A DNA stretch of 34,436 nucleotides from an uncultured Myxococcales bacterium (GTDB lineage Bacteria > Myxococcota > Myxococcia > Myxococcales > Myxococcaceae). Every line of letters begins with the position of its first letter. Positions within the stretch are counted from its first letter, which is position 1. Positions 1 to 34,436 of this stretch are shown in pieces. The position numbers and the translations under genes are program-made. Under the pieces are notes generated by a model, which was given only the letters and a program-made list of their open reading frames with translations, was not told where the DNA came from and did not search any database. The stretch covers positions 1 to 34,436 of the forward strand of contig CAIWFK010000221.1 of NCBI GenBank assembly GCA_903911905.1. The letters run 5' to 3'.

Positions 1-1425
1 CAGCAGGCACCCGCGAATCGCCGCTCGCAGCTCGGTCAGAATGGTCGCTCGCACCGCGGCCGAAATCGGCGCGTCGAGCTCGGTCACGGCGGTGGTCGCC
101 ACCTGGCGCGCCGGCTGGGTCGCCGCCACCAGGGGCCTGGGCGCGCGCGCCGCAGGAGTGGTCGCCACGACGGCACGGGCTGGCCCCGGCAGGGCCTGGG
201 GCCGCTGCGCGAAGGGAATGGGCTCGAGCGAGGCGATGCGGCGAACTTCGCGACGGCGGTGGGCGTCGTCGAGCCCGACCAGCGGCGTGACGTCGTGCCC
301 CAGCAGCCTCGAGAGCGCCTGGCTGGCGCTGCGCCGCACGCGCAGGTCGGCGTCGCGCATGGCCTCGAGCAGCAGGGTGCGCGCCTGGTCGACCTGGCTG
401 GCACCGAGCACCAGCGCCGCCAGCGAGCGCACGTCGGGGTCCTGGTCGCGAATGGCGACGGTGCCCAGCTCGACCGCGGCGCTGCCCGAGAGCCCCAGCG
501 CGAGCAGTGACGCTCGGCGACGCACGGCCTTGTCGGGGTCGCGGGTGGCGGCAGCGAGGTGGGGTCCGGCCTGGCGCGGGTCGATGGTGAGCAACGCCTT
601 CAAGGCCGCGATGCGCACGTCGGCCACCGGCGCGGTCAACAGCGGCGTCACCAGCGGCAGGGCTTCGGTCTTCGCCAGCGTGGCCAGCGCGGTCAACAGC
701 GCGACCTGGGCCTTCGGGTCACGCTCGCCGTGCAGCGCGGTCGCGATGGCGGGCGCTGCGGCGGGGTGGGCGAGCGCGGTGAGCCGCTCGGCGGCGCGAA
801 TGCGGGCGGGCGCGTCGGGCGCCGAGAGTTCGCGCACCGAGAAGCCGAAGAGCGTCTCTTCGGAGCGCCCCGGGAAGGCGCTGCCGTTGGTCAGGGTGTT
901 CACGTCGGCCTCGCTGACCGAGAGTCGGCCCTGGGCCTTGAGTTCGGTGGCGAAGCGCGTGGCGTGGGTCTCGTGGGGCTGCAGTGGGCCCTGGTTCCTC
1001 TCGACCTTCGGTTCGCCACCCACCAGCAGGGGCGCGGGGGTCGGGCCGTCGCGGGTGACCAGCACCTCGCTGCGCAGCTGGGCGATGAACTGCGCTAGGT
1101 CGAAGCCGTCGACCACTTCGGTGCCGTGCACCCGCGAGGCGTCGAGCATGCGGGTGATGAGTTCGGTGCGTTCGCGGCGCAGCGCATCGGTCAGCCGCGC
1201 GCTCTCTTCACGCTCGGCATGGGCGCGGGTGGCGCGAACCTCGAGCTCGGCGACCATGCGACGCAGCTCGATTTCCCGCTGTGACGCTGCCGACAGTTCG
1301 CGCTTGAGGTGCTCGACCTCGCCCTGCGCCTGCGCCACGTCGTTCGAAAGCTGGGCGGCGCGAGCCTCGAAATAGACGATTTTCTCGAGGGCGCCCTTGA
1401 GCAGCGTGTCGGGTGTCTCGTTCAT
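1..1425 (-). CDS. Coiled-coil / HEAT-repeat protein (3' end beyond window)
   Basis: The frame opens at an ATG (1425-1423, reading MNETPDTLLK) and stays open to base 1, giving 475 codons with no stop, so the C-terminus lies outside the window. Residues about 5-105 are rich in Glu, Arg, Ala and Leu in heptad-like spacing (for example VEHLKRELSAASQREIELRR) and probably form a coiled coil. From about residue 205 to 400 there are repeated paired helices of HEAT/PBS-lyase type, with segments such as VADVRIAALKALLTID, PDKAVRRRASLLALGL and ADLRVRRSASQALSRLLG, followed by an Ala/Pro-rich tail. HEAT repeats are protein-interaction scaffolds; no catalytic motif is visible and the partner is unknown. No signal peptide or membrane segment is seen, so it is probably cytoplasmic. 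It is monocistronic at its 5' end, with a promoter candidate about 80 bp upstream. Several long frames on the + strand here are shadows of this gene. Confidence 0.85.
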   Translation of the reverse strand, partial: MNETPDTLLKGALEKIVYFEARAAQLSNDVAQAQGEVEHLKRELSAASQREIELRRMVAELEVRATRAHAEREESARLTDALRRERTELITRMLDASRVHGTEVVDGFDLAQFIAQLRSEVLVTRDGPTPAPLLVGGEPKVERNQGPLQPHETHATRFATELKAQGRLSVSEADVNTLTNGSAFPGRSEETLFGFSVRELSAPDAPARIRAAERLTALAHPAAAPAIATALHGERDPKAQVALLTALATLAKTEALPLVTPLLTAPVADVRIAALKALLTIDPRQAGPHLAAATRDPDKAVRRRASLLALGLSGSAAVELGTVAIRDQDPDVRSLAALVLGASQVDQARTLLLEAMRDADLRVRRSASQALSRLLGHDVTPLVGLDDAHRRREVRRIASLEPIPFAQRPQALPGPARAVVATTPAARAPRPLVAATQPARQVATTAVTELDAPISAAVRATILTELRAAIRGCLL

Positions 1426-1502
1426 CGTGGGGGTCGCCCTTCGGTTCAAGAATCGAACGTACAGCCCTGTAGCGGCGTGTCGCGTTTTCGACCTGCGGGC
1501 GG

Positions 1503-1531
1503 ACCCTATGCTGACTGTGTGTAATTGTAAA
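1503..1531 (-). promoter_or_regulatory. Promoter candidate of the HEAT-repeat gene
   Basis: Read on the minus strand, TTTACA (1531-1526) is separated by 17 nt from TAGGGT (1508-1503). This fits a sigma-70-type promoter with a good -35, correct spacing and a weak -10. The predicted start near 1496 would give a leader of about 70 nt. It lies in an unusually A/T-rich stretch for this window. Confidence 0.45.
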
Positions 1532-1532
1532 C

Positions 1533-1560
1533 CACTGGAAAGACTGGAATTTATCCAGTG
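1533..1560. promoter_or_regulatory. Inverted repeat abutting the -35 element
   Basis: The arms CACTGGA (1533-1539) and TCCAGTG (1554-1560) are perfect complements 14 bp apart. The left half also contains a tandem ACTGGAA. The repeat sits immediately upstream of the -35 candidate (1526-1531), the usual position for an activator site. Arms of 7 bp can occur by chance; the position is the stronger argument. Confidence 0.35.
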
Positions 1561-1577
1561 TCGGGAAAACGCCGCCA

Positions 1578-1611
1578 GGGCCGATTTACCGCCTCCAGAT
1601 GCGATCGGCCC
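1578..1611 (-). terminator. Hairpin downstream of the 1641-5056 gene run
   Basis: GGGCCGAT (1578-1585) pairs perfectly with ATCGGCCC (1604-1611), and CAG/CTG extends the stem after a one-base bulge. It lies about 30 bp beyond the stop codon of the last gene of the minus-strand run. There is no immediate T-tract, only a TTTT some 15-20 nt further on, so it may be a terminator or simply a 3'-end hairpin. Confidence 0.35.
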
Positions 1612-1640
1612 CTGACTGAACAGGCGTTCTACGGCCCGAC

Positions 1641-2414
1641 CTACCGCGCAGGCCGCGGGGCCGAGACCTCGAGCGTGGGCTTCTCGGCGTTGCGATTGCC
1701 GGCAGAATCGACCAGCTCGAAGGTCAGCTTGTAGGCGCGCCCGTCTTCGAAACCGAAGGTGCCGCTGCAGGCGTCGTGGCCGATGACGGTGGTCGCGCCG
1801 GTGATGGGCACCGGGTACTGTTGCTTGACCGACGAGCCGCGCAGGCGCTGCATCGAGATGAGCAGGTAGGCCGGGCCGCTCTCGTCGACGTTGGTGCGCA
1901 GGGTGAGCTGACGCTGCACCGCTCCGTCTTTCTCGCTCTTCGCGTAATTGCCCTCGGTGACTGCGGGCTTTTCCCGGTAGCGGGGCAGGTCGCGATCGGG
2001 CCCGCTCGCCGTCGTCCACCGAATGGTGCCGTTGCCCAGCGGGTCGCCCAGCAGGGTGGCGCTCGCGAGCGGCTTGCCGAAGTGCAGGGTGTAGGTCGTC
2101 TCGGGGCTCAGGGGTCGGGGCGACCTGAGCCTGACCGCGACGCGCTTCATCTGCGAGACCCAGCCCTTTTCGACCTTGAGCGTGATGGGGGTGGTGTCCT
2201 TTCCCGAGGGCACCAGGGTCACCACGTCGTTGCCGACCAGGTCGGCGACGTTGGTCTGTTGCGAGCCCACCCCCTCGAGAATCCACTGCACGTTGGTGGG
2301 CACCACCGACCCCGGCTGGGGAAAGATGAGCACGCCATCGGTGCGACAGGCCGAAGGCTCGGCCGCCCAGGCCGACGAGAGCCACAGCACGGTGAGCCAG
2401 GCGGCGCGTCGCAT
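1641..2414 (-). CDS. Secreted protein of unknown function
   Basis: The ATG at 2414 starts MRRAAWLTVLWLSSAWA, a clear Sec signal peptide with cleavage likely after the Ala-x-Ala region. A TTG two codons upstream overlaps the preceding stop and is less likely. The mature protein (about 235 residues) reads as extracellular beta-sandwich material: PQPGSVVPTNVQWILEGVG near the N-terminus, a region around LSPETTYTLHFGKPL typical of Ig-like domains in which extremes are described, and a second part containing GHDACSGTFGFEDGRAYKLT. Two Cys occur in the mature N-terminus and in DACSG. No catalytic motif is recognised. It is the last gene of a tight minus-strand run and starts 3 nt after the DUF3467 gene stops, so translational coupling is likely. 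It may be a periplasmic or surface binding protein, but this is inference. Confidence 0.8.
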   Translation of the reverse strand: MRRAAWLTVLWLSSAWAAEPSACRTDGVLIFPQPGSVVPTNVQWILEGVGSQQTNVADLVGNDVVTLVPSGKDTTPITLKVEKGWVSQMKRVAVRLRSPRPLSPETTYTLHFGKPLASATLLGDPLGNGTIRWTTASGPDRDLPRYREKPAVTEGNYAKSEKDGAVQRQLTLRTNVDESGPAYLLISMQRLRGSSVKQQYPVPITGATTVIGHDACSGTFGFEDGRAYKLTFELVDSAGNRNAEKPTLEVSAPRPAR

Positions 2415-2416
2415 GT

Positions 2417-2707
2417 TCAATGCACCGGGGTGCCGGGGTCGTTCGAGTCGATGGGCCCGAACTTGGCCTCGAACTTGGCGATGTTGTCCTGCATCGCGGC
2501 CAGCAGTCGCTTCACGTGCTTGGGGTTGGTGATGATGCGCGAGAGCACCTTGGCGCGTGGCTGCTGTGGCTGCACGTAGATGAAGTCGAGGGTGAACTCG
2601 GTCTCGGAATGGTTCACCAGCGCCATGTTCACGTAGCGCCCGTTGGCCACGTCGTCGTCGAGCTGAATCTGCAGCTGGATTTCCGGAGGCTTGTTTGCGT
2701 CGCTCAT
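2417..2707 (-). CDS. DUF3467 family protein
   Basis: This 96-residue protein matches the DUF3467 pattern: an N-terminal IQLQIQLDDDVANGRYVN strand, the NHSETEFTLDFIYV core, a PRAKVLSRIITNP segment and a C-terminal helix KRLLAAMQDNIAKFEAKFG. The family is small, cytoplasmic and of unknown biochemical function, found in many bacteria and archaea. There is no signal peptide. The gene sits between a small secreted protein (37-bp gap upstream) and the secreted protein at 1641 (2-bp gap downstream). A cytoplasmic DUF3467 protein inside a run of exported proteins is notable. Family assignment is from recalled motif similarity. Confidence 0.85.
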   Translation of the reverse strand: MSDANKPPEIQLQIQLDDDVANGRYVNMALVNHSETEFTLDFIYVQPQQPRAKVLSRIITNPKHVKRLLAAMQDNIAKFEAKFGPIDSNDPGTPVH

Positions 2708-2744
2708 GACCGCCTGCGTACCAGATTTGCCGCGCGTGCTGTCG

Positions 2745-2990
2745 TCACTTCGCGGGCACGGGGGTGGCCTTCGGCGGCTGACACGAGAGCAGTTCGGTCG
2801 GCACGGCGTGCTCGCAGGTACCGGTCACCTTCACCTGGTCGCGCAGGTACGAGCACGCCGCGCCCTGTTCGGCGTCGAGGCAGGCCTTCGTCGCTTCCTT
2901 CGGCGGGCCGAAGTGCGCCTTGCGCTTGGGTTCGGCCGCGCTGGTCAACGACAGGCACAGCAGGAACAGGGTGGCGGTTCGAAGGAGCAT
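2745..2990 (-). CDS. Small secreted Cys-containing protein
   Basis: This 81-residue ORF begins MLLRTATLFLLCLSLTSAAEPKRK, a strong Sec signal peptide with cleavage likely after TSA. The mature peptide of about 62 residues contains four Cys (in KACLDAEQGAACSYLR, GTCEH and LLSCQPP), enough for two disulfides, and ends in a Pro/Lys-rich tail. No known family is recognised. It lies 31 bp after the single-pass membrane protein gene and 37 bp before the DUF3467 gene, on the same strand. A GAGG about 9 nt upstream of the ATG could be a ribosome site. A folded, disulfide-stabilised periplasmic peptide is the most that can be said. Confidence 0.75.
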   Translation of the reverse strand: MLLRTATLFLLCLSLTSAAEPKRKAHFGPPKEATKACLDAEQGAACSYLRDQVKVTGTCEHAVPTELLSCQPPKATPVPAK

Positions 2991-3021
2991 GGTCAGCAGA
3001 CCTCACGAGGCGGGGAAAGAT

Positions 3022-4035
3022 TCACGGCTCGGGCGCGGGCGTCGGGGCCGGGGCGGGCGGCGGCGTCAGTGAAGGGGCGGCGGCCTTGATGGCGGCGCAC
3101 CCGGGCTGGTCGTCCTTCGCGGCGGCGGTCGCCGGTTGGTTGCACAGCTCGACGTACTTGCCGACCAACTGCGCGCACTCGTTGCCGCCGGTGAGCGAGA
3201 GCTCGTCGCGGCAGGCCTCGATGAGCAGCGAGGCCAGGTGGGTGTTGGCTTCGACCATGGTGGGCTTGCCGGTCATGCCGCCGATTTCGGGGAACTTCAT
3301 CAGCGTCTCGACCAGCGGGCGGCGAACCTGGTCGAGGTCCTTCATGGTGCGGCAGACCATGGCCGCGCGGCCCACCAGCCGGCGCACGTAGATCGAGAAG
3401 ATTTCGGTGGTCTCGGCGGTGTCGGCCGCGGTGGCGTGGCGCCGCGCGACGCGGTCGATGCTCCGGCTGGCGCGCTCGAGCGCGTGGCAGTCGGTACTCT
3501 CGGACAGCGCGCTGACGATGGCGAGCACCGCGTTGCGGTGGGCTTCGTCGAGCCCGTTGCGCGCGTCGCCCCGCAGTTCCTGGGCCAGCGACTCTTCGAG
3601 CATCAGGGTGGCCTTCGAATTGTAATCGTCGTCGACCACGAATTCCTGCAGCAGCGCATAGCCCACCAGCCGCTTGTCGGGGTTGCCCGGGTCGGTGGCC
3701 AGCACGCTGGTCTCGAAGAAGGCGCGGTACTTGTCGGCCCGCATCGCGCGCTGGAATTCCTTGTTCCACCGGTCGTTGTCGGCCTGGCGTTGCACCGCTT
3801 GCTGGGCGCGGGCCGAGGCGCCCTGGTACGCGTTGATCAACATGCCCGCCACCGCGAGCACGCTGACCAGCGCCTGGGAAATCAGTGCCCAGCGCGAGGT
3901 GTTGCGCTTGCGGTCGCGGGCCAGCGAAAGCACTTCTTCGGCCAGCTTGAGCCGCTCGAGTTCGTCGGCCGTGGCAGAAGTGGCGAGCGCCGAAGCGTCG
4001 CTCTTGTCGAGGTCGTTCTGGGTCGGAGCAGTCAC
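3022..4035 (-). CDS. Single-pass membrane protein of unknown function
   Basis: The protein has 337 residues. A charged cytoplasmic N-terminus of about 45 residues (ELERLKLAEEVLSLARDRKR) is followed by one membrane segment, about residues 48-70 (WALISQALVSVLAVAGMLIN), and a helical domain of about 240 residues. The charge pattern predicts N-in, C-out topology. The C-terminal domain has scattered Cys (DCHALE, VCRTMK, EACRDE, NECAQL, LCNQ, PGCAA) that could form disulfides outside the membrane, and ends in a Pro/Ala tail. No family is recognised. The gene begins 7 bp after the Cys-rich lipoprotein gene, so they are probably co-transcribed. With an S2P protease two genes upstream, this N-in single-pass protein is a conceivable substrate, by inference only. 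Confidence 0.75.
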   Translation of the reverse strand: MTAPTQNDLDKSDASALATSATADELERLKLAEEVLSLARDRKRNTSRWALISQALVSVLAVAGMLINAYQGASARAQQAVQRQADNDRWNKEFQRAMRADKYRAFFETSVLATDPGNPDKRLVGYALLQEFVVDDDYNSKATLMLEESLAQELRGDARNGLDEAHRNAVLAIVSALSESTDCHALERASRSIDRVARRHATAADTAETTEIFSIYVRRLVGRAAMVCRTMKDLDQVRRPLVETLMKFPEIGGMTGKPTMVEANTHLASLLIEACRDELSLTGGNECAQLVGKYVELCNQPATAAAKDDQPGCAAIKAAAPSLTPPPAPAPTPAPEP

Positions 4036-4042
4036 GGCGCCA

Positions 4043-5056
4043 TCAATTGCACATCACGGGGTCCAACGCGAAGCACGAACCGGTCGAACCGCCGTCGGTC
4101 ACGCAGCGCAGCGGCCGCTGGCACAGGGGGCCCAGGTCGAGGTCACAGGCGGCTCCCAGGGCCACGGGGCTCACGCACACCCCGCCCAGACACGAGGCGC
4201 CCAGCGTGCAGATGCCACGCGCCACCCCGCCGTCGAACGCGCCGCACGCCTCGCCCGCGGCGACCGGGGTATCGGCCTCACAGGTCAGCGACGCGCTGCT
4301 GCAGAACAGCCCCACCTGCGAGACGCACCCGGGCGCCGTGCGGCTGCGCGGGTCGCAGGCCACGCCGGCATCGGCGCCAGCGCTCAGGCAGGTTCCCTCG
4401 GCGCGCACGCCGGCGTCGGCGAAGAGCAGCGAGCCCACACACGAGAGCCCTTCACCGCAGGGCGTGTAGTGGTCGCACGTGCCGCCGACTGCGGTGACGA
4501 TGGCCTGGCAGCGCAGCGCCACGCCGCCGTCTTCGATGCGCGAGAGGCACTGCAGCCCCTGGCCACAGGCCTGGTTCGAGCAGTCGGTGCCCGGCACGGG
4601 CAGTGGCGCGCAGGTGCCGCAGGCGTCGTGCCCGAGCGCGCACCAGGTGCTCGCACACTGCGAGTTGAAGACACACGGAGCGCCCATGGCCCGGGTTCCG
4701 GCCGGGGGCGTGCAGGCGGCGGGCGGAATGTTGTCGAACACGTCGGTGCACGACTCGCTGGCGCGCGCGGCGCTGCAGGCGGCGAGCTGGGTGAGGGTGC
4801 GCTGCACGCCGGGAGCGGAGAAGGCCGTCACGCACTGGGCCTTCAGGGCTTCGACGCACGCGGCGAGCGAGCCGTACAGCGTCGCCGCGCCTCCGCGCTC
4901 ACAGCGCTCGAAGGTCTCGCACGCGGCGGTCGCGTCGACCGCACAGGCCGCTTCGATGGCCGAGCCACCGCCGTCGGTACCGCCGTCGGAAGAAGAGGGT
5001 GTCGAACAGGCCGCACAGACCACGAGGAGCAGCACCGCACCACGCGAAGTCGTCAT
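4043..5056 (-). CDS. Cys-rich lipoprotein
   Basis: I start the gene at the ATG of MTTSRGAVLLLVVCAAC (5056). The in-frame extension to 5131 would bury the signal peptide and runs through an inverted repeat, so it is rejected. A lipobox (VCAAC) is followed by a Ser/Gly/Asp linker. The 337-residue protein carries about 30 Cys spread along its length in short CxxxxxC-type spacings, with recurring phrases such as GAPCVFNSQCASTWC, GQGLQC, GEGLSC, GASCLGGVC and RPLRC. This pattern is common in surface lipoproteins of myxobacteria and resembles extracellular disulfide-rich modules. There is no enzymatic motif. It is likely outer-membrane anchored. It is followed at 7 bp by the single-pass membrane protein and probably heads the operon, with a 12-bp inverted repeat just upstream. 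Confidence 0.8.
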   Translation of the reverse strand: MTTSRGAVLLLVVCAACSTPSSSDGGTDGGGSAIEAACAVDATAACETFERCERGGAATLYGSLAACVEALKAQCVTAFSAPGVQRTLTQLAACSAARASESCTDVFDNIPPAACTPPAGTRAMGAPCVFNSQCASTWCALGHDACGTCAPLPVPGTDCSNQACGQGLQCLSRIEDGGVALRCQAIVTAVGGTCDHYTPCGEGLSCVGSLLFADAGVRAEGTCLSAGADAGVACDPRSRTAPGCVSQVGLFCSSASLTCEADTPVAAGEACGAFDGGVARGICTLGASCLGGVCVSPVALGAACDLDLGPLCQRPLRCVTDGGSTGSCFALDPVMCN

Positions 5057-5075
5057 TCGCGCATCGTGACAACAG

Positions 5076-5140
5076 TTCGCCACGGTGGTGGTGGGAAAAG
5101 CGACGGGGGGCGGAATGCCTCGACGGCGCACCGTGGCGAA
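5076..5140. promoter_or_regulatory. Perfect 12-bp inverted repeat upstream of the lipoprotein operon
   Basis: TTCGCCACGGTG (5076-5087) and CACCGTGGCGAA (5129-5140) are exact reverse complements separated by 41 bp, with a centre-to-centre distance of 53 bp (close to five helical turns). The repeat lies between the protease stop (5160) and the lipoprotein start (5056); its proximal arm ends 19 nt before that ATG. It could be a pair of protein-binding half sites, an mRNA stem that separates the two genes, or chance: I estimate well under one such repeat expected in a window of this size. Confidence 0.45.
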
Positions 5141-5159
5141 ACACCACCGCGCGCAGCGC

Positions 5160-6095
5160 TCACCACGTCACCACGTCGAGCGGAATCGGTATGAAGCACG
5201 ACACGGTCAGTACCCAGACCAGCACACTGGCGGCGACGCGCCCGCGCGAGAGCGGCGTCTGGTCGTCGACCGGGGGCGGGTGACCGAAGCCGACGACCCT
5301 GAGCAGCATCGCGAACCAGATGAGCCAACTGACCGAGGCGAGCAGCGCCAGCACCAGCACCACGCTGGCGACGTGGGGGCCCAGGCGCTCGGCCTTCGGC
5401 CCGAACACGGCGCGCACCACGTGGCCACCATCGAGCTGGCCTGAGGGCAGCAGATTGAACATGGTGACCAGCAGCCCGAACCAGGCGGCGATGAAGACCG
5501 GGTGCCCGGCGAGGTCGACGCCGGGCGGCAGGCGGCCCCACACCGCCCGCGAGACCACCAGCGTGAGCAGGTTGTCGCCGAAGAGCTCGGCCTGTCGGCT
5601 GATGGTCTCGGGCGACGTGGTTCCGTCGACCCAGTGGCGCGCGGCCTGACCGGCTTCTGCCGCGAGGCCCACCAGCGACGCCGAGCCGGGGAAGTTGGCG
5701 GCCGGGCACGGACCGGGAGGCGACGCCATCACGCCCACCACCAGCAGCGGCAGGGCGATGGCGAGGCCGGCGAGGGGACCTCCGGCACCGATGTCGAAGA
5801 GCGCATTGCGTGAAGGAATCGCGCCCTTGAGTCGAATGACGGCGCCCATGGTGCCGAAGCCGAAGGGCACGGGAATGAAGTACGGCAGGCTGCTCTCGAC
5901 GCCCCACTGCCGGGCCATGAGGTAGTGCCCCATTTCGTGCGACAACAAGATCAGGAGCGCCGAGCCCGCGAAGAGCGCCGCGTCCTGCAGCGCGTACACG
6001 TCGCCGCCGTTCGGGTTCTGTGACCGGTAGAAGACCGCCGTCATCGACACGAAGGTCGCGAGGAACAACGAGACATGGCCGAGGGCGCGTCGCAT
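5160..6095 (-). CDS. Site-2 protease (M50 family) intramembrane zinc metalloprotease
   Basis: The product is a 311-residue polytopic membrane protein. The zinc-binding motif HEMGH is at residues 53-57 inside a hydrophobic segment, with Glu54 the catalytic base. The second family motif, a Leu-Asp-Gly-Gly-His following NLLPSGQ, lies near residue 225 and supplies the third ligand Asp. A Gly/Pro-rich loop (FIPVPFGFGTMGAVIRLK) between them matches the M50 group that lacks a PDZ domain. S2P enzymes cut single-pass membrane proteins within the bilayer during regulated proteolysis, releasing cytoplasmic regulators. It is 103 bp upstream of the lipoprotein operon on the same strand and divergent from the lipoprotein at 6185. 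The substrate is not evident from sequence; a housekeeping role is equally possible. Confidence 0.9.
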   Translation of the reverse strand: MRRALGHVSLFLATFVSMTAVFYRSQNPNGGDVYALQDAALFAGSALLILLSHEMGHYLMARQWGVESSLPYFIPVPFGFGTMGAVIRLKGAIPSRNALFDIGAGGPLAGLAIALPLLVVGVMASPPGPCPAANFPGSASLVGLAAEAGQAARHWVDGTTSPETISRQAELFGDNLLTLVVSRAVWGRLPPGVDLAGHPVFIAAWFGLLVTMFNLLPSGQLDGGHVVRAVFGPKAERLGPHVASVVLVLALLASVSWLIWFAMLLRVVGFGHPPPVDDQTPLSRGRVAASVLVWVLTVSCFIPIPLDVVTW

Positions 6096-6108
6096 GGGTG
6101 GACCGACG

Positions 6109-6136
6109 TTGACTCCAGGAAGGTGGCTCGTATGGT
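6109..6136 (+). promoter_or_regulatory. Sigma-70-like promoter for the lipoprotein pair
   Basis: TTGACT (6109-6114), a 16-nt spacer and TATGGT (6131-6136) form the best -35/-10 pair I can see in the window. The predicted start near 6143 gives a leader of about 42 nt with a good Shine-Dalgarno (AAGGAG, 6170-6175) before the ATG at 6185. Confidence 0.6.
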
Positions 6137-6143
6137 GCGAGCC
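6125..6143. promoter_or_regulatory. Inverted repeat framing the -10 element
   Basis: GGCTCG (6125-6130) and CGAGCC (6138-6143) are perfect complements separated by 7 bp, and those 7 bp are the -10 element TATGGT plus one base. A symmetric site exactly over the -10 is where a repressor would act. The arms are only 6 bp, so chance is possible. Confidence 0.4.
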
Positions 6144-6184
6144 GGTTCACGCGGCACCGTCACACACACAAGGAGCACTCAGCA

Positions 6185-6541
6185 ATGAGGAAGGCCATTC
6201 TGTCGGGGTCGCTGTCGCTGGCGGTCGCACTGAGCGGGTGCGTGAGCGTCGAGTCGGCGTCGGTCGCGTCGAACGAGGTGGTGGCGACGGGCGGCGAAGC
6301 GGTGCAGGTCATTCAGGCGACCTCCATCGGCTTCACCTTCCTCTTCCACCTGGTGGACATCGTGAGCAGCGACCTCGACCAGGTGGTCAACAAGCTGCTG
6401 GTGGGCGAGGCCAAGGGCATGGGCGCCTCGAAGGTCGACGTGAAGTCCTTTAGTATTACGCCGCGTCACGGCATCTTCGCGCTCGGCGGGTTCATCTTCG
6501 GCTTCCCCGTGTCCTCGGCCACTGGCGTCGTCGTCAAGTAG
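6185..6541 (+). CDS. Small lipoprotein of unknown function
   Basis: This 118-residue protein begins MRKAILSGSLSLAVALSGCV, with a lipobox (LSGC) placing the acylated Cys at residue 19. The mature part has an apolar stretch (SIGFTFLFHLVDIV), a charged helix (SSDLDQVVNKLLVGEAKGMGASKVD) and a glycine-rich C-terminus (GIFALGGFIFGFP). This resembles small lipoproteins whose conserved core pairs a 'GASKV' helix with a final hydrophobic strand, but I cannot name a family. The start has the clearest ribosome site in the region (AAGGAG, 9 nt upstream). The stop TAG shares its last base with the GTG of the next gene, so the two lipoproteins are translationally coupled. Confidence 0.8.
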   Translation: MRKAILSGSLSLAVALSGCVSVESASVASNEVVATGGEAVQVIQATSIGFTFLFHLVDIVSSDLDQVVNKLLVGEAKGMGASKVDVKSFSITPRHGIFALGGFIFGFPVSSATGVVVK

Positions 6542-7293
6542 TGCGCGGCCCGCTGGTGGTCGCGCTGCTGGTGGTCGGCTGCGCGCGCGAGCCGGTCGGG
6601 CCCGCCCAGTTGCTCTCGCAGGCCCGGCAGGCGCTGGCCGAGCGGGAGCGGCGGCTCTCGTCGTTCCACCTGGTGGTCGCCACCACCGAGAGCGGCCAGC
6701 AGGCTTCGCACGAGGTCTGGTTCCGGTCGCCGAACCGTTCGCGTGGCGAGGTTCGCACCGAGCCCAGGCGCACCGTGGCTTTCGATGGCGAGCGGTTGGT
6801 GACCATCGACCACCAGGGGCAGAAGCTCTCGACCTTCACGCTGTCGTTGCCTGCCGAGAAGGCGGCGTACGTGCTGGCGTCGACCTTCCAGCCCTTCGTA
6901 CCCGAGGGCTTTCGGGCGCCGCTGTTGCCGTCGAGGGGCGTCACGGCGAGTGCAACCAGTCGGCGCGGAGCGGCGAATGCCGTCGAGCTCACGGTCGAAC
7001 CCGCTGCGGGCGTGACGGTGGTGCAGGTGCTGCGGCTGCCCGGGGGAGACTTTCTCGAGAAGCGCACGGCGAGCAACGGGTCGCTCGAGGTGCTTCGGGT
7101 GGAAGACGAGACGTGTGATCGGGTGCTGGGCCTGTGCGTGCCCCGGCGGCTGGTGCTCGAGCGAGACGGGGCGCGGCTGGGCGAGACGGTGCTCGAGCGC
7201 ATCGAGCTCAACCCGGCGTTGCCGGCGAGCACCTTCAGCCCCGAGCTCCCGAAGGGTTACACGGCCGAGCAGCACGAGCTGGCCGAACCCTAG
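6541..7293 (+). CDS. LolA-like lipoprotein
   Basis: The GTG start overlaps the upstream stop by one base (TAGTG). The product (250 residues) begins MRGPLVVALLVVGCA, with a lipobox at VVGC (Cys14). The mature protein is a single beta-rich domain that reads like the LolA/LolB/LppX half-barrel: an N-terminal amphipathic helix (QLLSQARQALAERERRLSS), then strands such as FHLVVATT, HEVWFRSPNRSRGEVRT, RTVAFDGERLVTIDHQGQ and a late LNPALPASTFSPELPKGY, which matches the ending seen in outer-membrane lipoprotein-sorting proteins. That fold binds acyl chains or carries lipoproteins through the periplasm. Here the protein is itself a lipoprotein, closer to LolB or LppX in layout. Family assignment is by pattern only. 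Confidence 0.75.
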   Translation: MRGPLVVALLVVGCAREPVGPAQLLSQARQALAERERRLSSFHLVVATTESGQQASHEVWFRSPNRSRGEVRTEPRRTVAFDGERLVTIDHQGQKLSTFTLSLPAEKAAYVLASTFQPFVPEGFRAPLLPSRGVTASATSRRGAANAVELTVEPAAGVTVVQVLRLPGGDFLEKRTASNGSLEVLRVEDETCDRVLGLCVPRRLVLERDGARLGETVLERIELNPALPASTFSPELPKGYTAEQHELAEP

Positions 7294-7358
7294 CAGGTTG
7301 GTGAAGAACCCTAGTGGCGCGTCAGAACTCTGGCGCGCTGGGGCGGGGCCCGCCTCGT

Positions 7359-7364
7359 TAGCTT
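7359..7364 (+). promoter_or_regulatory. -10-like element, leaderless start (kinase gene)
   Basis: TAGCTT lies 7 nt before the ATG at 7372 with no Shine-Dalgarno between. It belongs to a recurring TANNNT-N6-8-ATG arrangement in this window. Confidence 0.35.
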
Positions 7365-7371
7365 CTTGATC

Positions 7372-8769
7372 ATGGCGCAGGAGCAGCGGCTGGTCGACGC
7401 CGCCCAACAAGCCGTGCAGGTCCACGCCGGGCGTTCGTTTGCCCGGGTGGCGACCGTTCGGGTGGTGACGGTGCTGGGCTTCCTGCTGCTCAGCCTCATC
7501 TTCTCGCTGCTGGGTACCCCGGGCTGGGCCGAGTACCTGGCGCCGCTGAGCGTGGGAGCCGCGCTCTCGGGGCTGCTGGCCGTCTTCCAGAACAGCCGAC
7601 TGGCGAAGGAAGCGGGCGCCTATTCCTTCACGCTCGACGTGCTGCTGGTCTTCGAGCTGCAGCGTCGGTCGCTGCCCACCAGCCCCTTTCCCGCGGGCGT
7701 CGCCGGGTTCTCGTTGGCGCTCTTCGCGCTGCTGGTGACCCTGTGCGCGCAGACCATGCGGCGCGGGCCCAGCGTGCTGGTGACGGTGGTCGCCGCGGTG
7801 TGCGAGCTGTGCCTGATGGAACTGGCGGGGGTCGGCAGTGGGCCCATGGTGGGGGCGGTGTTGCTGCTGGCGATTCTGGCCTGGTCGCAGACCAGCTTCG
7901 CGCGCAACCTGCAGACGCTGGTGGCGTCGCTCGCGTCGTCGGAAATCGCGGTGCACGTCAAACAGCAGCGGCTGGCCGAGCTCGAGACCGCGCGCGCCAC
8001 CATCGAGCGCATGCTGGCCGAGGCCCAGGCTCGCCACGATCAGCTTTCCTGCCTGCAGCGAGACAAGGACCTGCTGACCGCCCTCATCGTGCACGACCTG
8101 CGCGCGCCGCTGGGGGCCATTCGCGCCAACGCCGACTTCATTCGAAGTGAACTGCAGGGCCACGCCGACCCCGAGCTGAAGGACGCGGCGACCGACGTGC
8201 TGGGCGTGACCGACCGCATGGCGGGAATGATCAACGACCTGCTCAACATTTCCCGGCTCGAGAGCAACGCGCTGCCGCTCAACCTCGAGCCGGTGTCGGT
8301 GGCCGAGGTGGTGGTCGCGCTCAAGCGGCAGCTCTCGGCGCAGGCACGCAGCCGGAACATCGAGGTGCTCACCCGCACCGACTGCGACGTGGTGCTCGAC
8401 GTCGACCGCGTGCTCATCACCCGCACGCTCGAGAACCTGGCCTCGAACGCCCTGCGCTACACGCCGTCGGGTGGCCGCATCAGCCTCGAGGTGGCGCTGG
8501 TGGGCACCGAGGTCGAATTGGCCGTGCGGAACGACGGCGCTCCCATTCCGATGGCGGCTCGAGGCTCGTTGTTCGACAAGTTCGTGCAGGCCGGCAACGC
8601 CAGTGAAAACCGACGTGCCGGGTGGGGCCTGGGGCTGTACTTCTGCAAGCTGTGCGTCGACGCCCACCACGGCCGGATTCGGGTCGAAGACGTGCCGGAC
8701 TGGCCAACCTCGTTCGTGGTGCGGCTGCCGGCGGGGTCCAGCATCAGCGGCATCAGGCGCGCGGCCTGA
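7372..8769 (+). CDS. Membrane histidine kinase (orphan)
   Basis: The ATG at 7372 is preferred to a TTG two codons upstream. Of 465 residues, about 30-170 form four to five hydrophobic segments with no large extracellular loop, suggesting a membrane-integral sensor. A coiled-coil stretch (about 190-235) leads to the HisKA domain with the phospho-acceptor His241 in LIVHDLRAPLG. The HATPase domain has the N-box (ENLASNALRY, 354-362), a modified G1 box (VRNDGAPIP, where the usual DxGxG Asp is Asn, a known variant), an F-box-like LFDKF and the G2 box GWGLGLYF (417-424). There is no receiver domain and no response regulator gene nearby, so the partner is elsewhere. A TAGCTT seven nt upstream of the ATG, with no Shine-Dalgarno, suggests its own promoter and a leaderless mRNA. 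Confidence 0.93.
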   Translation: MAQEQRLVDAAQQAVQVHAGRSFARVATVRVVTVLGFLLLSLIFSLLGTPGWAEYLAPLSVGAALSGLLAVFQNSRLAKEAGAYSFTLDVLLVFELQRRSLPTSPFPAGVAGFSLALFALLVTLCAQTMRRGPSVLVTVVAAVCELCLMELAGVGSGPMVGAVLLLAILAWSQTSFARNLQTLVASLASSEIAVHVKQQRLAELETARATIERMLAEAQARHDQLSCLQRDKDLLTALIVHDLRAPLGAIRANADFIRSELQGHADPELKDAATDVLGVTDRMAGMINDLLNISRLESNALPLNLEPVSVAEVVVALKRQLSAQARSRNIEVLTRTDCDVVLDVDRVLITRTLENLASNALRYTPSGGRISLEVALVGTEVELAVRNDGAPIPMAARGSLFDKFVQAGNASENRRAGWGLGLYFCKLCVDAHHGRIRVEDVPDWPTSFVVRLPAGSSISGIRRAA

Positions 8770-8771
8770 GG

Positions 8772-8791
8772 CCCGGTGGAAAGTGACCGGG
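8772..8791 (+). terminator. Hairpin after the histidine kinase
   Basis: CCCGGT (8772-8777) pairs with ACCGGG (8786-8791) across an 8-nt loop, starting 3 bp past the kinase stop codon. A downstream CACCCCGG offers an alternative pairing. No T-tract follows, so intrinsic termination is uncertain. Confidence 0.35.
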
Positions 8792-8867
8792 AAATCACCC
8801 CGGAAATGACGGCCAGACTGTCAGGAGCCTGAACACCGCACCGCCAGTTCGCTCATTTCGCGAGGTC

Positions 8868-8873
8868 GATAAT
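8868..8873 (+). promoter_or_regulatory. -10-like element before the 8879 gene
   Basis: GATAAT lies 5 nt before the ATG at 8879, a good -10 match in GC-rich DNA. A transcript would begin at or within a few nt of the start codon. Confidence 0.4.
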
Positions 8874-8878
8874 TCCCC

Positions 8879-9427
8879 ATGACCTCGTGGTGGCGAACCC
8901 TTCTGGTCGAACTCGATGCGCGGTGGCGCTCGGTACCGGACGGTGAGCGGCTGGCGCTGGCCATCGACGACGCGCTTCGAACCCGGGCGCCCGCCCTTGC
9001 GCTCGACGACACGCGTCGGCTGTTGGTCGAGCGGGTGGTGCGGCGCGCGAAGGCCAACTTCGAGCCCAACCCGCTGGCGCTCTTCATCGTCGACCTGCGT
9101 GACGGGCTGGTGCTGACGACCCGCGAGGCAGCGCAGCGGCTCGCCAGCTCGACGGCCCCCGGAGCGGCGCAGGCGTCGCGTCGGCTGACCGTGTTGGCGG
9201 GCGAACTGGCAGGCGAGACCTTCGTGCAGCACCTCATCAACCTCTGTCTCGAGGTGACCGGCGTGTACACCGAGTCGATGCCGGTTCAGCAAGTCGACGC
9301 CGCGGCGTTGATCGACCCGCTGGTGACGTTGTTGGGCCGCGTGCCGTCGTGGACCCGGGAGTGGTCCGACCCGCGCGTGTCGGCGCTGCCTGACCCGGAG
9401 CGCCCGTTGCGGCCTGCTGCGATTTGA
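8879..9427 (+). CDS. Conserved-looking protein of unknown function
   Basis: This 182-residue protein begins MTSWWRTLLVELDARWRSVPD. It appears soluble and mostly helical, with charged helices (DDTRRLLVERVVRRAKANF), a central apolar strand (NPLALFIVDLRDGLVL), an Ala-rich helix and a Pro-rich tail (PDPERPLRP). There is no signal peptide, membrane segment, Cys or metal motif, and I do not recognise the family. It is a separate transcription unit: a hairpin precedes it, it has its own -10-like element and a hairpin follows it. Codon use (third-position G/C) matches its neighbours, which supports it as real. Confidence 0.65.
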   Translation: MTSWWRTLLVELDARWRSVPDGERLALAIDDALRTRAPALALDDTRRLLVERVVRRAKANFEPNPLALFIVDLRDGLVLTTREAAQRLASSTAPGAAQASRRLTVLAGELAGETFVQHLINLCLEVTGVYTESMPVQQVDAAALIDPLVTLLGRVPSWTREWSDPRVSALPDPERPLRPAAI

Positions 9428-9438
9428 AGGTGGTGCCG

Positions 9439-9460
9439 TTGCGTCGGTGCGACGTCGCAA
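9439..9460 (+). terminator. Bulged hairpin after the 9427 stop
   Basis: TTGCG (9439-9443) pairs with CGCAA (9456-9460), and inside it TCG-GTG-CGA closes a second short stem. It begins about 12 bp past the stop codon. A 15-base segment within it (9442-9456) recurs exactly at 30696-30710 in the repeat array. Confidence 0.3.
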
Positions 9461-9517
9461 GGCCCATCGGGTGTGCGACCCTCGGTCGCTGCGCGCGACC
9501 GTCGGGTCATTGAACCA

Positions 9518-9643
9518 GACGCTCGGGGAACAACTTCCGACTCCCGGGCAACTGCCTCGGACGCGCGGGGAACAGCTCCCGACTCCCGGGCCACTGCCCC
9601 GGACGCTCGGGTGACCGCTTCCAACTCCCGGGCTCCTGCCCCG
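9518..9643. repeat. Six 21-bp units (three 42-bp copies) in tandem
   Basis: Units start at 9518, 9539, 9560, 9581, 9602 and 9623, alternating between a GACGCNCGGG-type and a GACTCCCGGG-type half; the first two 42-bp copies differ at about 5 positions. The unit is a multiple of three, so all frames stay open and encode seven-residue repeats on either strand. None of these frames has a credible start or a family match, and I treat the tract as intergenic. It makes up about a third of the 362-bp gap 9428-9789; the remainder holds the hairpin at 9439 and nothing else recognisable before the -10-like element at 9778. Confidence 0.75.
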
Positions 9644-9777
9644 CGCTCCCGCGCAGCTCGCATTTTCCGCCAGGCCACGCTGCGCCTCACCTCTGCAACA
9701 GCCTCTGGTGACTCGCCCGCTCTGCTGCGCCCAACGCGTCACTTCGAGCCGCCGCCGCGACTCGCAGCGAAAGCCGC

Positions 9778-9783
9778 TAGAGT
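9778..9783 (+). promoter_or_regulatory. -10-like element, leaderless start (SecD-like lipoprotein)
   Basis: TAGAGT occupies -12 to -7 relative to the A of the ATG at 9790, so a normal start site would fall on the start codon. No Shine-Dalgarno is present. Confidence 0.45.
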
Positions 9784-9789
9784 CCGCGC

Positions 9790-10569
9790 ATGTGCACGCG
9801 CTGGTGGCTGGTGTTGCTCCTGGGCTGCGCCTGCCCGCGTGGCCCCGAACCCGAGCGCGGCGTCCTGCTGGAATACGCGTCGGCCGCTCCGGTACGCGAG
9901 GTCGTCGAGCGGCGCCTGGCGCGCGCCCAGTTCTCGGCGCGAGTCAGCGAGGCCGACGGTACCCTCACCATTCTCTTGCCCGAGTCGACCGAGCCCGCCC
10001 GCGTCGAGCGACTCCTGTCCCGTCGTGGGCGCTTCGTGATGTGCGGTGAGCAGGTCGAAGACCAGCGCCGCTGGTGCGCGCTGGTCGGCAACGACGCCTT
10101 CCGGGTCCGTCCGCTCGAGGCCGATGCCGGCTGTGTGCTCGAGGCCGATGACGCCGCCCGCGCCGAGGCCGCGCTCGCCGACCAGCCATCGCCCGTGGGC
10201 CGGGTGCTCCACTCGACCGCGAAGGGCGTGACGACCCTCCACGCCGGAGCCGACTGCGTGACGCCCCACCTCGTCACCGGCGCGGTGCGTGCGGGAGGCA
10301 CGTCGCTGACGTGGGACGCGGCCAGCGCCCGTCAGGTGGCGCAGTTGACCTCCTCGCTGGTCGCCTCGAAGACGAGGCTGCTGCTGGTTTTCGACGACCA
10401 GGTGACGACCCTCGACCTCACCGAGCCTTTCTCGGGCACCCGCTGCGAAGTACCCGCGCCCGAGGTCGACGACGATGCCGCCGAGCGCCTGGCCGCGGTG
10501 CTGGGTGGTGAGCTCGACGGACTGACGCTTCGGCGTCGAGGCACCTGGGGTCCGCCGCGCTTGAGGTGA
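9790..10569 (+). CDS. SecD P1-domain-like lipoprotein
   Basis: This 259-residue protein starts MCTRWWLVLLLGCAC, giving a lipobox (LLGC). The mature protein parallels the large periplasmic P1 domain of the translocase subunit SecD. The segment VREVVERRLARAQFSARVSEADGTLTILLPES with ARVERLLSRRGRFVM corresponds to the repeated base subdomain. Later, TWDAASARQVAQLTSSLV, a LLLVFDDQVTTLDLTEPFSGTRCEV stretch and ERLAAVLGGELDGLTL correspond to the P1 head that precedes the first SecD membrane helix. None of SecD's membrane segments is present, so it cannot be a translocase subunit as such. It is followed at 27 bp by a mutarotase gene. Similarity is by recalled motif order and should be tested by profile search. 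Confidence 0.7.
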   Translation: MCTRWWLVLLLGCACPRGPEPERGVLLEYASAAPVREVVERRLARAQFSARVSEADGTLTILLPESTEPARVERLLSRRGRFVMCGEQVEDQRRWCALVGNDAFRVRPLEADAGCVLEADDAARAEAALADQPSPVGRVLHSTAKGVTTLHAGADCVTPHLVTGAVRAGGTSLTWDAASARQVAQLTSSLVASKTRLLLVFDDQVTTLDLTEPFSGTRCEVPAPEVDDDAAERLAAVLGGELDGLTLRRRGTWGPPRLR

Positions 10570-10596
10570 CGGTCGACACCGCCGACACTCGCCCGC

Positions 10597-11436
10597 ATGC
10601 ACGTCGACACGTTGAACGATGGCGGCCTCGAGACCTGGGTCGCCTCAGATGGTCGCACCCGGCTCGACCTCATTCCCTCACGCGGAGGGTTGGTCAGCCG
10701 CTGGCGGGTGGACGGCGACGAGGTGCTCTTCCTCGACCGGGCCACTCTGTTGGACCGCAGCAAGAACGTGCGCGGCGGCATTCCCCAGCTCTTTCCCTGG
10801 CCCGGGCGCGCGCCGGTCGAAGGTCAGCCGCAGCACGGCTTCGCGCGCACCCTGGCGTGGACGATGGTGGGCACGGCGGCGGCCGAGTCGTCGGCGCGGC
10901 TGGAATGCGAGCTGCGCTCGAGCGCCGAGACGCGCCAGGTCTTCCCCCACGACTTCGAGCTGCGCTTCGCCGTGTCGGTCTCGCACGAGCGGTTGGCGCT
11001 CGAGTGGGCCGTGCACAATACCGGGAGCGCTTCGCTGCCGCTGCACCTGGGGCTGCACCCGTACTTTCGAGTGCCCCTGCCGACCAAGTCGAAGGCACGC
11101 CTGCACCACCACGCCACGCGCCAATGGAACAACGTGACGAAGACCGAGCAGCCCGCGGGCGAGCTCGACTTCTCGGGGCCCGAGGTCGATGCGCAGCTGC
11201 TCGACCACCGGCCCACCACCGTGACGTTGGAGCGCGGCGACGGGCGCGACGTGGTGCTGACCTGGACGCCGCAGTTCCACACGCTGGTCGCGTGGACCCA
11301 GCCCGAGAAGGAATTCATCTGCGTCGAGCCGTGGACCGCCCCGGCTGGGGCGCTGGAGACCCGGTCAGGATTGATTCAGGTCGCACCGGGTGCCGTGGAG
11401 CGCCTGGCGGTCGAGGTTCGTCTCGGTCGTCATTGA
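10597..11436 (+). CDS. Aldose 1-epimerase / hexose-6-phosphate mutarotase-like enzyme
   Basis: The protein (279 residues) is a galactose-mutarotase-superfamily beta-sandwich enzyme, closest in motifs to the YeaD/glucose-6-phosphate 1-epimerase branch. It shows GGIPQLFPWPGR, QHGFAR, LGLHPYF (the conserved His) and a late VEPWTAP containing the probable catalytic Glu. These enzymes interconvert alpha and beta anomers of sugars or sugar phosphates in the cytoplasm; there is no signal peptide. It lies 27 bp after the SecD-like lipoprotein and 33 bp before the hybrid kinase on the same strand, but no sugar pathway gene is nearby. A GACACT seven nt before the ATG resembles the -10-like elements of other leaderless candidates. 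The exact sugar substrate cannot be deduced. Confidence 0.85.
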   Translation: MHVDTLNDGGLETWVASDGRTRLDLIPSRGGLVSRWRVDGDEVLFLDRATLLDRSKNVRGGIPQLFPWPGRAPVEGQPQHGFARTLAWTMVGTAAAESSARLECELRSSAETRQVFPHDFELRFAVSVSHERLALEWAVHNTGSASLPLHLGLHPYFRVPLPTKSKARLHHHATRQWNNVTKTEQPAGELDFSGPEVDAQLLDHRPTTVTLERGDGRDVVLTWTPQFHTLVAWTQPEKEFICVEPWTAPAGALETRSGLIQVAPGAVERLAVEVRLGRH

Positions 11437-11469
11437 CGTGCGCCACGATGGGCGTATCAGCTCGAGGCC

Positions 11470-13155
11470 GTGTCTGCCCGGCAGCGAGCGGTCGAATGGT
11501 TCGTTCCGGTCTCGGTCACCGACCCTGACGAGCGCGCTCGCGCCCGCTTCACCGTCACCGGGCTGTTGTGGGGGCTGCCCATCGTCGCGCTGTTCTCGGT
11601 GCTCTTCGCGGCCAATCACCTGTGGGTCGAGCTGGGGTTCCAGTTCACGACCACGCTCGCCATCATCGGGCTGTTGGTGTTGCTCAAGCGCACCGGCCGG
11701 CTGCGGCTGACGCAGCAACTGAGCCTGGTGATGATTCTGTTCGCCTTCGGGCCGGGCAGCCTGGGGCAGACGCCCGCCGACCCTTCGAGCGTCTTCTTCC
11801 TGGTCATCGTGCCGCTGCTCGCCGTCTTCTTCTTCGGCCTGCCCCAGGGCGTGGTGTGGCTGGTGACGACGTTGCTGGTCGGCGTGCCGGTGCTGTTGCT
11901 GGGGCAGGCTGGGTACACCTGGCCCGACCCCGACCCGTCCCTGGGCGTGACGATGTCGATGAACTTCGCCTTCTGTCTCATCGTGGTGCTCCTCTTCGCC
12001 ATCACCTACGTCGGGGAACGCCAGCGCGCGGTCGACGAATTGCGCCAGGCACAGGGCGCGCGCAGTGCCTTCCTCGCCAACGTCAGCCACGAAATTCGCA
12101 CGCCCATGAACGGCATGCTGGGCATGACGCAGGTGTTGTTGCAGGGAGACCTGTCGGTCGACCAGCGCGAGCACCTGCTCGTCATTCACCGCAGCGGTCA
12201 GGCGTTGGTCTCGCTCATCAACGACGTGCTGGACTCGGCCAAGCTCGAGGCCGGGCAGTTGTCGGTCTCGAGCGCGCCGTTCTCGCTGGGGCGGCTGCTG
12301 GCCGACGTGCGCGAGCTCTTCGAGCCGTTGGCGGTGGAAAAAGGCCTGACGCTGACGGTCGACCAGGGGCCCGAGCAGGTGGTGGTGGGTGACGCGCTGC
12401 GCGTGCGGCAGGTGCTCTCGAACCTGCTGTCGAATGCCATCAAGTTCACCGCGTCGGGGCAGGTGTGGCTGCGGGTCGCGCGCCCGCGCGAAGGTGACGA
12501 CGAGGTGTGCTTCACGGTGGAGGACACCGGCGCCGGCATTCCCGAATCGCTTCGGCCGCGGCTCTTTCAGCCCTTCCAGCAGGGAGACGCCAGCACCACG
12601 CGGCGCTTTGGCGGCACGGGGCTGGGCCTGTCGCTGTCGGCCGAGCTGGCGCGGCTGCTGCGCGGGCGACTCGAGCTCGACACCACGGCGCAGACCGGGG
12701 CGCGGTTCGTGTTCACCGTGCCGCTGGCGCGCTCGGTGGCCGAGCTCGTCGCCTCGCCCTCGTCGTTCCCGCGCCCGCGGGTCAGCCCCGGTGGCCCGGT
12801 GCTGGTGGTCGACGACAACGCGGTGAACCTGGCGGTGGCGCGGGCCTTCGTGGTGCGCGCGGGCTTTCAGGTGCACACCGCGCAGAGCGGCCGCGAAGCG
12901 CTCGAGCGCATCGGCGAGCAGCGCTGGGTGGCGGTGCTGATGGACGTGATGATGCCCGAGATGGACGGGCTGGAAGCGACGCGCCGCATTCGTGCCATGC
13001 CTGCGCCGCTGGGGCAGGTGCCCATCATCGGCGTGACGGCCTCGGCCCTGCCACACGAGGTCGCGGCCTGTCACCAGGCCGGCATGAACCAGGTGGTCAC
13101 CAAGCCCGTGCGGTACGAGACGCTGGTCGAGTCGTTGGGCGGGGCTGCGCGCTGA
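11470..13155 (+). CDS. Hybrid histidine kinase with C-terminal receiver
   Basis: The GTG start yields 561 residues. Six hydrophobic segments (about 30-50, 57-73, 82-96, 107-125, 128-146 and 162-182) form a membrane sensor without extended outer domain. HisKA follows with His207 in FLANVSHEIRTPMNGMLGM, then HATPase with N-box SNLLSNAIKF (317-326), G1 EDTGAGIP (351-358) and G2 GGTGLGL (381-387). A receiver domain (about 443-555) keeps the acidic pair (VVDDN, 447-449), the phospho-acceptor Asp492 in LMDVMMPEMDG, Thr523 and Lys545. All catalytic residues look intact. No separate regulator or Hpt gene is next to it, so output is by an unlinked partner. Its stop overlaps the start of the next gene (TGATG), suggesting coupling to the methyltransferase-like protein. 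Confidence 0.95.
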   Translation: MSARQRAVEWFVPVSVTDPDERARARFTVTGLLWGLPIVALFSVLFAANHLWVELGFQFTTTLAIIGLLVLLKRTGRLRLTQQLSLVMILFAFGPGSLGQTPADPSSVFFLVIVPLLAVFFFGLPQGVVWLVTTLLVGVPVLLLGQAGYTWPDPDPSLGVTMSMNFAFCLIVVLLFAITYVGERQRAVDELRQAQGARSAFLANVSHEIRTPMNGMLGMTQVLLQGDLSVDQREHLLVIHRSGQALVSLINDVLDSAKLEAGQLSVSSAPFSLGRLLADVRELFEPLAVEKGLTLTVDQGPEQVVVGDALRVRQVLSNLLSNAIKFTASGQVWLRVARPREGDDEVCFTVEDTGAGIPESLRPRLFQPFQQGDASTTRRFGGTGLGLSLSAELARLLRGRLELDTTAQTGARFVFTVPLARSVAELVASPSSFPRPRVSPGGPVLVVDDNAVNLAVARAFVVRAGFQVHTAQSGREALERIGEQRWVAVLMDVMMPEMDGLEATRRIRAMPAPLGQVPIIGVTASALPHEVAACHQAGMNQVVTKPVRYETLVESLGGAAR

Positions 13156-13889
13156 TGCCTGGCGAGCTGGGCTTCCGCTGGCGCTCGGCGCTGCGCTGGT
13201 CGGCGCCGGCGTGGAAGCGGGTGGTGGACCAGCGCGTGGTGGCAGCCCGGCTCGACGCAGCGGGGCGGGCGCGGCTGGCGCACCTGGCGACGCGCTTCGA
13301 CCTGACGACCTGGAGCGAGCACTGCTCGTGGCCCGAATGGCGTGAAAGCCTCTACGTGCTCGACGTGGTGAGCCAGGTGGTGCCGTCGACGCCCGAGGGC
13401 CGAGGGCTCGACGTGGGCGCCAAGAATGGGTGCACGCTGCCGGGGCTGGCGACGGCGAGGCCTGGCGGGTGGGACGCGGTCGAGCTCGACGCCCATCGGC
13501 GCTACGTGTGGGGCACGACCCGCCGCGCGTACGGAGAGGCGCTGGCGAAGGCCTTCCCGCCCTGTCGGTTCCTCGCAGGCGACGTCCGCGAGGTGACGGG
13601 GCGCTACGCGTGCATCACCTGGTTCCTGCCGTTCCTGACGCCGGCGCCACTCGAGGCGTGGGGGTTGCCCCAGCGGTTCCTCGTGCCCGACGAATTGCTC
13701 GCGCACGTCGCGTCGTTGCTCGTACCGGGCGGCACGTTGCTGGTAGTCAACCAGGGTGAGGCCGAAGCGGCGTTGCAGCAGGCGTGCTTCGAGCGGGTCG
13801 GCGTTCGTGCCCAGGCGCTGGGGCGGGTCGAGTCGGCGCTCTCGCCTTTCGTGCAGCCGCGCTTCGGTTTCCTCGTGCGGCAGACCTGA
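13155..13889 (+). CDS. SAM-dependent methyltransferase-like protein
   Basis: I start at the ATG at 13155, which shares its A with the kinase stop codon; the in-frame extension upstream runs antisense-like through the kinase and is a shadow. The 244-residue product has a Rossmann-type core: motif I GLDVGAKNGCTLPGLA (usually DVGCGxG, here Ala-Lys-Asn), an acidic VELDAH at the end of strand 2, FLAGDVREV near motif III, and LLVPGGTLLVVNQGE typical of motif VI in class I methyltransferases. The N-terminus (WSEHCSWPEWRESLYVLD) is helical. The substrate is unknown. The irregular motif I leaves open that it has lost SAM binding. Coupling to a sensor kinase is its only contextual clue. Confidence 0.7.
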   Translation: MPGELGFRWRSALRWSAPAWKRVVDQRVVAARLDAAGRARLAHLATRFDLTTWSEHCSWPEWRESLYVLDVVSQVVPSTPEGRGLDVGAKNGCTLPGLATARPGGWDAVELDAHRRYVWGTTRRAYGEALAKAFPPCRFLAGDVREVTGRYACITWFLPFLTPAPLEAWGLPQRFLVPDELLAHVASLLVPGGTLLVVNQGEAEAALQQACFERVGVRAQALGRVESALSPFVQPRFGFLVRQT

Positions 13890-13891
13890 CG

Positions 13892-13927
13892 ACGCCGGCG
13901 ATTCCCGTGGGGGACTGACGCCGGCGT
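13892..13927. terminator. Hairpin between convergent genes
   Basis: ACGCCGGCG (13892-13900) and CGCCGGCGT (13919-13927) are perfect 9-bp complements with an 18-nt loop, lying between the methyltransferase-like and glutamine synthetase genes, which converge. Both arms are also nearly self-palindromic. It could serve both transcripts; there is no T-tract. Confidence 0.4.
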
Positions 13928-13951
13928 CGGTGCTTCACCTTCGGGTGCTCT

Positions 13952-15394
13952 TCAGAACTGGTTCCAGAGGTACTGGTTGGTGACCTCGTGGTGGAACTGA
14001 ATCTCGGGAATCTTGATCAGCGCGCCGAGGGCCTTGGGGCAGCGGTCGGCCTGGGCCTGCTTGATTTCGGCGAACTTCGACTGCACCGTCTCACCGAGCA
14101 GTTCGGTCATCCACTTCGAGCCCTTGAAGAGGCGGTTGGCGTCGTAGATGTTGTCGGGCAGGAAGCGGGTGCGCGCACGCTTCGACTCGTCCTGGGTGGT
14201 GTCGGTGCCGGCACCCTCGAGCGCGGTGCGCATCAGCGAGTAGAAGACCATGTACGGGTTGGCGTCGGGCGCCACGCTGCGCACCTCGATGCGGGCCGAC
14301 TTCTCGTTGCCGGTCGGAATGCGCACCATCGCGCCGCGGTTGTTGGCCGAGGCCTTGATCTGGTTGGGTGCCTCGAAGTGCGGGTCGAGCCGGCGGTACG
14401 CGTTCACCGACGGGTTCAAGATGAGGCAGAGGTCGTCGGCGTTGGTGAGAATGCGGTCGACCGCGTCCCACCCGGCCTTCGAGAGGCGGTCGGGGCCCTG
14501 GGGGTCCCAGAAGAGGTTCTTGCCGCCGCGGTTGAAGGACATGTTGGTGTGCATGCCGTTGCCGTTGATGCCGGTGACCGGCTTGGGCAGGAACGAGGCG
14601 GTCATGTCCATGTTCGCGGCGACCTGGCGGCACAGCAGCTTGTAGAGCTGCACCTGGTCGGCGGTGATCAGCACCTCGGAGTACGAGAAGTTCATCTCGA
14701 ACTGGCTGGGCGCCACTTCGGGGTGGTCCTTCTCGTTGCCGAAGCCCATCGCGCGCGGCACTTCGGCGGCGGTGTCGATGAAGTTGCGCAGCTTGTCGCC
14801 CGGCAGCGAATGGTAGTACCCGCCGGTCGAGACGTATTCGAACTTGTGCAGCTCGTGGTAGCGGCGCTCGGCGTCACGGCCGTTGAAGAGGAAGCCTTCG
14901 ATTTCCGGCGCCACGTGACAGATGGTCGAGTCCTTGGCGAAGAGCTGCTCGGTGTAGCCCTTGAGCTTGCTGCGCAGGTCCGACGCGTAGGCCTTGCCGT
15001 CGCGGTCCATCACTTCGCTGAAGACCAGCACCTTGCCCGGGCCGAACACGTCGGCCGGCAGCCAGTAGAAGGCCGACCAGTCGATGTTCAGGCGGAGGTC
15101 CGACTCGTTTTGCGCCGAGAAGCCGCGCACCGAGCTGCCGTCGAAGGTCAGGTTGTCCTGGCTCTTGAGCAGGAACTTCTTGTCGTAGTCGAGCATGTGC
15201 AGCCGACCCTCGAGGTCGGTGAAGCACACCGTGACCGCCTTGATGCGGCGCTCGTCGGTCAGGTACTTCATGCGCGCGTCCTTCAGCTTCTCGGGAGATT
15301 CCCGGTTCAGCCGCGCCTGCTTCACCGACAGGTTCATTTCCTCGAGCTGCTCGTAGGGAATTTCCAGAAAGTCACGAAGGCCAGGGGTCGTCAT
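13952..15394 (-). CDS. glnA: Glutamine synthetase
   Basis: The 480-residue enzyme makes glutamine from glutamate, ammonium and ATP. The beta-grasp domain (about 48-130) carries the DGSS loop (85-88). The catalytic domain shows PEIEGF with metal ligands Glu164 and Glu166, HPEVAPSQFEMNF (Glu226, Glu233), NGNGMHTNMS with His282, NNRGAMVRIP (351-360) and RIEVRSVAPDANPY (Glu370). A Tyr at 417 in DNIYDAN lies where the adenylylated Tyr of enterobacterial GSI is found, but the flanking residues differ, so this control is uncertain. The first 45 or so residues form an N-terminal extension unlike compact GSI. The ATG at 15394 has a GGAG ribosome site. It is monocistronic, divergent from the chemoreceptor, with no glnB/ntr gene beside it; the symbol marks function, and a paralog elsewhere is possible. 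Confidence 0.93.
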   Translation of the reverse strand: MTTPGLRDFLEIPYEQLEEMNLSVKQARLNRESPEKLKDARMKYLTDERRIKAVTVCFTDLEGRLHMLDYDKKFLLKSQDNLTFDGSSVRGFSAQNESDLRLNIDWSAFYWLPADVFGPGKVLVFSEVMDRDGKAYASDLRSKLKGYTEQLFAKDSTICHVAPEIEGFLFNGRDAERRYHELHKFEYVSTGGYYHSLPGDKLRNFIDTAAEVPRAMGFGNEKDHPEVAPSQFEMNFSYSEVLITADQVQLYKLLCRQVAANMDMTASFLPKPVTGINGNGMHTNMSFNRGGKNLFWDPQGPDRLSKAGWDAVDRILTNADDLCLILNPSVNAYRRLDPHFEAPNQIKASANNRGAMVRIPTGNEKSARIEVRSVAPDANPYMVFYSLMRTALEGAGTDTTQDESKRARTRFLPDNIYDANRLFKGSKWMTELLGETVQSKFAEIKQAQADRCPKALGALIKIPEIQFHHEVTNQYLWNQF

Positions 15395-15432
15395 GGAAGG
15401 CTCCAGTGCGGCGAGTGAAGGTTCGAGTTCGA

Positions 15433-15458
15433 AGACTGAAGCCTAAATTGCACAGTCT
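15433..15458. promoter_or_regulatory. Inverted repeat in the glutamine synthetase upstream region
   Basis: AGACTG (15433-15438) and CAGTCT (15453-15458) are complements 14 bp apart, 39-64 bp upstream of the glutamine synthetase ATG in a locally A/T-rich stretch. A weak minus-strand TTGGCG-N17-AATTTA overlaps it. I see no -24/-12 sigma-54 promoter. Short arms make chance plausible. Confidence 0.25.
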
Positions 15459-15552
15459 GAGTGATTCGCCAATGGGGGTTTGTTTCAACCCGTGAGGTCG
15501 AGCACGCCACAGGGCGTGTCACAGAAGCGGTGGTCCACCGGCTGCGGGGGGC

Positions 15553-15558
15553 TAGGCT
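15553..15558 (+). promoter_or_regulatory. -10-like element before the chemoreceptor
   Basis: TAGGCT lies 8 nt before the ATG at 15567, slightly further than in the other leaderless candidates. A G-run just upstream is too distant to be a normal ribosome site. Confidence 0.3.
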
Positions 15559-15566
15559 GCGCGGCC

Positions 15567-17180
15567 ATGCGAGCGCTCTGGTTCCGGTTGCCCTTGAGGG
15601 TGCAGGCCGTCATTGCCGTGCTGCTGCCGTGCGTGGCGGTGGCGGTGTTCGCTTCGACCTACTTTCCCTCGCGGCTCAACACCCAGGCTGGCGATGCGCT
15701 CGAGAGCCAGGCCCGCAGCATCGGCCAGTTGGCGGTCAGCAACGCCGCGCCGACCATGCGGTTGATTCGCGACGGGCTGGCCACGCCCAGCGAGCTCAAC
15801 GGCATCTTCGAGGGCGTGCGGGCAGGCGGCAACGTGACCCAGTTGGGCGTGCTGGCGGTGACGAAGGCCAACGTGGTGCGTGAAGGCGAGCGCCGCTTCA
15901 TCGAGGTCAAGGCCGCCGACCGCACCACCCAGCTCGAGGGCGACCTGCCGCCCGGGCGCTACGAGATTCCCGAGACCGGCACCTGCGTCGCGCACCGCGG
16001 AGACGTGCTCGACGTGCGCTGCAGCGCGAAGGACGTCGACTACGAGGCGACCATGGTGGTGCGCTTCTCGCTCGAGACGCTCGCCGCGCAGCAGCGTGAG
16101 AACCTCTACATCGGCTTGTGGGTGCTCTTCGTCGCGGTGGGCGTGGGGCTGGTGTTGGCGCTGGTCTTCTCGGGCGCCATCGCCGGGCCCATGGGCGTGG
16201 TCTCGCGCGTGGCGCGTGAAGTGGCCAGCGGCGACGTGACGGTGCGACAGGTCGAGGTCAGCGGCGCCGAAGAGGTGCAGTCGATGGCGGCCTCGGTCAA
16301 CGACATGCTTCGCAGCCTGCGCAGTCTGTTGGGCGAGATGGTGGGGCTGGGCAACCGGCTGACCACCGCGGCGCGCGGGCTCATTTCGGCCTCGAGCGAC
16401 CAGGAACACGTGACCAGTCAGCAGTCGGTCTACGTGCAGCAGATTGCGTCGACCTTCGAAGAACTCTCGCGCACCGCCGAGAGCATCACCCGCGCCACCG
16501 ACGTGGTCGAGCAGGCTGCGGCGCGTACCAACCAGGCGGTCGACGAGGCGCGCGCGGTGGTGGGGCAGATGGTGGGCGGCATGACCGACATTCGCCGTGA
16601 GGCCAAGGAGGTCGCCGACGCCATCACCCGGCTCAACGCCGACCTGCAGCAGGTCTCGCGCATCGCGCTGGTCATCAAGCAGGTGGCCGACCGCAGCGAC
16701 CTGCTGGCGCTCAACGCCGCACTCGAGGGCACGAAGGCCGGTGAAGTGGGGCGTGGGTTCTCGGTGGTCGCCGCCGAGATGCGCAAGCTGGCCGAGAACG
16801 TGGGCCAGAGCGCGCGCGACATCGGCCGCATCGTCGAGAGCGTGCAGCAGTCGAGCGACGTAGCGGTCAACCGCGCGCGCTCGGGTGTCGACGCGTCGGA
16901 CCGCGGCGTGACGGTGGCCGAGCAGGCCCGGGTGTCGTTCGAGCAGATTCTGGAACTCAGCCGCGGCACGCGTGAGGCCGCGCAGCAGATTGCGGTCGCC
17001 ACCCGGCAGCAGCGGCAGAGCTCGGAGCAGGCAGTGCAGGGCGCGCGCAACGTGGCCGACCTGGTCAAGCAGGGGGTCGACGCGACGGGGCGCACGACGC
17101 GCATCGCCCAGGACCTGCAGAGCTCGGTCGACGCGCTGACCACGGTCACCGGGAAGTTCAAGGTCGAGCAGCGGCCCTGA
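15567..17180 (+). CDS. Methyl-accepting chemotaxis protein
   Basis: The ATG at 15567 (MRALWFRLPLRVQAV) is chosen because it places the first membrane segment (about 14-32) at the N-terminus; the frame is open upstream but without support. Of 537 residues, 33-180 form an extracytoplasmic sensor domain with two Cys (140 and 152) that may pair. TM2 (about 182-203) is followed by a HAMP domain (204-256) and a long signalling coiled coil with the hairpin tip near DLLALNAALEGTKAGEVGRG (about 378-397). The tip differs from the usual EAARAGE by Gly-Thr-Lys, while the surrounding residues are kept. No CheW, CheA or other che gene is nearby and no C-terminal CheR-docking pentapeptide is present. It is an orphan receptor, probably feeding a chemosensory array encoded elsewhere. 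Confidence 0.93.
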   Translation: MRALWFRLPLRVQAVIAVLLPCVAVAVFASTYFPSRLNTQAGDALESQARSIGQLAVSNAAPTMRLIRDGLATPSELNGIFEGVRAGGNVTQLGVLAVTKANVVREGERRFIEVKAADRTTQLEGDLPPGRYEIPETGTCVAHRGDVLDVRCSAKDVDYEATMVVRFSLETLAAQQRENLYIGLWVLFVAVGVGLVLALVFSGAIAGPMGVVSRVAREVASGDVTVRQVEVSGAEEVQSMAASVNDMLRSLRSLLGEMVGLGNRLTTAARGLISASSDQEHVTSQQSVYVQQIASTFEELSRTAESITRATDVVEQAAARTNQAVDEARAVVGQMVGGMTDIRREAKEVADAITRLNADLQQVSRIALVIKQVADRSDLLALNAALEGTKAGEVGRGFSVVAAEMRKLAENVGQSARDIGRIVESVQQSSDVAVNRARSGVDASDRGVTVAEQARVSFEQILELSRGTREAAQQIAVATRQQRQSSEQAVQGARNVADLVKQGVDATGRTTRIAQDLQSSVDALTTVTGKFKVEQRP

Positions 17181-17202
17181 GCGCGCGGTCGGGTCGAGAG
17201 AA

Positions 17203-17226
17203 GGCCTCGATGGGAACGTGGAGGCC
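17203..17226 (+). terminator. Hairpin after the chemoreceptor
   Basis: GGCCTC (17203-17208) pairs with GAGGCC (17221-17226) across a 12-nt loop, 23 bp past the chemoreceptor stop. No T-tract follows. The rest of the 258-bp gap 17181-17438 shows no other structure I can support apart from the -10-like element at 17427. Confidence 0.3.
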
Positions 17227-17426
17227 AGGCTCGCGTCGCCCCGTCGGTCGCGTGGCAGCCCCTCGACCTCGAAGCGCCCGGCGGACCGAGGCCACTCGTG
17301 CTCGATTGACCCGGCCATCGGGCCGAGGAGCTGGTGGGCGCCGCCAGTCGACGCGCTCGGGCAATCTCGTCACGCTGCCGTGGAGGCAGGCGCCGTGCCC
17401 GCGTGGTTCCGCTGGCGAGCTTCGGG

Positions 17427-17432
17427 TACGAG
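17427..17432 (+). promoter_or_regulatory. -10-like element before the 17439 gene
   Basis: TACGAG sits at -12 to -7 relative to the ATG at 17439. It departs from TANNNT at the last base, so it is a weak example of the leaderless arrangement. Confidence 0.25.
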
Positions 17433-17438
17433 CGCCCG

Positions 17439-17810
17439 ATGTCTCGACGGTGGCAAGTGACCTCGACCCTGGTGGGCGGGTACCTGGTGGTGCTCGCGTT
17501 GGCGCTGGCCCTCGCCCCGCTGGGGGCGCTGATTGGTCACGCGAAGTGGGTGACCACGCTGGTGCCGGGCCTGGTCTGTGGCGCGCTGCACCGCCCGACG
17601 GTGCGCGAGGCCGTCAGCTCGTCTGGGGTCCTCGCGCTGCTGATGGCCGTTGGGTGGACGGGGTTCTCTGCGCTATCGGGAAAGCTCGATGCGGCTGCGG
17701 TCCTCTGGCTTGTGGTGGCCTCGGTTCCGGTGATGCTGGTCGCAGCGTCCTCGGGCTTCCTGGGCCTGCTGGTCGGCGCGCGGGCGCGGCCGAAGCCATC
17801 GGCCGGCTGA
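17439..17810 (+). CDS. Small integral membrane protein
   Basis: I start at the ATG reading MSRRWQVTSTLVGGYLVVL (17439), since the upstream in-frame extension is Arg-rich shadow sequence. The 123-residue product has three to four hydrophobic segments: about residues 8-30, 36-46, 60-78 and 84-112. It has an arginine-rich cytoplasmic start and a short basic tail (ARARPKPSAG). No family is recognised; it looks like the many small inner-membrane proteins without conserved polar residues. Its stop codon abuts the stop codon of the convergent TPP-enzyme gene with no gap (17810/17811). Confidence 0.65.
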   Translation: MSRRWQVTSTLVGGYLVVLALALALAPLGALIGHAKWVTTLVPGLVCGALHRPTVREAVSSSGVLALLMAVGWTGFSALSGKLDAAAVLWLVVASVPVMLVAASSGFLGLLVGARARPKPSAG

Positions 17811-19565
17811 TCAGATCGAGATGCTGCCCTCGCGGAAGTCGGCACGGCTCAGGTGTACGTTGATGCACACCGGCCGCCCGCCTCGCGCGATGGCCTTGGC
17901 CTCGTCGAGCACCTGGTCGATCTTCGCGGGGTCGGTCAGCAGCAGGCCCTTGCCGCCATAGCCCTCGGCGACCGTGTGGTACGCCGTACGCAAGAGCGTG
18001 GTGCCGACGTCCGAGCCGAGCAGCGTGGTCTGATCGCGCCCAATCTGCGCCCAGCTGGCGTCGGTGCCGATGACCGCGATGGGCGCCATGCCGTGGCGCA
18101 CGAAGGTGTCGAACTCGGCCAGGCTGTAGGCGCTCGAGCCGTCGCCGTAGATGATCCACACCTCGCTGCCGCGCCGCACCGTGGCCGCGCCGACCGCGAA
18201 GCCGCCTCCGACGCCCAGCGTGCCGAAGACGCCGGGGTCGAGCCACGAGAGCGGGCTGCGAGGCTTGAGCACGTACGCTGCGGTGGCCACGAAGTCGCCG
18301 CCGTCGACCACCAGCACCGAATCGTCGGCCAGCTTCTGCTCGAGCCGGGTGAAGAAGTGCACCGGGTCGACCAGCTCGCCGGTGCTCTTTGCCTTGGCGG
18401 CGATTTCCGCGTCGCGGGCCTGCTCGCGGGCGCGGCACTCGCCCAGCCACGCGCTCCAGTCGCAGCGCGGCGCCTGCTTCGCCAGCTCGACCAGGAACTC
18501 ACCGGCGTGCATCTGAATCGGCAACTGCGGGCGCCGGTTCTTGCGCAGCTCGACGCTCGAGAGATTCGCGGCGATGAGCGTGGCCTTGCTCGAAATGCCC
18601 AGCCCGTACTTCAAGCGGAAGTCGAACGGGAAGCCGCAGACCACCACCACGTCGGCGTCCTTGAGCGCCTTGCCGCGCGCGTGGCGGAACTGAATCGGGC
18701 TCTCCCGCCCCAGCAGCCCGCGAGACATGCCGCCCAGCCAGGTGGGAAGGCCCAGCGTCTCGACTGCCTGTGCCAGCCGCGCCGTGTCGGTGCAGTTGAC
18801 CATCGTCTGGCTGCCGATGACGAGCGCCGGTCGCCTGGCCTTCGCCAACGCCTTCGCGGCCTGGGTGACCTGGTCTCGCCCCGGCAACGCCACCTCAGGC
18901 ACCGCGCGCTTCACCGCTCCTCGCACCGCACCCGGCACGTCGGGCGCGTGGAACTGCCGGTAGAGGTGGCCCTGCAGGTACACCTTGAGCGCGCGCTGGC
19001 CGAGCGTCTTCGGGTGCTCGACGCCAGCTTCCTTCAGGTACATCGAGCGCACCGTCTCTTCGGGGTAGAGCACGTCGACCGGCACCTCGACGAAGACCGG
19101 GCCGGGAATTCCCGAAACCGCTTCCTGCAAGGCGCGCTCGACCGTGCTCGCCAGTTGGCTGACGGTGGCCACGGCCGCCGCCCACTTCACCGCCGGGCGA
19201 ATGAGCGCCAACTGGTCGATGTCCTGCAGCGCGCCGCGGCCCTTGAGCACGGTGGCCGTGGCACCGCCGAAGAGCAGCACCGGCGACTGCGCCAGTTGCG
19301 CGTTCTTGAGCGCCGTCAGCGCATTGGTCACGCCCGGCCCCGCGGTCACGGCCGCGACGCCCGGCAGGCCCGTCAGGCGCGCCACCGCATCGGCCGCGAA
19401 GACGGCGTGCCTCTCGTCGCGGCAGTCGACCACCCGCAGACCCGCATTCTTCGCGCCGACCAGAATCGGGCTGATGTGCCCACCGCACAACGTGAAGAGC
19501 GACTGAATGCCCCAGCGTGAGAGCACCTGCGCGATGATGTCGCCGCCGTGTCGGGGAAGGACCAT
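17811..19565 (-). CDS. ThDP-dependent lyase, ILVBL/HACL2-like
   Basis: Translation from the ATG at 19565 gives 584 residues ([15 protein letters not shown]). All three ThDP-enzyme domains are present: PYR (about 1-175) with catalytic Glu51 in [15 protein letters not shown], a central domain, and PP (about 375-560) with [33 protein letters not shown] and the metal motif starting at [19 protein letters not shown] and ending at the TDASW Asp. Phrases such as [24 protein letters not shown] and the C-terminal DFREGSISI are strikingly like the vertebrate protein ILVBL (2-hydroxyacyl-CoA lyase 2), which shortens 2-hydroxy fatty acyl-CoA. A lyase of this kind is more likely than acetolactate synthase; no ilvN or ilvC is adjacent. 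It is divergent from the peptidase gene, with a TATGTC six nt before the ATG. Confidence 0.88.
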
Positions 19566-19571
19566 GCAGAG

Positions 19572-19577
19572 GACATA
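19572..19577 (-). promoter_or_regulatory. -10-like element, leaderless start (ILVBL-like gene)
   Basis: On the minus strand TATGTC occupies -12 to -7 relative to the ATG at 19565 and no Shine-Dalgarno is present. It parallels the arrangement at the + strand genes. Confidence 0.4.
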
Positions 19578-19653
19578 GGGACTCGCGCGGCCGCTGTCAC
19601 GGGTGAGCCGGAGCGCCGTCGCGCTTCTGGCAGCAGCCCGCATCGACATTGGG

Positions 19654-19659
19654 TACGGT
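19654..19659 (+). promoter_or_regulatory. -10-like element, leaderless start (peptidase gene)
   Basis: TACGGT lies 7 nt before the first ATG at 19667 (a second ATG follows at once). There is no Shine-Dalgarno. It is 76 bp from the opposing element at 19577, so the two genes share a divergent promoter region. Confidence 0.4.
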
Positions 19660-19666
19660 GCCGCGC

Positions 19667-21841
19667 ATGATGACTCGATTCTGTGCTCTGGGCGCGGTGG
19701 TGCTCGCCGCCGGTTGTGCCACCTCGTCACCCACCGTCGTGCACGACGCCCGACCCGTGCCTCCTTCAGCCGTGCCCGATGCCGGGGTGCCGGCGGCGGC
19801 CGCGGTGGTGGTCGAAGACCCGTATCTCTGGCTCGAAGAGGTCACCGGCGAGAAGTCGCTCGAGTGGGTCCGCCTGCGCAACCTGGCCTCGACCGGCGAG
19901 CTGACGAAGGCGCCGGGCTTCGATTCGCTCAAGGGCAAGCTGTTCGCGTACCTCTCGTCGAAGGACAAGATTCCCTACGTCGCCAAGCAGGGCCGGTGGT
20001 TCTACAACTTCTGGACCGACGCCGAGCACGAGCGCGGGACGTGGCGTCGCTTGCCCTCGCTCGCCGAGTACAAGAAGGGCGCGCCGAAGTGGGAAACGGT
20101 GCTCGACCTCGACGCTCTCGGCAAGGCCGAGAAGGAAAACTGGGTCTGGCACGGCGCGAATTGCTTCTACCCGAAGTACGAGCGCTGCCTGGTGACGCTC
20201 TCGCGCGGCGGCGCCGATGCGACCGTGATCCGCGAGTTCGACGTGACGAAGAAGCAGTTCGTCGAGGGCGGCTTCACCTTGCCTGAATCGAAGAACACCG
20301 TGGCCTGGAAGGACCTCGACACCCTCTTCGTCGCCACCGACTTCGGGCCCGGCTCGATGACCGCCAGCGGCTACCCCCGCATCGTCAAGGAATGGAAGCG
20401 CGGCACGCCGCTGAGCGCTGCCACCACGCTCTTCGAGGGAAAGGACAGCGACATCGCGGTCTCGGCCAGCCGGCAGTTCGACCACGGCAAGACGTACGAC
20501 CTGATCAGCCACGGCCTGACCTTCGAAGAGGGTGACCAGTACCTGATGCGCAACGGGAAGCTGGTGAAGATCGACGTGCCCCGCACCGCCGGGGCCGAGC
20601 TCTGGAATGATCAGCTCATCATCACGCTCAAGGACGACTGGAAGGTCAACGACACGCTGACCCTGGTGCGCGGCACCACCGTCATCACCGGGCTCGAGGC
20701 CTTCCTGGCCGGCAAGCGCGACTTCCAGACGCTCTACGCGCCGACTCCGAATTCCTCGATGTCGGGCCTGTCGTACCTGAAGAACGTCATCGTGATGAAC
20801 GTGCTCGAAGACGTGCACAACCAACTGTGGGTCTTTTCCCGAGACGCGAAGGGTACCTGGAGCAAGAAGCCCATGCCCACCACGCCCCTGTCGAGTGCGT
20901 ACGTCTGGGCCATCGACGCCGACCTGTCCGACGAGTTCTTCTTTTCCGAGACTGGCTTCCTGCAACCTTCGTCGCTGGCGGTGGGCAAGCCCGGCGGCAA
21001 GCCCGAGTTGCTCAAGCAGCAGCCTGGCTTCTTCGACGCGAAGGGGCTCACGGTCGACCAGCACTTCGCGGTTTCGAAGGACGGCACGAAGGTGCCCTAC
21101 TTCCAGGTCGGCAAGGGCACCCTGCCGCTCGATGGCACCACGCCCACGCTGCTGACCGGCTACGGCGGCTTCGAGGTCTCGCTCGAGCCCTATTACAACA
21201 GCGTCGCGGGGCTGGCCTGGCTCGAGCGTGGCGGCGTCTTCGTGCAGGCCAACATTCGTGGCGGCGGCGAATATGGGCCCGGCTGGCACCGGCAGGCCGA
21301 GCTGGGCAACCGCCAGCGCGCGTACGACGACTTCATCGCCATCGCCGAAGACCTGGCGGCCCGCAAGGTGACCAGCGCGAAGCACCTGGCCATCGAGGGC
21401 GGGTCGAACGGCGGCCTGCTCATGGGCGTGATGCTGACCCAGCGCCCCGACCTCTTCGGCGCGGTGTGGAGTGGCGCTCCACTGCTCGACATGAAGCGGT
21501 ACCACAAGCTGCTGGCCGGCGCGTCGTGGGTGGCCGAATACGGTGACCCCGATCAGCCCGAGGCGTGGGCCTGGCTGTCGAAGTATTCGCCGTACCAGAA
21601 CGTGAAGAAGGGCGTGACGTACCCGCGGGTGCTCTTCACCACTTCGACGCGCGACGACCGCGTGCACCCCGGCCACGCCCGCAAGATGACGGCGCGCATG
21701 CTCGAGCAGGGTCACGATGCCGTGTTCTGGGAAAATACCGAAGGCGGGCACGGCGGCGCGGTGACGCCCGAGCAGACCAGCTTCCTGTTGGCGCTCGGGT
21801 ACACCTTCCTCGGCCAGCAGGTCGGACTGAAGGCGGAGTGA
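19667..21841 (+). CDS. Prolyl oligopeptidase family protein (S9A), lipoprotein
   Basis: The product has 724 residues from MMTRFCALGAVVLAAGC, where the lipobox puts the acylated Cys at residue 17; a TTG further upstream is less likely. After a Pro/Ala linker comes the S9A N-terminal region (VEDPYLWLEEVTGEKSLEWV), a seven-bladed propeller and the C-terminal alpha/beta-hydrolase domain. The catalytic Ser580 lies in GGSNGG, with an Asp in STRDDRVHPGH and His in EGGHGG. NIRGGGEYGPGWH is also diagnostic of the family. These enzymes cleave short proline-containing peptides after Pro. Acylation and export would place it at the envelope, suiting digestion of external peptides by a predatory or scavenging bacterium. 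Its stop overlaps the GTG of the pseudouridine synthase gene by 4 bp. Confidence 0.93.
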   Translation: MMTRFCALGAVVLAAGCATSSPTVVHDARPVPPSAVPDAGVPAAAAVVVEDPYLWLEEVTGEKSLEWVRLRNLASTGELTKAPGFDSLKGKLFAYLSSKDKIPYVAKQGRWFYNFWTDAEHERGTWRRLPSLAEYKKGAPKWETVLDLDALGKAEKENWVWHGANCFYPKYERCLVTLSRGGADATVIREFDVTKKQFVEGGFTLPESKNTVAWKDLDTLFVATDFGPGSMTASGYPRIVKEWKRGTPLSAATTLFEGKDSDIAVSASRQFDHGKTYDLISHGLTFEEGDQYLMRNGKLVKIDVPRTAGAELWNDQLIITLKDDWKVNDTLTLVRGTTVITGLEAFLAGKRDFQTLYAPTPNSSMSGLSYLKNVIVMNVLEDVHNQLWVFSRDAKGTWSKKPMPTTPLSSAYVWAIDADLSDEFFFSETGFLQPSSLAVGKPGGKPELLKQQPGFFDAKGLTVDQHFAVSKDGTKVPYFQVGKGTLPLDGTTPTLLTGYGGFEVSLEPYYNSVAGLAWLERGGVFVQANIRGGGEYGPGWHRQAELGNRQRAYDDFIAIAEDLAARKVTSAKHLAIEGGSNGGLLMGVMLTQRPDLFGAVWSGAPLLDMKRYHKLLAGASWVAEYGDPDQPEAWAWLSKYSPYQNVKKGVTYPRVLFTTSTRDDRVHPGHARKMTARMLEQGHDAVFWENTEGGHGGAVTPEQTSFLLALGYTFLGQQVGLKAE

Positions 21842-22632
21842 CCAGACGCGCGAAGGGGCCTCCGAAGTGGCTCGAGGCGGCGAAGAAGCGGACCCCCGGT
21901 TCGGCCGGTGATTCGTGGCTCTCTCGGTCGCTCTCGCGGGCGGGGGTGCTGCCGTTGCAGCGCGCCGAAGACGCCATTCGCGAAGGCCGCGTGGCCGTCG
22001 ATGGGCGGGTGGTGACCGAGGCCTTCACGCCGGTCAACGCCAGCTCGCGCGTGTCGCTCGACGGGCAGTTGGTGTCGCTGGCCTTCACTTCCCGGGTGCT
22101 GGCCTTCCACAAGCCCGCGGGGCTGGTCACGCACGGCAGCGACCCCGAGGGCATCGGTACGGTGTTCGACGGCCTGGCGCGCGTGTTGCCCGAGGGGCTG
22201 CAACGCTTCGGCTGGCACGCGGTCGGGCGGCTCGACCGCGACACCACGGGGTTGTTGTTGTTCACCAACGACGAGCGCTTCGTGGCCCACGCCACCAGCC
22301 CCACCACCCATCTGCCCAAGCGGTACGTGGCGAAGGTGGGCGCCGACGTGACGGAATGGATGCTCAAGACCCTGCGCGCCGGGGTGGACCTGGAAGACGG
22401 GCGCACCCGCGAAGCGTCAGCGCAGGCGCGCGGCGAGCGGGAAGTCGAGCTGACCCTGACCGAAGGGCGCTACCACCAGGTCAAGCGCATGCTGCAGGCG
22501 GTGGGGTTGGCCACGCTCTCGTTGCACCGCGAGGCCATTGGCGAAGTGACCTGCGAGGTGGCGCTCGGCGAGTACCGCGAGCTGTCGGCCGAGGAAATCG
22601 CGGGCCAGCTGTACTTCACGCCGCGCTCGTAG
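21838..22632 (+). CDS. RsuA/RluB-family pseudouridine synthase
   Basis: I use the GTG at 21838 overlapping the peptidase stop (GTGA), reading VTRRAKGPPKWLEAAKKR. The longer in-frame extension runs through the peptidase gene and is a shadow. The 264-residue protein has an N-terminal S4 RNA-binding domain (about 28-80: WLSRSLSRAGVLP, AIREGRVAVDGR) and a catalytic domain with the signature GRLDRDTTGLLLFTND, in which the Asp after Leu is the nucleophile. TEGRYHQVKRMLQAVG matches the conserved late motif of this family. It would convert one uridine of ribosomal RNA to pseudouridine; the exact site (16S or 23S) cannot be told. Coupling to an exported peptidase appears to be simple gene packing. Confidence 0.92.
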   Translation: MTRRAKGPPKWLEAAKKRTPGSAGDSWLSRSLSRAGVLPLQRAEDAIREGRVAVDGRVVTEAFTPVNASSRVSLDGQLVSLAFTSRVLAFHKPAGLVTHGSDPEGIGTVFDGLARVLPEGLQRFGWHAVGRLDRDTTGLLLFTNDERFVAHATSPTTHLPKRYVAKVGADVTEWMLKTLRAGVDLEDGRTREASAQARGEREVELTLTEGRYHQVKRMLQAVGLATLSLHREAIGEVTCEVALGEYRELSAEEIAGQLYFTPRS

Positions 22633-22641
22633 GCTGCAGCG

Positions 22642-22872
22642 TCACTCGTCGTCGTCGTCGCCGCCGGTCGAACCCCGCGCGGCCTTCTCGACCTCGTCGC
22701 GGTGTTCACCGACGAAGGCGTCGACCTGCTCGGCGGTGACGTTCAGGTCGCGCAGCACCCCCGGGTAGATGGTGTTGAACGCGGGCGACCCCTCGGCACC
22801 CCGCAGCACGAACGAGGTCTTGAGCACTGCCGCGCCGAACAGCCGGTCCCTGAGCGTCTTCTCTTTCGCCAT
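22642..22872 (-). CDS. Small acidic-tailed protein of unknown function
   Basis: The 76-residue product starts MAKEKTLRDRLFGAAVLKTSF and ends in a GGDDDDE tail. It has no signal peptide, and its middle (GVLRDLNVTAEQVDAFVGEHRDEV) reads as helices. No family is recognised. The ATG has a GAGGG ribosome site about 7 nt upstream, which supports translation. It lies 15 bp after the Nudix gene on the same strand and 9 bp from the convergent pseudouridine synthase stop, so it is probably the last gene of a three-gene unit with VOC and Nudix proteins. Confidence 0.6.
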   Translation of the reverse strand: MAKEKTLRDRLFGAAVLKTSFVLRGAEGSPAFNTIYPGVLRDLNVTAEQVDAFVGEHRDEVEKAARGSTGGDDDDE

Positions 22873-22887
22873 GAGCTGCCCTCGACC

Positions 22888-23358
22888 CTACTCCCAGGTC
22901 GGCTCGCCGCGCAGTGCGTTCGCCAGCACGTCGCTCAGGCCGTGGGACAGCACGTCAGGCACTTCGTCGGCGCGGAAGGCTCGCACCTCGAGCACCTCGA
23001 GCGGGTTCATCGGCGCGCGCCTGACCTCGCTCACCTTCGCGCCCACCACCACCGTCACGGCGTGGAAGCGGGGGTCGCGCCATGGCGCCGAATACACCCC
23101 CAGCAGCGCGCCGGCCTCGACCAGTTCGACGCCAGCCTCTTCCATCAGCTCGCGGGAAAGCGAGGTGCGCAGGGTCTCGCCCCACTCGAGCGTGCCGCCG
23201 GGCAGCGCCCAACCGCCGGTGTCTCCGCGGCGAATGAGCACCACCCGGTCATCGGGCGCACGGGCCAGGGTCACCAGGCCCACCACCGGGCGTCGCAAGA
23301 GGTGCCGCGCGGTCTCCTTCACCAGGCCCCACGCGGCTTCGGGTACGCGAAAGCGCAT
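22888..23358 (-). CDS. Nudix hydrolase
   Basis: This 156-residue protein has a complete Nudix box at residues 55-77: Gly55, Glu61, then RELMEEAGV (69-77), fitting GX5EX7REUXEEXGU. Preceding strands (VVGLVTLARAP, RVVLIRRGDTGGWALPGG) match the family's substrate cradle. Nudix enzymes cleave nucleoside diphosphates linked to another group, for example damaged nucleotides, ADP-ribose or sugar nucleotides. An N-terminal helix (EAAWGLVKETARHLLRR) of about 24 residues precedes the core. The ATG lies 9 bp after the VOC gene stop and has no clear Shine-Dalgarno. The substrate cannot be predicted from the visible residues. Confidence 0.9.
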   Translation of the reverse strand: MRFRVPEAAWGLVKETARHLLRRPVVGLVTLARAPDDRVVLIRRGDTGGWALPGGTLEWGETLRTSLSRELMEEAGVELVEAGALLGVYSAPWRDPRFHAVTVVVGAKVSEVRRAPMNPLEVLEVRAFRADEVPDVLSHGLSDVLANALRGEPTWE

Positions 23359-23367
23359 GGGGGGCGT

Positions 23368-23736
23368 CTAGCCGCTTTGCCGCTCGGAGTGCAGGCCCAC
23401 GGTATTGCCTTCGGTGTCGACCACCAGGGCGATGTGGCCGGGGTCTCCGATGTCGGTCTTGGGCATCACCACCTTGCCGCCGCTCTGTTCGACGCGGGCC
23501 AGGCAGGCGTCGAGGGTGCCGGTGCAGTTCAGGTACACCAGGGCGCCGTCGGCGGCCGGCGTGCGGTGGGGCGACTTCACCAGGGCGCCCGCCACGCCCT
23601 CTTCGGTGAAGATGGCCATGGGCGTGCCGCCGAAGTCCTCGAACTTCAGGCGGGTGGCCAGCACCTGCTCGTAGAAGCGCTGGGCGCGGGGGAGATCGCT
23701 GACGAACAGTTCGAACCAGTTGAGGGCGTTGCGCAT
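23368..23736 (-). CDS. VOC (glyoxalase/bleomycin-resistance superfamily) protein
   Basis: I place the start at the ATG at 23736 (MRNALNWFELFVSDLPRAQRF), which has GGAG about 7 nt upstream; an upstream in-frame ATG (23802) would add 22 residues that do not look like VOC sequence. The 122-residue protein has the two beta-alpha-beta-beta-beta modules of the fold: WFELFVSDLPRAQRFYEQVL, then LVYLNCTGTLDACLARVEQSGG and DIGDPGHIALVVDTEGNTVGLHS. It belongs to the PhnB-like/YaeR-like group often annotated as glyoxalase-related. The usual His/Glu metal ligands are only partly present (His in GHIAL, final His), so enzymatic activity is uncertain. It is first in a unit with Nudix and a small protein. Confidence 0.85.
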   Translation of the reverse strand: MRNALNWFELFVSDLPRAQRFYEQVLATRLKFEDFGGTPMAIFTEEGVAGALVKSPHRTPAADGALVYLNCTGTLDACLARVEQSGGKVVMPKTDIGDPGHIALVVDTEGNTVGLHSERQSG

Positions 23737-23802
23737 GGGTGACTCCGGGTGTCCGCGACGCGTGAGTGCGTCGAACGGTGAAGGCACCATCTCATTCGAC
23801 AC

Positions 23803-23819
23803 TGTCAGCGTATTGTCAG
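23803..23819. promoter_or_regulatory. Direct repeat TGTCAG with 11-bp period
   Basis: TGTCAG occurs at 23803-23808 and 23814-23819, exactly 11 bp apart, in the intergenic region between the VOC and metallophosphoesterase genes. An 11-bp period of TGTCA elements is the layout of PhoB/PhoP boxes, although here the spacer is not A/T-rich. Only two half sites are present. Confidence 0.25.
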
Positions 23820-23885
23820 GTTTGATGGCGCCGCGAGAAGCAAAAGCCCTTGCGCGAGGTCACCCGGTGGCTCAAAGGAGCGCGC

Positions 23886-24611
23886 ATGCGCCTGTTCGCC
23901 ATCGGAGACACGCACCTGCCCTCGACGCGCTCCAAGGACATGGACCGCTTCGGCTGGGCCGGCCACCCGGGGCCCCTGCAGCGCAACTGGGACGCGCTGG
24001 TCACGCCCGACGACGTGGTCATCGTGGCCGGCGACATCAGCTGGGCGACCCGGCCGACCGAGGTGATGGCCGACCTGAAGTGGCTCGATGAGCGCCCGGG
24101 CAAGAAGGTGCTGCTGCGCGGCAACCACGACTTCTGGTGGGGCGACAGCACGACGAAGCTCAAGGCGCTGTTCGCCAACTTCCCCAGCTTCGTGGGCTTC
24201 CTGCAGAACTGCGCGGTCGAGGTGGGGCCGTGGGTCATCGCCGGCTCGCGCCTGTGGACGGCGCCCGAAGCGCCCTCGATGCCCGGCGGTGAGATGGGCG
24301 ACGAGGTGCAGAAGCCCGACTACATCACCCGCGAGACCAACCGCCTGCAGTTGTCCATCGACGACGCGAAGAAGCGCGCGCCGGGCAAGAAGCGGGTGTG
24401 CGCGGTGCACTTTCCGCCCATCTACAGCAACGGGCTCGAGACGGCGTTCTCGAGGACCCTCGAGGCCTGGAAGCCGATGGTGTGCGTGTACGGGCACCTG
24501 CACGGCCCGGGCATCGCCGCGGGCTTCGTGGGGGTGCACTCCGAGGTGAAGTACGTGCTGGCGTCGTGCGACGCGGCGAACTTCACCCCGGTGCTGCTCG
24601 ACGAGGGGTGA
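23886..24611 (+). CDS. Metallophosphoesterase
   Basis: The ATG at 23886 (MRLFAIGDTHLP) has a strong ribosome site (AAAGGAG, 23874-23880), which decides against the upstream alternative. The 241-residue enzyme has the full calcineurin-like metal-binding set: GDTH (Asp8, His10), VIVAGDISW (Asp49), GNHD (about 80-83), a VHFPP His and YGHLHG near the C-terminus. This is the group of predicted phosphohydrolases found beside many bacterial genes without defined substrate, using two metal ions to cleave phosphate esters. It is cytoplasmic, with no signal peptide. It stands alone, divergent from the VOC gene and 9 bp from the convergent argG stop. Confidence 0.92.
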   Translation: MRLFAIGDTHLPSTRSKDMDRFGWAGHPGPLQRNWDALVTPDDVVIVAGDISWATRPTEVMADLKWLDERPGKKVLLRGNHDFWWGDSTTKLKALFANFPSFVGFLQNCAVEVGPWVIAGSRLWTAPEAPSMPGGEMGDEVQKPDYITRETNRLQLSIDDAKKRAPGKKRVCAVHFPPIYSNGLETAFSRTLEAWKPMVCVYGHLHGPGIAAGFVGVHSEVKYVLASCDAANFTPVLLDEG

Positions 24612-24620
24612 CGAGTCGGG

Positions 24621-25952
24621 TCAGTCGCCCAGCAGGCCCTTGAGCTGGGTGTCGGCGCCCTGCGGCAGCGAGAGCACGTTCGCGTAGTGCAGCAGCAGCG
24701 CGCGGTTGTCCGACACCGAGAGGTTCTGCAGTTCGAGCGCGCCGATGCGGTCTTCGGGGCTGAAGGCGCCCTCGGTCTTCTCCATCGACAGCTTCTCGGG
24801 GGCGTAGGCGGCCTGCGCGGCCTCGGTCGACAGAATGGTGCAGTCGTCGCCGCGTCGCAGCTCGAGCGTCACCTCGCCGGTGATGGCCGTCGACACCCAG
24901 CGCACCAGCGCTTCCTTGAGCAGCATCGACTCGGGGTCGAACCACTTGCCCTCGTACAGGAAGCGGCCGAGCTTGCGGCCCAGCGTCACGAAGAGGTCGG
25001 TGGTGTTCTCGTTGTGCACCGCCGAGAGCAGCCGCTCGTAGGTGTACGAGAGCAGCGCCATGGCCGGTGCCTCGTAGATGCCGCGGCTCTTGGCGTCGAT
25101 GACCCGGTTCTCGAGCTGATCGCTCATGCCGAAGCCGTGGCGGCCGCCGATGGCGTTGGCCTCGAGGAAGAGCGCGACCAGCGAGGGGAAGCGCTTGCCG
25201 TTGAGCGCGACCGGCACGCCGCGTTCCCAGGTGACCGTCAGCGTCTCGGGGGCGACCGCGACGTCCTGCTTCCAGTGCGCGACGCCCATGATGGGGTTGA
25301 CCACCTTCATCGACTTGTCGAGGTGCTCGAGGTCCTTCGCCTCGTGCGTGGCGCCCAGCATGTTCGAGTCGGTGCTGTAGGCCTTCTCGGTGCTCATCGA
25401 GTGCGGCAGGCCGATGCTCTCGAGGAACTGCGACATCTCGGTGCGGCCGCCCAGTTCGCGCACGAAGGTGGCGTCGAGCCAGGGCTTGTAGATGTGCAGC
25501 TTGGGGTCGACCAGAATGCCGTAGCGGTAGAAGCGCTGAATGTCGTTGCCGCGGTGGGTGCTGCCGTCGCCGAAGACGTGCACGCCGTCTTCCTTCATCG
25601 CGCGCACGATGGCCGTCGCGGTCACCGCGCGACCCAGTGGCGTGGTGTTGAAGTACCGGCGGCCGCCGACCGACAGGTGGAACGCGCCGCACTGAATGGC
25701 GGTGAGCCCTTCGCGGGCCAGCGCGTCCTTGCAGTCGATGAGCTTGGCGGCCTTGGCGCCATGCTTGATGGCGATGGGCGGAATGTCGTTGGGGTTCTTC
25801 TCGTCGGGCTGTGCGAGGTCGGCCGTGTACGCGAAGACGTCCATGCCCTTCTTCGTCATCCACGCCACGGCGGCGCGGGTGTCGAGGCCACCCGAGAACG
25901 CGAGGCCAATCGGAGTGCCCTTGGGCGGAAGCTGTCGGTAGATGCGGCTCAT
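24621..25952 (-). CDS. argG: Argininosuccinate synthase
   Basis: The 443-residue enzyme joins citrulline and aspartate with ATP, the seventh step of arginine synthesis. The ATP-binding P-loop AFSGGLDT is at residues 18-25, and further family motifs include [21 protein letters not shown] and [18 protein letters not shown]. Length and N-terminus (preceding Pro-Pro-Lys-Gly before the P-loop) fit the E. coli-type ArgG rather than the shorter form common elsewhere. It is the last gene of a minus-strand run and follows the YdeI-like gene by 51 bp; no clear Shine-Dalgarno is visible. Other arg genes are not adjacent; argJ lies 6 kb away on the same strand in a different unit. Confidence 0.97.
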
Positions 25953-26003
25953 GACCGCCGTCTGCGCCAGATGGCCGGGTCAGTGCAAGGGCTTAAATGC
26001 GAG

Positions 26004-26591
26004 TCAGCGGGGCCACTGGTTGGCGCGCTGGTTCTTCGCGGCCAGGGTGGCGGTGGTGGTGACGCGGGCCAGGCGCGTCTCGGGCTTCTTCGCCTGGGTA
26101 ATCCATTCCAGGATGTTGCGCTTCACCGAGCGGGGGAAGGCCTCGAAGTTCGCGGCGGCGCCGGGGTTGGCGGCGAAGGCTGCGGCGAGGTCGGCAGGGA
26201 CCAACAACTGCTCGACGAGGTCGAGCTTCGACCAGGTGCCGTCCTTCTTTGCTTCGCGCACCCTCGCCAGACCGGAGGCGTGCATCAGGCCCGCGCGGGT
26301 GAGCGCGGCGATTCGGGTCTTGTTGAGCTTCGACCAGCCGCTGCCGGGCTTTCGCGGGGCGAGCCACCGCCTGGTGCGCCGCGCGTCGACCACCCCGGGC
26401 TTGCTGTCGACCCAGCCGAAGCACAGCGCCTCCTCGACCGCCTCGTCGTACGGGAGCGCCGGCTGGCCCGAGCCCTTCTTCCACGTCACCAACCACACGC
26501 CAGTGGCGCGAGTGTGGTTCGCGAGCAGCCAGGCGCGCAGTTGGGTGCGGGTCTTCACCTCGATGGAGTGCGGCTCGGCAGGCTTCTTCAT
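26004..26591 (-). CDS. YdeI/OmpD-associated family protein
   Basis: This 195-residue protein carries the family pattern: RAWLLANHTRATGVWLVTWKKG, DEAVEEALCFGWVDSKP, RRTRRWLAPRKPGSGWSKLNK, a middle GLARVREAKKDGTWS and C-terminal PRSVKRNILEWITQAKKPETR. The last segment matches the DUF1905/YdeI C-terminal helix pair. The family is widespread and cytoplasmic, its function not established; in enterobacteria YdeI is linked to envelope stress and peptide resistance. The gene starts 4 bp after the amidohydrolase stop with a GGTGACGAG ribosome site. Confidence 0.9.
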   Translation of the reverse strand: MKKPAEPHSIEVKTRTQLRAWLLANHTRATGVWLVTWKKGSGQPALPYDEAVEEALCFGWVDSKPGVVDARRTRRWLAPRKPGSGWSKLNKTRIAALTRAGLMHASGLARVREAKKDGTWSKLDLVEQLLVPADLAAAFAANPGAAANFEAFPRSVKRNILEWITQAKKPETRLARVTTTATLAAKNQRANQWPR

Positions 26592-26595
26592 CTCG

Positions 26596-27822
26596 TCACC
26601 CCAGTCGTGGAAACGCGCGCTGCGGCATGAAGACCTCGTCGGCGAAGCGCTGGCCCTTCCACGCCAGGGTGCGCTTGACGGCGAAGTCGAAGAGCAGCGG
26701 GTCGTGCCGGTCGAGCTCGTTGAGCGCGGTGCGTTCGGCTTCGGTGATGAAGCCCTTCTCGACCATCGCGCGGGTCTGCATGAGCACGTTGATGGCGGGC
26801 AGCGGGTAGTCGCTGCCGTTGACCAGGCGGTGATGGAGTTCGGGGTGCTCGAGCAGGGTCTGCATCGGGCGCCCCAGCCGGTTCACCAGCGCCATTGCCG
26901 CGGTCTCTCCGTAGAGCAGGCCGTTCCATTGCGGTTCCTGGAACATTCGCCAGAAGAGGTCGAAGTTGTCGACCCAGGGCTGCGAGGTGGCGTCGAGGTC
27001 GGGGTTCTGGCCGAGCGAGGCACAGTGGGCCATCACCACCGTCACGCCGCGTGAGAGCGGTCGGCGCAGGTGCAGCGGGTTGCCCAGTCGTTGGCGCTCT
27101 TCGGCGTGCACGGCCTTCTCTTCACCGGCGTGGCAGATGAGCGGCACCTTCAGGCGCACCAGCGCGTCGTAGAAGGCGTCGCAGCGTGGGCTCGAGGGGT
27201 CGATGTTCATCGCGTTGGGCAGCCACTTGATGGCCACGGCTCCAGCGGCGACCACGCGCTCCAATTCGGTCAGTGCATCGGGCCGGTACGGGTGCACCGA
27301 GCCGCACACCGCGAAGTGTTCCGGGTGCGCCTTCGCGACGCCCAGGGCCCAGTCGTTGGGCGTGAAGAATTCGGTCGCCCCCGGCAGGACCTGGCCCGCG
27401 TCGTCGTACGCGCGGTCGAAGGCCATCAGCAGCAGCCGGCCGTGCGGCTGCTGGGCCGACATCAGTTGCACCAGGCGCTCGACGTACTGCTGATCGGCCC
27501 GCGAGTCGTCGGTGATGCCCGCGGCTTCGAGGTAGATGGAGAACTTGAGGTACTCGCCAGGGTTGGTCTTCGAGCGGGCGCGCTCGCTGACCTCGCAGCC
27601 CGAACCACCCGTACCCAGGCCGACCAGGTGGGTGTGCACGTCGAGCACGCGGGTGGGGTCGAGCCCCTTCCAACAGCGCGCGAGCAGCTCGGCCGTGGGG
27701 TCCGCGTAGGGGCCGTCTTGCGACGGTTGTCGCGCCAGCCGGTGTTCGCCGAAACGCAACGAGCCCAGGAAGGCGCCTGACGCCGCCAGCAACGCCACGC
27801 GTCGGCGGGTCAGCAGGGCCAC
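26596..27822 (-). CDS. Tat-exported amidohydrolase (amidohydrolase_2-like)
   Basis: The GTG start at 27822 lies 4 bp after the SDR stop. The 408-residue protein begins MALLTRRRVALLAASGAFLG, a twin-arginine signal peptide, so it should be exported folded with its metal. The mature enzyme is a TIM-barrel amidohydrolase: VLDVHTHLVG (two His ligands), AIKWLPN (Lys in strand position 4), LICHAGEE and VMAHCAS (third and fourth His), and NGSDYPLP with the catalytic Asp. This arrangement fits the amidohydrolase_2 group, which includes decarboxylases and lactonases. There is no close hint of substrate. Its operon neighbours (SDR, YdeI-like, argG) are cytoplasmic and do not obviously share a pathway. 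Confidence 0.87.
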   Translation of the reverse strand: MALLTRRRVALLAASGAFLGSLRFGEHRLARQPSQDGPYADPTAELLARCWKGLDPTRVLDVHTHLVGLGTGGSGCEVSERARSKTNPGEYLKFSIYLEAAGITDDSRADQQYVERLVQLMSAQQPHGRLLLMAFDRAYDDAGQVLPGATEFFTPNDWALGVAKAHPEHFAVCGSVHPYRPDALTELERVVAAGAVAIKWLPNAMNIDPSSPRCDAFYDALVRLKVPLICHAGEEKAVHAEERQRLGNPLHLRRPLSRGVTVVMAHCASLGQNPDLDATSQPWVDNFDLFWRMFQEPQWNGLLYGETAAMALVNRLGRPMQTLLEHPELHHRLVNGSDYPLPAINVLMQTRAMVEKGFITEAERTALNELDRHDPLLFDFAVKRTLAWKGQRFADEVFMPQRAFPRLG

Positions 27823-27826
27823 GCCG

Positions 27827-28612
27827 TCATTCCTCGGGAGGCTGGTTGAGCGCGGCGGCGATGGAGCGCACCACTGCGCGAGGCGAGAAGCGCACCGACT
27901 GCATGCCGACCCAATTGAAGAAGCCGTGCACCGCCAGGACCTCGCCGCGCATCATGGCCTCGAAGGCGTCGTGCGCCACGTCTTCGGGCTTCGCGATGCC
28001 GCCGCTCTTGAACAGGCGGGTCTTGCCGTTGCCCGAGCGGTCGGGGAACTCGGTGGCGATGGGGCCGGGGCAGTAACAGGTGACGGTGACGCCGGTCTTC
28101 TGCAGCTCGAAGGCCAGCGCTTCGCTGAACGAGACCACGAAGGCCTTGGTGGCGAAGTAGGTCGCCATGTACGGGCCGGGCTGAAAGGCCGCGGTCGAGG
28201 CGATGTTGAGAATGTGGCCGTGGCCGCGCGCCTTCATCTTCGTCGCGAAGAGGTGGGTCAGCTTGAGCAGCGAGTTGCAGTTGAGCTCGACCAGGTCGCC
28301 TTCGCCCGCGAGTGACTGGTCGAGGAACGCGCCGCTGCTCCCCGCGCCCGCGTTGTTGACCAGGTATTCGATGTCGAGGCCGCGACGGGCGACCTCGTCG
28401 AAGAGCTTCTGCGCGCCGTCGGGGTGGCTCAGGTCGGCGCCGATGACGTACGGCGAAATCTTGTGCACCCGCAGCCGCTCGGCGATGGCCTCGAGCCGCG
28501 CCGTGTTGCGGGCGGCGAGCACCACGTCGTGGCCGTCGCGCGCGAAGCGGAAGGCGAACTGTTCTCCGAGGCCGGCCGACGCGCCGGTGATGACCGCAAC
28601 CTGCTTTGCCAT
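27827..28612 (-). CDS. Short-chain dehydrogenase/reductase
   Basis: The ATG at 28612 (MAKQVAVITGASAGLGE) is chosen over a TTG seven codons earlier because the cofactor-binding loop starts right after it. The 261-residue oxidoreductase has the SDR set: TGASAGLGE near residue 9, NNAGAG around 85, catalytic Ser in ASTAAF and YFATK (Tyr and Lys) near 150, followed by CPGPIATEF. An Arg after the second strand (AARN) suggests NADP preference. It resembles the DltE/YqjQ subgroup of SDRs with unknown lipid or sugar substrates. It heads the minus-strand run continuing into the amidohydrolase, YdeI-like gene and argG. Confidence 0.93.
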   Translation of the reverse strand: MAKQVAVITGASAGLGEQFAFRFARDGHDVVLAARNTARLEAIAERLRVHKISPYVIGADLSHPDGAQKLFDEVARRGLDIEYLVNNAGAGSSGAFLDQSLAGEGDLVELNCNSLLKLTHLFATKMKARGHGHILNIASTAAFQPGPYMATYFATKAFVVSFSEALAFELQKTGVTVTCYCPGPIATEFPDRSGNGKTRLFKSGGIAKPEDVAHDAFEAMMRGEVLAVHGFFNWVGMQSVRFSPRAVVRSIAAALNQPPEE

Positions 28613-28720
28613 GCCGGGTGTCTTGCAAGTCAACGCCGAGGCTGTCCAGCGATTAGCAGGTGGTCGGGGCGCCGAGTCTTCGCCGCCAGCGTTCGGGCGA
28701 CGCGAGGTGTGCCTGCTAGC

Positions 28721-28726
28721 TAGGGT
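28721..28726 (+). promoter_or_regulatory. -10-like element, leaderless start (SUMF1 lipoprotein)
   Basis: TAGGGT sits at -12 to -7 relative to the ATG at 28733, with no Shine-Dalgarno. Transcription would start on the A of the start codon. Confidence 0.45.
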
Positions 28727-28732
28727 GCGGGC

Positions 28733-29797
28733 ATGCGGCGCGCGTGGGTCCTCCTGCTGGTGGTGGCGTGTGGTGGCACTCCGCCGGGCGAGGACGGAGG
28801 GGTGAACGTCGACGCGGGCGCTCCTCCCGATGGAGGCCGGGGTGATGCCGGTCGTGACGACGCTGGCGTCGGGGATGCAGGTGCAGACGCTGGCGTCACG
28901 GACGCCGGAGCCGGCGCGGGCGTGGACGCCGGGCCCGCCGACGCTGGCGAAGCGGTCGACGCCGGGCCGGTGGTGACCTGCACCGCGGGCGGGCTCCCTG
29001 GCACCTGCATCGACGTGGCGAGCTGCATCGGCACCCGCGCGCCGACTGCGGGGCTGTGCCCGGGAGCGGCGAACATTCAGTGTTGCACCCCGCGCACGGC
29101 GGTCAGTTGCGACTGGAACGCGCGGCCGCTGCCCAATGCTGGCCTGGTCGAAGAGCCGGGCGTCGGCGGGTGCCCGGCGGGCATGCTGCGCGTCGACACC
29201 TTCTGCGTGGACCGCTTCGAGGCCTCGCTCGAGGAGGTCGTCGACGGCGGCACGGTTCCGTTTTCTCCCTATTTCAACCCGGGCTCGACGCGGGTGGTCG
29301 CCCGTTCGCTACGCGGCGCGGTGCCCAACGGCTACGTGTCGGGGCTGCAGGCGGCGGCCGCGTGCGCCGAGGCGGGCAAGCGGCTGTGCACCGACGTCGA
29401 ATGGCTGCGCGCCTGTCGTGGGCCGACCTCGACCATCTACCCCTACGGGAACACGCGCCTGCCTGGCGTCTGCAACGACGCCCGCAGCGTGCACCCGGCC
29501 ATCGAGCTGTATGGGACGAGCGCGACGTGGATCTACAGTCACATCGACAGCCCGTGCCTCGATGAGCTCGACGCGGGGCTGGCGCTCACCGGTTCGCACC
29601 CGGGCTGCGTGTCGGCCGAGGGCGCGTTCGACCTGATGGGCAACCTGCACGAGTGGACGGCAGACCCCAACGGCACGTTTCGGGGCGGGTACTATGTCGA
29701 CACCGTGCTCAATGGAGATGGGTGCCTGTACGTGACGACCGCGCACAACACCGCCCATTGGGACTATTCGACGGGGTTTCGCTGCTGTGCCAACTGA
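28733..29797 (+). CDS. Lipoprotein with SUMF1/formylglycine-enzyme-like domain
   Basis: The 354-residue protein starts MRRAWVLLLVVACGG (lipobox VVAC, Cys13). Residues about 20-75 are an Asp/Ala/Gly linker built on DAG and DAGxG repeats, a common lipoprotein spacer in myxobacteria. A small Cys-rich stretch (about 82-130) precedes the SUMF1 domain (about 140-354): FCVDRFEASLEEV, SGLQAAAACAEAGKRLCTDVEWLRACRG, IYPYGNTRLPG, DLMGNLHEWTADPNG and a final STGFRCCAN. The fold matches formylglycine-generating enzyme, but most such bacterial lipoproteins lack the paired active-site Cys of true FGE, and I cannot confirm them here. No sulfatase gene is nearby. It overlaps the next gene by 11 bp. Confidence 0.85.
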   Translation: MRRAWVLLLVVACGGTPPGEDGGVNVDAGAPPDGGRGDAGRDDAGVGDAGADAGVTDAGAGAGVDAGPADAGEAVDAGPVVTCTAGGLPGTCIDVASCIGTRAPTAGLCPGAANIQCCTPRTAVSCDWNARPLPNAGLVEEPGVGGCPAGMLRVDTFCVDRFEASLEEVVDGGTVPFSPYFNPGSTRVVARSLRGAVPNGYVSGLQAAAACAEAGKRLCTDVEWLRACRGPTSTIYPYGNTRLPGVCNDARSVHPAIELYGTSATWIYSHIDSPCLDELDAGLALTGSHPGCVSAEGAFDLMGNLHEWTADPNGTFRGGYYVDTVLNGDGCLYVTTAHNTAHWDYSTGFRCCAN

Positions 29798-30623
29798 ACT
29801 GGTCGACCTGGTTGCGCCCGATGGGGTTCGCTCGCAGGCCCGCTTCACGGCCGCCACGAGCCCGCGCGCGGTGACGGTGTTGCTGCCGGCGATGGGCGTC
29901 AACGCTCGCAGCTACGACGGGCTGGCGCGCGCGTTGAGCCACCATGGCGTGTCGACGCTGGTCGCCGAGCACCGCGGAGGTGATTCTTCGTCGGTGCGGG
30001 CGCGACGGGGCACGGACTACGGCTACGCCGAGGTGCTCAGCGAGTTGCCGTTGCTGGTCGAGGCCGCGAGTGCGCGTGTGCCCGGCCTTCCGGTCGACCT
30101 GCTCGGGCACTCCATGGGCGGGCAACTGGGAGTCGCGGCGCTCAGTCGGTGGCATCGGGCGGGTGCGCGGCTGGTGCTGGTGGCGAGCGGCACCGTGCAT
30201 CACCGCGCGTGGACCGGGGTGTCGTCGCTGGGCATTCTGCTCGGCACCACGGTGGCCGAGGGCGTGGCGCGTACGCTGGGGTTCTTTCCCGGGCATCGGC
30301 TGGGGTTCGGCGGCCTGCAGGGGCGCTCGCTCATCGTCGACTGGGCGCGGGCCTCGCGCACGGGCATCTTCGCCAGCGGCGGAGCATCGTTCGAGCAGGG
30401 GCTCGACGTGCCGCTCGAGGTGCTGACGGTATCGGTGCTGGGCGACACCTATGCCCCGCCTGCGGCGACGAGGCATCTGGTGGCGAAGCTCTCGCATGCG
30501 ACGGTGAAGACGCTGTCGGTGGCGCCACCTGCCGAGCCGCGGCGACTCAACCCGCACTTCCGGTGGCTGCGCGAGCCAGACGCCGTCGCTGCGCCAGTCG
30601 CCGAGTTCCTCGCGCGACAGTGA
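29787..30623 (+). CDS. Alpha/beta hydrolase
   Basis: The GTG start lies 11 bp inside the end of the SUMF1 lipoprotein gene, in another frame, so the pair is probably translationally coupled. The 278-residue enzyme has the nucleophile elbow GHSMGG (Ser near residue 112), a Gly-free oxyanion strand (VTVLLPAMGVNARSYDGLARAL), an acidic residue in SVLGDTYAPP (about 219) and a His in NPHFRW (about 257), giving a Ser-Asp-His triad. LPAMGV in place of HG near the oxyanion hole is typical of the lysophospholipase/serine aminopeptidase S33-like group. There is no signal peptide, so it acts in the cytoplasm. The substrate is unknown; a 700-bp repeat array follows. Confidence 0.88.
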   Translation: MPTELVDLVAPDGVRSQARFTAATSPRAVTVLLPAMGVNARSYDGLARALSHHGVSTLVAEHRGGDSSSVRARRGTDYGYAEVLSELPLLVEAASARVPGLPVDLLGHSMGGQLGVAALSRWHRAGARLVLVASGTVHHRAWTGVSSLGILLGTTVAEGVARTLGFFPGHRLGFGGLQGRSLIVDWARASRTGIFASGGASFEQGLDVPLEVLTVSVLGDTYAPPAATRHLVAKLSHATVKTLSVAPPAEPRRLNPHFRWLREPDAVAAPVAEFLARQ

Positions 30624-30677
30624 ACTCGTGTCGGCGCACCTTCGGAGCGACGTCATCACGACGCTCCATCACCCGGT

Positions 30678-31300
30678 CTCACCGCGTCGACTCACCGTCG
30701 GTGCGACGTCTTCGCGTCGTCTCAAGGTCGATTCGGTCTCCCCGCCGTCGGCTCGGTGCCAGTACGACGCTGCACGGTCGGTGCGGGCTCATCGCGCCGA
30801 CACACCGTCGGCGCGACCCCGTTGCGACGACTCACCACCGCGGAGACGTCATCGCGTCGTTGCACGGGCGGTGCGGTCTCACCCACGCCGGCTCACCGTC
30901 GGTGGGGCGTCATGACGTGGGCTCACCGTCAGTGCGACGCTGCACGGTCGGTGCAGGCTCATCGCGCCGACACACCGTCGGTGCGACCCCGTTGCGGCGA
31001 CTCACCACCGCGGAGACGTCATCGCGTCGTTGCACGGCCGGTGCGGTCTCACCCACGCCGGCTCACCGTCGGTGGGGTCATGAGGTCGGCTCACCGTCAG
31101 CGCGACCCCGTTGCGACGACTCACCACCGCTGAGACGTCATCACGTCGTTGCACGGGCGGGTGCGGTCTCACCCACGTCGGCTCACCGTCGGTGGGGGGG
31201 CGTCATGACGTGGGCTCACCGTCAGTGCGACGCTGCACGGTCGGTGCAGGCTCATCGCGTCGGCTCACCGCCAGTGCGGCCCCGTCGGTGCGACCCCACC
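30678..31300. repeat. Nested tandem repeat array
   Basis: The core consists of two full imperfect copies of about 170 bp (30761-30930 and 30931-31098) and two partial ones (31099-31223 and from 31224). Each copy is itself built from smaller blocks: roughly 61 bp, 30 bp, 61 bp and 18 bp, mostly opening with CTCACCGTCGGTG or close variants (about ten). CACCG-T-CGGTG is itself an inverted repeat, and CGTCATGACG palindromes recur at 30908-30917 and 31201-31210. Copy lengths of 170, 168 and 125 bp are not all multiples of three, so reading frames shift between copies and the frame crossing it is not a gene. It fills the 737-bp gap between the hydrolase and the lipoprotein; apart from it I see only a -10-like element at 31348. 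Confidence 0.85.
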
Positions 31301-31347
31301 GCGTCGACACTCCCGCGTGAGGTAATCAATCGGGGGGGATTCGGCCG

Positions 31348-31353
31348 TATGCT
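31348..31353 (+). promoter_or_regulatory. -10-like element before the Gly-rich lipoprotein
   Basis: TATGCT lies 7 nt before the ATG at 31361. A G-run at 31332-31338 could be a ribosome site for an alternative ATG at 31349, so the start is not settled. Confidence 0.35.
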
Positions 31354-31360
31354 TCCGCCC

Positions 31361-32002
31361 ATGCGCCGCTTCGCCATGCTCTTCGCCCTCGTCGCCATCT
31401 CTGGTTGTGGCTCGACCTCAGGCCCTGATGCCGGCGCGACGGGCGGAGGCATGGCGACGGGTGGTGGCTCAGCGACCGGTGGCGGTTCCTCGACCGGCGG
31501 CGGTGCAGCGACGGGAGGCGGCACCACCACGGGCGGCGGCACCGCGACCGGTGGCAGTGGCGGCGGCACCGCGACCGGTGGCAGTGGCGGAGGCGGCGTC
31601 ACCGGCTGTCAGGTCACCATCTCGGGCGCGCTCACTGGCACCCGCGCCTGCACCCTGAGCGTGGTGGGTGACGATGTCTCGGTCGTCTCCCTCATCATCA
31701 GCACGCCGAACGACCACCAACTGGTGCTCAGCTCGACCTTCACCCAGATGCGGCCGCTCTCGGTCGGTACCTTCACCGACGCTCCGTGGTCAGGCGTGAT
31801 GAACGTCATCAGCAACGACACCCTGGCCTGGAACCAGTCGCTCGGCGCCGGCACCGTCACCAGCGGCAGCTTCTCGCTCTCGGTGACGGCGGTCGGCACC
31901 TTCACCAACTCGGTGGGCTCGGGTCAGCACGGCAGCCTGACCGGCGTGCTCAAGCCCATCAGCCATACCGACCCCGACGTGAACGTCTCGGTGACGTTCT
32001 GA
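31361..32002 (+). CDS. Gly-rich-linker lipoprotein of unknown function
   Basis: The ATG at 31361 (MRRFAMLFALVAISGCGS) gives a 213-residue lipoprotein with lipobox ISGC (Cys16); the ATG at 31349 adds four residues and cannot be excluded. Residues about 25-80 are a flexible linker of TGGG-X repeats in six-residue steps (ATGGGS, TTGGGT and variants). The remaining 130 residues are a beta-rich domain (VTISGALTGTRACTLSVV, LVLSSTFTQMRPLSVGTF, GSFSLSVTAVGTFT) without catalytic signature and with two Cys (in GCQVT and RACTL) likely paired. The frame continues upstream through the repeat array, but that part is not gene-like. It is followed by convergent argJ with a 9-bp gap. Confidence 0.8.
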   Translation: MRRFAMLFALVAISGCGSTSGPDAGATGGGMATGGGSATGGGSSTGGGAATGGGTTTGGGTATGGSGGGTATGGSGGGGVTGCQVTISGALTGTRACTLSVVGDDVSVVSLIISTPNDHQLVLSSTFTQMRPLSVGTFTDAPWSGVMNVISNDTLAWNQSLGAGTVTSGSFSLSVTAVGTFTNSVGSGQHGSLTGVLKPISHTDPDVNVSVTF

Positions 32003-32011
32003 AACGACGCT

Positions 32012-33229
32012 TCAGGTCGTGTACTCGGCGTTGACCTGCACGTAGCGGTACCCCAGGTCGCTGGTCAGCACCACCGCGTGACCGGGCCCGTCCTTCAAGA
32101 CCAGCTCGAGCTTCACGTCTTCGCTGGCCATCGCGCGCGACGCGGCGGCGCGGTCGAACGCGGTCGGCTCGCCGTTGCGGAACACCTCGATGCCCTGCAA
32201 CACGCAGCTCAAGTCCTTCGCGTGGCGCACTTCGGGCGCGTTGCCGACCTGGCTGGTGAATCGGCCCCAGTTCGGGTCGTTGCCGTACAGCGCGGTGCGC
32301 ACCAGGGCGCTCGAGGCCACCCGCCTGGCGATGGCCCGCGCCGCTTCGTCGGTCGCCGCACCCGTGACCTGAATGGTGGTGACCTTGGTCGCGCCCTCGC
32401 CGTCGCGCGCGATGAGCCACGAGAGCCGTCTCGCCACCGGCTCGACGTGCCGCGCCCAGTCATGCGCCGACTTCACCGCGCGCGTCGACAGCAGCAGCAG
32501 CGTGTCGTTGGTGCTGGTGTGGGTGTCGACGTGCACGGCGTTGAAGCTGCTCGCCGCAATGGAGGTCAGGGCCCGCTTCATCTGCTCGGCGCGCACGTCG
32601 AGGTCGGTGACCATGAAGGCGAGCATGGTGGCCATGGTGGGCTCGATCATGCCCGCGCCCTTGCACACGCCCGTCACCAGCGCGTCGCCCACCTTCGCGC
32701 ACGCTTCCTTGGCGAACGCGTCGGTGGTCATGATGGCCGAGAGGAATCGGCGACCCGCTTCCACGTCGCTCGAGAGTTCCTTGAAGGCCAGGTCGATGCC
32801 CGCGCGCACCTTGTCCATCGGCAGCTTCACGCCGATGACGCCGGTCGAACACACCAGCACCTGCTCGACGGGGTAGCCCACCAGCGCCGCCACCTGCTCG
32901 CACATGGCCCGCGCGTCGGCCTCACCCTGCGTGCCGGTGCAGGCGTTGGCGTTGCCGCTGTTGACCACCACCGCGCGTACCAGCCCGTGGCTGCGCAGCA
33001 GGTGCGCCTTCGAAATCACCACCGGTGCCGCGGCGAAGTGGTTCTGGGTGAAGATGCCCGCTGCCGCCAGCGGCGCGTCGGCCACCAGCAGCGCCACGTC
33101 GGGGTTGCCCGAGGCCTTGATGCCGGCGCGCACTCCAGCCGCGCGCACGCCCTTCACGCTGGTCAGCGTGTACTCTGCAGGCGCGAAGGAAGGGACCGCG
33201 GGAATCTTCACCGTCAGGCTGTCGCTCAT
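32012..33229 (-). CDS. argJ: Bifunctional ornithine acetyltransferase / N-acetylglutamate synthase
   Basis: The ATG at 33229 (MSDSLTVKIPAVPSF) is preferred to a GTG four codons upstream; an AGGTGGG lies upstream. The 405-residue precursor shows family motifs LLVADAPLAAAGIFTQNHFAAAP, VVVNSGNANACTG, CSTGVIGVKLPM and GAGMIEPTMATMLAF. Self-cleavage should occur between Ala200 and Thr201, freeing Thr201 as nucleophile of the beta chain; NDPNWGR near the end is also conserved. ArgJ transfers the acetyl group from N-acetylornithine to glutamate, recycling acetyl in arginine synthesis. Whether it also uses acetyl-CoA cannot be told from sequence. It starts 24 bp after the ammonium transporter stop, so the two are probably co-transcribed. 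Confidence 0.96.
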   Translation of the reverse strand: MSDSLTVKIPAVPSFAPAEYTLTSVKGVRAAGVRAGIKASGNPDVALLVADAPLAAAGIFTQNHFAAAPVVISKAHLLRSHGLVRAVVVNSGNANACTGTQGEADARAMCEQVAALVGYPVEQVLVCSTGVIGVKLPMDKVRAGIDLAFKELSSDVEAGRRFLSAIMTTDAFAKEACAKVGDALVTGVCKGAGMIEPTMATMLAFMVTDLDVRAEQMKRALTSIAASSFNAVHVDTHTSTNDTLLLLSTRAVKSAHDWARHVEPVARRLSWLIARDGEGATKVTTIQVTGAATDEAARAIARRVASSALVRTALYGNDPNWGRFTSQVGNAPEVRHAKDLSCVLQGIEVFRNGEPTAFDRAAASRAMASEDVKLELVLKDGPGHAVVLTSDLGYRYVQVNAEYTT

Positions 33230-33253
33230 GGCAGCGCCCACCTACCACCAGCT

Positions 33254-34436
33254 TCAGGTCTGGTCGAAGTGGTACCCGCGCTCGCCGTGCACGTGCAGGT
33301 CGAGCCCGTCGCGTTCTTCCTGTTCGCTGGTGCGCAGCCCCCAGATGGCCTTGAGCACGCTGGCGATGACGAAGGTGCCGACGCCCGCGTAGAGCATCGC
33401 CACTCCGACCCCCAGCGCCTGCTTGCCCAACTGCGCCACGCCGCCCCCGAACACCAGGCCGTTGACCGGCTGGAAGCACAGCACGCCGGTCAACAGCGCG
33501 CCCAGAATGCCGCCCACGCCGTGCACGCCGAAGGCGTCGAGCGAGTCGTCGTACTTGAAGCGGGTCTTCAGTTGCACCGCCCAGTAGCAGACCACCGAGG
33601 ACAGGGCGCCGATGAGCAGCGCGCCCCACACCTTCACGTGGCCCGCAGCCGGAGTGATGGCGACGAGCCCCGCCACGATGCCCGAGGCGAGCCCCAGGGA
33701 GGTCACCTTGCCGTGGTGCCAGCGCTCGACCAGCATCCACACCAGGCCGGCCATGGCGGCGGCGGACTGGGTGGTGGTGAAGGCCAGGCCCGCGGCGGCG
33801 CCAGCGACCGGGCTCTCGACCGCCACCGCGCTGCCCGCGTTGAAACCGAACCAGCCGAACCACAACAGCCCCGCGCCGGTCAGGGTCAGCACCAGGTTGT
33901 TGGGCAGAATCGCCGCGCCGCGCGCCACGTCGCGCCGGGGCCCGAGCATGAGCGCCAGCACCAACGCCGACACGCCCGCAGAAATGTGCACCACCGTACC
34001 GCCGGCGAAGTCGAGCACGCCCAGCTTGAAGAGCCAGCCGTCACCGGCCCAGACCTGGTGGCAGAGCGGCGCGTAGACCAGCGTGCTCCAGATGAGACAG
34101 AAGGCCACGTAGGTGCGAAAGCGCATGCGCTCGGCGACCGCGCCGCTGATGAGCGCCGGGGTGATGATGGCGAATTTGCCCTGGAACATCACGAAGACCA
34201 GCTCGGGAATGGCCTTGTCGGCGTAGAGCTTGGTGGGGGCGATGTCGTTCAAGAACAGCAGGCCCGGGTCCCAGCCGACGAAGCCGCCCAGGGTCTTGCC
34301 GAAGGCCAGCGCGTAGCCCAGCGCCACCCACTGCACGCCGATGACGGCCATGGCCACGAAGCTCATCATCATCGTGGTCAGCACGTTCTTGCGGCGAACC
34401 ATGCCGCCATAGAAGAGCGCGAGGCCAGGCACCATC
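33254..34436 (-). CDS. amt: Ammonium transporter (5' end beyond window)
   Basis: The frame runs from 33254 to the window edge, giving 394 codons. The visible sequence begins VPGLALFYGG, which in complete Amt proteins comes about 25-40 residues after the start, so the N-terminus is outside. Ten or so membrane segments are visible. Conserved features include the first pore His in GGTVVHISAG, the second in DAFGVHGVGGI and GWFGFNAGSA. The C-terminal tail (ERDGLDLHVHGERGYHF) matches the cytoplasmic regulatory tail that contacts PII proteins. Amt conducts ammonia/ammonium into the cell under nitrogen limitation. A glnK gene usually sits next to amt but is not downstream here, where argJ follows; it could lie upstream. 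Confidence 0.95.
   Translation of the reverse strand, partial: MVPGLALFYGGMVRRKNVLTTMMMSFVAMAVIGVQWVALGYALAFGKTLGGFVGWDPGLLFLNDIAPTKLYADKAIPELVFVMFQGKFAIITPALISGAVAERMRFRTYVAFCLIWSTLVYAPLCHQVWAGDGWLFKLGVLDFAGGTVVHISAGVSALVLALMLGPRRDVARGAAILPNNLVLTLTGAGLLWFGWFGFNAGSAVAVESPVAGAAAGLAFTTTQSAAAMAGLVWMLVERWHHGKVTSLGLASGIVAGLVAITPAAGHVKVWGALLIGALSSVVCYWAVQLKTRFKYDDSLDAFGVHGVGGILGALLTGVLCFQPVNGLVFGGGVAQLGKQALGVGVAMLYAGVGTFVIASVLKAIWGLRTSEQEERDGLDLHVHGERGYHFDQT

Follow-up and report, generated by a model that had tools for sequence, protein, structure and literature searches.

Introduction

Bacterial intergenic DNA is compact. Several described repeat systems resemble the array considered here. The sopC/parS_F locus of the F plasmid consists of twelve 43-bp direct repeats and contains ten ParB sites, each a 16-bp inverted repeat (PMC6238139). 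Jeffreys described a core of ≈15 bases that is shared by the repeats of various minisatellites (PMC2782130). The GTAG/CGTC super-families of REP elements have an unpaired terminal tag, and occur predominantly as head-to-head dimers, while head-to-tail dimers are rare (PMC3733652). Dispersed non-coding satellites are found in Leptospira interrogans and Methanocella conradii, and are described as rare in prokaryotes (PMC6749651).

Here, we describe a family of intergenic, non-coding arrays, restricted to one genome, that share a palindromic core, a fixed spacing and a head-to-tail order of their units. The genome is a 7.57-Mb draft in 907 contigs. The largest of the ≈30 arrays found, which contains long duplications, lies on contig C221; this contig, at its full length of 34,436 nt, is referred to as the window. 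The arrays have a partition-type architecture, i.e., direct repeats at a fixed step, each containing a single palindromic site.

Organization of the array in the window

The repeat unit consists of the palindrome CACCGWCGGTG, followed by a spacer of 19–20 nt. A nested repeat array had originally been predicted at 30678–31300. An array was indeed present, with its limits shifted to a few bases earlier at the start and to ≈31310 at the end (Table 1). The nesting was also borne out: Tandem Repeats Finder (TRF) detected a period of 170 bp at 30746–31106 (2.1 copies, 92% matches, score 620), and self-BLAST aligned 30760–30938 with 30930–31106 at 94.4% identity (E = 1e-77) and 30769–31012 with 31061–31303 at 88% (E = 4e-82). 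Higher-order copies of ≈170 bp are thus superimposed on sub-units of ≈30 bp. These results support the repeated unequal duplication that had been proposed, as far as the 170-bp copies are concerned, and the array appears to have been enlarged recently in this way. A 37-nt reference matched 14 copies in the array, mostly spaced by 30 nt, and most of these copies start with CTCACC, TGCACG or CACACC. The CGTCATGACG palindrome found in the spacer is specific to this array, and was not among the listed spacers of the others. Codon scores were negative in all six frames, in agreement with the claim that the array is non-coding; one forward frame is open from 30149 to 32002, by accident.

No array was found downstream of the hydrolase homologues in the nearest relatives (54–55% identity). 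The gene for ArgJ lies beyond that for the predicted lipoprotein; in relatives, the homologues of the hydrolase and ArgJ are not adjacent and are not accompanied by the array. A Pfam search with the lipoprotein gave no match. The protein carries an ATGGGS-repeat linker, and in-frame repeats of 18 and 27 nt at 31435–31594 correspond to this type of linker, directly past the lipobox. Other repeats in the window include a 42-bp repeat in three copies at 9518–9643, with a sub-period of 21 bp (TRF score 175), and a 27-bp repeat (GACGCTGGCGTCACGGATGCCGGTGCA) at 28859–28923, near the start of a gene with an FGE-sulfatase domain, which is likely to be a low-complexity linker.

Table 1. Features of the array, its flanks and the transposase matches. 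Positions are those of the window unless a contig is given.
Feature	Position	Strand	Basis or remark
Alpha/beta hydrolase gene, upstream flank	29787..30623	+	Pfam PF12146
Predicted lipoprotein gene, downstream flank	31361..32002	+	Signal peptide and lipobox read directly; codon score
Whole array	30674..31310	.	≈20 units of ≈30 bp in head-to-tail order, each a palindromic core of 11 bp plus a 19–20-bp spacer; begins and fades approximately there
First higher-order copy, ≈170 bp	30760..30929	+	Self-BLAST, 94.4% to 30930–31106; TRF period 170
Second higher-order copy, ≈170 bp	30930..31106	+	TRF, self-BLAST
Third higher-order copy, rearranged/partial	31061..31303	+	88% to 30769–31012
Exact core CACCGTCGGTG	30693..30703	.	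Exact pattern match
Exact core CACCGTCGGTG	30894..30904	.	Exact pattern match
Exact core CACCGTCGGTG	30973..30983	.	Exact pattern match
Exact core CACCGTCGGTG	31064..31074	.	Exact pattern match
Exact core CACCGTCGGTG	31184..31194	.	Exact pattern match
CGTCATGACG palindrome in spacer	≈30908..30917; second copy ≈31201–31210	.	Read by eye
Y1_Tnp (REP-associated/IS200-like) matches	C729:3243–3485; C588:7528–7740		Just over family cut-off

Related arrays in the same genome

The original prediction was to be refuted if, among other things, the blocks were found nowhere else. In fact, the core and its spacing recur in ≈30 other intergenic regions of this genome. CACCGWCGGTG occurs 113 times genome-wide, compared to seven times for the reversed control, and a relaxed double unit, defined as two cores at a distance of 29–31 bp, was counted 73 times over both strands, compared to once in the control. 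Intergenic DNA was analyzed in a 1.46-Mb sample of contigs, partly selected for the core and partly arbitrary, in which genes were called with a simple codon model. The 139 kb of intergenic DNA in this sample contained 51 exact cores, compared to none for two control palindromes, and CACCGWCGGTG was its commonest 11-mer. Core-to-core distances in this DNA peaked at 30, 60, 90 and 120 bp, and 37 of the 51 exact cores had a neighboring core at 27–33 bp, compared to 1–5 at other offsets.

A total of 33 intergenic arrays were found, with 2–17 detectable units each, one of which was probably counted twice due to an assembly break. The ends of contigs C53 (L021:12094–12341) and C184 (L050:6065–6217) carry closely similar arrays, the spacers of which match in reverse complement; these are probably a single locus at which the array itself broke the assembly. 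Arbitrarily picked contigs (440 kb) yielded three exact cores and one array, which, together with the whole-genome counts, suggests that the list of arrays is near complete. Two arrays on different contigs (L130:1686–1901 and L031:2530–2669) have nearly the same spacer (GGAGCGGCTCTTCGACGCCG and GGAGCGGCTCCTCGACGCCT, respectively), suggesting that units may occasionally be copied between loci.

The neighbors of the arrays are mixed housekeeping genes, including those for MnmE, SelB, an RlmN-like radical SAM protein, RibBA, PanD, kinases and transporters. The flanking genes are convergent in six cases, tandem in 14 and divergent in seven. Control of a regulon was considered and rejected, as the flanking genes had no functional theme and lay in all orientations.

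Core, spacer and step

The core and a step of 30–31 bp are common to all arrays, and the spacers are array-specific. Identity between cores was 0.83 both within and between arrays, a figure that was partly preset by the choice of units by core match. Spacer identity was 0.57 within an array and 0.42 between arrays, compared to 0.37 for shuffled sequences. With equal core identity within and between arrays and array-specific spacers, the 33 arrays thus have the makeup of a tandem family with a shared core. When the comparison was made at a fixed offset of 30, where the second copy was not selected for its core, core identity was ≈0.18 above the background, and flank identity ≈0.07 above it.

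The palindrome continues outward, with C at position −2 and G at +2 in ≈83% of symmetrized spacers, leading to an extended palindromic site of 15 bp, roughly CG-CACCGWCGGTG-CG. The spacers also have a weak consensus in common (score 139, versus 62 ± 5 for shuffles), and their center, 15 bp from the core center, is A/T-rich in a genome with 69% GC. Many core sites are degenerate, with at least two mismatches. Substitutions in one arm of the core are common and mostly uncompensated, as would be expected of a double-stranded DNA site.

The units are arranged head-to-tail: within arrays, spacer identity was 0.566 in the direct orientation versus 0.241 in the inverted one, and direct spacer pairs outnumbered inverted ones by 55 to 3, or by 16 to 0 at an identity of at least 0.7. 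The mean step is ≈30.2 bp, slightly under three helical turns (31.5 bp at 10.5 bp per turn). Among pairs of cores whose flanks matched at the level of random intergenic DNA, 22 had a step of 30 bp and 14 had a step of 31 bp, corresponding to 36 of the 53 such pairs within 12–45 bp. Since the step is kept where the flanks are unrelated, recent duplication is insufficient to explain it. This leaves selection on the step, or old duplications in which the spacers were randomized without insertions or deletions; keeping the step in this way would, again, require selection.

Distribution in other genomes

The original prediction had proposed a search of this genome and its relatives, and the outcome was divided: the repeat recurs across this genome, and its arrays were found in none of the 95 other family genomes searched. 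CACCGWCGGTG arrays were found in no other Myxococcaceae genome among the 96 family genomes searched, in which the genus is represented by this genome alone; the search of relatives covered arrays built on this core. There were 34 double units in this genome, compared to 0–3 in each of the 95 others. A 49-position profile trained on the arrays gave at least 62 matches here (best E = 7e-10), including the training arrays, which match their own profile by construction. In other family genomes, the profile gave at most seven weak matches each (best 1.3e-4); the match in one relative (G104) was rejected as a coding low-complexity repeat. Direct DNA similarity to the array in the window was limited to one stray match in 60 relatives, besides the source genome itself.

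Exact double units were present in 24 records from ≈85,000 species, nearly all of them coding TDG/VGG-type repeats or isolated pairs. A double-unit match in NZ_RAVW01000020 (Corallococcus exercitus) lies at the coordinates of the one in family genome G090, which points to Myxococcaceae as the family. Plasmid and phage searches gave no similarity; one short viral contig holds a single core pair. In seven relatives (G005, G025, G073, G085, G001, G071 and G078), the single CACCGWCGGTG was 5–15 times more common than the reversed control, without 30-bp pairs; these single cores are probably coding TDG/VG codons. Literature searches yielded no report of comparable arrays in myxobacteria. The confinement of the family to one genome implies that a function, if there is one, would be of recent origin or limited to the species.

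Discussion

The shared palindrome, the fixed step near three helical turns and the indifference to neighboring genes lead us to favor a reading in which the arrays are multi-site binding platforms for a putative dimeric DNA-binding protein, with the array in the window recently enlarged by 170-bp duplications. We put the probability of this reading at roughly 0.45. The original prediction had named a structured RNA, a multi-site protein-binding platform and a recombination-prone spacer as options, and of these, the platform is the best fit to the conserved palindromic core, the fixed 30–31-bp step and the lack of clear compensation. The putative protein would bind in a sequence-specific manner, with dimers sitting next to each other on almost the same helical face, and the bound dimers might then form a multi-protomer complex at loci dispersed over the chromosome. 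Its role could be in chromosome organization or local roadblocking, rather than in the control of a single regulon, and the arrays would grow and shrink via unequal recombination between units. Protein binding, cooperativity and a biological role are what we infer from the DNA sequence. The persistence of the step between units with unlike spacers would be expected if the spacing of bound proteins were under selection, and the arrays predict a definite putative binding site, CGCACCGWCGGTGCG, spaced by 30. A stronger version, in which a species-specific, chromosome-wide set of ≈30 centromere-like platforms for a putative dimeric protein, with a selected 30–31-bp step, would undergo fast turnover while core and spacing are held, seems rather unlikely to us.

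The palindrome might instead be a hotspot for recombination or replication slippage that drives tandem amplification, making the arrays neutral or selfish elements akin to the minisatellites of Jeffreys. The recombination-prone spacer of the original prediction is compatible with the data in this sense, and we consider it possible, ranking it as the main rival and not as the best reading. It would account for a core that is shared between loci with locus-specific spacers, for the strict head-to-tail order of the units, for the recent 170-bp duplications in the window, for the restriction to one genome and for neighbors that lack a functional theme. However, independent slippage should vary the period, and the step is 30–31 bp in nearly every array, even where the spacers are unrelated; moreover, the cores are better kept than the flanks when the second copy is not selected. 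The platform and minisatellite readings are not exclusive, since retention of the core and expansion of the arrays could both follow from a core that is bound by protein or prone to recombination. Should the sites prove not to be bound by any protein, the arrays would provide a bacterial counterpart to the core-driven minisatellites of Jeffreys, which would be of interest as well.

We consider it improbable that the units are palindromes of the REP type that were dispersed by a tyrosine transposase (RAYT/TnpA-REP), or by a similar enzyme, and tandemized secondarily. REPs are likewise short intergenic palindromes with high copy number, and the genome encodes two Y1_Tnp proteins, with matches just above the cut-off, but the contigs that carry these do not appear in the list of core pairs (a list of pairs, not of single cores), and the core can form no more than a 4-bp stem around a 3-nt loop. 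Furthermore, the units are direct repeats, whereas REPs favor head-to-head dimers (PMC3733652), and tags within 15 bp of the 51 exact cores were at chance level (one GTAG with 2.1 expected, one CTAC with 1.8 expected and 11 CGTC with 9.9 expected). The statement that the array is not a REP was therefore upheld by the missing GTAG/CGTC tag and the wrong orientation. The same was true for CRISPR, which was rejected: the 11–15-bp core falls short of a 20-nt repeat, the neighbors examined were housekeeping genes with no cas among them, and the spacers are related within several arrays. It is very improbable that the arrays specify a structured non-coding RNA or consecutive RNA hairpins. The forward strand of the whole array in the window folded better than 20 shuffles (z = −4.0), but a large tandem duplication alone can raise the folding energy, the reverse strand gave z = −1.4, and pieces of 130–147 nt from several arrays ranged from z = −3.1 to +2.2 with DNA parameters. 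Double substitutions were palindromic in 15 cases and non-palindromic in 12, without clear compensation. There was no Rfam match above threshold (the best, sub-threshold match had 18.8 versus 48 bits), and a promoter and terminator scan found no sigma-70-like promoter and no intrinsic terminator. With folding energies that are inconsistent between strands and arrays, and no covariation, the RNA option was left unsupported. Least probable of all is that the arrays are decayed coding repeats, i.e., the remains of lipoprotein linkers with TDG motifs encoded by ACCGACGGT. One gene in this genome does contain a 30-nt repeat in frame (LTDGGLPDAG) that includes the same 11-mer, and TDG linkers account for most matches in other species; however, this reading is largely refuted by the negative codon scores in every frame of nearly all arrays, by stops inside many frames and by the frequent 31-nt steps. 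The LTDGGLPDAG repeat is found at the ends of contigs C82 (L022:4491–4591) and C484 (L132:9111–9151), which probably represent one gene at which the assembly was broken by the repeat.

Comparison with known systems

Like sopC/parS_F of the F plasmid, the arrays consist of head-to-tail repeats with one palindromic site each and a fixed step, and would likewise be bound by dimers. They differ from sopC/parS_F in the step of 30–31 bp and the site of ≈11–15 bp, in spacers that are unrelated between arrays, in having no known ParB partner, and in the presence of ≈30 arrays in a housekeeping context on one chromosome instead of a single locus. With REP/BIME elements (PMC3733652), the arrays have in common the occurrence of short palindromes between genes at many places in a single genome; unlike these, they have no terminal tag and no head-to-head dimers, and consist of an odd-length, short-armed palindrome in direct, fixed-step arrays. 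As in the minisatellites of Jeffreys (PMC2782130), different tandem arrays contain one short core in otherwise different repeats, but here they are bacterial and short (2–20 units), with a palindromic core and a near-constant unit of 30–31 bp. The satellites of Leptospira interrogans and Methanocella conradii are also species-restricted, non-coding tandem arrays distributed across one genome (PMC6749651). In contrast to those, it is the core and the step that are common to the arrays described here, not the whole repeat, and the core is palindromic. Dispersed non-coding satellites are reported to be rare (PMC6749651), and here a single genome contains ≈30 arrays that have just a palindrome and its spacing in common.
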